Below the pieces are notes generated by a model. The model did not search any database and was not told where the DNA came from. It was given only the letters and a program-made list of their open reading frames with translations. Shown here in pieces: positions 1 through 64,000 of a stretch of 64,000 bases of DNA; position 1 is the stretch's first letter, and every line of letters begins with the position of its first letter. The translations under genes and the position numbers were made by a program. The DNA lies in contig NZ_QUAC01000137.1 of the NCBI RefSeq assembly GCF_003389455.1, positions 31,131 through 95,130 on the forward strand, read 5' to 3'. The DNA is from Streptomyces inhibens. Its GTDB lineage: Bacteria > Actinomycetota > Actinomycetes > Streptomycetales > Streptomycetaceae.

Positions 1-492
1 CCCGTGCACGACCGGCTGCTCGCCGACCTGGAGGCGCACCGGGAGCTGATCCTGCGCGAGGTGCGCGAGCGACGTCCGCTGCGGGAGATCTACCAGGACG
101 TCGACCGGCTGATGGTGCGGCAGGGGTACGCCAACCGCCACCGCGCCTACCCCTTCGGCGTCATCGCGCACAAGATCGACCGGGTCAAGGAGCGGCGCTG
201 GTCCCCCACCCTCTTCGGGTTCGGCACCCAGTCCCTCAAGGGCCTCGCCTCCGATGCGCTGCACGGCCATCGTGACGGCTGGTCCCCGCTGTGGAGCCCG
301 TACACCTTCTCCGACCACCCGCCGCAGCCGGGGCTGTGGGCGGTCGAACCCCACCTCGGGTTCCGGGGCACGGGCGCGAAGTTCGAGGAGATCCTGGTCG
401 TCACGGACTCCAAGGACCCGCAGGAGAGCGCTTTTTGGCTGGACGACGATCTGCCGCATGTGCGGCGCTGGCAGGAGGAGAAGGCCGCGTGA
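1..492 (+). CDS. M24-family metallopeptidase-like protein, C-terminal part (5' end outside window)
   Basis: The reading frame is open from the first base of the window, so this is the last 163 residues of a longer protein. The tail resembles the pita-bread fold of M24 (Xaa-Pro dipeptidase/methionine aminopeptidase) proteins: an AHKIDR segment near the middle, then PGLWAVEP and GAKFEEILVVT, where the two glutamates fall where M24 enzymes place metal ligands. The canonical GHGIG-type histidine segment is altered, so activity cannot be assumed. The stop codon overlaps the GTG of the next gene (GTGA), which suggests translational coupling and a shared operon with the hydrolase/dehydrogenase fusion. 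The family call is by resemblance; the N-terminal half is not visible. Confidence 0.65.
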   Translation, partial: PVHDRLLADLEAHRELILREVRERRPLREIYQDVDRLMVRQGYANRHRAYPFGVIAHKIDRVKERRWSPTLFGFGTQSLKGLASDALHGHRDGWSPLWSPYTFSDHPPQPGLWAVEPHLGFRGTGAKFEEILVVTDSKDPQESAFWLDDDLPHVRRWQEEKAA

Positions 493-2465
493 ACACGGGA
501 CGTGGACGGGGAAGCCGTAGTGGCGAGGGCGGTAGCGGTGGCGGTGGCCGGGGCGATGGCTGGGGCCGGGGCGATGGCCGTGGCGATAGCCGTGGGTCGG
601 GTGCGGTTCGGGGGCGGGGGCGGCAGCCCGGGTCCGGGGCCGGATCCGCGGCCGGTTCCGCGGCCGGGGCCGGGGCCGGGGCCGGATCCGCGGCCGGGAG
701 CGGTGCGGGGCTGGAGGGGGCTCGGGAACGCTGGGTGCGGACCGGTGGGATCGAACTGTGCGTCGCCGAGCTGGGGGATCCGGCGCAGCCCACGGTGATG
801 CTGGTGCACGGCTATCCGGACAGCAAGGAGGTGTGGTCCGAGGTCGCCCGCGGCCTGGCCGGCCGCTTCCATGTGGTGCTCTACGACGTGCGGGGCTGCG
901 GCCGGTCCACCGCCCCGCAGCCGCTGCGGGGCGGCTTCACCCTGGAGAAGCTGACGGACGACTTCCTGGCCGTCGCGGATGCCATCAGCCCTGATCGGCC
1001 GGTCCATCTGGTGGGCCATGACTGGGGCTCCGTACAGGCCTGGGAGTTCGCCACGGTGCCGCGTACGGAGGGCCGGATCGCCTCCTTCACCTCCATGTCG
1101 GGCCCGTCCCTGGACCACTTCGGCCACTGGATCAAGAAGCGGATGGCGCGCCCCACCCCCCAGCGCGCCGCCCAGCTCCTCAACCAGGGCGCCAAGTCCT
1201 GGTACGTCTACATGCTGCACACCCCCATGCTGCCCGAGCTGGCGTGGAAGGGCCCGCTCGGCAAGCGCTGGCCGCAGATCTTGCAACGGATGGAGAAGGT
1301 GCCGGGCGGCGACTATCCGACCGCTTCGCTGCCGACCGACGCGGCCCATGGCGCCTGGCTCTACCGCGACAATGTCCGCGCCCGGCTCCGCCGCCCGCGC
1401 GCCGACGCCTATGCGCACTGCCCGGTCCAGCTCATCACCCCCACCGGCGACGCCTTCCTCTCCCAGCGGCTCTACGACGACCTGGAGCAGTGGGCGCCCC
1501 AGCTGGTACGCCGCACCCTCCCGGCCAAGCACTGGGTGCCCCGCACCCGCCCCGACCAGCTCATCTCCTGGATCACCGAGTTCGTCGCCGCCAAGGAAGA
1601 GGGTGATCCGGCGAAGCAGGTCGTGGCGTCCGGCCCGCACGCCGATCGGTTCGGCGGACAGCTGGTACTGGTGACCGGCGCGGCCAGCGGCATCGGCCGG
1701 GCGACGGCGTTCGCCTTCGCGGAGGCCGGCGCGCGGATCATCGCCGTCGACCGCGACGCCGAGGGCGCGGCCCGGACCGCCGACATGTCCCGGCTGATCG
1801 GTGCACCACAGGCCTGGGCGGAGGTCGTCGATGTCTCGGACGAGGCGGCGATGGAGAAACTCGCCGACAAGGTCGACGCCGAGTACGGCACCGTCGACAT
1901 CCTGGTGAACAACGCCGGCATCGGCCTGTCCGGCTCCTTCCTGCAGACCAGCACCGAGGACTGGAAGAAGGTCCTGGACGTCAATCTGTGGGGCGTCATC
2001 CACGGCTGCCGGATCTTCGGCAAGCGGATGGCGGACCGCGGACAGGGCGGCCATATCGTCAACACCGCCTCGGCCGCCGCCTTCCAGCCGTCCAAGATGC
2101 TGCCCGCGTACAGCACCTCCAAGGCGGCCGTCCTGATGCTCAGCGAGTGTCTGCGCGCCGAGCTGGCCGGCCAGGGCATCGGTGTCTCGGCCATCTGCCC
2201 CGGGCTGGTCAACACCAACATCACCACCACCGCCCGCTTCACCGGCGTCTCCGCCGGCGAGGAGAAGCGCCGCCAGGCCAAGGCCGCGCGGATGTACGGG
2301 ATGCGCAACTACCCGCCGGAGAAGGTCGCCGACGCCATCCTGCGTGCGGTCGTCCGCAACCAGGCGGTGGTGCCTGTCACCCCCGAGGCGCGCGGTGCCC
2401 AGCTGATGTCCCGCTTCACCCCGCGAGCCCTGCGCGCCCTCGCCCGCATCGAGCCGCGGCTGTAG
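489..2465 (+). CDS. Alpha/beta hydrolase fused to short-chain dehydrogenase (EphD-like)
   Basis: A 658-residue two-enzyme fusion. Residues 1-80 are a Gly/Ala/Arg/Ser-rich low-complexity head. Residues about 85-385 are an epoxide-hydrolase-type alpha/beta hydrolase with an HGYP oxyanion motif (107-110) and GHDWGS, whose Asp178 would be the nucleophile. Residues about 390-650 are a classical SDR with TGAASGIG, NNAG and YSTSK (Tyr/Lys about 541/545). The same order occurs in mycobacterial EphD, which acts in mycolic acid metabolism; Streptomyces makes no mycolic acids, so the substrate is unknown. The GTG at 489 overlaps the upstream stop. A GTG at 735 would skip the low-complexity head and is a credible alternative start. 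It lies in a run of co-oriented genes with the broken hydrolase and a MerR gene. Confidence 0.9.
   Translation: MNTGRGRGSRSGEGGSGGGGRGDGWGRGDGRGDSRGSGAVRGRGRQPGSGAGSAAGSAAGAGAGAGSAAGSGAGLEGARERWVRTGGIELCVAELGDPAQPTVMLVHGYPDSKEVWSEVARGLAGRFHVVLYDVRGCGRSTAPQPLRGGFTLEKLTDDFLAVADAISPDRPVHLVGHDWGSVQAWEFATVPRTEGRIASFTSMSGPSLDHFGHWIKKRMARPTPQRAAQLLNQGAKSWYVYMLHTPMLPELAWKGPLGKRWPQILQRMEKVPGGDYPTASLPTDAAHGAWLYRDNVRARLRRPRADAYAHCPVQLITPTGDAFLSQRLYDDLEQWAPQLVRRTLPAKHWVPRTRPDQLISWITEFVAAKEEGDPAKQVVASGPHADRFGGQLVLVTGAASGIGRATAFAFAEAGARIIAVDRDAEGAARTADMSRLIGAPQAWAEVVDVSDEAAMEKLADKVDAEYGTVDILVNNAGIGLSGSFLQTSTEDWKKVLDVNLWGVIHGCRIFGKRMADRGQGGHIVNTASAAAFQPSKMLPAYSTSKAAVLMLSECLRAELAGQGIGVSAICPGLVNTNITTTARFTGVSAGEEKRRQAKAARMYGMRNYPPEKVADAILRAVVRNQAVVPVTPEARGAQLMSRFTPRALRALARIEPRL
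600..715 (+). repeat. GC-rich low-complexity repeat (GGCCGGxxCCGCGGCCGG type)
   Basis: Short GC-only blocks (gccggatccgcggccgg and shortened versions) recur over this stretch. If read from the GTG at 489 they encode Gly-Ser-Ala-Ala-Gly tracts between the translational-coupling start and the hydrolase domain. The repeat is prone to hairpins and slippage and may be a linker or an untranslated leader. Confidence 0.6.
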
Positions 2466-2589
2466 CACCGGGACGTCGCACCCATGCCCGCCGCCGTACG
2501 GCGTGCCCCGGGCCGGCCGGAGAGCGTCCGGCCGCCCCGGGACGCGTCCCCGCCGAGAACCGGAGCACTGCGCACCTCAGGAGCCGCGC

Positions 2590-3239
2590 ATGGGTAGGTC
2601 ACCGTCACACCTCCCGGCCCACCACCCGATCACACCCCGCCGGGTCTCGTTCGACTGGCGTGAGACGCCGCTGCCCTGGATACCGGACGAACCCACCGCC
2701 ACCCACATCATCAATGTGCTGCATCTGCTGCTGCCGGCGGGCGAGCGATGGTTCGTCAAGGTCTTCAAGGAGGCTGGGTGCTGCACGCCGGGGGCCTCGA
2801 CCGCGCCGAGCCCGATCCGGTCATGCTCGATCTGCTGCGCTGGCACGGCGCGGAAGAGGTCGAGCACCGCGCGGTCGCCTTCGACATGTACCAGCACGCC
2901 GGCGGCGAGGACCCCGCCCGCCATGTCCGGCGCATCCTGGGCATGGCCGTGACGGCCCCCGTCCTGCTCTACCTCTGGGCCTGGGGAACGGCCTATCTCC
3001 TCCGGCACGACCCGCAGCTCGCCGCCCGCTCCCGCTATGCGCTGCGCGAGCACAACCGCGCGGTCCGCAAGGGACTGCTGCCGACCTGGCGTGAGCTGGG
3101 AGCGGCGATACCGCGGTATCTGCGGCGGTCGTACCATCCCTCGCAGGAAGGGTCGCTGCGCACGGCCGTCGCCCATCTGGCGTCCTCCCCGGCCGCGCGG
3201 GCCGCGGCGGGCGCGGTGGGCCGCGCGGCAATCTCGTAG
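2590..3239 (+). pseudogene. Metal-dependent hydrolase (PF10118 type), internally deleted and frameshifted
   Basis: Two pieces of one protein lie in different frames. From the ATG at 2590, frame 1 reads a normal N-terminus (VSFDWRETPLPWIP, then LLLPAGERWFVKVFKEA, to about 2770). The continuation WVLHAGGLDRAEPDPVM and the helical C-terminus, including AEEVEHRAVAFDMYQH, is in frame 3 and ends at the TAG at 3237. Family members as I remember them have roughly 90 more residues between these parts, including the first metal-binding GQE/H motif. A deletion of the middle with a change of frame explains this better than a simple sequencing error. The ferritin-like active site would be incomplete, so the gene is probably dead. 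It sits in an otherwise intact operon. Confidence 0.8.
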
Positions 3240-3268
3240 CGCGCGGCCAACTCGTGAGGAGCACCGCA

Positions 3269-4450
3269 GTGACCGAGCAGCCGCCGACGGCCGAATACCG
3301 CATCGAGGACCTGGCCCACATCAGCGGCGCCACGGTCCGCACCATCCGCGCCTACCAGGACCGCGGTTTGCTCCCCCGCCCGGAACGCCGCGGCCGGGCC
3401 AATGTCTACGGCGACGCCCATCTGGCGCGGCTGCGCCAGATCGCCGATCTGCTCGACCGCGGCTACACCCTCGCCAGCATCAAGGAACTCCTCGAGGCCT
3501 GGGACGCCGGTCTCGACCTCGGCGGAGTCCTTGGCCTGGTCGCCGAGATCGACGGGCCCTGGACGGACGAGGAGGCGTCCCGCATCAGCCGCGCGGACCT
3601 GGACGCCGCCTTCGGGGGCACCTCCCACGACGCGGCCGTGGCCGAGGCCGTCGACCTGGGCGTCCTGGAACGTGTCCCCGGCCGGGACGACGAGTTCCTC
3701 GTCCCCAGCCCGCAGGAGCTCGCCGTCGCCGCCGAACTGCACTCCGCCGGCGTCCCGCTCCTGGCGATCTCCGGTCATCTGCGGGAGGTGCGCAGCCAGG
3801 TCGAACACATCGCCTCCCGCTTCCTGGACTTCACCACCGAGCATGTCTTCCAGCCGTTCCTGGACCACCCGCCCACCGACGCCGAGGCCGCGGAGGCCGC
3901 AGCCCTCGTCCGCCGGCTGCGCCCCCTGGCCCAGCAGACCATCGACGCCGAACTCGCCCGCGCCATGCGCACCCTGGCCACCCGCTACCTCCGCCACCAC
4001 CTGAGCGAGGCACTCCCGGGGGAGGCACGGGAGGCCGACGGGGCCGGCGGCGGAACCCTGTCGGCGGGCGAGGCCGAGCCCATGGCCGGTGGCCCCAGGG
4101 ACGTTCCTCGGCCACGGTCAGCCCCCGGGCCGGTCGCGGACCCCCGTACCGCGACCGACTCGGCGACAGACTCCGCGGCGGTCTCAGAGACAGCCCCGCA
4201 GGCGGCCTCGGCGAGCGTCCCGCAGGCAGCCTCGGAGGCTGTGGTGCTCCCCTCCGACGCAGCCTCGGAGGCTGTGATGCTCCCCTCCGACGCCGTGGAG
4301 GCCGTGCGCGCCCTGGTAGGCGCGGAGAACACGGCCGCCTTTATCGCCGCCGCCGCACACCGGGAGGTGGCGGCCCGCACCATGGACGCCCTGGCCGCGG
4401 GCGGGCACGGAGCCCCCGGGGCCCACGGATCCGATGCCCCGGAGCGCTAA
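3269..4450 (+). CDS. MerR-family transcriptional regulator with long C-terminal extension
   Basis: A 393-residue protein with an N-terminal MerR winged helix-turn-helix (ISGATVRTIRAYQDRGLLP, residues about 14-34) and the usual wing (RGRANVYGDAHLARL). MerR activators bind between badly spaced -35 and -10 elements. The middle has two helical stretches; residues from about 245 are low-complexity Ala/Ser/Thr/Pro containing an 11-residue tandem duplication. No metal-binding cysteine pattern is seen, so the effector is more likely organic. The GTG at 3269 is chosen because GAGGAG sits 7 bases before it; an in-frame GTG at 3254 overlaps that site. It follows the broken hydrolase by 29 bases and probably regulates this operon. 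Confidence 0.88.
   Translation: MTEQPPTAEYRIEDLAHISGATVRTIRAYQDRGLLPRPERRGRANVYGDAHLARLRQIADLLDRGYTLASIKELLEAWDAGLDLGGVLGLVAEIDGPWTDEEASRISRADLDAAFGGTSHDAAVAEAVDLGVLERVPGRDDEFLVPSPQELAVAAELHSAGVPLLAISGHLREVRSQVEHIASRFLDFTTEHVFQPFLDHPPTDAEAAEAAALVRRLRPLAQQTIDAELARAMRTLATRYLRHHLSEALPGEAREADGAGGGTLSAGEAEPMAGGPRDVPRPRSAPGPVADPRTATDSATDSAAVSETAPQAASASVPQAASEAVVLPSDAASEAVMLPSDAVEAVRALVGAENTAAFIAAAAHREVAARTMDALAAGGHGAPGAHGSDAPER
4226..4291 (+). repeat. 33-bp tandem duplication in the MerR gene
   Basis: Units 4226-4258 and 4259-4291 differ by one base. Being a multiple of three, the duplication keeps the frame and repeats an 11-residue AASEAVVLPSD-type segment in the C-terminal extension. Confidence 0.9.
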
Positions 4451-4617
4451 CGCGCCGTCGTCCCCGGTCGTATCCACGCGCCGACTCTCGCCACTTCTCA
4501 GCTGTCTTCCCTCTGCAATTGTCAAAGATCAGGCGGTGCACGGTCCCCCCGCGCCCTCACGGCTTCCTCTGCCTCCTCGGCCCCTTAGGCCTTGCGCCTC
4601 CATGCCCTCCAGGTGCA

Positions 4618-5967
4618 TCAACTCGACGGATCCGGCAGCCAGTTGCCGTGAAAGCCGTACGGCACACGCTGCGGGAGATGGACCGTGGCTACCGGGTCGG
4701 CGGATATGTCCTCCGCGTCGAGTACGACCAGATCGCTGGTGTCGGTGGTCGCGTCATAGACGTAGGTGATCAGCCAGCCGGGCCCTCCCGGACGGTCGTC
4801 CGCCGGGGCGAAGACCGCCTCGCCCGGAGTGCGCCCCGGACCGAAGTCATGCCGGACGACCGCGCCGGTCTGCAGGTCGTAGCGGAGCAGGGCGCCGGGT
4901 ATCGGCCCGGTACCCGGCAGCTCGCCAGTCATCGCGTGGCCGAAGCGGGCCGGTTGCCCGGCGAGGCGGTCGTCCACCCGGGGGAACTCGCAGAACTGGT
5001 CGTCGAGTTGCTCCTCGGCGACCGTGCCGGAGGCGAGATCGATCGTCCAGCGCCAGAGGTGGGACGGGCTCATTCCGCCGTAGTCGGCGTAGCGGGATAC
5101 ATAGAGAACGATCCGCTGGTCGCCGTCGTCGTGGGCGTTGAGGGAGTGGAAGACATAGCAGGGGTCGATGGAGAACCAGCGGACCTCGCCGTGGGGATCG
5201 TCGCGGCGCAGCACGCCCAGTCGGGCGCCGTACTCCGGAGCCCAGCTGTACGGCATACCGCGGCGGCTGCGGTCGAAGACGACCGGGAGATCCATGAAGA
5301 TGACATGGCCGGCGGTCAGATGGAAGTCATGCATCATCGTGTGCCCCGGGACATCGATGGGGCGACTGATCACCAACTCCCCTGCGGCGTCGGCCCGGTG
5401 ATAGGTGAGGTAGGGCGGGGTGGGCCCGCCGTAGCCGAAGAAGTGCAGCTCACCGGTCGTGGGGCACGTTTTGGGGTGGGCGGTCATGGCGGTGGTGAGC
5501 CGGCCGCCGAAGTCATGGGCGCCGATGGTCTCCAGCTCATGGCCGGGGCGGCAGTCCACTTCATAGGGGAACGACGTCTCGACCAGTGCGAGGGTGCGGC
5601 CGGCATGCCGGACGATGTGGGTGTTGGCCACGCCCGCCGCCAGATTGCGGCGGCCCTGTGCGTCCACGGGGCGCACGCCGTCGGTGAAGGTGGAGGTGCG
5701 GACCCAGCGGTTGCGGTAGGAGACGGCTCGGCCGCCCTCCAGACGCAGGCCGTGGACCATTCCGTCGCCGAAGAACCAGTGCGGTGAGTCGGCGTCCCGC
5801 GGATTCGGGCCGTTGCGCAGGAACCAGCCGCTGAGCTCGGGCGGGATGACGCCCGTGACCGGGAGGTCGTAGGCGGTCAGCTCCTCCGTGACCGGTGCGA
5901 AGTTGCCGGCCATGTGCGGTGCGGGGGCGGTGGATTCGGATGCGGTGGTCGGGGGTGTGGTGGTCAT
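4618..5967 (-). CDS. Carotenoid cleavage dioxygenase (RPE65/CCD family)
   Basis: A 449-residue member of the iron(II)-dependent carotenoid oxygenase family, a seven-bladed beta-propeller enzyme that cuts carotenoid or stilbene double bonds with O2. Family features include the start PPELSGWFLRNGPNP, HWFFGDGMVHG near residue 65, a TAHPKTCP stretch, TMMHDFHLT (an iron-ligand histidine segment) and FHGNWLP at the C-terminus, where the last ligand is expected. The length is typical. Its ATG overlaps the stop of the upstream membrane-protein gene by four bases (ATGA) with GAGGAGG ahead, so the two are co-translated. The operon faces padR across two palindromes and is the likely PadR target. The substrate cannot be read from sequence; no carotenoid synthesis gene is in the window. 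Confidence 0.9.
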   Translation of the reverse strand: MTTTPPTTASESTAPAPHMAGNFAPVTEELTAYDLPVTGVIPPELSGWFLRNGPNPRDADSPHWFFGDGMVHGLRLEGGRAVSYRNRWVRTSTFTDGVRPVDAQGRRNLAAGVANTHIVRHAGRTLALVETSFPYEVDCRPGHELETIGAHDFGGRLTTAMTAHPKTCPTTGELHFFGYGGPTPPYLTYHRADAAGELVISRPIDVPGHTMMHDFHLTAGHVIFMDLPVVFDRSRRGMPYSWAPEYGARLGVLRRDDPHGEVRWFSIDPCYVFHSLNAHDDGDQRIVLYVSRYADYGGMSPSHLWRWTIDLASGTVAEEQLDDQFCEFPRVDDRLAGQPARFGHAMTGELPGTGPIPGALLRYDLQTGAVVRHDFGPGRTPGEAVFAPADDRPGGPGWLITYVYDATTDTSDLVVLDAEDISADPVATVHLPQRVPYGFHGNWLPDPSS

Positions 5968-6554
5968 GAGGCCAGGCCTCCTCGGGCGTCGGCCCGCACG
6001 CCGGACTCCTGCTGGAAGCGGGCACGGGCTCGCTCCGGATAGGCGGCGGTGAAGCGGATGGGAAGAACGAATCCGGCGATCTGGATGACGATCGAGAAGA
6101 CCACGTTCAACTCATAGGCGGAGACGACTGCCTGAGCGATCGCGGTGAGGGTGAAGGACAGCGCCCACGCGGCCGTGAGCACGACGTTGATGCGGCGGAA
6201 CAGAGGGGTGTGCCAGACCTCCGGCGGAGCCATCCGGCGCGCGATCGCCATCGTGAACGGCCGCTGCACGACGATCGACACCCAGGCGATGAGCGCCAGC
6301 CAGCCCATCGAGAGGGTGCTGCTGTAGAGCTTGATGCCGCTGTCGGGGCGGGCGAAGGCCAGCACGCTGAGGGCCGCGAAGAACACGATCGTGCCGTACT
6401 CCAGCAGGCGGTAGTCCAGTGAAAGGCCCGCGGCGCGGTCGGCGATGAGCAGCGCGACGGATATCGCCAGACCGGCGAGCGCACCCCACTGCCATCCGGC
6501 CGAGGACACCCCCGCGAAGACCAGCCACGGAATGAAGCCCCGCAGATAGTTCAT
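5964..6554 (-). CDS. Multi-pass membrane protein, function unknown
   Basis: A 196-residue hydrophobic protein with about five or six predicted membrane helices and a basic C-terminal tail. It vaguely recalls the septation protein A (IspZ-like) and DUF3159 groups, but I do not recognise it firmly. The ATG at 6554 is chosen because AGAGGGGG precedes it at good spacing; the frame is open further upstream but runs into the PadR palindromes. It is the first gene of the operon with the carotenoid oxygenase, which argues for a role in carotenoid or apocarotenoid handling at the membrane (inference). Confidence 0.7.
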   Translation of the reverse strand: MNYLRGFIPWLVFAGVSSAGWQWGALAGLAISVALLIADRAAGLSLDYRLLEYGTIVFFAALSVLAFARPDSGIKLYSSTLSMGWLALIAWVSIVVQRPFTMAIARRMAPPEVWHTPLFRRINVVLTAAWALSFTLTAIAQAVVSAYELNVVFSIVIQIAGFVLPIRFTAAYPERARARFQQESGVRADARGGLAS

Positions 6555-6617
6555 GTTTCCCCCTCTTGGCACGCAGCCATACGACCGGAGCCTCGAAGCG
6601 CCCCGCCCACATTCCAA

Positions 6618-6660
6618 CTTCGACATGTCGAAGATAGAAGCTCCATCTTTGACATGTCAA
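6618..6660. promoter_or_regulatory. Double palindromic operator and divergent promoter of padR
   Basis: CTTCGACATGTCGAAG (6618-6633) is a perfect 16-bp palindrome and TTGACATGTCAA (6649-6660) a perfect 12-bp one. Both share the core GACATGTC, with centres 29 bp apart, about three helical turns. ACATGT cores are typical of PadR-family sites. The second palindrome contains TTGACA on both strands. Rightward it pairs with TAAAGT at 6671-6676 (16-bp spacing), just before the padR ATG. Leftward it pairs with TATCTT at 6636-6631 (18 bp). A bound repressor would block both promoters. Confidence 0.75.
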
Positions 6661-6683
6661 GAGTGGAAGGTAAAGTGCAGACC

Positions 6684-7268
6684 ATGAGCCTGAGACATGC
6701 CGTGCTGGGCCTGTTGGCCGAATCCCCGGCGAGCGGCTACGACTTGATGAAGCTGTTCAACGCCACGCTCTCGAACGTCTGGCCGGCGACGCAGAGTCAG
6801 GTGTACGGCGAGCTCACCAAACTCACGACCGCGGGCCTGGTCGAGGTCGCCGCCCACGGCCCCCGCGGCCGCAAGGAGTACGCGATCACCGAGGACGGCC
6901 TGGCGGAGCTCCGCCGCTGGCTCACCGAGGTCGAACCCAGCGGCCCCCAGCGCCATGACGGCCTCCTGCGCGTCTTCTTCCTCGGCATCGTCACGCCGCT
7001 CGAAGCGCAGACGTTCCTGCTGCATCAGGCCGAGCGCGCCGCCCGCGCCCGCGCCGCGTACAAGCACATCGAAGAGACAGCTCACTGGGACGAGGAAATG
7101 ATTTCGGTCTACGGGCGGATCGCGCTGGAGTACGGCCTGCGGATGTCGGCGACCCAGGAGGAATGGGCCCGCTGGGCGGCCGACGAGGTGACCAGCGCAA
7201 AGGCGAGAAAGGCGAGCGAGCTCGCGACAGCGCAGCACGAGGAAGGCCGGCAGCACGAAGGGGAGTGA
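6684..7268 (+). CDS. PadR-family transcriptional regulator
   Basis: A 194-residue PadR regulator: an N-terminal winged helix (LRHAVLGLLAESPASGYDLMK, QSQVYGELTKLTTAGLV, then an RKEYAIT wing) and a C-terminal helical dimerisation region (PadR-C). PadR proteins are usually repressors released by small aromatic or lipophilic molecules. The ATG at 6684 lies 7 bases after a TAAAGT -10 element and has no well-placed ribosome site, so the message may be leaderless; the in-frame ATG at 6654 lies inside the palindrome and is unlikely. It probably represses itself and the divergent membrane protein/carotenoid oxygenase operon. Confidence 0.88.
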   Translation: MSLRHAVLGLLAESPASGYDLMKLFNATLSNVWPATQSQVYGELTKLTTAGLVEVAAHGPRGRKEYAITEDGLAELRRWLTEVEPSGPQRHDGLLRVFFLGIVTPLEAQTFLLHQAERAARARAAYKHIEETAHWDEEMISVYGRIALEYGLRMSATQEEWARWAADEVTSAKARKASELATAQHEEGRQHEGE

Positions 7269-7328
7269 CCCCGTGCCCCGGGAAGGAATTCAGGTGCCGC
7301 CGGCCCCCTGGCGCGGCACTCTGGAGAC

Positions 7329-7871
7329 ATGAACGACCAGCGCTCCGTGCGCATCTCGAAGTATCTGGCGAAGCATTTGCGCCATGAACCGGAGCGGATC
7401 GGCATCACCCTCGACGCCCAGGGCTGGGTGTCCGTCGAGGAGCTCATAGCGGCGGCCGCGCACCATGGATTCCGTTTCTCCCGGGTGGAGTTGGAGGCGG
7501 TGGTCGCCGGCAACGACAAGCAGCGTTACGCCATCGAGGGCGACCGGATCCGCGCCAACCAGGGCCATTCCGTGCGCGTCGACCTCGATCTGCCGCCGGC
7601 CGTACCGCCCGCGTATCTCTTCCACGGCACGGTCGCCCGCAGCGTGGCCGCCATCCGGGACGAGGGGCTGCGGCCGATGTCGCGGCATGCCGTCCATCTC
7701 TCGCCCGACCGCGAGACCGCGACCCGGGTGGGTGCGCGGCGCGGCAAGCCCGTGGTCCTGACCGTCGATGCGGCCGCGATGCACCGGGCCGGGCATGTCT
7801 TCCGGGTCAGCGCCAACGGGGTCTGGCTCACCAACCGCGTACCGGCCCGGTTCCTCCGCTTTCCGGGCTGA
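7329..7871 (+). CDS. kptA: RNA 2'-phosphotransferase, Tpt1/KptA family
   Basis: A 180-residue Tpt1/KptA enzyme that moves an internal RNA 2'-phosphate to NAD+, giving ADP-ribose 1''-2'' cyclic phosphate. The N-terminal winged-helix lobe begins RISKYLAKHLRHEPE; Arg18 and His19 are at the catalytic positions I recall for the family. The C-terminal ART-like lobe has LFHGT and AVHLSPD. The length is typical. Bacteria lack the tRNA splicing pathway that makes the substrate in yeast, so the role is uncertain; RNA repair or ADP-ribosyl transfer has been proposed. It lies 60 bases after padR and converges with pspAB. Confidence 0.92.
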   Translation: MNDQRSVRISKYLAKHLRHEPERIGITLDAQGWVSVEELIAAAAHHGFRFSRVELEAVVAGNDKQRYAIEGDRIRANQGHSVRVDLDLPPAVPPAYLFHGTVARSVAAIRDEGLRPMSRHAVHLSPDRETATRVGARRGKPVVLTVDAAAMHRAGHVFRVSANGVWLTNRVPARFLRFPG

Positions 7872-7902
7872 GCCACCACCCCGTAGCCCCCTTGCCACCG
7901 GC

Positions 7903-8466
7903 TCAGAGCCCCGGTGCCCCCCACACCGGGAACCACCGCGCCAGGTCCTGCTCGATCGTCAGATCGTCCCCGAGCATCGCCCGCACCTGCAGTTCGAGCG
8001 GGTTGTCGCGCTTCTCCCCGTCGCCGTGCTTCGGCGCGAAGGGGTAGAACGTGCCGCGCTTGTAGAGGTAGACCAGCGCCAGCGACCGCTGCCGTTCATC
8101 GCGGAAGCCGACCAGCGAGCACAGCAGCTGGGGGCCGAACCCCGCCTCCTCCAAGGACGTATTGACCGCGTGCAGATCGTTGACCAGGCCCGCCACGTCC
8201 TCCGGGTCATGCCGTACGAGCAGCCACGTATAGCCGTACGCGTCCTGGGAGAACTCCACGGAACCGTCCAGCAGAGACCGCGCCTCCTCCTGGATGCGCG
8301 AGAACGCCCCGCCCTCGACGCTCGCGAAACACACCGACCCCAGGCCCGTCGGGGAAAAGCCGGCCGCGGCCTGGAGAGTCACCGCGGCGGACGGCAGCGC
8401 GAAGAGCTGGTCGAGATCGGGGCGTACCGGCTTGCTGCGGCCCAGGATGGCGTCCAGAAATCCCAT
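7903..8466 (-). CDS. pspAB: PspA-associated protein PspAB
   Basis: A 187-residue soluble protein of the actinobacterial PspA-associated family, recognised by its start MGFLDAILGRSKP and the tail DLARWFPVWGAPGL. No catalytic motif is seen. It lies 60 bases downstream of htpX on the same strand; this pairing is common in actinobacteria and points to membrane stress and quality control. The biochemical role is not known to me. Confidence 0.85.
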   Translation of the reverse strand: MGFLDAILGRSKPVRPDLDQLFALPSAAVTLQAAAGFSPTGLGSVCFASVEGGAFSRIQEEARSLLDGSVEFSQDAYGYTWLLVRHDPEDVAGLVNDLHAVNTSLEEAGFGPQLLCSLVGFRDERQRSLALVYLYKRGTFYPFAPKHGDGEKRDNPLELQVRAMLGDDLTIEQDLARWFPVWGAPGL

Positions 8467-8526
8467 GCGCGACTTCCTCCTTGCTCGTTACGGCACCTGC
8501 ACCAGCCCCCTCCGCCGCCCCTCTCG

Positions 8527-9426
8527 TCACGGCCGCCCCAGCTCCGCAGCTATCCGCCCCAGCTGGTCGAGCCGCTGTTCCAGCGTCGGGTGCGAGGACA
8601 GCAGCCGGTTGAAGCTCTCCTTGTTGAATGCCGGGGCGAAGTAGAAGGCGTTGAACGGCTGGGCCTTGCGCAGATCTTCGGTCGGGATCCGCGCGATCTG
8701 GCCGGTGACCTTCGTCAGCGCGGCGGCCAGCGCCGACGGGCGGCCGGTCAGCAGCGCGGCGGCCCGGTCGGCGGACAGCTCGCGGTAACGGGACAGCAGC
8801 CGGGTCAGCAGGAAGCTGATCGCGTAGACGACCACGCTGACGGCGGTGACGATGAGCACGGCGATGGCCGCGTTCTGGTCCCGGTTGTTGCGGCCGACGC
8901 CGCTCCACAGGGCGGCCCGGGTGATGATCCCGGCAAGTACACCGAGGAACGACGCGATGGTCATCACCGCGACATCGCGGTGCGCGACATGCGAGAGCTC
9001 GTGGGCCAGCACGCCCTCCAGCTCCTCCGGCTCCAGCCGCCTGAGCAGCCCGGTCGTGGCGCACACCATCGAATTCTTCTGATTACGGCCGGTGGCGAAC
9101 GCGTTCGGCACATCCGACTCGGCGATCGCGACCCTCGGCTTGGGCATATCGGCCAGCGCGCACAACCGGTCGACGGCGCCGTGCAGCTCCGGCGCCTGCT
9201 CCGGCGTGACCTCGCGCGCGCCCATGCTGAATGCCGCGATCCGGTCGCTGAACCAGAACTGCGCGACGAACAGGGCACCAGCGATCAGCAGCACCACCAC
9301 CCAGGCGCCTTTGAGCAGCACCACCAGCACGCCGACGACCACAACGTACAGCAGTCCGATGAAGAACATCGTCGTGACCATGCGCGAGGTCAGCCCGCGG
9401 TCCGGGGCGAATCGGGTCTGTGCCAT
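8527..9426 (-). CDS. htpX: Membrane zinc metalloprotease HtpX
   Basis: A 299-residue M48 peptidase. Two N-terminal membrane helices (about residues 18-60) precede the catalytic motif HELSH (142-146) followed by AHRD. A further hydrophobic pair lies around 155-200, and the third zinc ligand is expected in the ELSADRAAALLTG segment. HtpX degrades misfolded membrane proteins at the cytoplasmic face. It heads the pair with pspAB. An AT-rich TATATA stretch near 9545 upstream may be its promoter -10. Confidence 0.95.
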   Translation of the reverse strand: MAQTRFAPDRGLTSRMVTTMFFIGLLYVVVVGVLVVLLKGAWVVVLLIAGALFVAQFWFSDRIAAFSMGAREVTPEQAPELHGAVDRLCALADMPKPRVAIAESDVPNAFATGRNQKNSMVCATTGLLRRLEPEELEGVLAHELSHVAHRDVAVMTIASFLGVLAGIITRAALWSGVGRNNRDQNAAIAVLIVTAVSVVVYAISFLLTRLLSRYRELSADRAAALLTGRPSALAAALTKVTGQIARIPTEDLRKAQPFNAFYFAPAFNKESFNRLLSSHPTLEQRLDQLGRIAAELGRP

Positions 9427-9657
9427 GGCTCCTCCACAAACGCCGCACTTCGCGCAGTGCGCCGACCCGCCGCGCGCCGTCTTCGCACCGCACGCCGCGC
9501 GCCCTGCACACTGCGCCGCTGTCCCGATTCTCCCTCTTCAGGTCTATATATGGGGTAAAGCCGAGGCCAGAGGACTGCCGGGCGCGTCGGTGAGCGGCCG
9601 CCCCGGGCGGACCGGCGGACCGGGCCCCCAACGGGCACCGATCCGGCCGGGAGCCGC

Positions 9658-10557
9658 CTACCTGGCGGCCAGCTGCGCCAGCCCCTCGGTGGCGATCCGC
9701 TCGAAGACCGCGACATCGGCCTCGAAGACCGAATCGGCGATCGGCCAGTGGATGACGAGCTCATCGATGCCCAGCTCGGCGTGGTGGCCGGCGAAGTCCA
9801 CAAAGGCGTCCACGGAGTCCAGCGGACGCTCCGGGGTGAAACCGGTCAGCATGATCTTCTGCAGTTCGCCGCCGTCCCGGCCTTGGTCGGCGCAGGCCTT
9901 CGAGAGCCGCTCGATCTGCCCGCGGATCGCCTCGCGCGACTCGGCGGGCGTACCGCCCCCGTTCGAGACCTTGGGGTCACCGGTCGTCACCCAGGCCTGG
10001 CCGTACTGGGCGGCCAGTTTCAGCCCGCGCGGCCCGGTGGCCGCCACCGCGAACGGCAGCCGCGGCCGCTGCACACAGCCGGGGATGTTGCGGACCTCGT
10101 GTGCGGAGTAGTGGACGCCCTCGTGGGAGACGGCGTCCTGGGTCAGCAGCCGGTCCAGCAGCGCCACGAACTCGCCGAAACGGTCCGCCCGTTCCCGCGG
10201 CGACCAGGGCTCCTGACCGAGCGCGGTGGCGTCGAAGCCATTGCCGCCGGCGCCGATGCCCAGGGTGATCCGGCCGTCGCTGATGTCGTCGAGCGAGATC
10301 AGTTCCTTGGCGAGGGTGACCGGGTGCCGGAAGTTCGGCGAGGTGACGAGGGTGCCCAGCCGCATCCGGGAGGTCGCGGCCGCGGCCGCGGTCAGGGTCG
10401 GGAGGGCGCCGAACCAGGCCTGGTCGCGGAAGGTTCGCCACGAAAGGTGGTCATAGGTGTACGCGGCGTGGAAGCCCAGCTCCTCGGCGCGCTGCCACAC
10501 CTCCCGGCCACCTTCGGACCAACGGCGGACGGGGAGTATCACGGTGCTCAGTCGCAT
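9658..10557 (-). CDS. LLM-class (F420-dependent type) oxidoreductase
   Basis: A 299-residue luciferase-like monooxygenase-superfamily protein with a TIM barrel: YTYDHLSWR near the N-terminus, then RMRLGTLVTSPNFRHP, SDGRITLGIGAGGNG and a C-terminal HHAELGIDELVIHWP. Actinobacterial proteins of this type mostly use the deazaflavin F420. The substrate is unknown. The ATG at 10557 has only a short GGGGG ahead, but the sequence upstream does not look like protein. It diverges from the HAD phosphatase gene. Confidence 0.88.
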   Translation of the reverse strand: MRLSTVILPVRRWSEGGREVWQRAEELGFHAAYTYDHLSWRTFRDQAWFGALPTLTAAAAATSRMRLGTLVTSPNFRHPVTLAKELISLDDISDGRITLGIGAGGNGFDATALGQEPWSPRERADRFGEFVALLDRLLTQDAVSHEGVHYSAHEVRNIPGCVQRPRLPFAVAATGPRGLKLAAQYGQAWVTTGDPKVSNGGGTPAESREAIRGQIERLSKACADQGRDGGELQKIMLTGFTPERPLDSVDAFVDFAGHHAELGIDELVIHWPIADSVFEADVAVFERIATEGLAQLAAR

Positions 10558-10712
10558 ACCCCCGAGCGTACGGCCGTCCGGACGTTCCGGACGATCCGCC
10601 TCCGGGGCGCGGCCGGCCCGCACGCCCCCATCCGCGCCCCCTCCCGGCCGCCCCGGGCTCATCCGCGCAACCCACCGCACGCCTGTGCGCGGTGGTACGG
10701 GAAGATGACCCC

Positions 10713-11720
10713 GTGACTGATGCCCCCGACACCCCACTCCGGGCGCCCGCACCGGCCGTTGCGCCCCGGCTGATCGCCACCGACCTCGACGGCACGCTGC
10801 TGCACGACGACAAGACGGTTTCCGACCGGACGATCGCCGCGCTCGCCGCCGCGGAGCGGGCCGGCATCGAGGTGTTCTTCGTCACCGGGCGCCCGGCCCG
10901 CTGGATGGGCGTGGTCAGCGACCATGTGCACGGCCACGGCCTGGCCATCTGCGCGAACGGCGCGGCCGTCGTCGATCTGCACCGCGGCGGCCTGATCGTC
11001 GAGGTCAGCCCCCTGGAACGCACGGTCGCGCTACAGGTCGTGGACGCGCTGCGCAGCGCCGCGCCGGGCACCTCGTTCGCGGTCGAGCGGACCAGCGGCA
11101 TCCACTACGAGCCGCAGTACCCGCCCCTCCTCCTGGACCCGGCCGCGATCGTCGCGCCGGCGGAGAAACTGCTCGCCGAGGACTTCGTACCGCCGCTGTT
11201 CCCGAGCGCGACCGAGCCGGACTGCCCGGCCGAGCCCCGTGAGGCGACCGGGCGGCCGGGCGACCTGGCCGACGGCACCAAGAGCTCCAGCGAGCGCCAA
11301 GGCCCCACCGCCCCCACCTTCCCCGACCAGCCCGTGATCAAGCTGCTCGCCCACCACCCCGACCTGGACCCCGACGCGTTCCTCAAGCTGGCCCGTACGG
11401 CCGCGGGTGATCTCGCGTCCTTCACCCGGTCCAGCCCCACCGCGCTCCTGGAGATCAGCGGACCCGGCGTCAGCAAGGCCGGCACCCTCGCCCGCTGCTG
11501 CGCCGAGCGTGGCATCACGCCGGAAGAGGTCGTCGCCTTCGGGGACATGCCGAACGACATCGAGATGCTGACCTGGGCCGGCACCTCGTACGCCATGGCC
11601 AACGCCCACCCGGACGTGCTGGCCGCCACGACGCGGCGTACCGAATCCAACAATGACGACGGTGTCGCGGTCGTCATCGAGCGGATCCTTCAGCAGCGCC
11701 ACGAGCAGCGGGACCGCTGA
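10713..11720 (+). CDS. HAD-superfamily hydrolase, Cof type
   Basis: A 335-residue Cof-type (IIB cap) HAD phosphatase. The nucleophile motif DLDGTLL occurs at about residue 24, followed by FFVTGRPARW (motif II) and GDMPNDIEML (motif IV). The cap carries an insert rich in Pro/Ala/Glu around residues 160-200. These enzymes dephosphorylate sugar phosphates, nucleotides or pyridoxal phosphate. The GTG at 10713 follows a GGGAAG site at 8-base spacing; another in-frame GTG is at 10692. It is convergent with the histidine kinase gene across a hairpin. Confidence 0.9.
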   Translation: MTDAPDTPLRAPAPAVAPRLIATDLDGTLLHDDKTVSDRTIAALAAAERAGIEVFFVTGRPARWMGVVSDHVHGHGLAICANGAAVVDLHRGGLIVEVSPLERTVALQVVDALRSAAPGTSFAVERTSGIHYEPQYPPLLLDPAAIVAPAEKLLAEDFVPPLFPSATEPDCPAEPREATGRPGDLADGTKSSSERQGPTAPTFPDQPVIKLLAHHPDLDPDAFLKLARTAAGDLASFTRSSPTALLEISGPGVSKAGTLARCCAERGITPEEVVAFGDMPNDIEMLTWAGTSYAMANAHPDVLAATTRRTESNNDDGVAVVIERILQQRHEQRDR

Positions 11721-11725
11721 CAGGA

Positions 11726-11756
11726 CCGCCAGCAGGACGATCGCCTGCGCTGGCGG
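11726..11756. terminator. Bidirectional hairpin between convergent genes
   Basis: CCGCCAGC (11726-11733) and GCTGGCGG (11749-11756) form an 8-bp stem, with a further AGG/CCT pairing inside, between the HAD gene and the histidine kinase gene. Confidence 0.6.
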
Positions 11757-11772
11757 AGACAGCGCAGGACCC

Positions 11773-13530
11773 TCACAGCGGCGCCTCCCACGTCACCTTC
11801 GTGCCCGTGCCGTCCTCGCCCAGCCCGGGGCCGTAGGTGCTGGAGCCGCCCAGCGACTCCGCGCGCTTGGCAAGGTTCTTGAGGCCGCTGCGACGGCCGC
11901 TGTCCGGGATGCCGATGCCGTCGTCGGCGACGGTCAGACGGACGCCGTCGGTGCCGTCCGGCAGGCGGATCGTGGCGTCGACGACGACCTCGATCCGGGA
12001 GGCCTGGGCGTGCCGGAAGGCGTTCGACAGCGCCTCCCGCAGCGCGGCGATCAGATTCTTGCCGGTCAGTTCGCCGACCCGGGAGTCGACCGGGCCGATG
12101 AAGCTGGCCGACGGCTGGAAGCCGAGCGGTACGGCGGCGGTGCCGATCTCGCGCAGGACCCGGGTGCGCAGCCCGGACGGCGCCTCGGCCGGGCCCTGTT
12201 GGAGGGCGAAGATCGCGGTCCTGATCTCCTGGATGGTGACGTCCAGCTCGTCGACGGCCTTGCCGACGCCCTGCGCCACCTCCGGCACGACGGACCTGCG
12301 CTGTGCGCTCTCCAGCATCATGCCGGTCGCGAACAGCCGTTGGATCACGAGATCGTGCAGGTCACGGGCGATCCGGTCACGGTCCTCGTAGACCGCGAGC
12401 CGCTCGCGGTCGCGCTGCGCATCGGCCAGTACGAGCGCCAGCGCAGCCTGCGCGGCGAACTGGGTGGCCAGCGTTCGCTCGGCCCCGCTGAACGGGCGGG
12501 CGCCACGGGCACGCGGTGTTGCGAGGGTGCCGAGCACCCGGCCACCGCTCTTCAGCGGCAGCATCATGCTCGGCCCGAAGCGCGGTGCGATGGCCGTGAC
12601 CATGCGCGGGTCGGTGGCCGAGTCGTCCACGAACACCGGCTCACCGGCGAGAAGTTGTTCGGCCACCGGGCTGTCGGGCGGAATCTGCGTCCCCATGATC
12701 CCGGTGGGGTCGTCCGCCGACACCGCGACGATCTCCAGACCGCCCTCGTCGTCGGGCAGCAGCACGATGCCGGCCGCCGAATCCGCCAGCTTGCGGGCCT
12801 GTTCGGCGACCACCGCGAGCGCATCGTCGACATCGCTGCCGGCGAGGAGTTCGGTGGTCACCGCCACCGAACCGTCGATCCAGCGCTCCCGCTGCCGGGA
12901 CGCCGCGTACAGCCGGGCATTGCCGATCGCGATACCGGCTTCGGTGGCGAGCACCCGCACCATGTGCAGATCCTCCTCGCTGAACTGCCCGCCGCCGCGC
13001 TTCTCCGTCAGATAGAGGTTGCCGAAGATCTCGCCCTGGACGCGGATCGGCACCCCCAGGAACGTCCGCATCGGCGGGTGCTCCGGCGGGAATCCGGCCG
13101 AGCGGGGGTCCTGGGTGAGGTCGGCGAGGCGCAGCGGCTTGGGATCGTGGATGAGCGCGCCGAGCAGGCCCTTGTGGCCGTCGGGCAGCGCACCGATCCG
13201 CCGGTGCTCGCGCGCGGTCACGCCGTACGTCACAAAGTCCGACAGCCCCACGCGGGCGTCGTCGATGATCCCGATGGCGGCATAGCGGGCGTCGGCGAGC
13301 TCGGCGGCGGTCTCCACGATCCGGTCGAGGGTGATGTGCAGATCGAAACCCGCGCCGACCGTACGCATCGCCTCCAGCAGCTGCGGCACCCGGGCGGTCA
13401 GCTCGGTCGACAGGCCCTGCAGGCTGCGGGTGGCCTCGGTGGCGGCGTCCATGGGGTCGGGGTCCGCGCCCGCGCCCCTGCTCCCGGGGTCCGTGGGATC
13501 CGGGAGCGGAGGTCCTGCCGTGGCTGCCAT
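11773..13530 (-). CDS. DevS/DosS-like GAF-GAF sensor histidine kinase
   Basis: A 585-residue cytosolic NarL-type sensor kinase. Two GAF domains (about 60-205 and 230-370) precede the HisKA_3 phospho-acceptor helix with RDLHDLVIQRLF and a HATPase domain (ALSNAFRHAQAS, DDGIGI). In GAF-1 the segment FPPEHPPMRTFLGVP keeps His151, which by my recollection matches the haem-binding His149 of DosS, so it may be a haem O2/NO/CO or redox sensor. It begins 25 bases after cydCD on the same strand, so it is probably co-transcribed with the cytochrome bd genes. No response regulator lies nearby. The ATG at 13530 is chosen; a GTG at 13536 is possible. Confidence 0.88.
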   Translation of the reverse strand: MAATAGPPLPDPTDPGSRGAGADPDPMDAATEATRSLQGLSTELTARVPQLLEAMRTVGAGFDLHITLDRIVETAAELADARYAAIGIIDDARVGLSDFVTYGVTAREHRRIGALPDGHKGLLGALIHDPKPLRLADLTQDPRSAGFPPEHPPMRTFLGVPIRVQGEIFGNLYLTEKRGGGQFSEEDLHMVRVLATEAGIAIGNARLYAASRQRERWIDGSVAVTTELLAGSDVDDALAVVAEQARKLADSAAGIVLLPDDEGGLEIVAVSADDPTGIMGTQIPPDSPVAEQLLAGEPVFVDDSATDPRMVTAIAPRFGPSMMLPLKSGGRVLGTLATPRARGARPFSGAERTLATQFAAQAALALVLADAQRDRERLAVYEDRDRIARDLHDLVIQRLFATGMMLESAQRRSVVPEVAQGVGKAVDELDVTIQEIRTAIFALQQGPAEAPSGLRTRVLREIGTAAVPLGFQPSASFIGPVDSRVGELTGKNLIAALREALSNAFRHAQASRIEVVVDATIRLPDGTDGVRLTVADDGIGIPDSGRRSGLKNLAKRAESLGGSSTYGPGLGEDGTGTKVTWEAPL

Positions 13531-13555
13531 GCCCACGAGCCTAATAAGGGGCCAA

Positions 13556-16500
13556 TTAAGGAGCCATTTCTACAGAAAGCTCCGTTATGGGCAGGGCCGC
13601 GTCCACCGCCCGCTCGCGCTCCAGCATCCGCCGGAACGGGCCGTCGGCCGCGGCCAGCTCCGCGTATCCGCCGCGCTGCACGGCCCGCCCGCGGTCCAGC
13701 ACCAGCACCTCGTCGACCGCGTCAAGACCGGTGAGGCGGTGGGTGATCAGGACCGTCGTACGGCCCTCGGTCGCGGCCAGCAGATCGGCGGTCAGCGCGT
13801 CGGCGGTGGCCAGGTCGAGATGCTCGGCGGGCTCGTCGAGAACGAGTACGGGGAAGTCCGCGAGCAGCGCGCGGGCCAGCGCCAGCCGCTGCCGCTGGCC
13901 GCCGGACAGCCGGGCGCCGTGCTCCCCGACCATGGTGTCCAGGCCGTCGGGCAGCCCGCGCACCCAGTCCGCGAGCCGTGCCCGGCCGAGCGCGTCCCAC
14001 AGGTCCAGGTCACCGGCGTTGTCCGCGGCGGGCCGCCGGTCCCGGCGGGCGAGCCTGAGGTTCTCCCGCAGTGAGCTGTCGAAGATGTGCGCGTCCTGCG
14101 CGCACAGCCCCACCAGCCGCCGGACCGCGTCCCCGTCCAGCGCCTGGGCGTCCGTTCCGTCCAGCGTGTACGTCCCCGACTCCCGGTCCAGGAAGCGCAG
14201 CAGCACCTGCGCCAGCGTGGTCTTGCCGGAGCCGGACGAGCCGACGACGGCGAGCCGGCGGCCGGCCGTCAGGGTGAAGCCGACGCCGTCCAGCGCCGGC
14301 CGGTCCTGACCGGTGTGGCGCGTGGTCAGATCCCGTACGACCAGCGGGAACGGCGTCTCGGGCGGGGCGGCCGGCGTGGCCGGTTCCTGTACCGGCGCCG
14401 GGGCGTCCAGCACCTCGAAGACCCGCTCGGCGGCGCGCCGGGTGCGCTGCCGGTACTGCACGGCGAGCGGCAGCCCCGTCACCGCCTCGAACGCGGCGAG
14501 CGGGGTGAGCACGACGACGGCCAGCGCCACCCCCTCCAACCGGCCCGCGTGTACGGCCTGGACGCCGACCACCGCCGCCGCGGCAACGGTCAGTCCGCAC
14601 AGCAGCGCCGAGAGCCCGGCGCCGGTCCCGGCCACGGCGGCCGAGCGGGAGGCGATCCGGGTCAGCTCACGGTCCGCGCGCCGCACCGCGTCCGTACGGG
14701 AGGTGAGGGCGCCGGCCACCGTCAACTCGGCGGTGCCGGTGAGCACATCGACGACGCGGGTGGCGAGCCGGCCGCGGGCCGGCGCCAGCTGACGCTCCGC
14801 CCGCCGGGCCAGCGCGCCCGAGAGCGCCGGCACACCCGCACCCGCGAGCAGCAGCCCCACGGCGAGGATCGCCCCGGCCTCCGGCAACAGCCAGCCGGTG
14901 AAGCCGACGGCCCCCGCGCCGACCAGCACCGCCGCCCCGACGGGCAGCAGCCAGCGCAGGAAGTAGTCCTGCACCGCGTCGACATCGGCCACCAGCCGCG
15001 ACAGCAGATCGCCGCGGCTGCGCTCCTTGAGCCCGGCCGGCGCGAGCCGCTCCAGCCGCCGGAAGACGGCGACGCGTACGTCGGCGAGCATCCGGAACAC
15101 GGCGTCATGGGCGACCAGCCGCTCGGCGTACCGGAAGACCGCGCGCCCGATCCCGAACGCCCTGGTCGCGGTGACCGCCACCATCAGATACAGCACCGGC
15201 GGCTGCTGCGCCGCGCGCGAGATCAGCCAGCCGGAGGTCGCCATCAGGCCCACCGCGCTGCCCAGCGCGAGGCTCCCGAGCAGCAGCGCCAGCGCGAACC
15301 GCGCCCGGCGGGCCCGGGCCGTCCGCCGCAGCCGGGTCAGCGCCGCACCGCGGCCGGGGTCGGCGGAGTTGGCGTCGGCGGTTTCGGCCGCGCCCGGTTC
15401 GTCGGCCGGCACCTCGGCGGAATCCCGGTCCCCAGGCGCCGAGTCCACGGCTGCTCCCGCGTGCACGGCGGCGCGTGGGTCCGCACCCACCGCATCGATC
15501 GGCCGCACACCGTCCGCACCCCCCGGATCCGGCAGCCGCACCACCCGGTCCACCACCGCCAGCAGCGCCGGCCGGTGGACGACGAGCAGGACCGTACGGC
15601 CGACCGCGAGCCGCCGGACCGCGGCCACGATCGCCTCCTCGGTCTCGCCGTCCAGATTCGCGGTGGGCTCGTCCAGGAGCAGGATCGGGCGGTCGGCAAG
15701 GAAAGCGCGGGCGAGCGCGAGGCGCTGGCGCTGGCCGGCGGAGAGCCCTGCGCCGGATTCGCCGAGCCGGGTCGCCATGCCGTCGGGGAGTGCGTCGATG
15801 AAGTCCAGCGCGCCGGCGTCGGCCAGCGCGGTGCGCACCGTGGCGTCGTCCGCGTCCGGACGGGCCAGTCGTACGTTCTCGGCGATGGAGCCCGCGAACA
15901 GATGCGGGTGCTGCGGCACCCAGGCGATCCGCTGCCGCCAGCTCTCTGGGGAGAGGGACGCGATGTCCTGGCCGTCGACGAGGGCCCGGCCCCGGGACGG
16001 TGCGGTGAAGCCGAGCAGCACGCTCAGCAGGGTGGACTTGCCGGCGCCGGAGGGGCCGACCAGTGCGACGGTCTCGCCGGGCCGCACCTCGAACGAGGTC
16101 GCGGGCAGCGAGTCGGCGGTCCGGCCTGAGTGGCGGACCACCAGCCCCTCGACGGCCAGCGCGGTGCCCTCGGGCGCGGGCGCGGTGCCGGGCACCGGCA
16201 GCGGCGTCTCCAGCACCGCGAAGATCTCCTCCGCGGCCGCGAGCCCCTCGGCCGCGGCGTGGTACTGCGCGCCCACCTGCCGCAGCGGCAGATACGCCTC
16301 GGGCGCCAGCACCAGCACCATCAGGCCGGTGTAGAGGTCCAGTTCGCCGTGCACCAGCCGCATACCGATGCCGACGGCGACCAGCGCCACGGAGATGGTG
16401 GCGAGCAGCTCCAGCGCGAAGGAGGAGAGAAAGGCGATCCGCAGGGTACGCAGCGTCGCGCGGCGGTATGCGCTGGTGATGGTGCGGATGGCGGCGGCCT

Positions 16501-17197
16501 GGGCCTTGGCCCGGCCGAAGACCTTGAGGGTGGGCAGGCCCTCGACGACATCGAGGAAGTGGCCGGACAGCCGGGCGAGCAGCCGCCACTGACGGTCCAT
16601 CCGCGACTGGGTGGCCCAGCCGATCAAGATCATGAAGAGCGGGATCAGCGGGAGGGTGAGGACGATCGTCAGCGCCGAGATCCAGTCGCCGGTGACGATC
16701 CGGGCCAGCACCGCGAGGGGGACGACGACCGCCAGTCCCAGCTGCGGCAGATAGCGGGCGAAGTAGTCGTCGAGGGCGTCGATACCGCGGGTGGCGAGGG
16801 TGGTGAGCTCGCCGGTGCGCAGTTCGACATCGCGCGAAGCGCCATCAGGGGCGGTGGCCGGGCGATGGGTGGGACCCAGCTGCGCCGCCCGCTCGATCAG
16901 CCGCATCCGCAGCTCGGACTTGACCGCCGCTCCGGCGCGGTGCGCGGCCAGCTCGGTGAGCCAGGAGACCAGGCCACGCCCGACGGAGACCGCGGCGAGC
17001 AGCGCCAGCGGTGTGGTCAGGGCGCCGAGATCGAGATCGTGCTGGAAGGCGCCGACCACGATCTCGGCGATCAGCATCGCCTGGCCGACGACCAGGCCCG
17101 CTCCGGCAAGCCCGAGTAGCACCACCGCGACAAGGAAGCCGCGGGTGGCATGGGCGTAGCGGAGCAGGCGCGGGTCGACCGGTTTCACGTGAAACAT
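13556..17197 (-). CDS. cydCD: Fused CydD-CydC ABC transporter for cytochrome bd assembly
   Basis: A 1213-residue natural fusion of CydD (first half) and CydC (second half), normally two genes in Gram-negatives. Each half has six membrane helices and an ATPase domain: Walker A GPSGAGKST and GSSGSGKTT, signatures LSAGQRQRL and LSGGQRQRL, and Walker B LLLDEP and LVLDEP. A Pro/Ala/Asp-rich linker around residues 570-630 joins them. CydDC exports cysteine/glutathione, or binds haem, for assembly of cytochrome bd. The start at 17197 reads MFHVKP because it lies in a parS site. It follows cydB by 41 bases, with a GC hairpin between. Confidence 0.95.
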   Translation of the reverse strand: MFHVKPVDPRLLRYAHATRGFLVAVVLLGLAGAGLVVGQAMLIAEIVVGAFQHDLDLGALTTPLALLAAVSVGRGLVSWLTELAAHRAGAAVKSELRMRLIERAAQLGPTHRPATAPDGASRDVELRTGELTTLATRGIDALDDYFARYLPQLGLAVVVPLAVLARIVTGDWISALTIVLTLPLIPLFMILIGWATQSRMDRQWRLLARLSGHFLDVVEGLPTLKVFGRAKAQAAAIRTITSAYRRATLRTLRIAFLSSFALELLATISVALVAVGIGMRLVHGELDLYTGLMVLVLAPEAYLPLRQVGAQYHAAAEGLAAAEEIFAVLETPLPVPGTAPAPEGTALAVEGLVVRHSGRTADSLPATSFEVRPGETVALVGPSGAGKSTLLSVLLGFTAPSRGRALVDGQDIASLSPESWRQRIAWVPQHPHLFAGSIAENVRLARPDADDATVRTALADAGALDFIDALPDGMATRLGESGAGLSAGQRQRLALARAFLADRPILLLDEPTANLDGETEEAIVAAVRRLAVGRTVLLVVHRPALLAVVDRVVRLPDPGGADGVRPIDAVGADPRAAVHAGAAVDSAPGDRDSAEVPADEPGAAETADANSADPGRGAALTRLRRTARARRARFALALLLGSLALGSAVGLMATSGWLISRAAQQPPVLYLMVAVTATRAFGIGRAVFRYAERLVAHDAVFRMLADVRVAVFRRLERLAPAGLKERSRGDLLSRLVADVDAVQDYFLRWLLPVGAAVLVGAGAVGFTGWLLPEAGAILAVGLLLAGAGVPALSGALARRAERQLAPARGRLATRVVDVLTGTAELTVAGALTSRTDAVRRADRELTRIASRSAAVAGTGAGLSALLCGLTVAAAAVVGVQAVHAGRLEGVALAVVVLTPLAAFEAVTGLPLAVQYRQRTRRAAERVFEVLDAPAPVQEPATPAAPPETPFPLVVRDLTTRHTGQDRPALDGVGFTLTAGRRLAVVGSSGSGKTTLAQVLLRFLDRESGTYTLDGTDAQALDGDAVRRLVGLCAQDAHIFDSSLRENLRLARRDRRPAADNAGDLDLWDALGRARLADWVRGLPDGLDTMVGEHGARLSGGQRQRLALARALLADFPVLVLDEPAEHLDLATADALTADLLAATEGRTTVLITHRLTGLDAVDEVLVLDRGRAVQRGGYAELAAADGPFRRMLERERAVDAALPITELSVEMAP
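17182..17195. other. parS: parS (ParB-binding site) overlapping the cydCD start codon
   Basis: A perfect GTTTCACGTGAAAC. It covers the first two codons of cydCD and the bases downstream, so ParB binding and spreading could affect translation initiation or transcription here. Confidence 0.92.
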
Positions 17198-17211
17198 CCA
17201 TCCTGCCGAGG

Positions 17212-17231
17212 GCCGCCCCCGAGGGGGCGGC
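17212..17231 (-). terminator. GC hairpin between cydB and cydCD
   Basis: GCCGCCCC and GGGGCGGC form a tight stem with a four-base loop just after cydB, upstream of cydCD. It could lower cydCD expression relative to cydAB or protect the cydAB message. Confidence 0.5.
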
Positions 17232-17238
17232 GGCTCAG

Positions 17239-18240
17239 CTAGTGGGCATCGGCGATGTGCTGGGTGCCGATGCGCTTGCGGAACACCCAGTACGTCCACC
17301 CCTGGTAGAGCATCACGACGGGGGCGGCGATCCCGGCGCACCAGGTCATGATCTTCAGGGTGTACGGGCTGGAGGAGGCGTTGCTGACCGTGAGGTTCCA
17401 GCTCTCGTTCAGCGTGGACGGCATGACGTTCGGGAAGAGCGTCAGGAACAGCATGGCGACCGCGGCCGCGATGGTGATCCCGGAGAACGCGAACGCCCAG
17501 CCCTCGCGCCCGAGCCGATTGGCGCCGAGCGCCGCGACCAGCGCGACCACGGCGACGATCATGGCGATCAGGCTGGTGCCATCACCCTTGTCGGCCTGGG
17601 TCCAGCCCAGGAAGCCGACCGCCAGCACCGCCGTGACCAGCCCGAGGACACCCGCCATCCGGCGCGCGCGTTCCCGGATGTCGCCCACCGTCTTGAGCGA
17701 GGCGAACACCGCGCCGTGGAAGGTGAACAGCGTCAGCGTGACCAGGCCGCCGAGGATCGCGTACGGGTTCAGCAGGTCGAGCAGGGTCCCGACGTACTCC
17801 TTGTGCGCATCGATCTTCACGCCGTGCACGATGTTGCCGAAGGCGACGCCCCACAGCACCGCGGGCAGCAGCGAGGTCCAGAAGATCGCCTGCTCCCAGT
17901 TCCGCTGCCAGCGCTCCTCCGCCCGCTTGGCGCGGTACTCGAACGCGACTCCGCGCACGATCAGGCAGACGAGGATGAGCAGCAGCGGCAGATAGAAACC
18001 GGAGAACAGGGTGGCGTACCACTCGGGGAAGGCGGCGAAGGTCGCGCCGCCCGCGCTGAGCAGCCAGACCTCGTTACCGTCCCAGACCGGCCCGATGGTG
18101 TTGATCAGTACGCGCTTCTCGCGCCGGTCGCGGGCGAGGAGCTTGGTGAGGACGCCGATTCCGAAGTCGAATCCTTCGAGGAAGAAGTACCCGGTCCAGA
18201 GGACGGCGATAAGGACGAACCAGACGTCGTGGAGTTGCAC
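17239..18240 (-). CDS. cydB: Cytochrome bd oxidase subunit II
   Basis: A 333-residue integral membrane protein with about eight helices. It starts with the family sequence WFVLIAVLWTGYFFLEGFDFG and includes GPVWDGNEVWL and FWTSLLPAVLWGVAFGN. With CydA it forms the high-affinity menaquinol oxidase used at low oxygen; CydB stabilises the haem site. It starts 9 bases after the cydA stop, so the two are co-translated. Confidence 0.97.
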   Translation of the reverse strand: MQLHDVWFVLIAVLWTGYFFLEGFDFGIGVLTKLLARDRREKRVLINTIGPVWDGNEVWLLSAGGATFAAFPEWYATLFSGFYLPLLLILVCLIVRGVAFEYRAKRAEERWQRNWEQAIFWTSLLPAVLWGVAFGNIVHGVKIDAHKEYVGTLLDLLNPYAILGGLVTLTLFTFHGAVFASLKTVGDIRERARRMAGVLGLVTAVLAVGFLGWTQADKGDGTSLIAMIVAVVALVAALGANRLGREGWAFAFSGITIAAAVAMLFLTLFPNVMPSTLNESWNLTVSNASSSPYTLKIMTWCAGIAAPVVMLYQGWTYWVFRKRIGTQHIADAH

Positions 18241-18249
18241 AGTCGCCTC

Positions 18250-19758
18250 CTAGTACGAGAAGGCCATCGGCCGGTCGGCGTCCGTGCTGTCGCCGCCGAT
18301 CTTGGTGGGCGGGTTGAGGTCGGAGTCGGTGAGCTCCTGGGGGCCGGCCTTGATGTACTTCACCAGCAGCTTGACCTCGATCACCGCGAGGATGGCGTAG
18401 AGCGTGGTGAAGACGATCATCGAGGTGAGCACCTCGCCCTGCGAGACGCCCGGGGAGACCGCGTCCGAGGTGCGCAGCACGCCGTAGACAACCCAGGGCT
18501 GGCGGCCCATCTCGGTGAAGATCCAGCCCCAGGAGTTCGCGATGAGCGGGAAGCCGAGGGTGACAAAGGCGAGCGACCAGTACCCCTTGCTCAGGCGGGC
18601 ACCGAGCACCTTGTTCTTGGTGAGCGCGAGATGAGGTGGTTCCTCGTCCCCCGTACGCAGCCCCGGCGCCAGCCAGAACTTCTTACGGGTCAGCCAGAGG
18701 CCGGCGAGTCCGATGGCGAAGGACGACATACCGAAGCCGATCATCCAGCGGAAGCCCCAGTAGGCGACCGGGATGTTGGGCCGGTAGTCGCCGGGCCCGA
18801 ACTTCTGCTGCTCGGACTTGTTGACGTCGTTGATGCCGGGGACCGGCGAGGTGAAGTCGTTGTGCGCGAGGAAGGAGAGCAGGCCGGGCACCTCGATGGC
18901 GACCTTGTTGTGCCCCTTGTCGACATCGCCGTAGGCGAAGATCGAGAACGGCGCCGGCTCTTCCTTGTCCCACAGCGCCTCGGCGGCGGCCATCTTCATC
19001 GGCTGCTGCTTGAACATGACCTTGCCGAGCGAGTCACCGCTGATCGCGGTGAGGATGCCGGCTATGACGAGGGTTATCAGCCCGAGCCGCAGCGATGTCC
19101 GCATGACCTTGATGTGCTTCTTGCGCATCAGGTGGAACGCGGAGATGCCGACCATGAACGCGGCGCCGGTCAGGAAGGCCGCGGTCAGCGTGTGGAAGAC
19201 GACGACCAGGGTGGTGTCCTGGGTCAGCACCTTCAGGAAGTCGGTCAGCTCGGCACGGCCGGTGGCGGCGTTGTACTTGTAGCCGACCGGGTGCTGCATC
19301 CAGGAGTTCGCGGCCAGGATGAAGTACGCCGACAGGATCGTGCCGATCGAGACCATCCACATGCAGAAGCAGTGGATCTTCTTCGGCAGCTTGTCCCAGC
19401 CGAAGATCCACAGACCGATGAAGGTGGACTCGAAGAAGAACGCGATGAGCGCCTCGAAGGCCAGCGGGGCACCGAAGACGTCGCCGACGAACCGCGAGTA
19501 GTCGGACCAGTTCATGCCGAACTGGAACTCCTGGACGATGCCGGTGACGACACCCATCGCGATATTGATCAGAAACAGCTTGCCCCAGAACTTGGTGGCC
19601 TTGAGGTACTTCTGCCTCCCCGTGCGCACCCATGCGGTCTCAAGCCCGGCCACCAGAGCGGCGAGGGAGATCGTCAGGGGGACGAACAGGAAGTGATAGA
19701 CGGTGGTGATGCCGAATTGCCATCGCGCCAGAGTCTCTGGCGCCAACGCCAGTTCCAT
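18250..19758 (-). CDS. cydA: Cytochrome bd oxidase subunit I
   Basis: A 502-residue haem-binding subunit. Recognisable are RWQFGITTVYHFLFVPLTI (with the haem b595-side histidine), NSWMQHPVGY, the quinol-loop region around SGDSLGKVMFKQQP, and TEMGRQPWVVYG near the C-terminus, the conserved GRQPW signature. About nine membrane helices are visible, with the short Q-loop form usual in Gram-positives. It is the first gene of the cydA-cydB-cydCD-kinase unit, controlled by a Rex operator about 80 bp upstream of the start. Confidence 0.97.
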   Translation of the reverse strand: MELALAPETLARWQFGITTVYHFLFVPLTISLAALVAGLETAWVRTGRQKYLKATKFWGKLFLINIAMGVVTGIVQEFQFGMNWSDYSRFVGDVFGAPLAFEALIAFFFESTFIGLWIFGWDKLPKKIHCFCMWMVSIGTILSAYFILAANSWMQHPVGYKYNAATGRAELTDFLKVLTQDTTLVVVFHTLTAAFLTGAAFMVGISAFHLMRKKHIKVMRTSLRLGLITLVIAGILTAISGDSLGKVMFKQQPMKMAAAEALWDKEEPAPFSIFAYGDVDKGHNKVAIEVPGLLSFLAHNDFTSPVPGINDVNKSEQQKFGPGDYRPNIPVAYWGFRWMIGFGMSSFAIGLAGLWLTRKKFWLAPGLRTGDEEPPHLALTKNKVLGARLSKGYWSLAFVTLGFPLIANSWGWIFTEMGRQPWVVYGVLRTSDAVSPGVSQGEVLTSMIVFTTLYAILAVIEVKLLVKYIKAGPQELTDSDLNPPTKIGGDSTDADRPMAFSY

Positions 19759-19804
19759 GCCGTGCTCCTTACGTCGCCGTTTGCACTACGGCAATGTCCC
19801 TTTT

Positions 19805-19826
19805 GCGACACATAAAGCGACACATA
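19805..19826. repeat. Direct repeat GCGACACATA upstream of cydA
   Basis: Two identical 10-mers start 12 bp apart (19805-19814 and 19817-19826), roughly one helical turn, between the Rex operator and the cydA start. This looks like a tandem site for a response regulator or other activator, but no protein can be named. Confidence 0.5.
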
Positions 19827-19838
19827 CCGGGACGGGCT

Positions 19839-19854
19839 TGTGAACGCGTTCACA
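19839..19854. promoter_or_regulatory. Rex operator (ROP) of the cyd operon
   Basis: TGTGAACGCGTTCACA is a perfect 16-bp palindrome matching the Streptomyces Rex operator consensus, as reported for cydABCD in S. coelicolor. Rex senses the NADH/NAD+ ratio and leaves DNA when NADH rises at low oxygen. A further TTCACAA half-site follows at 19856-19862. Confidence 0.92.
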
Positions 19855-19954
19855 TTCACAAGCATTATCTCCTACGACCTCGCAACCTTGGGTGTGGGGG
19901 GTACGTGACCGCGGTCACGCCCGAATCCACGGTGCGCAACCCCTTCCGGCGAGC

Positions 19955-19971
19955 TTCAACATATTGTTGAA
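19955..19971. promoter_or_regulatory. Palindrome TTCAACA-TAT-TGTTGAA, candidate GntR-type operator
   Basis: Seven-base arms flank a three-base centre, ending 9 bases before the ATG of the shortened cyclophilin-like gene. The shape resembles GntR/FadR-type sites. No GntR gene is in the window. Confidence 0.55.
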
Positions 19972-19980
19972 TTCGTCGCC

Positions 19981-20136
19981 ATGAAGATCCGCATCTCCTG
20001 GCCCGCAGGGCAATTGACCCGCGGCGAGGAGTCCCGTCTCGCCTCCCCCTGCAACGCCCTGGGCCGCATCGACGGCGACCCTCGCGCGCTGGCCACCGTC
20101 CGCAGCGGTGACCCCATCCACGTACGGAAAGCCTGA
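19981..20136 (+). pseudogene. Cyclophilin-like fold protein, gutted remnant (51 codons)
   Basis: An ATG frame of 51 residues starting MKIRISWPAGQLT and ending GRIDGDPRALATVRSGDPI. Both ends resemble bacterial cyclophilin-like proteins of about 115-125 residues as I remember them, but the roughly 65-residue middle that makes the barrel is absent. The frame survives, so a short peptide could still be made, but not a folded barrel. A palindromic operator precedes it and a strong hairpin follows the stop, so the transcription unit outlived the coding function. Confidence 0.6.
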
Positions 20137-20164
20137 GGCCGCGGGTCAGCGGACCCGCGGCCTC
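20135..20164. terminator. Rho-independent-type hairpin after the cyclophilin-like remnant
   Basis: A perfect 12-bp stem (GAGGCCGCGGGT, 20135-20146, with ACCCGCGGCCTC, 20153-20164) and six-base loop. It could also end hisC transcription from the other strand. Confidence 0.75.
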
Positions 20165-20227
20165 GATGCAACGCCTTACAAAGGCTGACTTGCAGCGGTC
20201 ACCTGACGGCGGCCGCCTTACAACGGC

Positions 20228-21307
20228 TTACAACGCCTTGCGAAACTCCTCCGCGGCCTGCAGGAACAGATCCATCGCCCGACTCTCACCGATCGTCACC
20301 CGCACACCCTCGCCGGCGAACGGCCGCACGACCACCCCGGCCCGCTCACAAGCCGCCGCGAAGTCGGTCGTACGGTCCCCCAGCCGCAGCCAGACGAAGT
20401 TGGCCTGCGACTCGGGGACCGTCCAGCCCTGCCCGAGCAGACCGTCGACCACCCGCGCGCGCTCGGCCACCAGCGCATCGACCCGCTCCAGCAGCGCCGC
20501 CTCGCTGCGCAGCGACGCCACCGCCGCTTCCTGAGCGAGCTGGCTCACGCCGAAGGGCACCGCCGTCTTGCGCAGCGCGGCGGCCACCGGCTCATGCGCC
20601 ACCGCGAAGCCGACCCGCAGCCCCGCCAGGCCGTACGCCTTGGAGAAGGTGCGCAGCACGCACACATTGGGGCGGTCGCGGTAGAGGTCGATACCGTCCG
20701 GCACCTCGGGATCGCGGATGAACTCGCGGTACGCCTCGTCCAGCACCACCAGCACATCGCTCGGCACCCGGTCCAGGAAGGACTCCAGCTCCGCACGGCG
20801 TACGACGGTGCCGGTGGGGTTGTTGGGGTTGCAGACAAAGATCAACCGGGTACGTTCGGTGACCGCGGCGAGCATCGCATCCAGGTCGTGCACCTCACCG
20901 GAGGTCAGCGGGACCTGCACCGAGGTGGCGCCCGAGACCTGGGTGACGATCGGGTACGCCTCGAACGACCGCCAGGCGTAGATCACTTCATCGCCGGGCC
21001 CGGCCGTCGACTGGATCAGCTGCTGGGCCACACCCACCGATCCGGTGCCTGTCGCCAGATGCTCCACCGGCACCGAGAACCGCTCGGACAGCTCCGCCAT
21101 CAGGCCGGTGCAGGCCATGTCCGGGTAGCGGTTGAAGGAGCCGGCGGCGGTCACCGCGCTCTCCAGGACGCCCGGCAGCGGCGGATAGGGGTTCTCATTG
21201 GAGGACAGCTTGAATGCGACCGGGCCGTCGCTCGCCGCCGGCCGGCCAGGCTTGTAGGTGGGGATGCCGTCCAGCGCAGCACGTAGCTTCGGGGTCTTCT
21301 CGCTCAC
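20228..21307 (-). CDS. hisC: Histidinol-phosphate/aromatic aminotransferase (HisC/Pat family)
   Basis: A 359-residue class I/II PLP aminotransferase: [11 protein letters not shown] (substrate phosphate region), [17 protein letters not shown] and the PLP lysine in [15 protein letters not shown]. No histidine biosynthesis genes adjoin it. A stand-alone second copy of this type may act as a phenylalanine or aromatic aminotransferase rather than in histidine synthesis. The GTG at 21307 is chosen because AGGAGGACCTGCG precedes it; upstream sequence in frame is not protein-like. Confidence 0.87.
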
Positions 21308-21711
21308 CGCAGGTCCTCCTCGACCGTCCCACTCGTCTCCAATACTGCACACCTTATGAGGATTGACCCGTTCGGCGGCAGTCCCGACCGGCATCGGTGT
21401 CACGGGCGCACCCGGCCGCGGCCACTCGGACGACCCCGCGCGAAGCCTCCGGGGCGCGCCGCCCGGCAATCCGCGCGCCGGTAGCTCACGCCGTGGCGCG
21501 CATCCCCCGTCAAGGTGACTTGAGACCGCTTCGATACCTGAACCGATCTACAGGCAAAGCCGCCAGATCTGCCACTGAATGATCAACATTTACGCCAACT
21601 TCCTTTATTTCCAAGGGAATTGATACTCCATCACCATGCAGAAACGTGCCTTTCCACAACCGTCAGCGGAGCCCCGCGAATGGCCCTATCGAGCCCTACT
21701 ATCGGCTCGCC
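21308..21711. other. Divergent intergenic region hisC-lacI
   Basis: A 404-bp region. The hisC-proximal half is GC-rich with no obvious structure. The stretch 21575-21640 is markedly AT-rich for this genome and contains TTCC/GGAA inverted arms around a TTTATTT core (about 21599-21621), a plausible promoter/operator for the LacI gene. No RNA gene or further coding frame is supported. Confidence 0.4.
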
Positions 21712-22812
21712 ATGACAGCAGCAGGGAAGCACCAGGTGAGCCGGTCGACCGGTCGCCGGTTGGGGCGGGCGGGCATCCGGGACGTGGCCGCCGCAGCCGG
21801 TGTGTCGATCACGACTGTCTCCGACGCGCTCAACGGCAAGGGCCGGCTTCCGGATGCCACCCGTAGCCATGTCCGCGAGGTGGCCGACCGGCTGGGCTAC
21901 CGCCCGTCCGCAGCCGCCCGCACGCTCCGTACCGGCAAGTCAGGGCTCCTCGGCCTGACGGTGACCACGTACGGGGATGAACCTTTCACCTTCACCGAAT
22001 TCGCGTACTTCGCCGAGATGGCCAGAGCCGCCACCTCCGCGGCGCTGGCCCGCGGCTATGCGCTGGTCATCCTCCCCGCGACCTCCCGCCACGACGTGTG
22101 GTCCAACGTCGCCCTGGACGGCACGGTGGTCATCGACCCCGCCGACGGCGATCCCGTCGTCACCGAACTCGTCCGGCACGGCATCCCCGTCGTCTCCGAC
22201 GGCCGCCCCGGCGGCGCGCTGCCCGTCACCGGCTGGGTCGACAACGATCACGAAGCCGCCGTCCTCGGCCTGCTCGACCATCTCGCCGAGGCCGGCGCCC
22301 GCCGCATCGGCCTGCTCACGGGCACCACCACCGACACCTACACCCGGCTGTCGACCACCGCCTATCTGCGCTGGTGCGAGCGGGTCGGCCAGGACCCGGT
22401 CTACGAGTCCTACCCGGCGCACGACCCGTGCGCGGGCGCTGTCGCGGCCGACCGGCTGCTGGCCCGCCCGGACCGGCCGGACGCCGTCTACGGACTCTTC
22501 GACCCCAACGGCACGGACCTGCTCGCCGCCGCCCGGCGCTACGGCCTGCGAGTGCCGGAGGACCTGCTGCTGGTCTGCTGCAGCGAGTCCACCGTGTACG
22601 CCACCACCGAGCCGCCCATCACCACCCTGTCCCTCAAACCGCGCCGCATCGGCACCGCCGTCGTCCAGATCCTCATCGACGCCATCGAGGGGCTCGACAA
22701 CGGCCGGCCCGTCGAACAGGTGATACCGACCGACCTGATCGTCCGGACCTCGTCCCAGCGACGCTCCCCGAGAACCACCGTCATCCCGCCACGAGGACCC
22801 ACCTGCGACTGA
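21712..22812 (+). CDS. LacI-family transcriptional regulator
   Basis: A 366-residue repressor. The N-terminal LacI helix-turn-helix reads IRDVAAAAGVSITTVSDALNGKGRL (about residues 19-43), with the hinge helix RPSAAARTLRTG. The rest is a periplasmic-binding-type effector domain. As in many Streptomyces members the sequence is VSDALNG rather than VSRVLNG. No sugar transport or catabolic gene lies beside it, so the regulon is elsewhere. The ATG at 21712 is the first that gives the normal N-terminus. Confidence 0.9.
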   Translation: MTAAGKHQVSRSTGRRLGRAGIRDVAAAAGVSITTVSDALNGKGRLPDATRSHVREVADRLGYRPSAAARTLRTGKSGLLGLTVTTYGDEPFTFTEFAYFAEMARAATSAALARGYALVILPATSRHDVWSNVALDGTVVIDPADGDPVVTELVRHGIPVVSDGRPGGALPVTGWVDNDHEAAVLGLLDHLAEAGARRIGLLTGTTTDTYTRLSTTAYLRWCERVGQDPVYESYPAHDPCAGAVAADRLLARPDRPDAVYGLFDPNGTDLLAAARRYGLRVPEDLLLVCCSESTVYATTEPPITTLSLKPRRIGTAVVQILIDAIEGLDNGRPVEQVIPTDLIVRTSSQRRSPRTTVIPPRGPTCD

Positions 22813-23056
22813 GCGTGCTCCCACACAGGGACGACCGGGCGTACCGGCTCACGTCGGGCGCCCCCCATCGGCCAGGAAAAAACAGGGCGATCCCGGGATA
22901 AATCATCCGTGAATGCCAGGCTCCAGTGGATTGACCACCCCCGGGTGCGTCACAACCCGCGATCGGCATTCCTATGATGGGCGCACGACACCGCGGACCG
23001 CCGTCGACCAGGCAAAGGTCCGAGAGGTGCACGGCGGCGCGACGGTGGAGGGGTCG

Positions 23057-24199
23057 ATGACTCAGGGGGCCAGTCAGGGACCCATGGTGTGGACCATGGC
23101 AGGACAAGCTCCGGCGTCTGCTCCGCCACCCGGAGCGCCGTCCAGCGCGTCCGCCGGGTCTCCCATGCCGCCGGCCGGTCCCCCGCTCCATCTGCCCGCC
23201 GGGCCCCCGGCCGCGCCCCCCGTGGTGCCGCCCGCCGCCCCTCCGGTCGAGCTGCCCGAGGACTACACCCCGACGGCGCGCGACCTCCCCGTCATCGACC
23301 CGGGCCGTACGCCCACGCTCATCGACCGCCCGGCCGTCGTCCCGGTGCCCGAACCGGCCCACGACCCCGACGCGCCCGAGGGCATGGGTCCGCTGTACGT
23401 CGTCGGCGATGTGCACGGCTACTACGACGAGCTGCGCGAGGCGCTGGCCGCCGAGGGCCTGATCGACGCCGACGGCAACTGGGCGGCCGGCAACGCCCGG
23501 CTCTGGTTCCTCGGCGACTTCACCGACCGCGGCCCGGACGGCATCGGCGTGATCGACCTGGTCATGCAGCTCTCCGCCGAGGCCGCGGCGGCCGGCGGCT
23601 ACTGCAAGGCCCTGATGGGCAATCACGAACTGCTGCTGCTGGGCGCCAAGCGGTTCGGCGACACTCCCGTACAGTCCGGCGCCGGCACCGCCTCCTTCCA
23701 GGCCGCCTGGCTTCTGAACGGCGGTCAGAAGACCGATATGGACCGCCTGGAGGACCACCACCTCCAGTGGATGGCCCGGCTGGACGCCGTGATGGAGGAG
23801 GACGGGCATCTGCTCGTGCACTCCGACACCACCGCCTACCTCGAATACGGCGACTCCATCGAGGCCGTCAACGACACCGTCCACGACGTGCTCACCCGCA
23901 GCGACGCCGACGAAGTGTGGGACCTGTTCCGCAAGTTCACCAAGCGCTTCGCCTTCCGCGACGAGTCCGGTTCGCAAGCCGTACGCGAACTCCTCGACGC
24001 CTACGGCGGCGACCGCGTCGTCCACGGCCACAGCCCGATCCCGTATCTGCTGGGCGAGGTCGGCACGGAGGACAGCGAGAGCAACGGCATCGCGGTCGAC
24101 GGCCCGCATGTCTACGCCGACGGTCTGGCCATCGCCATGGACGGCGGCATCACGATGGCCGGAAAGCTGCTGGTCGTTCAGCTTCCGCTGACTGGCTGA
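23057..24199 (+). CDS. Calcineurin-like metallophosphoesterase (PP2A/ApaH/PrpE-like)
   Basis: A 380-residue protein. The first 100 residues are Pro/Ala-rich and probably disordered. The catalytic domain has all metallophosphatase blocks: GDVHGYYDEL, GDFTDRGPDG, GNHELLLL and HGHSPIPYL. Such enzymes hydrolyse phosphoserine/threonine or dinucleoside polyphosphates with two metals. The ATG at 23057 follows GGAGG closely. The gene stands alone between LacI and an unknown membrane protein. Confidence 0.88.
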   Translation: MTQGASQGPMVWTMAGQAPASAPPPGAPSSASAGSPMPPAGPPLHLPAGPPAAPPVVPPAAPPVELPEDYTPTARDLPVIDPGRTPTLIDRPAVVPVPEPAHDPDAPEGMGPLYVVGDVHGYYDELREALAAEGLIDADGNWAAGNARLWFLGDFTDRGPDGIGVIDLVMQLSAEAAAAGGYCKALMGNHELLLLGAKRFGDTPVQSGAGTASFQAAWLLNGGQKTDMDRLEDHHLQWMARLDAVMEEDGHLLVHSDTTAYLEYGDSIEAVNDTVHDVLTRSDADEVWDLFRKFTKRFAFRDESGSQAVRELLDAYGGDRVVHGHSPIPYLLGEVGTEDSESNGIAVDGPHVYADGLAIAMDGGITMAGKLLVVQLPLTG

Positions 24200-24429
24200 G
24201 CGTTCTCAGGGAAGGTGTACGTCTGGCCGGCGCGCGGCCGGTCAGGGGCCGAATCGGGGGCGGCACGGGCGAAATCCGGTCGTGCCATTACTCAATTTCC
24301 GCAAACTCTCTGTCACCCCGCGCCGGAGTCGCTCTACCATCGGTCTATCCGTAGCAGGCTCTCCTCCGTTTCCGCCCACTGCCCGGCCAACGCCGGCCGT
24401 ACGGCCCTACGGAGCATCGGGGGATGCAC

Positions 24430-25314
24430 ATGAACAGCGCTCCGCACCTGCTGAACGAGGACCGCGCGGAATTTGCGCGGATCCTTGATGAGGCGCTGCG
24501 TACCGCCGAATACCGCCCGGACGACCTCACCGCCGCCGCGGGAAAGCACCTCAATACCGAGCAGTTGCGCACGATGGCGCTCAGCGCGACCACCGCCATC
24601 GCCGCCTGCGCCACGGCCGAATACCAACGCTATGTCCAGCTCCGTGCCGAGCTGCGCGCGCCGGCGCCCACGTCGCCCACTGCCGGCGCGGGCGGCGGGG
24701 AGCAGGACGGGACCGCCGGCGAGGGACTGGGACTGGCCACCGCAGCGGCCATGGGCGAGGCCGAAACCACCGGCGCCGGGCTGGCCGCCATGATCACCGT
24801 GCTCGCCCCGGTCCTCGCGGGCGTCGCCGCCGTCCTCTTCCTCCTCATCGGCTATGTGCTGCGCACCATAAGCCCCGACAAGTCCCTGGCGCAGCCGCTG
24901 ATCAGCGTCGGCTGGATCTTCGCGGCGCTGACCGCCGTCGGCGCCCTCGTCGCGATGTGCGGCCTGGTCGTCACGGCGCTGCGCAACAGCTCGTCCGGCC
25001 AGAGCAGCAGAGCCGACGAACTGGGCGCGGCGCTGGACAACGCCCACGAGGCCTGGCGGCGCGCCCTCCTGGAGCGCGGCCTGCTGCCCTTTCTCCGCGA
25101 GGCGCTCAGCGATCCGTCGGCGACCCCGGACGACGACCCCGTGCGCTATGTCCCCCGCCGCACCACGGCCCCCGAGAGCCGCATCCCCACCCTCGGCTAC
25201 ACCCGCCCCGAGTTCACCAGCCCCGACAGCGGCTCCTCCGGGTCCCGCCCGCGCTACTCCAGCCCGGACTTCACCAGCCCGGATTACGGCGGGCCGGATC
25301 ATCAGCCGGATTAG
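24430..25314 (+). CDS. Conserved two-helix membrane protein, function unknown
   Basis: A 294-residue protein not assigned to a named family. Residues 1-115 are a soluble helical region. Two hydrophobic segments follow (about 117-145 and 158-185). A basic/helical stretch precedes a tail of repeated Tyr/Phe-Ser/Thr-Ser-Pro-Asp motifs (FTSPD, YSSPD, FTSPDYGGPD) that could be phosphorylated or bind a partner. GGGGG sits 6 bases before the ATG at 24430; an ATG at 24424 is also possible. Confidence 0.7.
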   Translation: MNSAPHLLNEDRAEFARILDEALRTAEYRPDDLTAAAGKHLNTEQLRTMALSATTAIAACATAEYQRYVQLRAELRAPAPTSPTAGAGGGEQDGTAGEGLGLATAAAMGEAETTGAGLAAMITVLAPVLAGVAAVLFLLIGYVLRTISPDKSLAQPLISVGWIFAALTAVGALVAMCGLVVTALRNSSSGQSSRADELGAALDNAHEAWRRALLERGLLPFLREALSDPSATPDDDPVRYVPRRTTAPESRIPTLGYTRPEFTSPDSGSSGSRPRYSSPDFTSPDYGGPDHQPD

Positions 25315-25400
25315 GAGCGTTGCGAGGGGGCAGGGGCAGACGGGCCCTAGGGGCGTTGCGCCGGTCCCAGGAGAGGCCGTCCTGGTACTAGGCGACCGGG

Positions 25401-25439
25401 CGGCCCGAAGTCGCGGCGCGTGCCGGTGACTTCGGGCCG
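25401..25439. terminator. Hairpin between unknown membrane protein gene and thiC
   Basis: A 12-bp perfect stem (CGGCCCGAAGTC, 25401-25412, with GACTTCGGGCCG, 25428-25439) and 15-base loop between convergent genes. Confidence 0.65.
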
Positions 25440-25478
25440 GTGCCGGGCGTCATGCCCGTCGGGGAGGTCCTGACCGGG

Positions 25479-27394
<1,916 letters not shown>

Positions 27395-27455
27395 CCGCGA
27401 TTGCAAAGGTGCCACCACGGTAGCGGCCGACGTGGCGCGGTGAACAGGGGGCCCC

Positions 27456-28937
27456 ATGAGTTCTTGCGATGATCGGGCGGTGAGCCCCAACGAGTCCCAC
27501 CACCATTCCGCCGCGCACTCGCACGGGCACGGACAACCGCCCGCCGGGCACTCGCACGCGCATGGCCACGCGCCCGCCGCGCCCGTTTCGCGGCATCTGC
27601 GCAAGGTCATCGCGGCGGTGCTGATCCCGTTCGCGGCCGCCGTGACGGTCGGTCTGATCGTGCTCTGGCCAGGCGGCGCGCCGTCCCACAAACCGTCCGG
27701 CGTCGGCTTCGACCAGCCCACGGAGCAGGCCCGAGTGATCAAAGTGGTGGAGGTGAACTGCGCGGATGTGAATGCCGAGCAGCAGCCCCAGCCACCGTCG
27801 CCGACGGGGCAGCCACCGGCCGGGGGAGCGGCCAAGGGCAAGCCCTGCCAACAGGCGACGATCAAGGTCACCACGGGGGAGAACGCCGGGCGCACCTTCC
27901 AGACGGTGGTGACGCCGGACGCCCTGCGCCGCTACACCACCGGGCAGGGCGTGGTGGTCGCCTACTCCCCCAAGGCGCCGAAGGATCTGCAGTACTCGGT
28001 CACTGATGTCGACCGGTCGCTCCCGATGTGGGTGCTGGCCGCGATCTTTGCCTTCGCGGTCGTGATCGTGGGCCGACTGCGCGGAGTGCTCGCACTGGTG
28101 GCACTGGCGGCCAGCTTCCTCGTCCTGACGCTGTTCATCCTCCCGGCGATCTTGCAGGGCTCCAATCCGCTGCTGGTGGCGGTGGTCGGAGGAAGCGCGA
28201 TCATGCTGATCGCGCTGTACATGTGCCATGGGCTGACGGCCCGCACATCGGTGGCGGTGCTCGGCACCCTCGCGTCGCTGCTGCTGATCGCGCTGCTCGG
28301 ATCGGTGTTCATCAACTGGGCGCTGCTGACCGGCAATACGGACGACACGACCGGGCTGGTGCACGGTCTGTACCCGGAGATCGAGATCCGCGGTCTGCTG
28401 CTGGCGGGCATCATCATCGGGTCACTGGGTGTGCTCGACGATGTGACGGTGACGCAGACCGCCGCCATCTGGGAGCTGAAGGACGCGGACCCGTCGGCCG
28501 GCTGGCGCAAGCTGTACGGCGCGGCGATGCGGATCGGCCGGGATCACATCGCGTCCGTCGTCAACACCCTCGTACTGGCTTACGCGGGCGCCGCGCTGCC
28601 GTTGCTTTTGCTGTTCTCGATCGCACAGAGCAGCGTCGGTACGGTCGCCACGAGCGAGGTGGTTGCGGAGGAGATCGTCCGCACCCTGGTGGGCAGCATC
28701 GGCCTGGTCGCCTCGGTACCGCTGACGACCTTGCTGGCAGCCTTGGTCGTCTCGGCGGACCGGAAGTGGCAGGGCACCTCGGGGGCGTCCGGGGGAGCGG
28801 GAGCTGCGCCGTACGCCGGTGCAGGCGAAGGGGCCGGGGCGGGCTCCGGGGGAGGTCCGGCAGCCGGTACGCCGACGGGGCAGGCCGGGGGCCGGTCCGG
28901 TCGGCGCGGGGGGCACGGGAGGCGGCGTAAGCGGTGA
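27456..28937 (+). CDS. YibE/F-family membrane protein with histidine-rich N-terminus
   Basis: A 493-residue protein. The first 45 residues contain about 12 histidines (HHHSAAHSHGHGQ, HSHAHGHA), a likely metal-binding tail in the cytoplasm. A membrane helix follows (50-70), then an extracytoplasmic beta-rich segment (about 75-185), then seven or so helices with the YibE/F features SLGVLDDVTVTQ and NTLVLAYAGAALPLLL. The C-terminus is Gly/Ala-rich and basic. The function of YibE/F proteins is not established. The start at 27456 has GGGGG nearby; a GTG at 27480 is an alternative. Confidence 0.85.
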   Translation: MSSCDDRAVSPNESHHHSAAHSHGHGQPPAGHSHAHGHAPAAPVSRHLRKVIAAVLIPFAAAVTVGLIVLWPGGAPSHKPSGVGFDQPTEQARVIKVVEVNCADVNAEQQPQPPSPTGQPPAGGAAKGKPCQQATIKVTTGENAGRTFQTVVTPDALRRYTTGQGVVVAYSPKAPKDLQYSVTDVDRSLPMWVLAAIFAFAVVIVGRLRGVLALVALAASFLVLTLFILPAILQGSNPLLVAVVGGSAIMLIALYMCHGLTARTSVAVLGTLASLLLIALLGSVFINWALLTGNTDDTTGLVHGLYPEIEIRGLLLAGIIIGSLGVLDDVTVTQTAAIWELKDADPSAGWRKLYGAAMRIGRDHIASVVNTLVLAYAGAALPLLLLFSIAQSSVGTVATSEVVAEEIVRTLVGSIGLVASVPLTTLLAALVVSADRKWQGTSGASGGAGAAPYAGAGEGAGAGSGGGPAAGTPTGQAGGRSGRRGGHGRRRKR

Positions 28938-29159
28938 GGGGTCCAGGGCGGGCTCCAGGGCGGGCTCCGGGGCGGGCCCGGCTGCCGGGGACCCCGACTG
29001 CCGGTGAGTGGCACGCGGGTAGGCGGGTACGCGGGAGGGCCGGCGCACCCGGGAGGGCACCGGTACGGACGGCCTGTTCAGGGGCCGGACGAGGTCGGGT
29101 TGGGACGGGGCAAGGTCAGGGAAGGGGCAGGGGCAGGGGCAGGGGGAGCGAGGGCGGGA
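28938..29159. repeat. GC-rich tandem-like repeats between yibE-like gene and ssgA
   Basis: GGGCGGGCTCC recurs about 28946-28980, and CAGGGGCAGGGGCAGGGGCAGGGGG near 29127-29150 is a hexamer run. No coding frame with family resemblance was found. G-quadruplex formation is possible. Confidence 0.6.
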
Positions 29160-29582
29160 TCAGCCCGCGGGCGCCTCTGTGAGGATCTGGTCCAACACGG
29201 CCTCCAGGGTCTCGCAGACCTCTTCCTTGCCGAGCGGTACGAGCCGGTCCGTCCGGTCCAGGAAGGCGACCAGCGGCGCGGCGCTCACCCGGAACAGGGC
29301 GCGCTCGGCGCCGACTTGGAGGCTGATGAAGACATCGCTGAGGTTCGCGGATGAGCCCGGCTCGATACGCACATCGCCCTCACCCGACGGCCGGCTCAAC
29401 CCGTCCAACAGCAGCTCACGGCCGAACGCCCAGGTCACAGGTGCATCGCCAGGGAGATCGAAGGTGAGGCGGACGGCGTACGGATCGGCGCTGTCGAAGT
29501 CCAGATCCACCGGGATCCGGAACGCGAGCTCCTCCGAGACGACGAAGCTCATGATCACTTCTGCCTGAACTGTGTCGGTCAT
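29160..29582 (-). CDS. ssgA: Sporulation/septation protein SsgA
   Basis: A 140-residue SsgA-like protein (SALP), a family confined to morphologically complex actinomycetes. It shows VQAEVIMSFVVSEELAFRIPV, DPYAVRLTFDLPGDAPVTWAFGRELL and LVAFLDRTDRLVPLG, close to the S. coelicolor SsgA sequence as I remember it. SsgA activates septum formation and marks sites of cell-wall remodelling. The ATG at 29582 gives the known length. It lies 103 bp downstream of ssgR on the same strand, the classical arrangement. Confidence 0.95.
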   Translation of the reverse strand: MTDTVQAEVIMSFVVSEELAFRIPVDLDFDSADPYAVRLTFDLPGDAPVTWAFGRELLLDGLSRPSGEGDVRIEPGSSANLSDVFISLQVGAERALFRVSAAPLVAFLDRTDRLVPLGKEEVCETLEAVLDQILTEAPAG

Positions 29583-29685
29583 CAACCACTGCCCCGCACT
29601 TGATCGGAGATGGCCGGGAACATCCCCCGTAGCCTTATCGACGCCATCGTCTGCCACGTGCAGGCAGATCACAAGGAGTGAGTTT

Positions 29686-30453
29686 TCAGATACTGATAGA
29701 GAAGGCGAGTGTCGTTAGTGCCGCCTCCGCCATTTTCCGTAGTCGATCCGTAACGGACCGCAATCGATGCAGTTCGTCCGCGGGCAGGGAAACCGCCAAC
29801 GTCGCGGCAGCCGCCCCGACTTGGATGGGAATGGCCGCACACACCGTGCCCAGGGCATATTCCTGGCGCTCATAAGCGACGTGATCGCGACGCACCGTAT
29901 CCAAACGATGCAGCAAATCGTCCTCAGATCGCACAGAAAAGGGCGTTATCGACTGCACGGGATAGCGCGCCAGATGCTCCTTTCTCGATGCCTCATCCAG
30001 CTGCGCGAGCAGACACTGCCCGATCGCATGGGCGTGTGCGGTAGTGCGGAAGTCGACCCACTCCTCCACCGGCGGCCGCTCCGGGTCGTCGGTGACCGCC
30101 ACCACTTCCACCTCACCCTCGCGGTAGACGGCGAAGTAGACGGCGGCACCCAGCTCCCGGCCCGCCACGGCCAGAGCTTCGGAGATATGGGCCCGCTGCC
30201 GGCGCGTGGAACCGGCCCGGCCGATGACCTCGGCCGCCTCGCCGAAGACGAAGACGCCGTTCTCGCGGTGCAGATAGCCCTCGTGAGTCAGGGTCCGCAA
30301 CAAGTGGTACGTCGTCGGCAGTGGGAGTCCGGTCTCCCTGGCGAGCTGCTTGGCGGGTGCGCCGTCAGGATGCGCGCCCACCGCTTCCAGTAGCCGCAGC
30401 GCCCGCTGGACCGATCCGATCAAGGTGGGGTGAGACGCGGATTCACCGTTCAC
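29686..30453 (-). CDS. ssgR: IclR-family activator SsgR
   Basis: A 255-residue IclR regulator: N-terminal winged helix (TLIGSVQRALRLLEAV, then KQLARETGLPLPTTYHLLRTL) and a C-terminal effector domain. Position and family identify it as SsgR, which activates ssgA in Streptomyces. No strong ribosome site precedes the GTG at 30453; a GTG at 30495 would add 14 residues. Confidence 0.92.
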   Translation of the reverse strand: MNGESASHPTLIGSVQRALRLLEAVGAHPDGAPAKQLARETGLPLPTTYHLLRTLTHEGYLHRENGVFVFGEAAEVIGRAGSTRRQRAHISEALAVAGRELGAAVYFAVYREGEVEVVAVTDDPERPPVEEWVDFRTTAHAHAIGQCLLAQLDEASRKEHLARYPVQSITPFSVRSEDDLLHRLDTVRRDHVAYERQEYALGTVCAAIPIQVGAAAATLAVSLPADELHRLRSVTDRLRKMAEAALTTLAFSISI

Positions 30454-30713
30454 AGTTGCCAACGCCGACCCCCAGGTCCGCTCGCCATGGGGCACGGGGC
30501 CCCGGTCGAGGGATCCACTCCCGCGACCGCGCGCGTCTCCCAGGCCCCCGCGATGCCGTCCGCTCGACCTCGCCTTACTCGGTATTTCCGGAACGTCACC
30601 GTCCGGAAGACGCCTGCGGTCCGCACTCTAACTCGGCCGATCGGGGCAATAGGCCGAAAGCCGGGGGAGTTAACTCACCTGGTGGACTGTTGGCATGAGC
30701 GGGCGAGGCCGGG

Positions 30714-30776
30714 CCGACATCGGACGAGGCTGAGCCGCCATCGGACGGGCCTGAGCCGTCACCGGACGCGCTCGGG
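30714..30776 (+). repeat. Three tandem 21-bp repeats upstream of ssgR
   Basis: Units 30714-30734, 30735-30755 and 30756-30776 follow the pattern CCGnCAtCGGACGnGcCTGAG with increasing divergence. They lie between ssgR and the DUF5326 gene, in the 379-bp region upstream of ssgR. That region has no other structure I can name. The 21-bp period equals two helical turns. Confidence 0.75.
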
Positions 30777-30832
30777 CGGCGCCGATGGGGCGGTGCCGGC
30801 GGGCCGACGAGATAGCCGGGTGGATGTCCGGC

Positions 30833-31057
30833 TTACCAATCGCCCTTCGACGAGGACGACGACGAGCCGCTGAACCTACGGACGAGGTAGATGACGCCGG
30901 CGATCAGAGCCGCCGCTATGAGGACCTTGAACAGCACGTTGATCAGGAAACCGAGCGCGGTGGCGAGCAGTCCGCCGAAGACCACGATCAGGATGACCGG
31001 CGCCACGACCCAGGTGACCCACCACGGAAGCCCTGCGAATATCCCCTTACCAGCCAC
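30833..31057 (-). CDS. DUF5326-type small membrane protein
   Basis: A 74-residue protein with two membrane helices (about 13-35 and 40-58) and a Ser-rich tail (SGSSSSSSKGDW). I recall this as a Streptomyces-conserved DUF5326 family. Its function is unknown. The first residues MAGKGIFAGLPWWVTW have no signal peptide cleavage pattern. Confidence 0.75.
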   Translation of the reverse strand: MAGKGIFAGLPWWVTWVVAPVILIVVFGGLLATALGFLINVLFKVLIAAALIAGVIYLVRRFSGSSSSSSKGDW

Positions 31058-31060
31058 TGC

Positions 31061-31165
31061 TCTGCCCTGCTTTCTGTCTGTCGCGCTGTCTGTACCGCGC
31101 TATCTGTCTGCCGCGCCGTCTGTATCTACCGCGCTGTCTGTCTGGTGCGCTGTCTCGCGCCGAGG
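31061..31165. repeat. Degenerate CGCGCTGTCTGT repeats
   Basis: The words CTGTCTGT, CGCGCTGTCTGT and GCCGTCTGTATCTACC recur about every 20 bp, six or seven times, upstream of the DUF5326 gene. The strand asymmetry (pyrimidine-rich on plus) suggests expansion by slippage. Confidence 0.65.
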
Positions 31166-31311
31166 GCACCGTCCGCATGCCGCGCTGCTGCTGCCGCGCC
31201 GCCTCCGGCTGTCCCCTCACCAACGATGCTAGGGCGCGGAGCACGGCCGTGGGGGCCTCGCAGCCCCGGCCCTCCCCTGACCCTTCCCCTACGGGTCACG
31301 GGGGCCAACCC

Positions 31312-31629
31312 TTAGCTCTCAGGAGGAGAGAAGACCACCATCACCCGGAGGTCCTCGCTGATGTGGTGGAACTTATGAGGCACCCCGGCCGGCACATAGA
31401 CCACGCTGCCGCGCGCCACCGACTGTGTCTCCACCCCGACAGTGATCGCCGCCCGGCCGCTGACCACGAGATACACCTCGTCCTGGGCGTGCGGCTGCTG
31501 CGGATCGATGCTGCCGGCGTCCAGCGCGTAGAGCCCGACCGACATATTGCGTTCCCGGAGGAACTGCAGATAAGCACCGTCGTTCGCCGCTCGCTCCGCT
31601 TCCAGCTCATCCAGTCTGAAAGCTTTCAT
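31312..31629 (-). CDS. Cupin-domain protein
   Basis: A 105-residue single-domain cupin. Cupin motif 1 appears as QQPHAQDEVYLVVSG and motif 2 as YVPAGVPHKFHHI; the histidines and glutamate would bind one metal. It could be a small dioxygenase, isomerase or sensor. The start is 48 bp from the divergent holin-like gene, so the two share a regulatory region. Confidence 0.85.
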   Translation of the reverse strand: MKAFRLDELEAERAANDGAYLQFLRERNMSVGLYALDAGSIDPQQPHAQDEVYLVVSGRAAITVGVETQSVARGSVVYVPAGVPHKFHHISEDLRVMVVFSPPES

Positions 31630-31677
31630 GCTGTTCGCACCCCTCGATGATTCAGACTTGTCTGCGACGATCTCACC

Positions 31678-32055
31678 ATGAAGCATTTTCTGGTCAAGAC
31701 GATCGCCAACGCCGCGGCGCTTGCCGTGGCTATCTGGCTGCTCAAGGACATCACGCTGACCGGTGAGAACACAGGTCGCAAGATACTCACGCTGATCCTC
31801 GTCGCGCTGATCTTCGGGTTGGTCAACTTCATCGTCAAGCCCGTGGTGAAGCTGCTGTCCTTCCCCTTGTTCATCCTCACGCTCGGCCTGATCACACTGG
31901 TCGTGAACGCGCTGATGCTGCTCCTGACATCCTGGCTCGCCGGCAAGGCCGACCTCGCCTTCCATGTGGGCAGCTTCTGGACGGCACTGCTCGGCGGCGT
32001 GATCATCTCCGTCGTCGCCTGGGCGATGCACATGATCCTTCCCGACGAGGACTGA
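31678..32055 (+). CDS. YvlD-type (phage holin family) small membrane protein
   Basis: A 125-residue protein with four hydrophobic helices, including GLVNFIVKPVVKLLSFPLFILTLG, the YvlD/DUF360-like signature (the group is annotated as phage holin family 4, but is chromosomal and not phage-linked). The molecular role is unknown; relatives respond to envelope stress. Three bases separate it from ptpA, so it heads an operon with ptpA and the lyase. Confidence 0.85.
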   Translation: MKHFLVKTIANAAALAVAIWLLKDITLTGENTGRKILTLILVALIFGLVNFIVKPVVKLLSFPLFILTLGLITLVVNALMLLLTSWLAGKADLAFHVGSFWTALLGGVIISVVAWAMHMILPDED

Positions 32056-32058
32056 CCG

Positions 32059-32682
32059 TTGACCGCCCCTTACCGCATCTGCTTCGTCTGCACCGGCAAC
32101 ATCTGCCGGTCGCCGATGGCGGAGTCCGTCTTCCGCGCCCGCCTCGCGGAGGACGGGCTCGACGGCCTGGTCGAGGTCGACAGTGCGGGCACCGGCGGTT
32201 GGAACGAGGGCGACGGAGCCGACCCGCGCACGGTCGCCGTGCTGCGCGCGGGCGGCTACGAACATGCCCACACCGCCCGGCAGTTCCAGGCTTCCTGGTT
32301 CAGCCACCTCGACCTGGTCATCGCACTCGACTCCGGTCATCTGCACGAGCTGCGCAGACTGGCCCCCACCGCACAGAACGCCGCCAAGGTCCGCCTGCTG
32401 CGCTCGTACGCGGCGGGCACTGCGGGCGCGGCGGGCGAAGCGCTGGACAACGGCTCGGGCGCGGCGCCCGGCCACACCCCCGATCCCGCCCCGGACCTCG
32501 ACGTACCCGATCCGTACTTCGGCGGTTTGGCGGGCTTCGAGGAGTGCCTGGAGATGATCGAGACGGCGAGCGACGGCCTGCTGGCGGAGGTCCACGCCGC
32601 GCTCACGGCTCGCGCGGCCGAGCACGACGACCAACACCCTGAAAAGGCCCCGCACCACCCGCCGGAGGAGGAGAGGGCATGA
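32059..32682 (+). CDS. ptpA: Low-molecular-weight protein tyrosine phosphatase PtpA
   Basis: A 207-residue LMW-PTP. The P-loop CTGNICRS (Cys11-Arg17) holds the nucleophile, and VPDPYFGG provides the general-acid aspartate. An Ala/Gly/Pro-rich insert of about 30 residues precedes DPYFGG, longer than the usual 150-160-residue enzymes. PtpA in S. coelicolor influences secondary metabolism. The start is a TTG (GAGGA 7 bases ahead), 3 bases after the holin-like gene; the end overlaps the next gene (ATGA). Confidence 0.93.
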   Translation: MTAPYRICFVCTGNICRSPMAESVFRARLAEDGLDGLVEVDSAGTGGWNEGDGADPRTVAVLRAGGYEHAHTARQFQASWFSHLDLVIALDSGHLHELRRLAPTAQNAAKVRLLRSYAAGTAGAAGEALDNGSGAAPGHTPDPAPDLDVPDPYFGGLAGFEECLEMIETASDGLLAEVHAALTARAAEHDDQHPEKAPHHPPEEERA

Positions 32683-33803
32683 CGGGCGACGGCACCCGCG
32701 TCGTACGAGCCGGGCTCCCGGAGCCCGAGGCCTATGAGCCGCCCCTCCCCGGGCCGGTGTTCGCGGCCCACTTCCACCTCCCCGGCGACGCCGTCGGCCC
32801 GTACACGTACGGCCGCGACGCCAACCCCACCTGGACCCGTCTGGAACAGGCCATCGGCGAGCTCGAATCGCCGGACGAACCGGTGCATACCATTACCTTC
32901 GCCTCCGGGATGGCGGCGATCACCGCCGTCCTCTTCTCCCAACTGCGCGCCGGCGACGCGGTGGTGCTGCCTAGCGACGGCTACCAGCTGCTGCCGGCGG
33001 TCCGCACCCGTCTGGAGAGCTATGGCATCGAGGTGCGTACGGCGCCGACCGCGCAGGACGCACAGCTCACGGTGCTGGACGGCGCCCGGCTGCTGTGGAT
33101 CGAGACCCCCTCCAACCCCGGGCTCGACGTCTGTGACATCCGGCGGCTGGCTGATGCGGCACACCGTCGCGGCGCCCTGGTCGGCGTCGACAACACCCTC
33201 GCCACCCCGCTCGGCCAGCGTCCGCTCGACCTCGGTGCGGACTTCTCGGTCGCCAGCGGCACCAAGGCGCTGACCGGCCACGGCGACGTTCTGCTGGGGT
33301 ATGCCAGCACCCGCGATGCCGCGCTGGCCGATTCCGTACGGCTGTGGCGCAAGACCGTGGGCGCGATCCCCGGCCCCATGGAGAGCTGGCTCGCGCATCG
33401 CTCACTGGCCACCCTCGCGCTACGCGTCCGCCAGCAGTCAGCGGGCGCGCTGGCGCTGGCCGAGGCACTGGCCGAACGCCCCGACGTCACCGGTCTGCGC
33501 CACCCCGGGCTGCCGTCCGACCCGTCCCATGAGCTCGCCACCCGGCAGATGCGGCCCGGCCGCTTCGGCTCCGTGGTGTCCTTCGTACTCCCGGACAAGG
33601 CACACGCGGAGCGTTTCCTGGCCGCGCTGACCTTGGTGGACGATGCGACGAGCTTTGGCGGCGTGCGGTCCAGCGCCGAGCGGCGCGGCCGCTGGGGCGG
33701 CGACGAGGTGCCGGAGGGCTTCATCCGCTTCTCGGTCGGCGTCGAGGAGCCGGAGGATCTGGTCGCGGACGTCATCCGGGCACTCGACACCGCTGCGGAA
33801 TGA
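32679..33803 (+). CDS. Cystathionine gamma-lyase/synthase-like PLP enzyme
   Basis: A 374-residue Cys/Met metabolism PLP enzyme. YTYGRDANPTW, FASGMAAITAVL, ETPSNPGLDVCDI, VDNTLATPLGQRPLDLGAD and SGTKALTGHGD (PLP lysine in the usual SxTK position) identify it. It probably cleaves or forms cystathionine. Its ATG overlaps the ptpA stop by four bases, so the two are translationally coupled, an odd pairing of signalling and sulfur metabolism. Confidence 0.9.
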   Translation: MTGDGTRVVRAGLPEPEAYEPPLPGPVFAAHFHLPGDAVGPYTYGRDANPTWTRLEQAIGELESPDEPVHTITFASGMAAITAVLFSQLRAGDAVVLPSDGYQLLPAVRTRLESYGIEVRTAPTAQDAQLTVLDGARLLWIETPSNPGLDVCDIRRLADAAHRRGALVGVDNTLATPLGQRPLDLGADFSVASGTKALTGHGDVLLGYASTRDAALADSVRLWRKTVGAIPGPMESWLAHRSLATLALRVRQQSAGALALAEALAERPDVTGLRHPGLPSDPSHELATRQMRPGRFGSVVSFVLPDKAHAERFLAALTLVDDATSFGGVRSSAERRGRWGGDEVPEGFIRFSVGVEEPEDLVADVIRALDTAAE

Positions 33804-33872
33804 GAACTGGCCGGCAGGGTATCCCCCCTCGTCACCCTGCCGGCCGCGGTTCCTCGTGGCCCGGGTCCACAT

Positions 33873-33886
33873 GTTCCACGTGAAAC
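33873..33886. other. parS: parS-like site with one mismatch
   Basis: GTTCCACGTGAAAC differs from parS at position 4. It lies 19 bp from a perfect copy in the same intergenic region. Confidence 0.75.
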
Positions 33887-33891
33887 CGAAT

Positions 33892-33905
33892 GTTTCACGT
33901 GAAAC
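33892..33905. other. parS: parS (ParB-binding site)
   Basis: A perfect GTTTCACGTGAAAC between the lyase gene and the LysR gene. Confidence 0.92.
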
Positions 33906-33967
33906 GAACCGCTCGAACAAGGCTAGTTGACTGAGCGTCAGTGTCCAATCACGCTAGCGACACATCC

Positions 33968-33985
33968 CTATCGACAAATTTATAG
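33968..33985. promoter_or_regulatory. Candidate LysR-type autoregulatory site
   Basis: CTAT-N10-ATAG, with an AT-rich centre unusual for this genome, sits 43 bp upstream of the LysR start. Dyads of this shape are typical LysR contact sites and would also overlap the promoter. Confidence 0.4.
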
Positions 33986-34027
33986 TTGGCCCGCGACCAG
34001 GCTTCCGAAGGACGCAGGAGGTACGCG

Positions 34028-34924
34028 ATGGATCTGGCTCTGCTGCGCACCTTCGTCACGGTGCACCGAGCCGGCTCCTTCACCCGCGCCGCAGCGTTAC
34101 TCGGCCTCTCCCAGCCCGCGGTGACCAGCCAGATCCGGGCGCTGGAACGGCAGTTGGGCCGCCCGCTCTTCCTCCGCTACGCCCGTGGCGTCACCCCCAC
34201 CACCATCGGTGACGAACTCGCCCACAAAGTGGCACCGCACCTGGACGCCCTCACCGAGATCACCGAAGCCGGCCTGGACCGGGAATCCGTCACCCGCACC
34301 CTCCATCTCGCCGGGCCACCGGAGTTCATCGCCGAGCGCGCGCTCCCCACGCTGACCCCGCTCATCGCCCAGGGCCTGTCCATACGCACGGCCTTCGGTC
34401 CCGCGGAGGAGCTGCTGACCGGCCTGGCCGCCGGTCATCACGATCTGACCGTCACCACCACCCGGCCGCGCGGCGGGCTGCTCACCGCGACCCCGTTGTG
34501 CGACGAGGAACATGTACTGATCGCCGCGCCGCGCTGGGCGGCCCAGTTGGGCGGCCCAGCGGTTCTCCAGGCCGGCGGCGTCCGGGTGCTGGACCCCGTC
34601 CCGTTCATCGAGGTCCATGAAAGCCTGCCGCTGATCACCCGCTACTGGTCCGCGGTCTTCGACGCCAAGCCCGCGGCCTCCGCCGCCGTCATCGCCGCCG
34701 ACCTGCGGGCGGTGCTGTCCTGTGTCACCGCCGGTGCGGGGCTCGCCGTGCTGCCCCGCTATCTGTGCGCCGGCGCGCTGGCCGGCGGCGAGGTCGTCGC
34801 CCTGCTCGACCCGCAGGTGCCCCCGCTGCGCACCTATTTCCTCTCCGTACGGACCGGGACACTCGGTCTGCCGCACATCGCACGGGCGCATGAGTGGCTG
34901 CTGCGGTCCGCGGTCGACTGGTGA
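34028..34924 (+). CDS. LysR-family transcriptional regulator
   Basis: A 298-residue LTTR. The N-terminal helix-turn-helix is typical (LLRTFVTVHRAGSFTRAAALLGLSQPAVTSQIRALE, given here in parts: TFVTVHRAGSFTRAA, then LGLSQPAVTSQI), followed by a substrate-binding-type effector domain. AGGAGG lies 7 bases before the ATG at 34028. The stop overlaps an in-frame GTG of the NUDIX gene, so that gene is likely a target or partner. The effector is unknown. Confidence 0.9.
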   Translation: MDLALLRTFVTVHRAGSFTRAAALLGLSQPAVTSQIRALERQLGRPLFLRYARGVTPTTIGDELAHKVAPHLDALTEITEAGLDRESVTRTLHLAGPPEFIAERALPTLTPLIAQGLSIRTAFGPAEELLTGLAAGHHDLTVTTTRPRGGLLTATPLCDEEHVLIAAPRWAAQLGGPAVLQAGGVRVLDPVPFIEVHESLPLITRYWSAVFDAKPAASAAVIAADLRAVLSCVTAGAGLAVLPRYLCAGALAGGEVVALLDPQVPPLRTYFLSVRTGTLGLPHIARAHEWLLRSAVDW

Positions 34925-34974
34925 CCAAGGGGCGCATGGGTTTCACCGGGCCGTCACTGCGGCATCTGTCGACT

Positions 34975-35454
34975 ATGACCGTACGGCCAGTCGTCAAACG
35001 CACCGCCCGCGCGATCCTGCTCGACGGCGCGGATCTCGTTCTGATCAAGCGCACCAAGCCGGGCCGGGCCCCGTACTGGATCACCCCCGGCGGCGGGGTC
35101 GAGCCCGAGGACGCCACCGTCATCGAGGCCCTCCACCGTGAGCTGGACGAAGAGCTGGGTGCCAAGGTCAAGGACGTGGTGCCCGTCTTCGTCGACACCG
35201 TCGAGCACTTCAGCGACGGTGGGGTGGACGGCGTGAAGGTGCAGCACTTCTTCGTGTGCCGCCTCGATTCCATGGATCCCTCGCGCCGGCACGGCCCCGA
35301 GGTCGAGGAGCCCTGCGGGGACTACGAGATCGTGCGGGTGCCCTTCACCCGCGTCGGCATTGCCTCCGTCGAGGTCGTACCGCTGTCGCTGCGGCACTAC
35401 CTGGACGGCAACATCGAGGGCGTGCGGGCGATGCACGCCCCCGACCTGGGCTGA
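34975..35454 (+). CDS. NUDIX hydrolase
   Basis: A 159-residue protein with a Nudix box: TPGGGVEPED followed by ALHRELDEELGA. The distance between the glycine and RELxEExG elements is close to but not exactly canonical. Nudix enzymes cleave nucleoside diphosphates linked to other groups. The ATG at 34975 opens directly into the domain (MTVRPVVKRTARAI). Translation could instead begin at the GTG at 34921, which overlaps the LysR stop and would add 18 residues of no family resemblance. Confidence 0.85.
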   Translation: MTVRPVVKRTARAILLDGADLVLIKRTKPGRAPYWITPGGGVEPEDATVIEALHRELDEELGAKVKDVVPVFVDTVEHFSDGGVDGVKVQHFFVCRLDSMDPSRRHGPEVEEPCGDYEIVRVPFTRVGIASVEVVPLSLRHYLDGNIEGVRAMHAPDLG

Positions 35455-35498
35455 GCCGGTGGCCGGGCCGCGGTCCCGCCACCGCGGCGGGCACCGCG

Positions 35499-36476
35499 TC
35501 AGACGTCGCGCCGGTCGAACCAGCCGCGGAATTCCGGCTCGTCCTCCGCGGGCCGGCGCGGCTGGGCGCGCGCCAGCACCCGCTCGACCCGGTCGAGGAA
35601 CTCCGCGTTCAGCTCCTCCACGAAGTCTTCCCGGCCGGAGACACGGGGCTCGGCGCCGTACGCCGGAGCGACCCTCGGATCCAGGGGCGTCGAGCCCACC
35701 GGTTCGCTCCCGTAGGTCGCGGTCACGCCTCGGTACGCCACCTCGTCCGCGTCCTCGTGCAGTCCACCGCGAAGGTGCTCGTTCTTGCGCTCCGTACGCT
35801 GGAACGGCAGGCGCTCGCCCGCCTCGGCGGCCGCACCGAAGAAGTCGCCGCCCTTGCGCTTGAAGTCGTCCGTGCCCCAGGCCCGCGCCCCGCGCTGCTG
35901 CGCCGGGACCTTCTGGAGATGCGGAATGTGCTTGGCGCAGTGGATGTACGCCTCTTCGACCTCGACAGTGACCCACAGCTGGGCACGTCGGCCGGGAATC
36001 GGGTCGACCGGCAGACCGGCGTGGTTCGCCCGCATCTCCTCGTCCATGACGACCCGCGCCCGGCCGTTGACGTGCAGCCCGATGCGGTCACGGGTGAAGT
36101 CGATCATCAGGATGCCCAGGCGCGGGTTCTCCGAGATATTGCCGACGGACGCCATGACACCGTTGCCACGGTATTCCGGGTACGCCAGCGTCCGGGCGTC
36201 GAGCACCCGGACGAACCCGGGCGGACCGGCCCGGAACGTCGAATCGCATTCGCCGTGCCGGTCGGCCGTGGCAAGGAAGAACATCTCCTGACGTGCCACG
36301 AACTCCTGCATACGGGCGTTGAGATGGTCCAGCACCTGGTCCCCGTAGAAACGGTCGGCGCGCTCGGTCGTGCCGAGTCTCTGCTGCACCAAGTGCTCGC
36401 CGTCGCTCCCGGGGCGCTCCTGCCGCCGCATGCCCCACCCCTCCCCTGTCAGCCCGTATTCGCCCTGTGCTGCCAA
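35499..36476 (-). CDS. Pyridoxamine-phosphate-oxidase-fold (split-barrel flavin) protein
   Basis: A 325-residue PNPOx-like split-barrel protein. FVARQEMFFLATADRHGECD, RTLAYPEYRGNG and NPRLGILMIDF are typical of flavin- or F420-binding members. A C-terminal extension of about 120 residues is charged and less conserved. It begins with a TTG 4 bases after the flavohaemoglobin stop, and the N-terminal EYGLTGEGWG fits relatives, so the two are one operon. Pairing with a flavohaemoglobin suggests nitrosative or redox stress. Confidence 0.8.
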   Translation of the reverse strand: MAAQGEYGLTGEGWGMRRQERPGSDGEHLVQQRLGTTERADRFYGDQVLDHLNARMQEFVARQEMFFLATADRHGECDSTFRAGPPGFVRVLDARTLAYPEYRGNGVMASVGNISENPRLGILMIDFTRDRIGLHVNGRARVVMDEEMRANHAGLPVDPIPGRRAQLWVTVEVEEAYIHCAKHIPHLQKVPAQQRGARAWGTDDFKRKGGDFFGAAAEAGERLPFQRTERKNEHLRGGLHEDADEVAYRGVTATYGSEPVGSTPLDPRVAPAYGAEPRVSGREDFVEELNAEFLDRVERVLARAQPRRPAEDEPEFRGWFDRRDV

Positions 36477-36480
36477 GACC

Positions 36481-38349
36481 TCAATCTCCTGCCGAGACCA
36501 GCTCTTCGATGGAGTCGTGCCGTATGCGGTCGGTCGGGATGCCGACCCCGACCAACGCGTCCACGCCGCTGCGGATCAACCCGGGCGGGCCGGAAAGATA
36601 GGCGTCGTACTCCCGGAAGGGGCCGTACTGGCGGACGGCATCCGGGAGTTGGCCGGTTTCGCTGCTGGTCCCACCGCGGACCGCGGGTCCGTTGGCGACG
36701 ACCGGGCGGACGGAGAGCCAGGGATGGGCCTGTTCCAGGCGCAGCATGGTGTCGAGGTCGTAGAGGTCATAGTCGCTGCGGGCGCCGTAGAAGACCTCGA
36801 CGGGGCGCCGGATGCCGTGCTCCGCGACGTCCTCGACCAGGGCCTTGATGGGTGCGATGCCGGTGCCGCCGCCGACGCACAGCAGGCCGTTGCGGGTGGA
36901 GTGGTCGACGGTCATCGAGCCGCCCGGCGCACCGAGCCGGATGACGTCACCGGGGCGGGCGCGGTGGACCATGGCGTTGGAGACCCAGCCCGCCGGAACC
37001 GCCTTGACGTGGAACGAGAGCAGGCCGTCGGAGCGCGGCGCCGAGGCGAAGGAGTAGTGCCGCCAAACCCGCGGCCACCAGGGCGTTTCCACGCTGGTGT
37101 ACTGCCCGGCAAGGAACGGGTAGGGCTGGTCGGGACGGACCGTCACCACCGCGATATCGGGCGTACGCAGCTCGTGCGAGACGACCTCGGCCTGCCACCA
37201 GGCGGGGGCGACCGCCTCGTTCTCGGCGGCCGCGTCGATCATGATCTGCGAGATCGCGGTGTACGCGCGCACCCAGGCGGCCTCGGTCTCCGGGCCCCAA
37301 CTGGACGTGGCGTAGCGCGCGAGCGCGTTGAGCAGGCATTCGCCGACCGCGGGGTAGTGGTCGGGGAGGGTGCCGTATTTGCGGTGGCCGCGGCCGAGGT
37401 TCGCGAGGTAGGCGGTGAGCACCTCGGCGTCGTCGACGTGCTGGGCGGCGGTGAGCAGGGCCTTGAAGAGCCGGTCACGCTGGGTGTCCATCGAGGCAGG
37501 GAACAGCGCCCGCAGATCGGGGTGCTGGACGAAGAGCAGCGCGTAGAAGTACGAGGTGACCTTGTCGGCGACGGGTTCGATTTCGGCCATGGTGCGACGG
37601 ATGAGAATCGCGTCGGGGGAGGCGGGTGTTGCGGAGGAGGCCGCTACCAGATCGTCGAGGGAGGGCTCCGGGGCGGGCGCGGCCGGCTGTTGCCTGGGGG
37701 CGAAGGCGGAGGGGGCGGGGGCCGCGTTCTGGGCGGCCGGCTCCGTGGCGGGTGCGGCGGCGGGGGCTGGCGTGGCACGTGCGGACTCGTGTACGGGCTC
37801 GGGCTCGCGGCCTCGGGAGGACTCATGCTCCCAGGCGGGCCGGCGGGCCGGCTCACGTTCCCGGGCGGGCTCGGCCTCGCGGCGCGGAGGCTGTGCGTAC
37901 GGGGAAGAGGCGGTGGCGTACCCGTAGGCCGCGGCGGACTGCTCGGCGTAGGCGGGCGCGACGGGCTGCTCGGCGTAGGCGGGCGCGACGGGCTGACGGT
38001 TCGTCTCGCCGCGCGGCTGGGGAACCTGCGGCGGCTCCGTCTCGCGCTCGCGCTCGGCGGCGGTACCTACCGGCCGGATCGGATTGACCGGCCGGCTGGG
38101 TATCTGTTCCCGGTCGTTCCGTTCATCCCGTTCGTTCCACTCGTTCCGGTCGTCGCGTTCACCGCGGTCGTTGCGTTCACCCCGGTCGTTCGGCTCGGTC
38201 CGGCCGTTCTGGTCCGGACGGTCCTGGACGTTTTGTCGCCCCTGCTGTTCTGTGGAGGACTTCTTCGCCGGCGGAGTGAACCAACCCCAATCGCCACTGC
38301 TGCCGCCAGAAGAGCCGTTATCGGCCGACGTGGTGGTCGGAGCGTCCAT
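36481..38349 (-). CDS. Flavohaemoglobin-like protein with a long disordered N-terminus
   Basis: A 622-residue protein. Residues 1-240 are disordered: an Asp/Arg/Asn/Glu block of DRGER/DRNE repeats (50-82), a QPVAPAYAE duplication (119-136) and Pro/Ala stretches. A bacterial globin domain follows (246-380), with FPASM and the proximal His322 in GRGHRKYG. An FAD domain (RHYSFASAP, about 430) and an NAD domain (GGGTGIAPIKA) complete the reductase. Flavohaemoglobins convert NO to nitrate with NAD(P)H, usually in about 400 residues. GAGG lies before the ATG at 38349. The head may tether or assemble the enzyme; that is inference. Confidence 0.88.
   Translation of the reverse strand: MDAPTTTSADNGSSGGSSGDWGWFTPPAKKSSTEQQGRQNVQDRPDQNGRTEPNDRGERNDRGERDDRNEWNERDERNDREQIPSRPVNPIRPVGTAAERERETEPPQVPQPRGETNRQPVAPAYAEQPVAPAYAEQSAAAYGYATASSPYAQPPRREAEPAREREPARRPAWEHESSRGREPEPVHESARATPAPAAAPATEPAAQNAAPAPSAFAPRQQPAAPAPEPSLDDLVAASSATPASPDAILIRRTMAEIEPVADKVTSYFYALLFVQHPDLRALFPASMDTQRDRLFKALLTAAQHVDDAEVLTAYLANLGRGHRKYGTLPDHYPAVGECLLNALARYATSSWGPETEAAWVRAYTAISQIMIDAAAENEAVAPAWWQAEVVSHELRTPDIAVVTVRPDQPYPFLAGQYTSVETPWWPRVWRHYSFASAPRSDGLLSFHVKAVPAGWVSNAMVHRARPGDVIRLGAPGGSMTVDHSTRNGLLCVGGGTGIAPIKALVEDVAEHGIRRPVEVFYGARSDYDLYDLDTMLRLEQAHPWLSVRPVVANGPAVRGGTSSETGQLPDAVRQYGPFREYDAYLSGPPGLIRSGVDALVGVGIPTDRIRHDSIEELVSAGD
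38100..38225 (-). repeat. CGTTC/GGTCGTTC short repeats encoding DRNER blocks
   Basis: On the plus strand GTTCCGTTC, CGTTCACC and GGTCGTTC-type words recur about ten times. On the minus strand they encode the Arg/Asp/Asn/Glu repeat of the flavohaemoglobin head. Confidence 0.65.
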
Positions 38350-38798
38350 GGTCTGCCTCGCCTCGAACGTCTTTCGGTTGTCTTCGCACTTCCGTGGATC
38401 GGAACTGCCCGGAATTCCCCCGCCCTGCCCCGGAATTCTTAATCGACTCAAGCGATCCCGGCAACATCCTCCAAAGCGGACAAATCTCACTTCCCTGCGA
38501 CAATGCGGAACAGATGCCGCGTCAGCAGCATGCCACCCCGCTCATCACAACGGACAAATAGTCGGAAGTCCGGGTGTCACGGGCCGCTTCGCCGCTAGGC
38601 TGACGAGCTTTGCCCGTCCTTCGCGACCCGCGGGCGCCCTCACCACCGCCAAGCCGGACTCGACCATACCGGCAGTAGTTGAAACCACAAGCCCTGATCT
38701 TGGAACACTCCGCGCGGCCCCTCCGATAACAGTGATCCTCCCCACAGACCGCATTTTCAGGGCATACAGCGGACGATTCCCTAGCAGAAAGCTCGGAA
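38350..38798. other. 449-bp region between flavohaemoglobin and HAD genes
   Basis: This is upstream of the flavohaemoglobin operon and downstream of the HAD gene, so it should hold the operon promoter. It is less GC-rich around 38410-38580 and 38660-38790. A TAGGCT word at 38596 resembles a -10 element on the plus strand but leads to no recognised gene. A 69-codon minus-strand frame (38545-38754) shows no family resemblance. Confidence 0.35.
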
Positions 38799-39434
38799 TT
38801 ACTGGCCAGTACGCACCAGTTCGTATGCCTCGCGCAGATCACGTCCCACGTAGGCATATGAGGCCAGGTCACTGACATGGTGATCCGCATTCATGGCAAC
38901 GGACTGCGGAAGCACTGCGAAGAGTTCGGTGTCCGACATCGAGTCGCCGTATGCCACGCAGTCGGCCCGGGTCAGCCCGTACGTCATACAGAGTTCGTCG
39001 GCGATCTGTACCTTCGCCGCCGGCGAGAGGATGCCGGCCGGTTCCACCTGCTGCCGGATCGGCACCGCGGGCCAGCGCGAACCGTGCGCCGCGTCGGCGC
39101 CCCAGGCCAGCAGCCGTTCGACGAAGAAGCTGGGCGAGAGCGAAATGACCGCGCACCGTTCGCCACGCGCACGGATATCCGCCCAGACCTCCTGGATCCC
39201 GGCCAGCCATGGCGCACCGTCGAAGGCCGCCGCCAGCTGAAGTTCGGTCAGCTCGGCGGCCCACAGATCGCACGCCAGCTGCGCGAACCGCAACGGCGTC
39301 AGCTCGCCCGCCGCAAACCCGCGCTCCAGCTCGGCGATCTCCCGGTCCAGCCCGAGTTGCCGGGAGATCTCGATGGCGGCCGCGGACCCGTAGAGCAGGG
39401 TCCCGTCCATGTCGAACAGATGCAGCTTGCTCAT
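38799..39434 (-). CDS. HAD-IB (SerB-like) phosphatase
   Basis: A 211-residue HAD subfamily IB enzyme. Motif I is FDMDGTLL at the N-terminus; VISLSPSFFVERLL holds motif II; YGDSMSDTELF is motif IV. Its size and order match phosphoserine-phosphatase-like proteins; the exact substrate is unknown. The ATG at 39434 is the natural start. It diverges from the DUF2269 gene. Confidence 0.88.
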   Translation of the reverse strand: MSKLHLFDMDGTLLYGSAAAIEISRQLGLDREIAELERGFAAGELTPLRFAQLACDLWAAELTELQLAAAFDGAPWLAGIQEVWADIRARGERCAVISLSPSFFVERLLAWGADAAHGSRWPAVPIRQQVEPAGILSPAAKVQIADELCMTYGLTRADCVAYGDSMSDTELFAVLPQSVAMNADHHVSDLASYAYVGRDLREAYELVRTGQ

Positions 39435-39692
39435 GGCCCCGGAGCTTAGGGCGTGCCCGCCGGGAAGCGCGGGCGGAATCGGGAGGAGAGGGCGAGCGGG
39501 TCCGTACGGTCCGGCGGGGTCGGTTGGCACGTTGCGCCGTACCCCGGCGCCGTATTCAGGGGACGGGTTCCGGCGACAGGTTCCAGGGGCGTGATCCAGG
39601 CACGTGCTCCACGGACGTACTCAAGCCCGCGTATGTGCGGATACTCCCGCCGGCAGATGTACCGCGGGGCGCCGGGCGCCACCGTGGACCGT

Positions 39693-40247
39693 ATGCAGCA
39701 GCTCAGCCGCCCCGCCCGCCGGGCCCTCCTCGTCCTCCATGTCGCCGTATCCGTCAGCTGGCTCGGCCTCACCCTTGGGCTGCTCACGCTCAGCGTCACC
39801 GGCTACACCGGATCCCCCGAGATGGCGGCCGTCGCCTACCGGGCGATGAAGGTCTTCGGCGACTGGCTGGTCATCCCCATCGCGCTGCTCACACTGGTCA
39901 GCGGCCTGGTCCTGTCGCTCGGCACCGCGTGGGGGCTGGCCAGACACCGCTGGGTCTACCTCAAGTTCTGGCTGACGCTCCTGACCGTGCTGCTGTCCGT
40001 CTTCTCACTCCGCCCGGGCATCAACCACCTCGCTGCCGAGGCCGCCGCGGGCACCCCGACCCCCGACATCAGCCTCGTCGTCGCCCCCGCGGTCGCCACG
40101 GCCACCTATCTCTTCCTCACCGCGATCTCCGTCCTCAAGCCCTGGGGGCTGACCAAGCGCGGCAGCCGACTGCGCGAGGCGCAGTCGGCCGAGGCCCGCG
40201 CGAAACGAGCACGCCGGAGCGGCAAGGAGGGCGCGGGCGTCCGCTAG
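39693..40247 (+). CDS. DUF2269-like membrane protein
   Basis: A 184-residue protein with four hydrophobic helices (about 10-32, 50-72, 84-104, 125-150) and a basic Arg/Lys-rich tail. LLVLHVAVSVSWLG and VYLKFWLTLLTVL fit the DUF2269 group. Function unknown. It is convergent with the HbpS/GlcG-like gene, 18 bp away. Confidence 0.75.
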   Translation: MQQLSRPARRALLVLHVAVSVSWLGLTLGLLTLSVTGYTGSPEMAAVAYRAMKVFGDWLVIPIALLTLVSGLVLSLGTAWGLARHRWVYLKFWLTLLTVLLSVFSLRPGINHLAAEAAAGTPTPDISLVVAPAVATATYLFLTAISVLKPWGLTKRGSRLREAQSAEARAKRARRSGKEGAGVR

Positions 40248-40265
40248 CGGATGGCGGGGCCGTCG

Positions 40266-40709
40266 TCAGACGAGGTCGGCCTCCGCTATCGCCGCGGTGG
40301 CGATCCGGTGGTCCTGCTCGGGGGCGCCGCCACCGAAGCCGATCGCGCCGATCAGCCGGCCGTCCCGGTGGAGCGGCACACCGCCCGCGATGAAGAGCAG
40401 CGGCCGGTCCAGCGCGGTGGGCAGCGAGTGGAAGAGCCCATCGGGCCGGACGAGGTCGACGAGGTCGGCGGTCGGCGCGTCCAACTGCAGCGCGGTGTAC
40501 GCCTTGCGGGTGCTGGTCTCACCGGAGATCAGCACGGCCGCGTCGTCCCGCCGGAAGCCCAGCAGATGACCGCCCGCATCCAGAACCGTGACGCTGCCCC
40601 GCACTCCGAGACCTTCGGCGGCCCGGGCGGCGGCCTCGATGAGGCTCTCGGCATCACGGGTGGTGAGGGGGCGGACGGTGGGGGTGGGGACGGGGGTAGT
40701 GGTGCTCAT
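40266..40709 (-). CDS. GlcG/HbpS-family haem-binding-type protein
   Basis: A 147-residue DUF336 protein: SVTVLDAGGHLLGFRRDDAA, STRKAYTALQ and GGVPLHRDGRLIGAIGFGGG are family motifs. HbpS of S. reticuli is a secreted haem-binding redox sensor partner; this copy has no signal peptide and lies next to no two-component system, so the comparison is only to the fold. AAGGAA precedes the ATG at 40709. Confidence 0.85.
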   Translation of the reverse strand: MSTTTPVPTPTVRPLTTRDAESLIEAAARAAEGLGVRGSVTVLDAGGHLLGFRRDDAAVLISGETSTRKAYTALQLDAPTADLVDLVRPDGLFHSLPTALDRPLLFIAGGVPLHRDGRLIGAIGFGGGAPEQDHRIATAAIAEADLV

Positions 40710-40824
40710 GAGGGGGTTCCTTGGCGTGTAGTGGCACTGGTGGTGCTTGTACTGCTGGTGATGTGAGGGGCGCGGGAGTGCGGCAGTCGCTCCCGGTCTT
40801 CGTACGGGGCGACGACGGGAACCG

Positions 40825-42045
40825 TCAGCCCTGCGCCACCGGTATGGGCTCATCGGCAACCGCGGTGGGTCCACCCGCGGCCACGACCTGGCCACCGCCC
40901 GTCTGACGCCGCTCCAGGGCAGAGGCGAATATCGCCACCCCGAGCGCCGCGACGGTCATCAGCGCACCGACCCAGTTGGGCGCGGTGAAGCCGAGGCCGG
41001 CCGAGATGACGATCCCGCCGAGCCAAGCAGCCAGCGCATTGCCGAAGTTGAAGGCCGCGATATTGCCTGCCGAGGCGAGGGTGGGCGCCGAGGCAGCCTG
41101 GTCCATCACCCGCTTCTGCAGCGGCGGCACGGTCGCGAAGCCGAAGATGCCGATCAGCGCGATGGTGATGATCGCGGCGATCTTGTTGTGCGCGGTGAAG
41201 TTGAACGCGGCCAGCGAGAGTGCCAGACCGGTCATCGAGATGTACAGCATCGGCATCATGGCGCGGTCGGTGAAGCGACCGGAGACCAAGTTTCCGCCGA
41301 CCATGCCGAGGCCGAAGACGGCCGTCAGCCAGACGACGGACGACGGTGCAAAGCCGGTGACCTCGGTCATCATCGAGGCGAGGTAGGTGACGGCCGCGAA
41401 GACACCGCCGAATCCCAGGATCGTCATCAGCATCGCGAGGCCGACCTGCGGATTGCGGAAGACCGCGATTTCGCTGCCTATAGGGGAGGCCGCCTTCTCC
41501 CGCTGCGCCGGGATCAGCTTGACGATGCCCAGCAGGCCGATCACGCCGAGCGCGGTGATGGCGTAGAAGGTGGTGCGCCAGTCGAACTGCTGGCTGAGCA
41601 TGGTGCCGGCCGGTACGCCCACGACGTTGGCGATGGTCAGACCGCTGAACATCAGCGAGATGGCGGTGGCGCGCTTCTGCGGCGCGACCAGGTCGGCGGC
41701 CACGAGAGCGCCGATGCCGAAGAACGCGCCGTGCGTGAAGGCGGAGACGATCCGCCCGGCCAGCATGATCCCGAAGTTGGGCGCGGTGGCCGTGAGCAGA
41801 TTGCCCGCGATGAACAGGCCCATCAGCAGCATCAGCATCTGCTTACGCGTGAAGCGCGTACCGAGCGCGGTCATCAGCGGCGCGCCGACGACCACACCCA
41901 GGGCATAGACGGTGGTCGCGTATCCGGCGAGCGGGATGGAGACACCGAAGCCTGCCGCCATGTCGGGCAGCAGGCCCATGACCGCGAACTCGGTCGTTCC
42001 GATCCCAAAGGCACCGATGGCAAGCGCCAGGAGTGCGAGAGGCAT
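40825..42045 (-). CDS. MFS drug/sugar efflux transporter (AraJ/Cmr-like)
   Basis: A 406-residue transporter with 12 membrane helices. The N-terminal half has IGTTEFAVMGLLPDMA and the loop 2-3 motif GTRFTRKQMLML; motif C-like GLTIANVVGVPAGT marks it as an antiporter of the DHA1 type. It starts 132 bp from the divergent MarR gene, the usual sign of a MarR-controlled efflux pump. The substrate is not readable. Confidence 0.9.
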   Translation of the reverse strand: MPLALLALAIGAFGIGTTEFAVMGLLPDMAAGFGVSIPLAGYATTVYALGVVVGAPLMTALGTRFTRKQMLMLLMGLFIAGNLLTATAPNFGIMLAGRIVSAFTHGAFFGIGALVAADLVAPQKRATAISLMFSGLTIANVVGVPAGTMLSQQFDWRTTFYAITALGVIGLLGIVKLIPAQREKAASPIGSEIAVFRNPQVGLAMLMTILGFGGVFAAVTYLASMMTEVTGFAPSSVVWLTAVFGLGMVGGNLVSGRFTDRAMMPMLYISMTGLALSLAAFNFTAHNKIAAIITIALIGIFGFATVPPLQKRVMDQAASAPTLASAGNIAAFNFGNALAAWLGGIVISAGLGFTAPNWVGALMTVAALGVAIFASALERRQTGGGQVVAAGGPTAVADEPIPVAQG

Positions 42046-42095
42046 GACGGATCCCTTCAATGATTGCGTCCGTCCTTTACGAGCGTTCACAATAA

Positions 42096-42118
42096 TTGCA
42101 GACGCGGGTTAAATGCAA
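42096..42118. promoter_or_regulatory. Candidate MarR operator in the MFS-MarR divergent region
   Basis: TTGCA and TGCAA arms are separated by 13 bp, within an AT-rich island. The leftward promoter may be TTGCAT-17-TTATTG across the same sequence, so a bound MarR dimer would block the pump promoter. Confidence 0.4.
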
Positions 42119-42177
42119 GCGCGGGATATTTCGAACGTGGCCTATCCTGGTTCGTGCGCCCCATGAGGAGGTCTTCG

Positions 42178-42711
42178 ATGACGCAGCAGACGCGGCAGAA
42201 GCAGGAAACGCCGGAGCAGGCAGAGGCCGCACAGGCGACCGCAGCCGCCGACCCTGGCTGCCCGCCGGCGCCCGCCCCCGGACTCGCACAGGGCTGGTGC
42301 GCGCTCTCCGCCCTGCACAGCCGTATCGAGTCGCACATAGAGCGCGCGCTGCAGGCCGGGCACGACCTCAGCGTCCGCGAATTCTCGGTCCTCAATGTGC
42401 TCAGCGAGCAGCACGACGGGCCGGGCGGCCATCTGCGGATGCACCAGGTCGCGGACTCCGTCGTCCTCAGCCAGAGCGCCACCACCCGCCTGGTCACCCG
42501 GCTCGAGGAGCGCGGGCTGCTCTCGCGCTATCTGTGCCCCGACGACCGGCGCGGCATCTACACCAACGTGACGCCCGACGGCCTCGCGCTCCTGGTGGAG
42601 GCCCGGCCCACCCACGACGGCGCGCTGCACGAAGCCCTCCAGGACGCCGCGCAGCGCCCCGAGCTGGCGCCGCTGGTCACCGCCGTCGAGACGCTGGCGC
42701 CGTCGGAGTAG
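42178..42711 (+). CDS. MarR-family transcriptional regulator
   Basis: A 177-residue regulator. A 35-residue Gln/Glu/Ala-rich head precedes the winged helix: LSVREFSVLNVLSEQ, HQVADSVVLSQSATTRLVTRLEERGLL and a DDRRGIYTNVT wing. The start at 42178 has GAGGAGG 6 bases ahead. It probably represses the divergent MFS pump. Confidence 0.92.
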   Translation: MTQQTRQKQETPEQAEAAQATAAADPGCPPAPAPGLAQGWCALSALHSRIESHIERALQAGHDLSVREFSVLNVLSEQHDGPGGHLRMHQVADSVVLSQSATTRLVTRLEERGLLSRYLCPDDRRGIYTNVTPDGLALLVEARPTHDGALHEALQDAAQRPELAPLVTAVETLAPSE

Positions 42712-42820
42712 CGCCGCCGGAGTAGCGCTGGAGGCCGGGGGAGGAGCGGGCCGGCGGCGGCCCGGCTCGACCACCTGCCTGCCTGCCGCACCCGCGATCA
42801 CACGGCATAAGGTCGCGCCC

Positions 42821-43273
42821 ATGAGCGATATCGAGATACGCCGCGCGACCGAAGCCGACCTGCCCGCCATCGTCGCGATGCTCGCCGACGACCCCTTGGG
42901 CGCCGCCCGCGAGTCGCCGGACGACCTGGCTCCGTACCACGCCGCGTTCGAGGTGCTGGCCGCCGATCCGCAGCAGCATCTGGTCGTCGCGGTGCGCGAG
43001 GGGCGGACGATCGGCACCCTCCAGCTCACGGTCATCCCGGGCCTGTCCCGGCGCGGCGCCACCCGCTCGATCATCGAGGCCGTACGGATCCACCGCGACG
43101 AGCGCGGCAGTGGCCTCGGCACCCAGCTCATCGAGTGGGCGGTCGCGGAATCCCGCACGCTCGGCTGTCAGATGGTGCAGCTCACCTCGGACGCGACGCG
43201 GATCGACGCGCACCGCTTCTACGAGCGCCTCGGGTTCGAGGCCTCCCATCTGGGGTTCAAGCTCACGCTCTGA
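42821..43273 (+). CDS. GNAT-family N-acetyltransferase
   Basis: A 150-residue GNAT protein. IRRATEADLPAIVAML at the N-terminus and the acetyl-CoA loop RDERGSGLGTQLIEWA (motif A, Q/RxxGxG/A as RGSGLG), with FYERLGFEAS (motif B), are clear. The acceptor is unknown. It is convergent with the TetR gene. Confidence 0.9.
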   Translation: MSDIEIRRATEADLPAIVAMLADDPLGAARESPDDLAPYHAAFEVLAADPQQHLVVAVREGRTIGTLQLTVIPGLSRRGATRSIIEAVRIHRDERGSGLGTQLIEWAVAESRTLGCQMVQLTSDATRIDAHRFYERLGFEASHLGFKLTL

Positions 43274-43306
43274 TGGCTGCGCCGGTCGGGGCACGGCGCG
43301 ACCCGC

Positions 43307-44053
43307 TCAGGCCTGTCGCGCACGCCCCCGTGACCGGTGCGCCTTCTGGCGGCAGGCACCACCGCAGTAGCGCGCGGGACGACCCGTGCGCGCCGTCGCG
43401 ATCGCCGTACCGCACACTTCACACCGAGTTTCGTTATGATTCCGCGCCTCGGACGGGAGTTTCGTTACGGATGGAGCCGCACGCAGCGCATCGCACATCA
43501 GCGCGGTCATCCGCCCCTGCACACCGTCCTGAGAACCGGCCCCCGCTCTGGCCTGCTCCATGGAAAGACAGCCCACCAGCAGCGCCCTGAGGTCCGTTAT
43601 CCCGACGTCCTTCCGTACGGCGCCCGCCTTTTGGGCCCTGGTGAGCAATACCTCCAGGGAGTCGTCGAAGTCCTGCCCGACCCCCGGTGACGGCTCGAAA
43701 CGTCCCGTGCCGGCCGCCTCCAGCGCGTCACACAACGCCTTGTTCCGTGACGCGAGCCGTACCACCGACGACAGGAAGCGGAAGAAGACCCCGCCGGGGT
43801 CCTCGACATCGACCAAGTCCCTTGCGGTGTCGGTGAAAAGCTCGATCCGGTCCACGATGGTCGCCCTGAACAGGGCTTCTTTGGAAGGGAAGTGGCGGTA
43901 GACCGTCCCTGCCCCGACCCCCGCACGGCGCGCGATCTCCCCGAGCGGAACCCCCAACCCCTGTTCCTCAAAGGCGGATCGAGCCGCTTGGAGCACCAGC
44001 GCCCTGTTGCGCCGGGCATCCGCACGGGAAGGCGTGACTCCACGATTCGTCAT
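43307..44053 (-). CDS. TetR-family regulator with C-terminal zinc-knuckle-like tail
   Basis: A 248-residue protein. The TetR helix-turn-helix (LGEIARRAGVGAGTVYRHFPSKEALF) lies at residues 37-62, followed by the usual ligand domain to about 195. The last 40 residues hold CEVCGTAIATARTGRPARYC and GGACRQKAHR, a CxxC...CxxxC-H pattern that should bind zinc. The same GRPARYC-ACRQ-AHR knuckle occurs alone or fused in other actinobacterial proteins. It diverges from the broken NmrA-like gene, and may once have controlled it. Confidence 0.88.
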   Translation of the reverse strand: MTNRGVTPSRADARRNRALVLQAARSAFEEQGLGVPLGEIARRAGVGAGTVYRHFPSKEALFRATIVDRIELFTDTARDLVDVEDPGGVFFRFLSSVVRLASRNKALCDALEAAGTGRFEPSPGVGQDFDDSLEVLLTRAQKAGAVRKDVGITDLRALLVGCLSMEQARAGAGSQDGVQGRMTALMCDALRAAPSVTKLPSEARNHNETRCEVCGTAIATARTGRPARYCGGACRQKAHRSRGRARQA

Positions 44054-44146
44054 CGCCGGGCCTCCTGAGAAACGGTTGACATCCGGGTCGGGCGCTCCGC
44101 AATTTCAAACGGGTCGCTCATTCCGATTCTACGGGAGGGTTCCAGC

Positions 44147-44779
44147 GTGATCGTTAAGGGCCTGACAGTCGCGGTGACCGGCGCAACGGGTCAGCAAGGC
44201 GGTGCGGTGGCCCACTGATTACTGGCGGACGGCTGGACCGTACGGGCGCTCACCCGCGATCCCGCGAGCCCCATGGCCCGCGCCTTGGCCGCCGCCGGCG
44301 CAGACGTACGGACCGTCGACATGGCCGACCCCGCCACGCTGAAGCCCGCGATCGACGGCGTATACGGCGTCTTCAGCGTCCAGCCTGCCTCCGGGGCCCC
44401 CGACTCGCCACCGGACTACTCCTGGCAGGACGAGATCGCCGCCGGCCGCAATGTCGCCGACGCGGCCGCCGACGCTGGCGTACGGCACCTCGTCTACGCC
44501 TCCGTCGACAACGCCCAACTCCGGTCCGGCATACGGATCTTGGATAACAAGTGGGTCATCGAGGAGCACATCCGCGGGCTCGGCCCTCGCCCAGCCGGAC
44601 CGCTTCGCAGCCCAGGCCTTGGAGCTGGCGGGCGACGCCCTCACTCCCCCGCAGATCGCCGACGCCACGAGCCGCGCCACCGGGCGTACGGTCCCCTACG
44701 TCCGGATGCCGATGGAGACGCTGCGGGAGCTGAGCGCGGGCTGGAGCGCGAGGGCGCGCGGCAGCTGGAGCAGCTGCTC
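44147..44779 (+). pseudogene. NmrA-like NAD(P)-binding protein, broken by several lesions
   Basis: From the GTG at 44147 (GGGAGG ahead) the frame reads a Rossmann start, LTVAVTGATGQQGGAVAH, then stops at TGA 44216-44218, in frame with the continuing LLADGWTVRALTRDP. Family features go on to VRHLVYASVDN and KWVIEEHIRGL. There about 110 residues of the usual middle are missing and the frame changes; PDRFAAQALELAGDALTPPQIAD resumes in another frame, and the end runs into a parS site. Nonsense codon, internal deletion and frameshift together mean a dead gene. Confidence 0.85.
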
Positions 44780-44785
44780 GATGGT

Positions 44786-44799
44786 GTTTCACGTGAAAC
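44786..44799. other. parS: parS, first of a cluster of three
   Basis: A perfect GTTTCACGTGAAAC inside a 26-bp perfect palindrome (44780-44805). Confidence 0.93.
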
Positions 44800-44840
44800 A
44801 CCATCATCGCGTCACGGACAACAGCCCAGCGCGGGTTGGC

Positions 44841-44854
44841 GTTTCACGTGAAAC
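44841..44854. other. parS: parS, second of a cluster of three
   Basis: A perfect GTTTCACGTGAAAC, 55 bp from the first. Confidence 0.93.
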
Positions 44855-44883
44855 AACGCTGCTTCACACACACGTGGGGTCGT

Positions 44884-44897
44884 GTTTCACGTGAAAC
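44884..44897. other. parS: parS, third of a cluster of three
   Basis: A perfect GTTTCACGTGAAAC at the centre of a 34-bp perfect palindrome (44874-44907) that could also act as a transcription terminator for the convergent flanking genes. Confidence 0.93.
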
Positions 44898-44938
44898 ACG
44901 ACCCCACAGCCACAACTTCATCGAGGCAATGGCACGCC

Positions 44939-46084
44939 TTAGCGCGCGACCACCTCGTCCCACGCCGCGCCCGCCGCCAGAGCCGCGCCCTCGGCATCCA
45001 CCGACACCCCCAGCGCACGCAGCGCGCCCGCCAGCGCCACCAACGAGGCCGTGACCACCGCCCGGTCGGCCGCGCGGCCATAGTGGTTCACCCGGATCAT
45101 CTCCTTGGCCAGCGCGCCCGCCACAGCCTGCACCGGCACCGTCGCGTCCACCGCGAGCGCAGCGGTCACGACCTCCCGGGCGTCCACTCCCTCAGGGGCA
45201 CGGAGGGTGGTCGCCACCGGCGCCGCGTCCTCGTCACGCACGACGTACGGAGCGAGCCCACCCAGCGCCTGCACACCGGCCCGGGTCGCCACGGCCGCCG
45301 CCCGGTGCCGGGTGATGACCGCATCCAGCCCCTCGGCGTCGATACGGTCCGCTGCCTGCTCCAGGGCGAGCATCTCCAGCTGCGCCGGAGCGTGCGGCAG
45401 CGCGGTGCGTCCACCGTCGATCCAGCGCTCCTTCCAGTCCAGCAACGAGAGATACGAGCGCCGCGGAGCCTGCTCGTTGGCGGCGATCCGCTCCCACGCA
45501 CGGGCGCTGACCGACGCCACGGACACCCCGGCGGGCCCGGCCATCGCCTTCTGGCCGCCGATGACACACAGGTCCACGCCCCACTCATCGGTCAGCAGCG
45601 GCTCTGCGCCCACCGATGCGACCGCGTCCAGCATCAGCAGCGCGCCGTGCTCGCGCACCACCGCGCCGATTTCCGCGACGGGGTTGGTGTTGCCGGTGGC
45701 CGCCTCGGCATGCACCAGGCTCACAAAGTCGATCTCGGGGTGCTCCTGCAGCGCGTCCGCGACCTGCTGCGGGTCGACCGCGCCCGTGAACGGCGCGGTG
45801 AGGGTGACCACCTCGGCGCCGCAGGAGCGCAGCCAGCCGCCGAAGGTCTCACCGTACGGGCCGGTGATGATGTTGAGCGCGGTGCTGCCGGGCCGTACTG
45901 CCGAACGGATGCAGGCCTCCAGGGGCAGCAGCGCCTCGCCCTGCATCGCCACGACATCGCAGCGGGTGCGCATCAGCGCGGCGACCTTGTCCTCGATCCG
46001 CGCGAAGTGAGCCGCGGTGAGCGGCGGCAGGTCGAGCAGTTCCGGAGCGGCGGAGTTCGCGGTCGGGTCAGACACGGCAGTCAC
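44939..46084 (-). CDS. Alanine-glyoxylate-type class V aminotransferase
   Basis: A 381-residue PLP enzyme of the small-subunit class V family (serine-glyoxylate/alanine-glyoxylate aminotransferase, and relatives acting on phosphonates). Diagnostic parts are GEALLPLEACIRSAVRPG, VHAEAATGNTNP, DAVASVGAEPL and the PLP lysine in CVIGGQKAMAGPAG. The substrate is uncertain. The GTG at 46084 lies 4-5 bases after GGAAGG. The neighbouring genes do not reveal a pathway. Confidence 0.87.
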   Translation of the reverse strand: MTAVSDPTANSAAPELLDLPPLTAAHFARIEDKVAALMRTRCDVVAMQGEALLPLEACIRSAVRPGSTALNIITGPYGETFGGWLRSCGAEVVTLTAPFTGAVDPQQVADALQEHPEIDFVSLVHAEAATGNTNPVAEIGAVVREHGALLMLDAVASVGAEPLLTDEWGVDLCVIGGQKAMAGPAGVSVASVSARAWERIAANEQAPRRSYLSLLDWKERWIDGGRTALPHAPAQLEMLALEQAADRIDAEGLDAVITRHRAAAVATRAGVQALGGLAPYVVRDEDAAPVATTLRAPEGVDAREVVTAALAVDATVPVQAVAGALAKEMIRVNHYGRAADRAVVTASLVALAGALRALGVSVDAEGAALAAGAAWDEVVAR

Positions 46085-46198
46085 AGGGCCTTCCAGCGGT
46101 AGCGAGCCGCCTCGGCGCGGCTCCTGACGTCTGGCTCGACTGTACGTCCGAGGCCCGCGCCCTCGTCGTACGGGCCTCGCGCCTCCGCCGTACCGGCC

Positions 46199-47707
46199 TC
46201 ACACCCGCCAACCCTCCGGATCCACCCCGCCGGGCACCGGATCCGACGGCTCGTACGGCCCGCGGGTGAACACGAAGGTGCCCAGATCCAGATGGCTGAC
46301 CGAACCGTCCCGGTCCCGCACCACCCTCAGCGTCTCGCCCGCGTAATAGCCGTCCAGCCCTGTCCAGGTGCCGTCCTCCTCGGCCCGGAAGCGGGAGGCT
46401 CGCCCCGCCGCGGACAGCGGTGCGAGCTCCAGCCCGCGCTCGGCCCGCAGCCGCAACGTGTGCGGGTTCGCGCCCCAGTACCAGGGGCCGGTGAGCGCCA
46501 GCAGCTCCTGATCCAGCGGTCCGGGCATCGGACGCCAGGGCTCGGGAATCCGCGGCTCGTGCTCGATCACGATCCCGGTGAGATCGGCGGCGATGGCCGG
46601 GACCGCCGGGCCCGAAGTGCAGTTGGCGAGCACGATCCCGGCGACGTCCTCCTCGACATCGGCCCACAGCGTCGCCAGGAACCCGGGCATCGAGCCGGTG
46701 TGCCCGACCAGCGTCCGCCCTTCCCACCGTACGAGCTGGAGCCCCAGCCCGTACCCCGCGTCCCATGCCCGCCCGCCCGGCGGCACCGCCGGCGTCCGCA
46801 TCTCGGCCAGCGTCGCCGCGCTCAGGACCCGCTCATCGCCCCGCAGCAGGAACGCCGCCCACCGGCCCAGGTCCTCAGCCGTCGACCACAACTGCCCTGC
46901 CGGGCCCATCAGTCCGGTGTCCTCGGACGGTTCGGGCAGCATGGCATCGGCCCACGGATGTACCGCCCAGCCGCCCGCGTGCGGCATCTCCGGCCGCAGC
47001 GCCGTACGTCGCATGCCCAGTGGTTCCAGCACCTCGCGCCGCAGCACCTCGCCCCACGGCGTACCGCCACGCAGCCGTTCGACCAGCGCGCCGAGCAGCG
47101 CATAACCGGTGTTGGAGTAGTGGTGCTGCCGCCCGACGGGGAGCCGCTGCGGCCGCTCACCGTACAGATCGGCCGGCTCGGGCCGCAGCTCGCCCGCGGT
47201 CCGTTCCCACCACGGCCCCCGGGGCTCGGCCGCCAGCCCTGAACTGTGCGAGAGCAGTTGAGCGATCGTCGCGTCGGGCACCGCAGTGCCCTCCAGATGC
47301 CTGCCGACCGGGTCGTCGAGTCCCAGCAGACCTTCGTCCCGCAGCCTCAGCACCTGCACGGCGACAAAGGTCTTGGTGATCGAACCGATCCGGTACTGCA
47401 CATCACCGTGCGGTACCTCCCCGTCCACCGAGCTCCGGGCGCCCGTCCACACCGCTCGGCCGTCGCGCACCACGACGCCCATCATCGAAGGCGCCCGCCC
47501 CTCGGCCTGTCCGACCGCCAGCCTCCGCAGCAACGCCCGCCGCGTCTGCGGCAGCAGCTCCGGGCACGCTTCAGGCGTGTCAGCCACCCGCGGCTCGGGT
47601 CCGTCCGGATCGAGGCGGACCGGATCGGGGCCGGCCGGATCGGGCTCACTCGCCCAGGGCTTGGCCGCCTCGGGCTCGTGGGACTCCGCGGACTGTGTGA
47701 TGGTCAT
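46199..47707 (-). CDS. Serine hydrolase, class C beta-lactamase/DD-peptidase family
   Basis: A 502-residue member of family S12. The nucleophile motif SITK is Ser109-Lys112, the second motif is YSN (in HHYSNTGYALL), and HTGSMPG matches the third (HxG) motif. A Pro/Asp-rich 50-residue head lacks a signal peptide, so the protein may be cytoplasmic, acting as an esterase or peptidase rather than an antibiotic-degrading enzyme. A beta-sheet C-terminal domain of about 130 residues follows. Confidence 0.9.
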   Translation of the reverse strand: MTITQSAESHEPEAAKPWASEPDPAGPDPVRLDPDGPEPRVADTPEACPELLPQTRRALLRRLAVGQAEGRAPSMMGVVVRDGRAVWTGARSSVDGEVPHGDVQYRIGSITKTFVAVQVLRLRDEGLLGLDDPVGRHLEGTAVPDATIAQLLSHSSGLAAEPRGPWWERTAGELRPEPADLYGERPQRLPVGRQHHYSNTGYALLGALVERLRGGTPWGEVLRREVLEPLGMRRTALRPEMPHAGGWAVHPWADAMLPEPSEDTGLMGPAGQLWSTAEDLGRWAAFLLRGDERVLSAATLAEMRTPAVPPGGRAWDAGYGLGLQLVRWEGRTLVGHTGSMPGFLATLWADVEEDVAGIVLANCTSGPAVPAIAADLTGIVIEHEPRIPEPWRPMPGPLDQELLALTGPWYWGANPHTLRLRAERGLELAPLSAAGRASRFRAEEDGTWTGLDGYYAGETLRVVRDRDGSVSHLDLGTFVFTRGPYEPSDPVPGGVDPEGWRV

Positions 47708-47736
47708 TGCGCTCCTCGACGGCAGATCCGACTGAG

Positions 47737-47821
47737 CCGGTCCAGTTCAGCCGGTCCAGTCAGGCGATCCAGTTCAACCGGATCCGGTTCAGGTGATCCA
47801 GTTCAGGCGATCAGCTTCGCC
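47737..47821. repeat. Six degenerate 14-bp tandem repeats (cGATCCAGTTCAGg)
   Basis: Successive units at 47737, 47751, 47765, 47779 (15 bp), 47794 and 47808 follow cGATCCAGTTCAgg. They lie just upstream of the beta-lactamase-like gene, whose own first codons contain similar CGGATCG words. Confidence 0.75.
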
Positions 47822-47922
47822 GCTCCCGTCCGATCGATCCAGCGGAATTGCCCCAGCGCCAAGGATCAAGCTCCATCGCGCCTGCTCGGCCGTGGCGACT
47901 AGCGCGCCCCTGCCCCGCCGCG

Positions 47923-48667
47923 TCACCGCAGCGCCGCCGCCCCGATCACCGCCCCCAGCTCGGTCTGCTCGTCCTCCGGCAGCCAGCGCGCCGCATGCAC
48001 CGAGTGCAGCGCGGTCCGCAGCCGCATACGGTCCTCGTCCGTGCCGAGGTATCCGAGATAGGCCGGGAGCGTCAGCCCCAGCGCCTTGAGATCCGCCCGC
48101 GCGCACCATCGCGACAGCAGCTCCCGGACCCGCCCATCGACGGCCTCATCGAGGTCCCGCCGCGCCGCGTCCACGCCGGCTGCGCCCCCATCCACGGATA
48201 CGTCGCCGGCCACCGCGGAAGCCGTACCGCGCAAGCCCTCCGTACCCCGCAAGCCCTCCGCGATCGCGAACCGGTTCCAGTCGCCGTACCGACCGTCGGG
48301 TGCGTCGGTCACCCGCTCCGCGGCCCGCACGAAGTACGCATGCGCCAGCGCAGGTTGACCAAGCTTGCGGTAGGCCTGCCCCATGTTCACGTACAGCGAC
48401 GGATAGAACGCCCGTACCCGCTCGTCCCCCACCCGGTCGGCGCGGTCCAGACACTCCTGGTTCCAACGCAGCGTCTCTTCGGGCGAGTTCTGGTGCCGCG
48501 CGAGATAGTGCGCGGCGATGCACGCCTCGTAGTCGTCGGCAGCAATGTCCCAGGCCTGCTGGAAGAGTCCGCGCGCCACCTCGGCCCGCCCCTCCGCCTC
48601 GGCCTGCATCCCTTCCACGCACAACCGCACCACCGGCAGTTCCGGATCCACCGTCCCGCTCCCCTCA

Positions 48668-48675
<8 letters not shown>
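47923..48675 (-). CDS. TPR-like helical protein coupled to the MerR-clamp gene
   Basis: A 250-residue protein without a named family. Residues 15-130 read as three or four tetratricopeptide-like helical pairs (EVARGLFQQAWDIAADDYEACIAAHYLARHQ, given in parts: ARGLFQQAWDIA, then AHYLARHQ; YVNMGQAYRKLGQPALAHAYF is the clearest). A linker with a GLRGTEGLRGT duplication and Gly/Ala/Asp stretch follows, then a helical end. Its start overlaps the end of the MerR-clamp gene by 8 bases, so the two are translated together and probably work together as regulator and protein partner (inference). Confidence 0.75.
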
Positions 48676-49975
<1,300 letters not shown>

Positions 49976-50060
49976 GGACGCGATTGTGGAGCTTCAAGCA
50001 ACCTGAAGGTCAAAGCCCCTGGCTACCCACCGGCAAGGCCACTGTTCAACCGGCGCTGCC

Positions 50061-51035
50061 TCAGGCGGTCAGCGCCGCACCGCTCCGGAACGTCCGCCGG
50101 TACGCCTGCGGTGACACACCCACCGCGCCGTGCAGATGCTGGCGCAGCGAGGTCCCGGTGCCGAAGCCCGCGTGATGGGCGACAAGGTCGATCGGCCAGT
50201 CGGTGGTTTCCAGCAGATGGCGGGCGCGTTCGATGCGCTGTCCGGCGAGCCACTGGCCGGGGCTCATACCGACCTCGTCGCGGAATCGCCGGGTGAGGGT
50301 ACGCACGCTGACCCGGGCGTGCGCGGCGAGGGCGGACAAGGTGAGCGGCTCGTCGAGGCGCTCCAGGGCCCAGGCGCGGGTGGCCGCGGTGCCACCCGTC
50401 GACGGTTCGGGAACGGGCTGCCGGATGAACTGGGCCTGCCCGCCGTCCCGCCAGGGCGGCACCACACACGAGCGCGCCACGTCATTGGCGACGGCGCTGC
50501 CGTGGTCGCGGCGCACGATGTGCACGCAGACGTCCACCCCCGCGGCCACTCCGGCGGAGGTGAGCACATCGCCGTCGTCGACGAACAGCACATTGGGGTC
50601 GACACGGACGGTCGTGAACAGCCGTTGCAGCTGTGCGGCCTCCCGCCAGTGCGTGGTGGCCGGCCGGTGATCGAGCAGTCCGGCCGCGGCCAGGACGAAA
50701 GTGCCGGTGCAGATGGCCACCATCCGGGTGCCGGGCCGTATGTGCTCCAGCGCCTTGCGCAGTTCGTCGGGCAGCTGACCGTGCTCGCGGATCGCGCCCA
50801 GCGCGTGCGACGGCGGGATGACGACGGTGTCCACGCTCGCGAGTACGGAGGCGTCCTCGGCGACGGCGATGTCGTAGTCGGCCTCGGCACGCACCGTACG
50901 CCCGTCCAGGCTGCAGGTGATGACGGAGTAGAGCGGCTCCCCGGTGGCGCTGCGCGCGGCGCCGAAGATCCGCGCGGGGATCCCCAGCTCGAAGGGGACG
51001 ACACCGTCCAGGGCGAGGACACCGACGCGATGCAT
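50061..51035 (-). CDS. GlxA-family DJ-1/PfpI-AraC regulator
   Basis: A 324-residue regulator. Residues 1-190 form a DJ-1/PfpI domain with the nucleophile-elbow cysteine in AICTGTFVLAAAG. Residues 215-315 are an AraC/XylS pair of helix-turn-helix motifs (LSALAAHARVSVRTLTRRF and IDLVAHHAGFGTGTSLRQHL). The PfpI domain probably binds a small ligand rather than cutting protein. It diverges from the MDR oxidoreductase, its likely target. Confidence 0.92.
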   Translation of the reverse strand: MHRVGVLALDGVVPFELGIPARIFGAARSATGEPLYSVITCSLDGRTVRAEADYDIAVAEDASVLASVDTVVIPPSHALGAIREHGQLPDELRKALEHIRPGTRMVAICTGTFVLAAAGLLDHRPATTHWREAAQLQRLFTTVRVDPNVLFVDDGDVLTSAGVAAGVDVCVHIVRRDHGSAVANDVARSCVVPPWRDGGQAQFIRQPVPEPSTGGTAATRAWALERLDEPLTLSALAAHARVSVRTLTRRFRDEVGMSPGQWLAGQRIERARHLLETTDWPIDLVAHHAGFGTGTSLRQHLHGAVGVSPQAYRRTFRSGAALTA

Positions 51036-51190
51036 GACCTGATTCTTTCAAACGTTGGCCATCAGGACACCGCCGGACGCCTCGCCGCCGCGGAAAGCTG
51101 ACAGCACCCCGGGAAACGCGCCTGACAAGCAGCGCATCAGCCCGATATCAGCCGTACGCACCATCGTCCGCACCGTATGAAGGAGACGCC

Positions 51191-52156
51191 ATGTCCCAGA
51201 GCCGAGCCCCGCAGATGCGCGCCGTCAGCCAGGACACCGCCGGAGGCCCCGACGTCCTCAAGGTGATCACGACCGACCGGCCGGTGCCCGGACCGACGGA
51301 GATCCTGGTCCGGGTGCACGCCGCAGGCGTCAATCCGGCCGACTGGAAGACACGCGCCCGCGGCGCGTTCGCCAGCGGCATCAAGCCGCCGTTCACCCTG
51401 GGCTTTGACGTTTCCGGTGTGGTCGAGGCGGTCGGCCCCGGCGTGACCCTCTTCGCGCCGGGCGACCGGGTCTTCGGCATGCCCCGCTTCCCCCACCCCG
51501 CCGGGGCCTACGCCGAGTACGTCACCGCCCCGGCCCGCCACTTCGCCCTGCTGCCGGCGGGCCTGGACCACGTCCAGGGCGCCGCCGTCCCGCTGGCGGC
51601 ACTGACCGCCTGGCAGGCCCTGGTCGACACCGCGGACGTCCAGCCCGGTGCGCGGGTGCTGATCCATGCCGCGGCCGGCGGGGTCGGTCACCTGGCCGTG
51701 CAGATCGCCAAGTCCCGTGGCGCCTACGTCATCGGCACCGCCCGGCAGGCCAAGCACGACTTCCTGCGGGGCCTGGGTGCCGATGAACTCATCGACTACA
51801 CACAGCAGGATTTTGCGGCGGCGGTCCGCGACGTCGACATCGTTGTCGACTCCATCGGCGGCGACTACTGGGCCCGTTCGCTGCATACCCTGCGCCCCGG
51901 CAGCACGCTGGTCTCCATCCTGCCGCTGGACGACACCTTCCCGGCCGCGCAGGCGCGTGCGGCGCAGGTACGCGCGGTGTTCATGCTCGTCGAGCCCGAC
52001 CAGGCCGGTATGCGCGCCGTCGCCGACCTGTTGGACAGCGGAAAACTGCAGGTCACCGTTGATGCCGTCGTCCCGCTCGAGGAGGCGGCAAAGGCACATG
52101 CGCTCGGTGAGACCGGCCGCACCACCGGCAAGATCGTCCTGACGGTCGCTCCCTGA
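51191..52156 (+). CDS. NADP-dependent quinone/alcohol oxidoreductase (MDR superfamily)
   Basis: A 321-residue medium-chain dehydrogenase/reductase of the zinc-free quinone-reductase group. GVNPADWKTRARG, GFDVSGVVEAVGPGVT and the cofactor loop HAAAGGVGHLAVQIAK are typical; no zinc-ligand cysteine set is present. It would reduce quinones or activated double bonds. The divergent GlxA-type regulator ends 155 bp away and probably controls it. Confidence 0.9.
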   Translation: MSQSRAPQMRAVSQDTAGGPDVLKVITTDRPVPGPTEILVRVHAAGVNPADWKTRARGAFASGIKPPFTLGFDVSGVVEAVGPGVTLFAPGDRVFGMPRFPHPAGAYAEYVTAPARHFALLPAGLDHVQGAAVPLAALTAWQALVDTADVQPGARVLIHAAAGGVGHLAVQIAKSRGAYVIGTARQAKHDFLRGLGADELIDYTQQDFAAAVRDVDIVVDSIGGDYWARSLHTLRPGSTLVSILPLDDTFPAAQARAAQVRAVFMLVEPDQAGMRAVADLLDSGKLQVTVDAVVPLEEAAKAHALGETGRTTGKIVLTVAP

Positions 52157-52275
52157 CGGGCCAACTCCCTGGCCACGTCTGCCGCGTAATCAGCCGGACC
52201 GTTGAGCACGCATATAACCCTCAAGGCCGGCACCCCGGCGGGCACGCCGAACAAGCCGAGGAGGAAGATGGCTAC

Positions 52276-52410
52276 ATGGCAAATACCGCAGGGGCAAAGG
52301 CAGTTGTCATAGGGATCGGTGCTCTCGGCGTGATCACAGCACTCGCCGTGCTGTGGGTCCTCAGCTGGTGCGCGTGCATTGCGTTCGGCTGGCCACCTCT
52401 GGTGCCCTGA
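52276..52410 (+). CDS. Small single-pass membrane peptide (44 residues)
   Basis: A short frame MANTAGAKAVVIGIGALGVI... with one hydrophobic helix (about residues 9-37) and Cys-Ala-Cys near its end. AGGAGGAAG lies 8 bases before the ATG at 52276, an unusually good ribosome site, and codon third positions favour G/C. No family is recognised. It is alone between the MDR gene and dnaB, and might modulate a membrane partner. Confidence 0.55.
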   Translation: MANTAGAKAVVIGIGALGVITALAVLWVLSWCACIAFGWPPLVP

Positions 52411-52472
52411 CAGGCCACCGGCGCCGGCAGCGGTTCGCATCCCCCGGCTGAGACGGGGACCGGCGGCTCCGC

Positions 52473-53948
52473 TCAGGTCTGCGCCATATCCACAAACCGT
52501 GAGTAGTGCCCCTGGAACGCCACCGTGATCGTCGCCGTAGGGCCGTTACGGTGCTTGGCCACGATCAGGTCGGCCTCGCCTGCGCGGGGGGACTCCTTCT
52601 CGTAGGCGTCCTCGCGGTGCAGCAGGATGACCATGTCGGCGTCCTGCTCGATCGAACCGGATTCACGCAGGTCGGAGACCATCGGCTTCTTGTCCGTGCG
52701 CTGCTCCGGGCCACGGTTCAGCTGGGAGAGCGCGATGACCGGGAGCTCCAGCTCCTTCGCCAGCAGCTTGAGGTTTCGGGACATGTCCGAGACCTCCTGC
52801 TGGCGGCTCTCGGCGCGCTTCGAGCCGCCGGACTGCATCAGCTGCAGATAGTCGATGACCACCAGCTTCAGGTCATTGCGCTGCTTGAGCCGGCGGCACT
52901 TCGCGCGGATCTCCATCATCGACAGGTTCGGCGAATCGTCGATGTACAACGGCGCGGCGGAGACATCCGGCATCCGGCGCGCCAGCCGCGTCCAGTCCTC
53001 GTCCGTCATGCTGCCGGAGCGCATGTGATGCAGCGCCACCCGGGCCTCGGCGGACAGCAGACGCATCGCGATCTCGTTGCGCCCCATTTCGAGGGAGAAG
53101 ATCACGCTGGGCAGATTGCTCTTGATCGAGCAGGCGCGCGCGAAGTCCAGCGCGAGGGTCGACTTACCCATGGCGGGACGGGCCGCGATGACGATCATCT
53201 GGCCCGGGTGCAGGCCGTTCGTCAGGGAATCCAGGTCCGTGAAGCCGGTGGGCACGCCCGTCATCTGGCCCTGGCGGGAGCCGATCGCCTCGATCTCGTC
53301 GAGGGCGCCCTCCATGATGTCGCCGAGCGGTAGGTAGTCCTCGCTGGTCCGCTGCTCGGTGACGGCGTAGATCTCCGCCTGGGCGCTGTTGACGATCTCG
53401 TCGACATCGCCGTCCGCGGCGTATCCCATCTGCGTGATACGCGTGCCTGCCTCGACCAGCCGGCGCAGCACGGCGCGCTCATGGACGATCTCGGCGTAGT
53501 ACTCGGCGTTCGCCGCCGTCGGTACGGACTGGACGAGGGTGTGCAGATACGAGGCGCCGCCGACCCGTCCGATCTCGCCGCGCTTGGTCAGCTCCGCGGC
53601 GATGGTGATGGGGTCGGCCGGCTCGCCCTTGGCGTACAGGTCGAGGATCGCCTGGAAGACCAGCTCATGGGCGGGGCGGTAGAAGTCGTCGCCCTTGAGG
53701 ACCTCGACGACGTCCGCGATCGCGTCCTTGGACAGCAGCATGCCGCCGAGCACGGACTGCTCGGCGTCCAGGTCCTGCGGGGGGACCCGCTCGAAGCCGC
53801 CGGCCCAGGAGCCACCGTCGTCGTCGCGGTCCTGTCTGTCGCCGCGGCCGCGGCCCTTGCCCTCGCCCCGGCGGGAGCGGGCGGCCGGCAGCAGGTCGCT
53901 GGGACCGGAGTCCGCCCAGGGGTCCTCCATGGGCTCGGGAATGCTCAC
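52473..53948 (-). CDS. dnaB: Replicative DNA helicase DnaB
   Basis: A 491-residue hexameric helicase that unwinds DNA at the fork. The head is an unusual Arg/Gly/Asp-rich stretch (about 15-50), then the N-terminal helical domain (VPPQDLDAEQSVLGGMLLSKDAI) and RecA-like ATPase: Walker A ARPAMGKSTLALD, Walker B LVVIDYLQLM and arginine-rich KHRNGPT motif 4. No intein interrupts it. The GTG at 53948 follows GGAGGAGG at 7-base spacing. The upstream 458 bp carry DnaA boxes. Confidence 0.97.
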   Translation of the reverse strand: MSIPEPMEDPWADSGPSDLLPAARSRRGEGKGRGRGDRQDRDDDGGSWAGGFERVPPQDLDAEQSVLGGMLLSKDAIADVVEVLKGDDFYRPAHELVFQAILDLYAKGEPADPITIAAELTKRGEIGRVGGASYLHTLVQSVPTAANAEYYAEIVHERAVLRRLVEAGTRITQMGYAADGDVDEIVNSAQAEIYAVTEQRTSEDYLPLGDIMEGALDEIEAIGSRQGQMTGVPTGFTDLDSLTNGLHPGQMIVIAARPAMGKSTLALDFARACSIKSNLPSVIFSLEMGRNEIAMRLLSAEARVALHHMRSGSMTDEDWTRLARRMPDVSAAPLYIDDSPNLSMMEIRAKCRRLKQRNDLKLVVIDYLQLMQSGGSKRAESRQQEVSDMSRNLKLLAKELELPVIALSQLNRGPEQRTDKKPMVSDLRESGSIEQDADMVILLHREDAYEKESPRAGEADLIVAKHRNGPTATITVAFQGHYSRFVDMAQT

Positions 53949-54130
53949 CCCGGCACCTCCTCCCGTCCGCGGCGCGGACCTTGCTGTGCTGTTCTTTCTT
54001 ACGGCACAGCTCTGACAATCGAGACGCCCGACTCCGGTTACGGCGCGTCGAGTTCGGACGACTTCTCAGGTCGGAACAGGCTGCGGGTGCCGGACCACGG
54101 TAGGCCCGTGGGCACCGTCCGCCAATCTGG

Positions 54131-54139
54131 TTATCCACA
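54131..54139 (+). promoter_or_regulatory. DnaA box upstream of dnaB
   Basis: TTATCCACA, a consensus DnaA box. A weaker TCATCCACA lies on the other strand at 54145-54153 and TTCTCCACA at 54166-54174. Confidence 0.75.
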
Positions 54140-54210
54140 GGCCATGTGGATGACTGCCCTACAGCTGTGGAGAAGTCCCCAGATCCTGTGCACGGCACGG
54201 GGGAAACTTC

Positions 54211-54219
54211 TGTGGACAA
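54211..54219 (-). promoter_or_regulatory. DnaA box upstream of dnaB, second
   Basis: TGTGGACAA (plus strand) is TTGTCCACA on the minus strand, the form preferred by Streptomyces DnaA. A degenerate copy, TCTTCCACA, is at 54385-54393. Confidence 0.75.
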
Positions 54220-54406
54220 GCACACAATTACGCCGCCCTCACGTCTCTGACCTGCGACTTTCTCATCCATAGCCTGTGGGGGAGAAAAACTTCTGCCACT
54301 GATCCAAGATCACGACAAACGGCGCGGAGAAGGCGACTCCACACAGCACAAAGTAAGGACCGCAAAGGGTTTGCATCTCTTACCTGTGGAAGATTAGATT
54401 GAGTGC

Positions 54407-55744
54407 ATGACACAGGCTCCCGCGACCACGCGGCGCATCGACCGCCGCCACGACCGCGAGATCATCGCCCTTGCCCTCCCCGCCTTCGGCTCACTGGTCG
54501 CGGAACCCCTCTTCGTCATGGTCGACAGCGCCGTCATCGGCCACCTCGGCACCCCTCAGCTCGCCGGCCTCGGTGTCGCCGCCGCGCTGCTGACCACCGC
54601 CGTCTCCGTCTTCGTCTTCCTCGCCTACGCCACCACCGCCGCGGTCGCCCGCAGGGTCGGCGCCGGCGAACTCTCCGCCGCCATCCGCCAGGGCATGGAC
54701 GGCATCTGGCTCGCCCTGCTGCTCGGCGCCGCGGTCATCGTGGCCGTGCTGCCCAGCGCCCCCTGGCTCGTCGAAGCCTTCGGCGCCTCCAGCACCGCCG
54801 CTCCGTACGCCACGAGCTATCTGCGCATCAGCGCGCTCGGCATACCCGCGATGCTCGTCGTGCTGGCCGCCACCGGCGTGCTCCGCGGCCTCCAGGACAC
54901 CAAGACCCCGCTGTACGTCGCCATCGGCGGATTCTCCGCCAACGCCGCACTCAACATCGGCCTGGTCTACGGCGCCGGTCTCGGCATCGCGGGCTCCGCC
55001 TGGGGCACGGTCATCGCCCAGTGCGGCATGGCCGCCGTCTACCTCGCCGTGGTGATCCGCGGTGCACGACGGCACGGCGCCTCACTACGCCCCGACGCCG
55101 CGGGGATCCGCGCCTCGGCCCAGGCCGGCGTCCCGCTGCTGGTCCGTACGCTCTCGCTGCGCGCTGTTCTCATGATCGCCACCGCCGTGGCCGCCCGGCT
55201 CGGCGACGCCGAGATCGCCGCCCACCAGATCGTGCTCACGCTGTGGTCCCTGCTGGCCTTCGCCCTGGACTCCATAGCCATCGCCGGGCAGGCCATCATA
55301 GGCCGCTACCTCGGAGCGGAGGACCGTGACGGCGCCAAGGCCGCCTGCCGCCGCATGGTCCAGTGGGGCATCGCCTCCGGCGTCGTCCTCGGTGTGCTGG
55401 TCGTGCTCGCCCGCCCGCTGTTCATCCCCCTGTTCACTTCCGACCCCGCCGTGCGCGGTCCGCTGCTGACCACGCTCCTGGTCGTGGCCGTGACCCAGCC
55501 CGTCTCCGGCATCGTCTTCATCCTCGACGGCGTGCTGATGGGCGCGGGGGACGGCCCGTATCTCGCCTGGGCGATGGTGGCGACCCTGGCCCTGTTCGCG
55601 CCGGCCGCGCTGGCCGTGCCGGCGCTCGGCGGCGGACTGGTGGCCCTTTGGTGGGCAATGACCCTAATGATGACCGTACGCATGCTGACCCTGTGGCTGC
55701 GTACCCGCTCGGGCCGGTGGATTGTGACCGGAGCCTCCCGCTGA
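54407..55744 (+). CDS. MATE-family multidrug efflux transporter
   Basis: A 445-residue transporter with 12 membrane helices in two related halves. The start ALPAFGSLVAEPLFVMVDSAVIGHLGT is the DinF-like MATE signature, and AAHQIVLTLWSLLAFALDSIAIAGQ opens the second half. MATE pumps exchange organic cations for H+ or Na+. DnaA boxes lie in its upstream region, shared with dnaB. Confidence 0.93.
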   Translation: MTQAPATTRRIDRRHDREIIALALPAFGSLVAEPLFVMVDSAVIGHLGTPQLAGLGVAAALLTTAVSVFVFLAYATTAAVARRVGAGELSAAIRQGMDGIWLALLLGAAVIVAVLPSAPWLVEAFGASSTAAPYATSYLRISALGIPAMLVVLAATGVLRGLQDTKTPLYVAIGGFSANAALNIGLVYGAGLGIAGSAWGTVIAQCGMAAVYLAVVIRGARRHGASLRPDAAGIRASAQAGVPLLVRTLSLRAVLMIATAVAARLGDAEIAAHQIVLTLWSLLAFALDSIAIAGQAIIGRYLGAEDRDGAKAACRRMVQWGIASGVVLGVLVVLARPLFIPLFTSDPAVRGPLLTTLLVVAVTQPVSGIVFILDGVLMGAGDGPYLAWAMVATLALFAPAALAVPALGGGLVALWWAMTLMMTVRMLTLWLRTRSGRWIVTGASR

Positions 55745-55774
55745 AGCACCTCCCGCAACACGCAACGCGTGTCG

Positions 55775-55788
55775 ATAATGACCGTGTG
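55775..55788 (+). promoter_or_regulatory. Possible leaderless promoter -10 for the protease gene
   Basis: GATAAT at 55775-55780 is a near-perfect -10 hexamer only five bases before the GTG start, with no ribosome site, so the message could begin at the start codon. The -35 is not clear. Confidence 0.35.
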
Positions 55789-56655
55789 CGCTCGCTTGCC
55801 AGGAAGTCCGTGCTGCCCCTGACGTTCACCGTCGTCATGGCCGCTGCCGTGGTCGGCTACGCCTCGGAGCAAACCGATACGAGCAGTGGCGGCGGCGGCC
55901 GCAGCAGCTTCGGCAAATCCGGCGAGGCCGGCGGCCAGGATCCCCAGGACCAGGACCCCTCCGCCACGGCCCCGGCCGATGACGGCAATGCGTACACCCC
56001 GCGCAGAACCGAGCAGAACGCCCGGGTCGGCGCGGTCTTCGAGAAGGACGACTCCGGCGATCACTTCTGCACCGCGAGCGTGGTGCAGAGTCCGGGCCGG
56101 AACATGCTCATCACCGCGGCGCACTGTGCTTACGACAGCGACGCCAGGAGCACGGTCAACGACCTCGTCTTCGCCCCCGACTACCGCAACGGCGAGGAGC
56201 CCACCGGCCTGTGGAAGGTCAAGAAGGTGATCGTCGACGACCGCTGGGCCAAGTCGCAGGACGAGGATCTCGACGTCGCCTTCCTCATACTCGACAAGAA
56301 GAAGGGCAAGCAGGTCCAGGACGTCCTGGGCGGCAACACCCTCGGCATCGACCGTGGCTTCGACAACGAAGTCAAGATCACCGGCTATCCCACCAGCCGC
56401 AATACCCCGATCTCCTGCCAGAACCGCACCACGAAGTTCAGCGACACCCAGCTGCGTGTCCAGTGCACCGACTTCGAGGGCGGTACGAGCGGCAGCCCTT
56501 GGCTGGCCGACTACGACCCCAAGAGCCACACCGGCACGGTCATCGGTGTCCTGGGCGGCCATGAAGGCGGCGGCGACGAAGACGATGTCTCCTATGCCGC
56601 GTACTTCGACGACGACATCGCCAAGCTCTACAAGCACGCCCAGGACGAGGACTGA
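55786..56655 (+). CDS. Secreted trypsin-like serine protease
   Basis: A 289-residue S1-type protease. A signal sequence (RSLARKSVLPLTFTVVMAAAVVG) starts it; a Gly/Ser/Asp-rich linker of about 50 residues follows. The catalytic triad is visible: His in ITAAHC, Asp in DLDVAFLIL and Ser in GGTSGSPW. Two pairs of cysteines probably form disulfides. GTG 55786 gives the signal sequence directly. It lies 41 bp after the MATE gene and is convergent with rplI. Confidence 0.9.
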   Translation: MRSLARKSVLPLTFTVVMAAAVVGYASEQTDTSSGGGGRSSFGKSGEAGGQDPQDQDPSATAPADDGNAYTPRRTEQNARVGAVFEKDDSGDHFCTASVVQSPGRNMLITAAHCAYDSDARSTVNDLVFAPDYRNGEEPTGLWKVKKVIVDDRWAKSQDEDLDVAFLILDKKKGKQVQDVLGGNTLGIDRGFDNEVKITGYPTSRNTPISCQNRTTKFSDTQLRVQCTDFEGGTSGSPWLADYDPKSHTGTVIGVLGGHEGGGDEDDVSYAAYFDDDIAKLYKHAQDED

Positions 56656-56685
56656 GACCGGGCCATCGGCGCCCCCAACACGGCG

Positions 56686-56719
56686 AAGGGCCGCACCCCG
56701 GTGACGGGGTACGGCCCTT
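56686..56719. terminator. Bidirectional terminator between protease and rplI
   Basis: A 15-bp stem with one mismatch (AAGGGCCGCACCCCG, 56686-56700; CGGGGTACGGCCCTT, 56705-56719) and a GTGA loop. Confidence 0.8.
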
Positions 56720-56735
56720 CAGCGTTGTCCTGCGA

Positions 56736-57182
56736 TTACGCGGCGACGACCTCGACGCCCAGCTTCGCAACGACCTCGGCGTGCAGACGCACGGAGACCT
56801 GGTGCGAGCCCAGGGTCTTGATCGGCGAGCCGAGCTCGACACGACGCTTGTCGACGTCCGGACCACCGGCAGCCTTGATCGCCGAAGCGACGTCGGCCGG
56901 GGTGACGGAGCCGAACAGGCGGCCCGCGTCGCCGGCGCGAACGGCCAGCTTCACGTTGACGCCTTCGAGCTTGCCCTTGACCTCGTTGGCCTGCTCGATC
57001 GTGGCGATCTCGCGGATCTTGCGACCGCGGCGGATCTGCTCGACGTCCTTCTCGCCACCCTTGGTCCAGCGGATCGCGAAACCGCGCGGGACCAGGTAGT
57101 TACGGGCGTATCCGTCCTTGACGTCAACGACGTCGCCGGCGGTGCCGAGGCCGGAGACCTCGTGGGTGAGGATGATCTTCAT
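56736..57182 (-). CDS. rplI: 50S ribosomal protein L9
   Basis: A 148-residue L9. The N-terminal RNA-binding domain reads [30 protein letters not shown] (as [13 protein letters not shown] then [13 protein letters not shown]), followed by the long helix and the C-terminal domain with [11 protein letters not shown]. It is the last gene of the rpsF-ssb-rpsR-rplI operon. Confidence 0.98.
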
Positions 57183-57200
57183 TAGTCGGTCACCCTTCCC

Positions 57201-57437
57201 TTATCGCGCGGTGGACGTGTAGGGCAGCAGCGCCATCTCACGGCTGTTCTTCACGGCCGTGGCGACGTCACGCTGGTGCTGAGTGCAGTTGCCGGTGACT
57301 CGGCGGGCACGGATCTTGCCGCGGTCGGAGATGAACTTCCGCAGCAGGTTCGTGTCCTTGTAGTCAACGTAGGAGATCTTCTCCTTGCAGAACACGCAAA
57401 CCTTCTTCTTAGGCTTGCGAGCAGGCGGCTTCGCCAT
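57201..57437 (-). CDS. rpsR: 30S ribosomal protein S18 (cysteine-containing form)
   Basis: A 78-residue S18. CVFCKEK, plus the later CTQHQ, give the zinc-binding C+ type; Streptomyces often has a second zinc-free copy. [15 protein letters not shown] and PYTSTAR are typical. It sits 18 bp upstream of rplI. Confidence 0.97.
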
Positions 57438-57506
57438 TGTCTCTCTCCAATGAGTTCAAGAAGTTTGTGCTGACGCCCTCAAGGCCCCAGGCCGTTTCAC
57501 GGCGCT

Positions 57507-57520
57507 GTTTCACGTGAAAC
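57507..57520. other. parS: parS between ssb and rpsR
   Basis: A perfect GTTTCACGTGAAAC, inside the transcribed gap of a ribosomal operon. A half-site GTTTCAC is nearby at 57494-57500. Confidence 0.92.
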
Positions 57521-57547
57521 AACGCGGAATCGGGCCCGCTGTAGGAC

Positions 57548-58144
57548 CTAGAAGGGCGGCTCGTCCGAGTAGCCACCGCCGGAGCTACCGCCCCAGCCAC
57601 CGCCGCCGCCACCACCCTGCTGGCCACCGCCGGCAGGACCGCCGGTCGCCCACGGGTCATCGGCAGGAGCAGCGCCGCCGCCCTGCTGACCGCCGCCGGA
57701 GCCGCCGCCCCAGCCGCCGCCACCCTGGCCGCCGCCCTGCTGACCGCCGCCGAAGCCGCCGCCGCCCTGGCCACCGCGACCACTGGTCTTGGTGATCTTG
57801 GCCGTGGCGTTCTTCAGGCTCGCGCCCACTTCCTCGACGTCGAGCTCGTAGACCGTGCGCTTCACGCCCTCGCGGTCCTCGTACGACCGCTGCTTGAGGC
57901 GGCCCTGGACGACCACGCGGGTACCCCGCGTAAGGGACTCGGCGACGTTCTCCGCCGCCTGACGCCACACCGAGCAGGTCAGGAACAGGCTCTCGCCGTC
58001 CTTCCACTCATTGGTCTGACGGTCGAAAGTGCGGGGAGTGGACGCGACGCGGAACTTCGCGACCGCCGCACCGGACGGGGTGAAGCGCAGCTCGGGGTCG
58101 TCGACAAGATTGCCGACAACCGTGATGACGGTCTCGCCTGCCAT
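57548..58144 (-). CDS. ssb: Single-stranded DNA-binding protein
   Basis: A 198-residue SSB. The OB fold spans residues 1-115 ([25 protein letters not shown], in part [15 protein letters not shown]). The tail is Gly/Gln-rich, with [17 protein letters not shown]-like repeats, and ends in the acidic DEPPF tip that binds replication and repair proteins. A longer tail than E. coli, as usual for Streptomyces. GAGAGG lies 8 bases before the ATG. Confidence 0.97.
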
Positions 58145-58226
58145 TAGGGGAACCTCTCGGCGGGTGTGCTGCTGGCTGCTGGTGTTGCTGCTACTCGAAC
58201 CCGGTTACCGCTGGGCGCTTGCGCGC

Positions 58227-58517
58227 TCAGTGGGTCTCGGGACGGAGGACCTTGGTCCGGAGGACCGACTCATTCAGGTTCATCTGACGGTCGAGCTCCT
58301 TGACGACCGCAGGCTCGGCCTGCAGGTCGATGACCGAGTAGATGCCCTCGGGCTTCTTCTTGATCTCGTAAGAGAGACGACGACGGCCCCAGGTGTCGAC
58401 CTTCTCGACCTTTCCGTTGCCCTCACGGACGACGGAGAGGAAGTTCTCGATCAGCGGGGAGACAGCGCGCTCCTCGAGATCGGGGTCGAGGATGACCATC
58501 ACCTCGTAGTGACGCAT
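58227..58517 (-). CDS. rpsF: 30S ribosomal protein S6
   Basis: A 96-residue S6: [39 protein letters not shown] and the C-terminal TKVLRPETH are conserved. The ATG at 58517 is preferred to the upstream frame because it begins the known protein and follows GGAGG. First gene of the operon. Confidence 0.97.
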
Positions 58518-58745
58518 GTGGAACCCACCTCCTTTGGACTCAGCGGCCACGGTCGTTCCGTGGCAGGAGGGTCATATGCGTTCCGCGCCGAGCCCGGCCG
58601 GCCATCCGGACAGACATAGGCGCAGACCGTACAGAGTACCTGCCTGAGGCCTTCCGGTTGAAATCCGGCCGCTGTACCCCCCAATCTGGAACACAACGGG
58701 TGTGAGCGGCGTTACAGTGCGCCGCCCTGTCATCGGAGGTTCCGC

Positions 58746-59063
58746 ATGGCACAGGCAGCTAGGACCCAGCGCAATCTGCTCTCGCTTCTCAACAGCGACG
58801 GCAGGGACCATCCCGTCGAGAACACCTTTGCCCTTGTGACCGTGGTGCTCGGCGCGATCGCCGCCTTCACCACGCTCTCTCCCAGTCTGCACCTGGTCAG
58901 TTCCTGGGTCGGCCTGATCGGAATCGGCACCGGCCTGTGGGGCCAGTTCATCTCGTCGACGACAGGCGAACGCTTCCTGTTGATCATCGGGCTCGGGGCA
59001 GCGGCCTTTGGCTTCTACCTCGGCCTGGCACACGGCGGCCTCTGGGGCGGTGTCATCGGCTAG
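58746..59063 (+). CDS. Conserved membrane protein, function unknown
   Basis: A 105-residue protein with three hydrophobic helices (about 29-48, 51-68, 76-100) after a short polar head. GGAGG lies 7 bases before the ATG. No family name is recalled; from memory it is conserved beside rpsF in Streptomyces. It diverges from the rpsF operon. Confidence 0.75.
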   Translation: MAQAARTQRNLLSLLNSDGRDHPVENTFALVTVVLGAIAAFTTLSPSLHLVSSWVGLIGIGTGLWGQFISSTTGERFLLIIGLGAAAFGFYLGLAHGGLWGGVIG

Positions 59064-59185
59064 CCGATGCGGCATACGGGGTCCAGCCCGTATGGCCCAG
59101 ACGGGGCGCTCCCCGGTCACAGTAGGCTTCGGCGCGAGAGCCGGAGCCCCGACCAAGGGGACACACCTGCCGAGGAGCGCCCCGC

Positions 59186-60304
59186 ATGAGCCTGACCCTG
59201 AGGACCATTAGCCGAGAGCAGCATCTGGCATACATCCAGAGCCTGCCCGCGGCGAGCCACATGCAGGTCCCTGCCTGGGCTGACGTCAAGGCCGAATGGC
59301 GTTCGGAGAGCCTGGGCTGGTTCGACGCGAGCGGCGAGCTGGTCGGCGCCGGCCTGGTGCTCTACCGCCAGGTGCCCAAGGTCAAGCGCTATCTCGCGTA
59401 CCTCCCCGAGGGCCCGGTCATCAACTGGTACGCGCCGAATCTGGAGGACTGGCTGCAGCCGATGCTCGCGCATCTCAAGCAGCAGGGTGCCTTCACCGTG
59501 AAGATGGGCCCGCCCGTCATCATCCGCCGCTGGGACTCCACGGCGATCAAGGCCGGCATCCAGAACCCCGACGTCAAGCGGCTGCGGGACGTCGAGGCGA
59601 CCCACATCGAGCCGCGTGCCTTCGAGGTGGCCGACAAACTGCGCCGCATGGGCTGGCAGCAGGGCGAGGACGGCGGCGCCGGCTTCGCCGACGTACAGCC
59701 GCGTTATGTCTTCCAGGTGCCGCTGGCCGACCGCTCGCTGGAAGAGGTCCACAAGGGCTTCAACCAGCTGTGGCGCCGCAACATCAAGAAGGCCGAAAAG
59801 GCCGGCGTCGAGGTCGTCCAGGGCGGCTACGACGACCTGGCCGAGTGGCAGCGCCTCTACGAGATCACCGCGGAGCGCGACCACTTCCGGCCGCGTCCGC
59901 TCGGCTACTTCCAGCGCATGTGGACGGCGCTCAACGCCGAGGACCCCAACCGCATGCGGCTGTACTTCGCCCGCCACGACGGCGTGAACCTGTCGGCGGC
60001 AACGATGCTCGTCGTCGGCGGGCACGTCTGGTACTCCTACGGAGCCTCGGACAACATCGGCCGCGAGGTCCGGCCCTCCAACGCGATGCAGTGGAAGATG
60101 CTGCAGGACTCCTACGCGCTCGGCGCCACGGTCTACGACCTCCGCGGCATCAGCGACTCCCTCGACGAGAACGACCACCTCTTCGGCCTGATCCAGTTCA
60201 AGGTCGGCACGGGTGGGCAGGCAGCGGAGTACCTCGGCGAGTGGGACTTCCCGCTCAACAAGCTGCTGCACAAGGCGTTCGACCTCTACATGGCGCGCCG
60301 CTGA
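59186..60304 (+). CDS. femX: FemX: lipid II-glycyl transferase (FemABX family)
   Basis: A 372-residue FemABX peptidyltransferase. Two GNAT-like folds are visible: HMQVPAWADVKAEWRSESLGW, and SAATMLVVGGHVWYSYGASD with NAMQWKMLQDSYALGATVYDLRGI in the second. The family uses aminoacyl-tRNA to build the cross-bridge; in S. coelicolor FemX (SCO3904 as I recall) adds the first glycine to lipid II, in the LL-Dap peptide used by streptomycetes. It is followed 65 bp later by the alanine racemase-like gene. Confidence 0.88.
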   Translation: MSLTLRTISREQHLAYIQSLPAASHMQVPAWADVKAEWRSESLGWFDASGELVGAGLVLYRQVPKVKRYLAYLPEGPVINWYAPNLEDWLQPMLAHLKQQGAFTVKMGPPVIIRRWDSTAIKAGIQNPDVKRLRDVEATHIEPRAFEVADKLRRMGWQQGEDGGAGFADVQPRYVFQVPLADRSLEEVHKGFNQLWRRNIKKAEKAGVEVVQGGYDDLAEWQRLYEITAERDHFRPRPLGYFQRMWTALNAEDPNRMRLYFARHDGVNLSAATMLVVGGHVWYSYGASDNIGREVRPSNAMQWKMLQDSYALGATVYDLRGISDSLDENDHLFGLIQFKVGTGGQAAEYLGEWDFPLNKLLHKAFDLYMARR

Positions 60305-60369
60305 CCGCTCCACCGCACCGTTCGTACTCCTGACACACCCCAGCCACGAGAAAGGTTCCGGGCCCGGCC

Positions 60370-61401
60370 ATGGCGCTCACCCTCTACGTCGACACCGCGC
60401 GCTGGCGGGCGCATCAGCAGAGCGTTCTCCAGCAGTTCCCCGGGCTGGTCCCGGTCTGCAAAGGCAACGGTTACGGCTTCGGCCATGAGCGCCTCGCCGA
60501 AGAGGCAACCCGCCTGGGTGCCGACATCCTCGCGGTCGGGACGACCTACGAAGCGGCCCGTATCAAGGACTTCTTCAGCGGCGACCTGCTCGTCCTGACC
60601 CCGTTCCGCCACGGCGAGGAGCCGGTGCCGCTGCCCGACCGGGCGATCCGCTCGGTCTCCTCTGTCGAGGGCGTGGGCGGCCTGGTCGGCGCCCGGGTCG
60701 TCATCGAGGTCATGAGCAGCATGAAGCGCCACGGCGTCAAGCCGGAGGACCTGCCGAAGCTGGCCGCGGCCATCGAGGATGTCCGGCTCGAAGGCTTCGC
60801 GATGCACCTGCCGCTGGACCGCGCCGACGGGTCCGACGCGGTCGACGAGGTCATCGGCTGGATGGACCAGCTCCGCAACGCCCGTCTCCCGCTGCACACG
60901 ATGTTCGTCAGCCACCTCAAGGCCGATGAACTCGCCCGTCTCCAGCAGCAGTTCCCGCAGACCCGCTTCCGCGCGCGGATCGGTACGCGGCTGTGGCTCG
61001 GCGACCACGAGGCCACCGAGTACCGCGGCTCGGTGCTCGACGTCACCCGCGTCGCCAAGGGCGAGCGCTTCGGCTACCGCCAGCAGAAGGCGGCCTCCGA
61101 CGGCTATCTCGTCGTGGTGGCCGGCGGCACCTCGCACGGCGTCGGCCTGGAGTCGCCCAAGGCGCTGCACGGTGTGATGCCGCGCGCCAAGGGCGTGGCC
61201 CGGGCCGGCCTGGCGACCGTCAACCGCAATCTCGCCCCGTACGTCTGGGCCGGGAAGCAGCGCTGGTTCGCGGAACCCCCGCACATGCAGGTGTCGATCC
61301 TGTTCGTGCCGGCGGACGCGCCGCAGCCACAGGTCGGTGAGGAACTGGTGGCCCATCTGCGGCACACCACCACCCAGTTCGACCGCGTCGTGGACCGCTG
61401 A
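60370..61401 (+). CDS. Alanine racemase-like PLP protein (atypical)
   Basis: A 343-residue protein with the fold type III barrel. The PLP lysine is clear in VPVCKGNGYGFG, and the C-terminal part is recognisable (RARIGTRLWLG, KGERFGYRQQKAA). The segment where alanine racemase carries its second catalytic base (GYADGYPR tyrosine) reads GGTSHGVGLE, with no tyrosine. It is shorter than the usual 370-390. So it may be a racemase of another amino acid or a PLP-binding regulator. Context with femX suggests peptidoglycan. Confidence 0.75.
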   Translation: MALTLYVDTARWRAHQQSVLQQFPGLVPVCKGNGYGFGHERLAEEATRLGADILAVGTTYEAARIKDFFSGDLLVLTPFRHGEEPVPLPDRAIRSVSSVEGVGGLVGARVVIEVMSSMKRHGVKPEDLPKLAAAIEDVRLEGFAMHLPLDRADGSDAVDEVIGWMDQLRNARLPLHTMFVSHLKADELARLQQQFPQTRFRARIGTRLWLGDHEATEYRGSVLDVTRVAKGERFGYRQQKAASDGYLVVVAGGTSHGVGLESPKALHGVMPRAKGVARAGLATVNRNLAPYVWAGKQRWFAEPPHMQVSILFVPADAPQPQVGEELVAHLRHTTTQFDRVVDR

Positions 61402-61433
61402 GGCGGCCTGAGCTCCAGCTCAGCACACACCAA

Positions 61434-61472
61434 GGGCCCGGTACCGCAGACATCCGCTGCGGCACCGGGCCC
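61434..61472. terminator. Bidirectional terminator, racemase-like/GT87
   Basis: A 16-bp stem with one mismatch (GGGCCCGGTACCGCAG, 61434-61449; CTGCGGCACCGGGCCC, 61457-61472) and 7-base loop between convergent genes. Confidence 0.8.
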
Positions 61473-61495
61473 GGTGCATGTACGCCGGTGCCGGC

Positions 61496-62977
61496 TCAGT
61501 CCCTTACGGCGCCCCAGCGCACCTGCGGCGCCCCCTCGAACTGCACCGCGTGCTGAGGCCGGTGGTACGTCCGCCCCAGCACGAACGCATCGGGGCTGCG
61601 ATCCAGAACACCGCCCGACGGATCGTCGTCCCCGTCCCTGCGGACCACATCGCGCTCCGGCATCAGGATGTCCCGTACGACCACGGCACACACATAGAGC
61701 GTGCCCAAGAGGTGCAGCGCGATCGCCAGCTGGTAGCCCTCGGTCGGCAGCCCCTGGTGCTTGTCGCCGTTGCCTGTGTAGGCGAGGTACATCCAGATCC
61801 CCAGGAAGTACATGACCTCGCAGCCCTGCCAGATCAGGAAGTCCCGCCAGCGCGGCCGGGCCAGCGCGGCGAGCGGGGTCAACCACAGGACGTACTGCGG
61901 CGAGTAGACCTTGTTGGTGAGGATGAACAGCGCGACGACGAGAAATGCGAGCTGCGCAAAGCGCGGCCGGCGCGGCGCGTAGAGGGTCAGCAGGCCGATG
62001 GCGCCACAGCCCAGGATCATCAGCAGCGTGGCGTAGGTGTTCGCGTTCTCCAGGGGGTTCCCGGTGCGCTGCGAGATCAGCAGCCAGATCGAGCCGAAGT
62101 CGATGGGCCGCTCCTGGCTGAAGGTGTAGAACTTCGCCCAGCCCTCCCGGATGTGGAACCCCGACGCATTGTGCGTGATCATCACCGGCAGGTTCACCAC
62201 CAGCCAGGACACCACGGCACCGGCCACCGCCTTGCCGTACGCGCGCCAGGCTCCCGCGCGCCAGCACAACACCAGCAGCGGGCCCAGCAACAGCGCCGGG
62301 TACAGCTTCGCCGCGGTCGCCAGCCCGATCAGAACACCGGCCGCCAGCGGACGGCTGCGTGACCACATCAGCATTCCGGCGGCGGTCAGGGCGATCGCCA
62401 GCAGGTCCCAGTTGATGGTGGCGGTGAGGGCGAACGCGGGGGCCAGGGCGACGAGGAGGCCGTCCCAGGGGCGTCGGCGGTGGGTACGGGTGACACACAC
62501 CGCGATGACGGCGGCGCAGATCATCAGCATGCCGGCGTTGACCAGCCAGTAGATCTGCTCACGGTGCTGGATCGCCCCGCCGTGCGGGGTCATCCAGGAG
62601 GCGACCTCCATGAAGACACCGGTCAGCACGGGGTATTCGAGATACTCCATATCGCCGGGCAGCCGGTCGAAATACGGGATCAGTCCCTCGGCGAAGCCCC
62701 GCCCCGCATAAAGATGGGGGATGTCGGAGTAGCAGGCGTGGGTGTACTGGCTCGTGGCGCCGAAGAACCAGCCGCCGTTGTAACAGGGCAGCTTCTGCAC
62801 CATGCCGAGCGCGAACATGCCGATGGCCACGAGCGCGATGACCCGCACCGGCGTCAGCCAGCTCGTCCCGAGCAGTGCGCGTCGGCCGATCGGCCCTCCG
62901 ATCAGCTCGCTGCCGGCCGCCGACACCTCATCCCGCTTCGTCGGCCGTACCGGCTCGTCCCGTCGCACGCTCGTCAT
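61496..62977 (-). CDS. GT87-family (DUF2029) membrane glycosyltransferase
   Basis: A 493-residue polytopic protein with about ten membrane helices. A first loop has HACYSDIPHLYAGRGF, with the Asp of the GT-C class, followed by YFDRLPGDMEYLEYPVLTG; LATAAKLYPALLLGP and SPQYVLWLTPLAA are also typical of DUF2029/mannosyl- or arabinosyl-transferases that use polyprenyl-phosphate sugars. The product is unknown; cell-envelope glycan is likely. Confidence 0.87.
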   Translation of the reverse strand: MTSVRRDEPVRPTKRDEVSAAGSELIGGPIGRRALLGTSWLTPVRVIALVAIGMFALGMVQKLPCYNGGWFFGATSQYTHACYSDIPHLYAGRGFAEGLIPYFDRLPGDMEYLEYPVLTGVFMEVASWMTPHGGAIQHREQIYWLVNAGMLMICAAVIAVCVTRTHRRRPWDGLLVALAPAFALTATINWDLLAIALTAAGMLMWSRSRPLAAGVLIGLATAAKLYPALLLGPLLVLCWRAGAWRAYGKAVAGAVVSWLVVNLPVMITHNASGFHIREGWAKFYTFSQERPIDFGSIWLLISQRTGNPLENANTYATLLMILGCGAIGLLTLYAPRRPRFAQLAFLVVALFILTNKVYSPQYVLWLTPLAALARPRWRDFLIWQGCEVMYFLGIWMYLAYTGNGDKHQGLPTEGYQLAIALHLLGTLYVCAVVVRDILMPERDVVRRDGDDDPSGGVLDRSPDAFVLGRTYHRPQHAVQFEGAPQVRWGAVRD

Positions 62978-63014
62978 GGCCCCATCCTGCCGTACACCCC
63001 TGGGCAGAACATGG

Positions 63015-63050
63015 CGAAGCCCCTGTCCGACTTGCCGGACAGGGGCTTCG
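63015..63050. terminator. Strong hairpin downstream of the PBP gene
   Basis: A perfect 15-bp stem (CGAAGCCCCTGTCCG, 63015-63029; CGGACAGGGGCTTCG, 63036-63050) with a six-base loop. On the minus strand it follows the PBP stop and precedes the GT87 gene. Confidence 0.85.
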
Positions 63051-63059
63051 TCGCTCGAT

Positions 63060-63073
63060 GTTTCACGTGAAAC
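63060..63073. other. parS: parS, first of a pair
   Basis: A perfect GTTTCACGTGAAAC adjoining the terminator hairpin. Confidence 0.92.
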
Positions 63074-63080
63074 GGTCAGC

Positions 63081-63094
63081 GTTTCACGTGAAAC
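63081..63094. other. parS: parS, second of a pair
   Basis: A perfect GTTTCACGTGAAAC, 21 bp (two helical turns) from the first. Confidence 0.92.
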
Positions 63095-63105
63095 ATCGGC
63101 GGTCC

Positions 63106-64000
63106 TTACGAACCGGTCGGGCCGCCGAACAGGCCACCATTGCCGCCGTTGCCATTGCCATTGCTGCCGCCGTTACCGCCCGGGTCCGGGGTAGGACTGG
63201 TACCTCCCGTACTACCGCCGGGATCGCCCCCGGTGCCCCCATTGGTCGCCCCACCGGTGTCCTGGCATCGGGGGTCCCACTTGGAGCAGGTCGCGGTCGG
63301 GCTCGGGCTCGTCGAGTTCGTCGGGGAAGCGGACTCGCTGGGGGTCTCCGACGGAGTCTCCGAAGGTGTGTCCGACGGCGTCGGAGTCGGCGTCGGAGAC
63401 GGCATGCCTGCCTCATCCATCCGCTGCCCGATGGACGTGGCGGGCGGGAAGGGCACCCCTTCGACCCCGTTCATCGCCTGCAGCATGTACTCCGTCCACA
63501 CCTCGGTGGGAAGCGCACCACCGTGGATCGAGTCGAAGCCACCGACACCGTTCATGGACAGCTGACGCGGATTCTGCGCGTCCTCACGGAACATCGTGAC
63601 GGCCGTCGAAAGCTGCTTGGTGTAGCCGACGAACCAGGCCGACTTGTTCTCGTCGGTGGTGCCGGTCTTGCCTGCCGCCGGCATGCCCAGCCGATTGGCT
63701 TCCTTCGCCGTGCCGTTCTTGATGACGTTCTCCAGCACCTTGGTCACATTGTTGGCGATGTTGGAATCCATCGCGGTCTGCTGCTTGGGCTTCTCGAAGC
63801 CCGTCAGGTCAACACCCTCCTTGCTGACCTTGGTCACCGAATACGGCTCGACCTTCGTTCCCGACGCCGCAAAGGTCGCATAGGCATCGGCCATACGAAT
63901 CGCGCTCGGTGTGGAGGTGCCCAGCGCGAACGACGGGTTCAGGTTCTTGTCGAAGCTGGCCGGTGCGATACCCGCGGACTCTGCCATGTCCCGGACCTTG
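63106..64000 (-). CDS. Penicillin-binding protein (class A type), C-terminal end; 5' part outside window
   Basis: The frame stays open to the last base of the window. The visible 297 residues are the end of the transpeptidase domain: NLNPSFALGTSTPSAIRMADAYATFA and the KTGT triad motif (AGKTGTTDENKSAWFVGYT) are typical of class A PBPs that make and crosslink glycan. A long tail follows: Ser/Pro/Thr-Glu repeats (SETPSETPSES), a CSKWDPRC pair and a Gly/Asn-rich end (GGSNGNGNGGNGG). From memory it corresponds to SCO3901. Confidence 0.9.
   Translation of the reverse strand, partial: KVRDMAESAGIAPASFDKNLNPSFALGTSTPSAIRMADAYATFAASGTKVEPYSVTKVSKEGVDLTGFEKPKQQTAMDSNIANNVTKVLENVIKNGTAKEANRLGMPAAGKTGTTDENKSAWFVGYTKQLSTAVTMFREDAQNPRQLSMNGVGGFDSIHGGALPTEVWTEYMLQAMNGVEGVPFPPATSIGQRMDEAGMPSPTPTPTPSDTPSETPSETPSESASPTNSTSPSPTATCSKWDPRCQDTGGATNGGTGGDPGGSTGGTSPTPDPGGNGGSNGNGNGGNGGLFGGPTGS

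Follow-up and report, generated by a model that had tools for sequence, protein, structure and literature searches.

Three parS sites at the 3′ end of an aminotransferase gene

The 64,000-nucleotide stretch of Streptomyces inhibens DNA analyzed here (the window; contig C264, positions 31131-95130, of genome G000) carries three exact copies of the parS core GTTTCACGTGAAAC with a total span of 112 bp, as an earlier note had reported. Its observations that two of the copies lie in perfect inverted repeats, one of 26 bp (13-nt arms) and one of 34 bp (17-nt arms), and that the cluster sits between a dead gene and a convergent gene were also confirmed, an NmrA-like pseudogene being found on one side and a minus-strand aminotransferase gene on the other. 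In window coordinates, the features are the following:

44147-44785, plus strand: NmrA-like (NAD(P)-binding) pseudogene, with an in-frame TGA at 44216-44218 and a frameshift further on
44780-44805, no strand: perfect palindrome of 26 bp that encloses parS1 where the NmrA-like remnant ends; uncertain candidate for a second parS-hairpin
44786-44799, no strand: parS1, exact 14-mer (sequence match)
44841-44854, no strand: parS2, exact 14-mer without arms (sequence match)
44874-44907, minus (aminotransferase) strand: 34-bp perfect palindrome, putative parS-terminator with parS3 at its apex (dyad, RNA fold, orthologues, T-bias and covariation)
44884-44897, no strand: parS3, exact 14-mer at the hairpin apex (invariant across 30 aligned hairpins)
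44939-46084, minus strand: PLP-dependent class V aminotransferase, pyridoxamine–pyruvate transaminase-like (match below the curated cut-off)

The NmrA-like remnant has a GTG start codon at 44147. The gene is dead in the window, and only remnants are kept in S. kronopolitis, S. lydicus and S. sioyaensis, which are the closest named species as judged from the aminotransferase gene. The stop codon of the latter gene is separated by 31 bp from the 34-bp palindrome, which lies downstream on the sense strand of the gene. The dyad of parS2 does not extend beyond the core. A mobile or repeated element was rejected as an explanation, as the flanks of the three sites are unlike each other beyond the core, and the region 44000-46200 gave no Rfam matches to a known RNA family.

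Chromosomes of Streptomyces contain about 11-65 parS sites clustered near oriC (PMC8743542, PMC4852455). The genome analyzed here has 27 exact sites on 9 contigs and one ParB gene (C353:22225-22758, 213 bits), the contig of which also carries parS at 20743, 21029 and 22153. The contig of the window, which also contains the neighbourhood of the CCA tRNA nucleotidyltransferase and SCO3897-family genes, is oriC-proximal; the contigs are not joined to dnaA. As judged from sequence, the window sites display the features expected of chromosomal parS, at which ParB would bind: the 14-bp core, a ParB gene in the genome and clustering of multiple copies in the oriC region. Nine near-parS matches were found in the window versus 0.97 expected from shuffles. 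At 33873-33905, an exact parS and a one-mismatch copy (GTTCCACGTGAAAC) lie 5 bp apart. The density of the sites, from which the earlier note took the cluster to be a candidate strong ParB nucleation point, is not unique in the genome, since the same contig has three more parS in a tighter arrangement, within 74 bp (contig positions 101140-101213).

The 34-bp palindrome as a candidate terminator

On the aminotransferase strand, the RNA of the 34-bp palindrome forms a perfect 15-bp stem closed by a 4-nt ACGU loop, with a predicted folding energy of -30.3 kcal/mol for 50 nt (z -5.7). The stem is GC-rich and stable and the loop falls within 3-8 nt, as expected for an intrinsic terminator. Counting against a terminator, the window copy is followed by GTGTGTGT, with no clean U-tract, and a consensus terminator scan demanding 5 T in 8 nt did not call the hairpin. 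Among the aminotransferase orthologues, the 8 nt after the stem contained on average 4.1 T on the sense strand versus 1.3 on the antisense strand.

We have compared the 3′ flanks of 60 named orthologous loci. In nearly all of the ~30 that bear parS, the strongest 3′ hairpin was centred on one parS. In S. chattanoogensis, the top-scoring hairpin is built from two parS as arms, and a third parS caps a 12-bp stem that includes two G·U pairs. A plain companion parS at a spacing like that of parS2 was present in S. kronopolitis, S. sioyaensis, S. nigrescens, S. endophytica, NRRL S-337 and NBRC 110611. Most of the loci lacking parS have an ordinary GC hairpin at the same place, usually followed by a T-run (as in S. 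klenkii, S. hiroshimensis and S. abikoensis); as a point against the terminator reading, about six of these relatives, including S. albus and S. diacarni, had no clear terminator there.

Thirty hairpins from the orthologous loci could be aligned free of gaps. The parS core was unchanged in all of them, while the surrounding stem varied in sequence and stayed paired (98.3% of the stem cells paired versus 77.3% in shuffles). Both partners had changed in nine of the ten variable pairs. The covariation score was 0.518, versus 0.125 in shuffles that ignore the relatedness of the species and at most 0.15 when the partners were slid. In the gene tree of the aminotransferase, a modestly supported branch (68/61) has all the parS-bearing species on the same side, so that the stem changes would have accumulated inside one lineage with pairing retained. 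The tree allows a single gain of parS kept in 30 species. The earlier note had proposed to align the palindrome flanks across relatives as a check on their conservation; what proved conserved was the pairing of the arms, not their sequence.

Further signals distinguished the two strands. At one-sided long-armed sites from the genus-wide survey described below, the 8 nt after the stem held 2.2 T on the sense strand versus 0.7 on the antisense strand. Where a single non-Watson-Crick pair bridged the stem at one-sided loci, it was G·U in the sense RNA at five distinct sites and A·C at none, the strand of G·U being counted at one-sided loci only because it is mixed at convergent ones. The hairpin of genome G036 folded with -28.3 kcal/mol in the sense and -24.7 kcal/mol in the antisense orientation. 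These strand-specific signals are small in number, all go in the same direction and point to pairing in RNA. Accepting cruciforms as geometrically possible, as the earlier note had suggested, the G·U-only exceptions at one-sided loci favour RNA pairing over DNA extrusion.

A second locus with covarying parS stems

Between the CCA tRNA nucleotidyltransferase and SCO3897-family genes, parS was present in 31 of 31 genomes, and in 30 of these at least one site had a stem reaching 5 bp or more (G·U allowed on one strand), often two in a row. The covariation scores at the two positions were 0.311 versus 0.108 and 0.330 versus 0.117. Stem covariation around parS is repeated at this locus. Counting against a terminator reading, the strand of the G·U pairs did not track the nearest gene at this convergent locus and, consequently, the hairpins are not assignable to either gene of the pair.

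Long-armed parS sites across Streptomyces

We have surveyed 196 distinct parS sites from 15 Streptomyces genomes, taking as chance level the result of shuffling the flanks between sites. Arms of 5-18 bp were found at 47 of the 196 sites versus 2.9 expected, and 14 of the 15 genomes had at least one such site; the longest perfect dyads in the genus reached 50 bp (18-bp arms). By chance, arms of at least 6 bp would occur at about 0.8% of sites. The genome of the window had arms of at least 5 bp at 7 of its 27 sites versus 0.4 expected, and the lengths were discontinuous: at 20 sites the dyad ended with the core or 1 bp past it, at seven it extended by 5-10 bp, and no intermediate lengths occurred. 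In other genera of the class, long arms were seen at 4 of 71 parS sites. A genome from another class of the phylum contains long-armed sites as well (G113:C34:74495, 74540 and 83578; arms of 5-8 bp as read by eye), possibly an independent case.

Position relative to genes also differed between the two kinds of site. Genes were called on both sides of 46 long-armed sites, and 41 of these had a gene 3′ end no more than 150 bp away, compared with 71 of the 118 short-armed ones (p = 0.0003; genes were called with a simple codon-usage caller and single contexts may be wrong), and none of the 46 was in a divergent gap. Of 184 parS sites, 71 were in convergent gaps, an enrichment of about 20-fold over the share of bases that such gaps make up. 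Taken together, about a quarter of Streptomyces parS appear to form gene-end hairpins with a most likely role in stopping transcription.

The parS hairpins between pyrE and fba count against this reading, as their T-run comes before the stem and not after it; long-armed parS recurs in this region in several Streptomyces (L079:9027, L091:9027 and L101:9027). With masking matched, an apparent lack of any other hairpin in parS gaps was based on four single-site gaps, and we give it no weight.

Two parS may also serve as the two arms of one hairpin: outer arms of at least 6 bp were found in 6 of 80 pairs versus 0.6 expected, few cases in all. Paired sites whose outer flanks add 4-7 bp were seen at L118:3769-3801, L106:9005-9040, L099:12740-12777, L062:3238-3273 and, in the window, at 63060-63094. 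By eye, a parS apparently lies between two tandem tRNA genes, in the order tRNA 3′ part, parS, tRNA 5′ part, and is conserved in several Streptomyces (G009:C1:4689856, G003:C30:576 and G013:C1:4270355). Intragenic parS with a codon context conserved across several Streptomyces were noted at L044:9027, L054:8483 and L089:9027.

Alternative explanations for the palindromes

The long arms could be an extended recognition or loading sequence that gives stronger ParB nucleation, the RNA hairpin being incidental. Such a role would agree with the exact parS core in all hairpins and with the T..A pair beside the core, which fits the known 16-bp consensus TGTTNCACGTGAAACA (PMC7022226). We consider it improbable, given that the arms are conserved in pairing only, that they are almost confined to gene 3′ ends, that the T-bias and the G·U-only exceptions are strand-specific, and that a hairpin is kept at the locus in most relatives without parS. 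The same strand-specific evidence disfavours selection of the palindromes as DNA cruciforms, for instance as supercoiling-responsive elements at ParB/TopA sites: with no sense strand to distinguish, G·U and A·C should be equally frequent at one-sided loci, where G·U only was seen, albeit at few sites. Neither the 3′-end bias nor the T-tails are predicted by cruciforms and, despite the perfect dyads of up to 50 bp and a DNA strand fold of -18.4 kcal/mol, we regard this explanation as extremely improbable. A mutational origin would leave the arms functionless. Template switching is a known type of mutation at inverted repeats; it could perfect quasi-palindromes at parS and would be in line with arms that vary from site to site. 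It predicts, however, long arms at any parS, including those within genes and in other actinomycetes, against the 4 of 71 found outside the genus and the nearly exclusive placement at gene 3′ ends. The T-bias and the two-sided changes retained over 30 species would also be left unexplained, which makes such an origin very improbable.

The 26-bp palindrome is a different matter. Its RNA fold is weaker (-17.8 kcal/mol, z -4.9), and neither parS1 nor the palindrome has a counterpart in the sister species examined. An ordinary parS could have been extended by chance while the pseudogene sequence around it decayed, to which we give slightly less than an even chance: this is in keeping with the 0.8% per site at which arms of at least 6 bp are expected, the lack of a counterpart and the lack of a T-run after it on either strand, set against its location where a former gene has its 3′ end, like the functional ones, and the six other long-armed sites of the genome. 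Less certain than the role of the 34-bp element, a second, lineage-specific parS-hairpin role is the other reading. The suggestion of the earlier note that the long arms may double as a terminator is therefore strongly supported for the 34-bp palindrome, by stem covariation, sense T-bias and the ordinary terminators of most parS-less relatives, and is a possibility for the 26-bp one, which is absent from the sister species examined.

A proposed dual-coded element

We propose that the 34-bp palindrome is, with high probability, dual-coded, acting as parS in DNA and as the intrinsic terminator hairpin of the aminotransferase gene in RNA. As DNA, it would be a chromosomal centromere site bound by ParB; as RNA, it would form the hairpin at which RNA polymerase stops after transcribing the convergent aminotransferase gene. 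The 4-nt loop and the 5 bp next to it (GUUUC-ACGU-GAAAC) would come from the parS core, and the base of the stem from GC-rich arms that are free to evolve. Because parS is itself a short hairpin, it may fit the apex of a terminator at no cost. The gene-end location, in turn, would spare the ParB/SMC loading site from read-through transcription.

If this interpretation is correct, a large share of Streptomyces centromere sites would be under two constraints, one on the DNA from ParB and one on the RNA from termination, and this double constraint would be a reason for the placement of parS and its enrichment in convergent gaps. Deletion of a parS may then cause read-through into the neighbouring gene and confound segregation phenotypes, and natural pairs would be available for asking whether transcription disturbs ParB loading. 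It is conceivable, but in our view unlikely, that parS-terminators constitute a working link between transcription and segregation, with ParB at the apex aiding RNA polymerase to stop or with termination shielding the ParB/SMC loading site. With such a link, termination near oriC would depend on ParB, and segregation would depend on terminator strength.

Comparison with known systems

How many parS sites Streptomyces has, where they lie and how they are biased towards oriC has already been described, as has ParB ChIP-seq (PMC7022226, PMC4852455, PMC8743542). We found no description, in the open-licence papers searched, of parS as a terminator, hairpin or stem-loop, or of its association with convergent genes. 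The window sites resemble the known Streptomyces parS/ParB-Spo0J sites in their exact core, many copies, oriC-proximal location and a ParB gene in the genome; unlike those described, a quarter of the sites surveyed here are hairpins with covarying arms of 5-18 bp at gene 3′ ends.

With Rho-independent terminators, among them actinobacterial ones whose hairpin lacks a clear U-tract, the 34-bp element shares the GC-rich stem, the 4-nt loop, a position tens of nucleotides past the stop codon and, in most orthologues, T-richness on the sense strand. Ordinary terminators are free to drift in both loop and stem; the 34-bp element differs from them in having at its apex a protein-binding site of 14 bp that is fixed and conserved as DNA. 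The two-sided position, and the gap of the CCA-transferase and SCO3897 genes often holding two hairpins, recall the bidirectional terminators of convergent gene pairs, from which the hairpins described here are set apart by the parS that each of them contains.

Follow-up and report, generated by a model that had tools for sequence, protein, structure and literature searches.

DnaA-box clusters outside the replication origin

Clusters of DnaA boxes situated outside oriC are known from several bacteria. In Escherichia coli (the datA locus), in Bacillus subtilis and in Streptomyces coelicolor, such clusters are described in reviews as repressing untimely initiation; for S. coelicolor this role is given by two reviews, which cite Smulczyk-Krawczyszyn 2006 and one of which puts the clusters close to oriC. 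The E. coli datA locus works with IHF and promotes the hydrolysis of DnaA-ATP.

One of the closest described sites was reported from mycobacteria, where DnaA occupies the region upstream of dnaB in vitro in Mycobacterium tuberculosis (IDAP-seq) and in vivo in M. smegmatis (PMC7738170). The mycobacterial site has the gene and the upstream side in common with the locus described here and belongs to a different family. In Caulobacter crescentus, which is of a different phylum, dnaB likewise has predicted upstream boxes and is placed by a review in the DnaA regulon (PMC8203912).

Structure of the dnaB/MATE intergenic region

The window, the whole stretch of 64 kb that was analysed (C264:31131-95130), is part of a draft genome of 9.48 Mb in 486 contigs. 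It contains a DnaA-box cluster in the 458-bp intergenic region between the divergent genes dnaB and a MATE-family transporter. Among the matches listed, the closest named relatives of the MATE protein are those of Streptomyces, with up to 94% identity over the best segment. The features of the region are as follows.

52473-53948, minus strand: dnaB, replicative helicase, 491 aa (PF00772, PF03796)
53949-54020, minus strand: dnaB leader, highly conserved in the genus, with the Shine-Dalgarno-like GGGAGGAGGT
54131-54139, plus strand: DnaA box 1, TTATCCACA; the full TTATCCACA in 98 of the 99 genus sequences (the own one among them), its TCCACA core in all 99
54145-54153, minus strand: DnaA box 2, TCATCCACA, two mismatches to TTGTCCACA; TCCACA core in 90 of 99 genus sequences
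54166-54174, minus strand: DnaA box 3, TTCTCCACA, one mismatch to TTGTCCACA; core in 86 of 99, the remaining 13 having TTACCCACA
54187-54195, minus strand: degenerate box-like CCGTGCACA; 8 of 9 columns show the base of the window in 90% or more of the genus
54211-54219, minus strand: DnaA box 4, consensus TTGTCCACA; TCCACA core in 58 of 99, TTGTTCACA in 39 of 99
54275-54283, minus strand: degenerate box-like TCCCCCACA; the majority sequence of the genus is TCCTCCACA, with only moderate conservation in the middle columns
54335-54343, plus strand: GACTCCACA, a sixth TCCACA core, without conservation
54385-54393, minus strand: DnaA box 5, TCTTCCACA, two mismatches to TTGTCCACA; core in 99 of 99
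54407-55744, plus strand: MATE-family efflux transporter, 445 aa (PF01554)

The initial annotation had placed boxes at 54131 and 54211, with three more having one or two mismatches, in a region common to dnaB and a MATE pump, in agreement with the arrangement found here. Box 2 is opposite in strand to box 1, and the starts of the two are 14 bp apart. The 9-mer CCGTGCACA might be a further DnaA box, judging by its resemblance to the others, and TCCCCCACA may be one as well. In the dnaB leader, conservation within the genus extends past the Shine-Dalgarno; a search of the leader (53949-54020) against Rfam matched no family.

Individual boxes are uninformative, because single hits are about as frequent in the window as in shuffles: 5 observed against 6.0 expected with up to one mismatch, and 93 against 89.6 with up to two. 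Over the whole genome, TTGTCCACA is found 37 times against 18 for its reversed-pattern control, and TTATCCACA 35 times against 7. The clustering of boxes between dnaB and the MATE gene is significantly above chance. The intergenic region has six TCCACA cores against a shuffle mean of 0.34 and a maximum of 3, none of 2000 shuffles reaching six. Six cores per 300 bp are unique in the window, the runner-up stretch of that length having three. The boxes thus resemble known extra-oriC clusters in being spaced more closely than expected by chance and, as described below, in being conserved in relatives.

Conservation of the cluster

A search with the MATE protein matched all 101 genus genomes searched, the own genome included. 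One locus was omitted as a fragment (G050), leaving 100, and the complete intergenic region was available from 99, as one locus (L127) ends at a contig edge. The region is 385-504 bp long in these sequences and 458-460 bp long in 55 of them. The mean frequency of the majority base is 0.957 across the five 9-mers and 0.745 in the rest of the intergenic region; when the box set was slid along the region, none of 195 positions equalled it. The steps of 14 and 21 bp that separate boxes 1 to 3 are kept in 77/99 genus and 44/55 family sequences. The full spacing of 14/21/45/174 is kept in 36/99 and 21/55, respectively, the family count rising to 27/55 with one base of slack. Each of 80 named Streptomyces loci has four or more cores within the 460 bp that precede the MATE gene; this set, which does not include S. 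coelicolor, is biased toward close relatives because it consists of the best 80 of 548 matches.

The boxes might in principle belong to another regulator that recognizes TGTGGA repeats, or be chance occurrences within a promoter, given that the exact TTGTCCACA is present only at box 4 and that boxes 2 and 5 each carry two mismatches. This is highly improbable. Chance is rejected by both the shuffles (0/2000) and the slid positions (0/195), the 9-mers are similar to the DnaA box of high affinity published for Streptomyces as TTGTCCACA (PMC4285127), and it is DnaA itself that was located upstream of dnaB in the mycobacterial study (PMC7738170).

The cluster extends beyond the genus. At least four cores in 300 bp are present in 55/55 family loci, despite a widely varying distance between dnaB and the MATE gene; 7 of these loci are of the own genus, and four further matches lie outside the set. 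The class sample consisted of 30 loci from 29 other families. In the 27 that were scored (26 families) there are always at least two cores in 300 bp, while the three unscored loci hold 2, 1 and 3 cores in 1.1 kb. Eighteen more loci, from families f4, f18, f26 and f37, gave the same result (18/18), one of them repeating an earlier genome, so that the combined tally for other families is at least two cores in 45/45 scored loci from 29 families. The families were picked mainly from the dnaB matches listed, and poorly matching ones are therefore under-sampled. No dnaB match was found in 7 of the 296 genomes searched. The 27 class loci contain 97 cores in 18.1 kb, compared with 6.3 in mononucleotide shuffles, and the MATE gene adjoins dnaB in 13 of them. 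The initial annotation was to be abandoned if the boxes were not conserved in related species. The comparison between species found instead that the cores of boxes 1 and 5 are present in 99/99 genus sequences and that relatives beyond the genus also have cores.

The arrangement of the boxes in family f4 is unlike that in Streptomyces. Across the 27 class loci, adjacent same-strand boxes upstream of dnaB form a ladder, lying mostly 11-12, 33, 44-45, 55-57 and 64-66 bp apart, though their positions vary by family. The 43 such distances have a period of 10.8 bp with a vector strength of 0.88, which none of 5000 random sets reached. The period persists for the 28 distances longer than 20 bp (again 0/5000), but shared ancestry of the spacings could contribute to it, so that it does not by itself prove that one face of the helix was selected.

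Taken together, the conservation in the genus, in the family and in other families and the occupancy upstream of mycobacterial dnaB strongly support the prediction that DnaA binds at the dnaB/MATE site.

Candidate promoters and proposed control of dnaB

A candidate promoter was located on each side of the intergenic region.

54097-54125, minus strand: candidate dnaB promoter, TTGGCG-17-TACCGT, with genus-majority -35 TTGGCT
54371-54400, plus strand: candidate promoter of the MATE gene, leaderless, TTGCAT-18-TAGATT, its end 6 bp short of the ATG

On the dnaB side, box 1 starts 5 bp upstream from the -35 element of the candidate promoter, and box 5 is situated between the candidate -35 and -10 elements of the MATE gene. 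In the columns of the putative dnaB promoter the majority base is present in 85-100% of the genus. Its pattern is found in 97/99 genus sequences and in 34/48 family sequences from other genera, compared with shuffle means of 0.02 and 0.0. The corresponding values for the putative MATE promoter are 77-100% of the genus and, with a looser pattern, 91/99 and 22/48, the shuffles averaging 0.9 and 0.2. These shuffles, which left the boxes intact, indicate conservation of the hexamers rather than promoter function. A scan of the intergenic region with the consensus sigma-70 pattern returned no promoter and recovered neither candidate. A common GGGGAAAACTT-like motif beside the boxes was also considered and was rejected, as its exact form GAGAAAAAC is present in only 37/99 genus sequences and 16/48 family sequences from other genera.

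The arrangement is best explained, with a probability of roughly 0.6, if the dnaB/MATE intergenic region is a conserved DnaA-binding site that acts first as a DnaA-responsive promoter region of dnaB and, in addition, as an origin-proximal site of DnaA uptake. DnaA bound to the opposed pair of boxes 1 and 2, the former beside the -35 element, would most likely activate dnaB, and the supply of helicase would then track active DnaA. Activation is favored by the placement of the boxes together with the behavior of the M. tuberculosis DnaA variant I282T, in which reduced binding is accompanied by reduced dnaB, a correlation reported for this one variant (PMC7738170). DnaA bound to box 5, within the spacer of the MATE promoter, might repress the pump gene; the case for such repression is weak, since the candidate promoter pattern is found in just 22 of the 48 family sequences. 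The existence of the two promoters, the sign of the control by DnaA and the role of the site as a sink are to be understood as predictions. Counting against the explanation are the replacement of box 4 by TTGTTCACA in 39/99 sequences and the retention of the five-box spacing in only a minority (36/99). The earlier suggestion that DnaA could control dnaB expression gains indirect support from a box that abuts a conserved candidate promoter and from the lowered dnaB of the I282T variant, and is held back by the empty sigma-70 scan.

Alternatively, DnaA could repress both dnaB and the MATE gene by obstructing RNA polymerase, in the manner in which it acts on the dnaA promoter. The position of box 5 within the candidate MATE promoter is consistent with this, as is the autoregulation that a review (PMC8203912) describes at the dnaA promoters of S. 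lividans and of slow-growing mycobacteria. Nevertheless, repression of both genes is unlikely: boxes 1-4 are upstream of the candidate dnaB -35 element, which is the usual position for activation, and the loss of binding in I282T goes with less dnaB, not more (PMC7738170).

Other clusters and the origin

When the surroundings of all 72 consensus boxes of the genome were inspected, at least four TCCACA cores per 300 bp were found at three places only: dnaB/MATE, crgA and pheA/serS. Such a scan is blind to clusters lacking a consensus box, of which oriC is a case, and some of the sites are near contig ends. The crgA cluster (C307:16516-16754) lies at the 3' end of crgA and is followed by a rhomboid gene. 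The pheA/serS cluster (C264:13051-13433) is on the same contig as the dnaB cluster, about 72 kb away, and has seven TCCACA cores, five of which are TTGTCCACA or TTATCCACA. This stretch, which has three copies of TTGTCCACA, had been considered as oriC. It was ruled out because it is located between pheA and serS, and dnaA with an oriC-like stretch is on C353.

Three clusters near oriC, H69, H24 and D78, have reportedly been described in S. coelicolor, and an in vivo role with deletion phenotypes is said to have been found for D78. By cosmid numbering, crgA, dnaB and serS presumably fall on H69, H24 and D78, with three clusters in each set. On this assumption the dnaB/MATE cluster is probably H24 and the pheA/serS cluster probably D78. 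The dnaB/MATE cluster thus probably belongs to the published Streptomyces set.

The site beside crgA is also found outside Streptomyces. Of 77 loci, 72 carry one core or more, and 55 carry two or more, in the 430 bp at and past the 3' end of crgA, a total of 176 cores in 33.0 kb. In the 430 bp that precede crgA, 10 of the 77 carry one or more and 2 carry two or more, a total of 12 cores in the same length. These counts omit L427, from the same genome as L459, and L436 and L437, which are second CrgA domains of genomes already counted. At least one core follows crgA in 36/38 families, and cores are absent after crgA in five of the 77 loci (L309, L418, L428, L429 and L432). Outside Streptomyces the site is weaker than that at dnaB, because many loci hold one or two cores. 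Helical phasing of the crgA boxes is limited to a 12-13 bp class, with no signal among the six distances longer than 20 bp.

The five DnaA sites of M. tuberculosis, homologs of which were recovered by ChIP-seq in M. smegmatis, include one at Rv0010c-Rv0011c that the authors described as having no obvious counterpart (PMC7738170). Rv0011c is crgA (PMC3989709), which makes the Streptomyces crgA cluster a candidate counterpart of this site, matched by position. The correspondence is unreported in the literature searched, that is, among the top-ranked results in open-licence papers.

On C353, a stretch of 1.5 kb located 3' of dnaA carries 21 boxes of two mismatches or fewer, none of them TTGTCCACA or TTATCCACA. 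From its position and box density it is probably oriC, for which 19 boxes have been published in Streptomyces (PMC3411110). The first 1000 bp past the DnaA C-terminal domain in 25 genus genomes contain 242 cores; TTGTCCACA and TTATCCACA together make up 8 of these and are absent from the stretch in 18 of the 25 genomes. The same consensus 9-mers account for 157/461 cores at dnaB (99 genomes) and for 50/64 at crgA (16 loci).

The dnaB/MATE region is itself an ordered array of several boxes beside a replication gene and near oriC, as would be expected of a secondary or relic origin. That it is one is nonetheless extremely doubtful. The 25 oriC stretches hold 21-31 boxes (up to two mismatches) per 1.5 kb, compared with 5 in 458 bp here, and a Streptomyces oriC, with about 19 boxes, is found beside dnaA, where the oriC-like stretch on C353 lies.

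In 23 of the 24 genus genomes counted, dnaA and the dnaB cluster are 33.3-39.3 kb apart; the own genome is outside this count, its dnaA (C353) and dnaB (C264) being on separate contigs. Like datA-type loci the cluster is thus origin-proximal and, consequently, is duplicated early. In the remaining genome (G089) the cluster is 24.7 kb from dnaA and has the opposite relative orientation, which suggests a local inversion.

The strong boxes and the nearness to oriC favor a role as a reservoir. The site would take up DnaA once it is duplicated, jointly with the crgA and pheA/serS clusters, as follows from several strong boxes lying near oriC. Titration by the dnaB/MATE site is plausible, and it is quite possible, at somewhat below even odds, that the site is mainly a sink of the datA or D78 kind, which lowers free DnaA after its early duplication and is next to dnaB incidentally. 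The concentration of strong boxes outside oriC and the nearly constant distance to dnaA are consistent with such a sink, as is the repression of untimely initiation that the reviews assign to the S. coelicolor clusters. A sink alone need not have remained upstream of dnaB across 29 other families, with a box that abuts a promoter in the own family. D78, with its reported deletion phenotypes, is presumably the cluster at pheA/serS and not that at dnaB/MATE, which we also count against a sink alone. Expression of Rv0010c and Rv0011c was unchanged in the M. tuberculosis dnaA mutants of the mycobacterial study, which fits a non-transcriptional role at the crgA-side site (PMC7738170). Control of dnaB by DnaA and service as a reservoir are mutually compatible, and the preferred explanation of the dnaB/MATE site, as a DnaA-responsive promoter region that also takes up DnaA, comprises both.

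Possible implications for replication timing in actinomycetes

With regard to the published clusters, it is new how deeply the boxes are conserved, that their geometry is kept, that strong boxes outside oriC contrast with weak ones at oriC, and that there is a correspondence at crgA. A broader proposal, to which we give nearly an even chance, is that actinomycetes share ancient extra-oriC reservoirs of DnaA at dnaB and 3' of crgA, and in this Streptomyces also at pheA/serS, with strong boxes of a kind that the Streptomyces oriC nearly lacks. Initiation would wait until the reservoirs are filled, the same binding would set the supply of helicase, and the Rv0010c-Rv0011c site would be the crgA member of the set. 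If this is true, a mycobacterial DnaA site that was left unmatched by its discoverers acquires an evolutionary context. The proposal makes it testable whether the strong boxes of dnaB and crgA determine when an oriC of weak boxes fires. If both extra-oriC sites serve from Streptomyces through the mycobacteria, work on the harmless Streptomyces would inform the timing of replication in actinobacteria.
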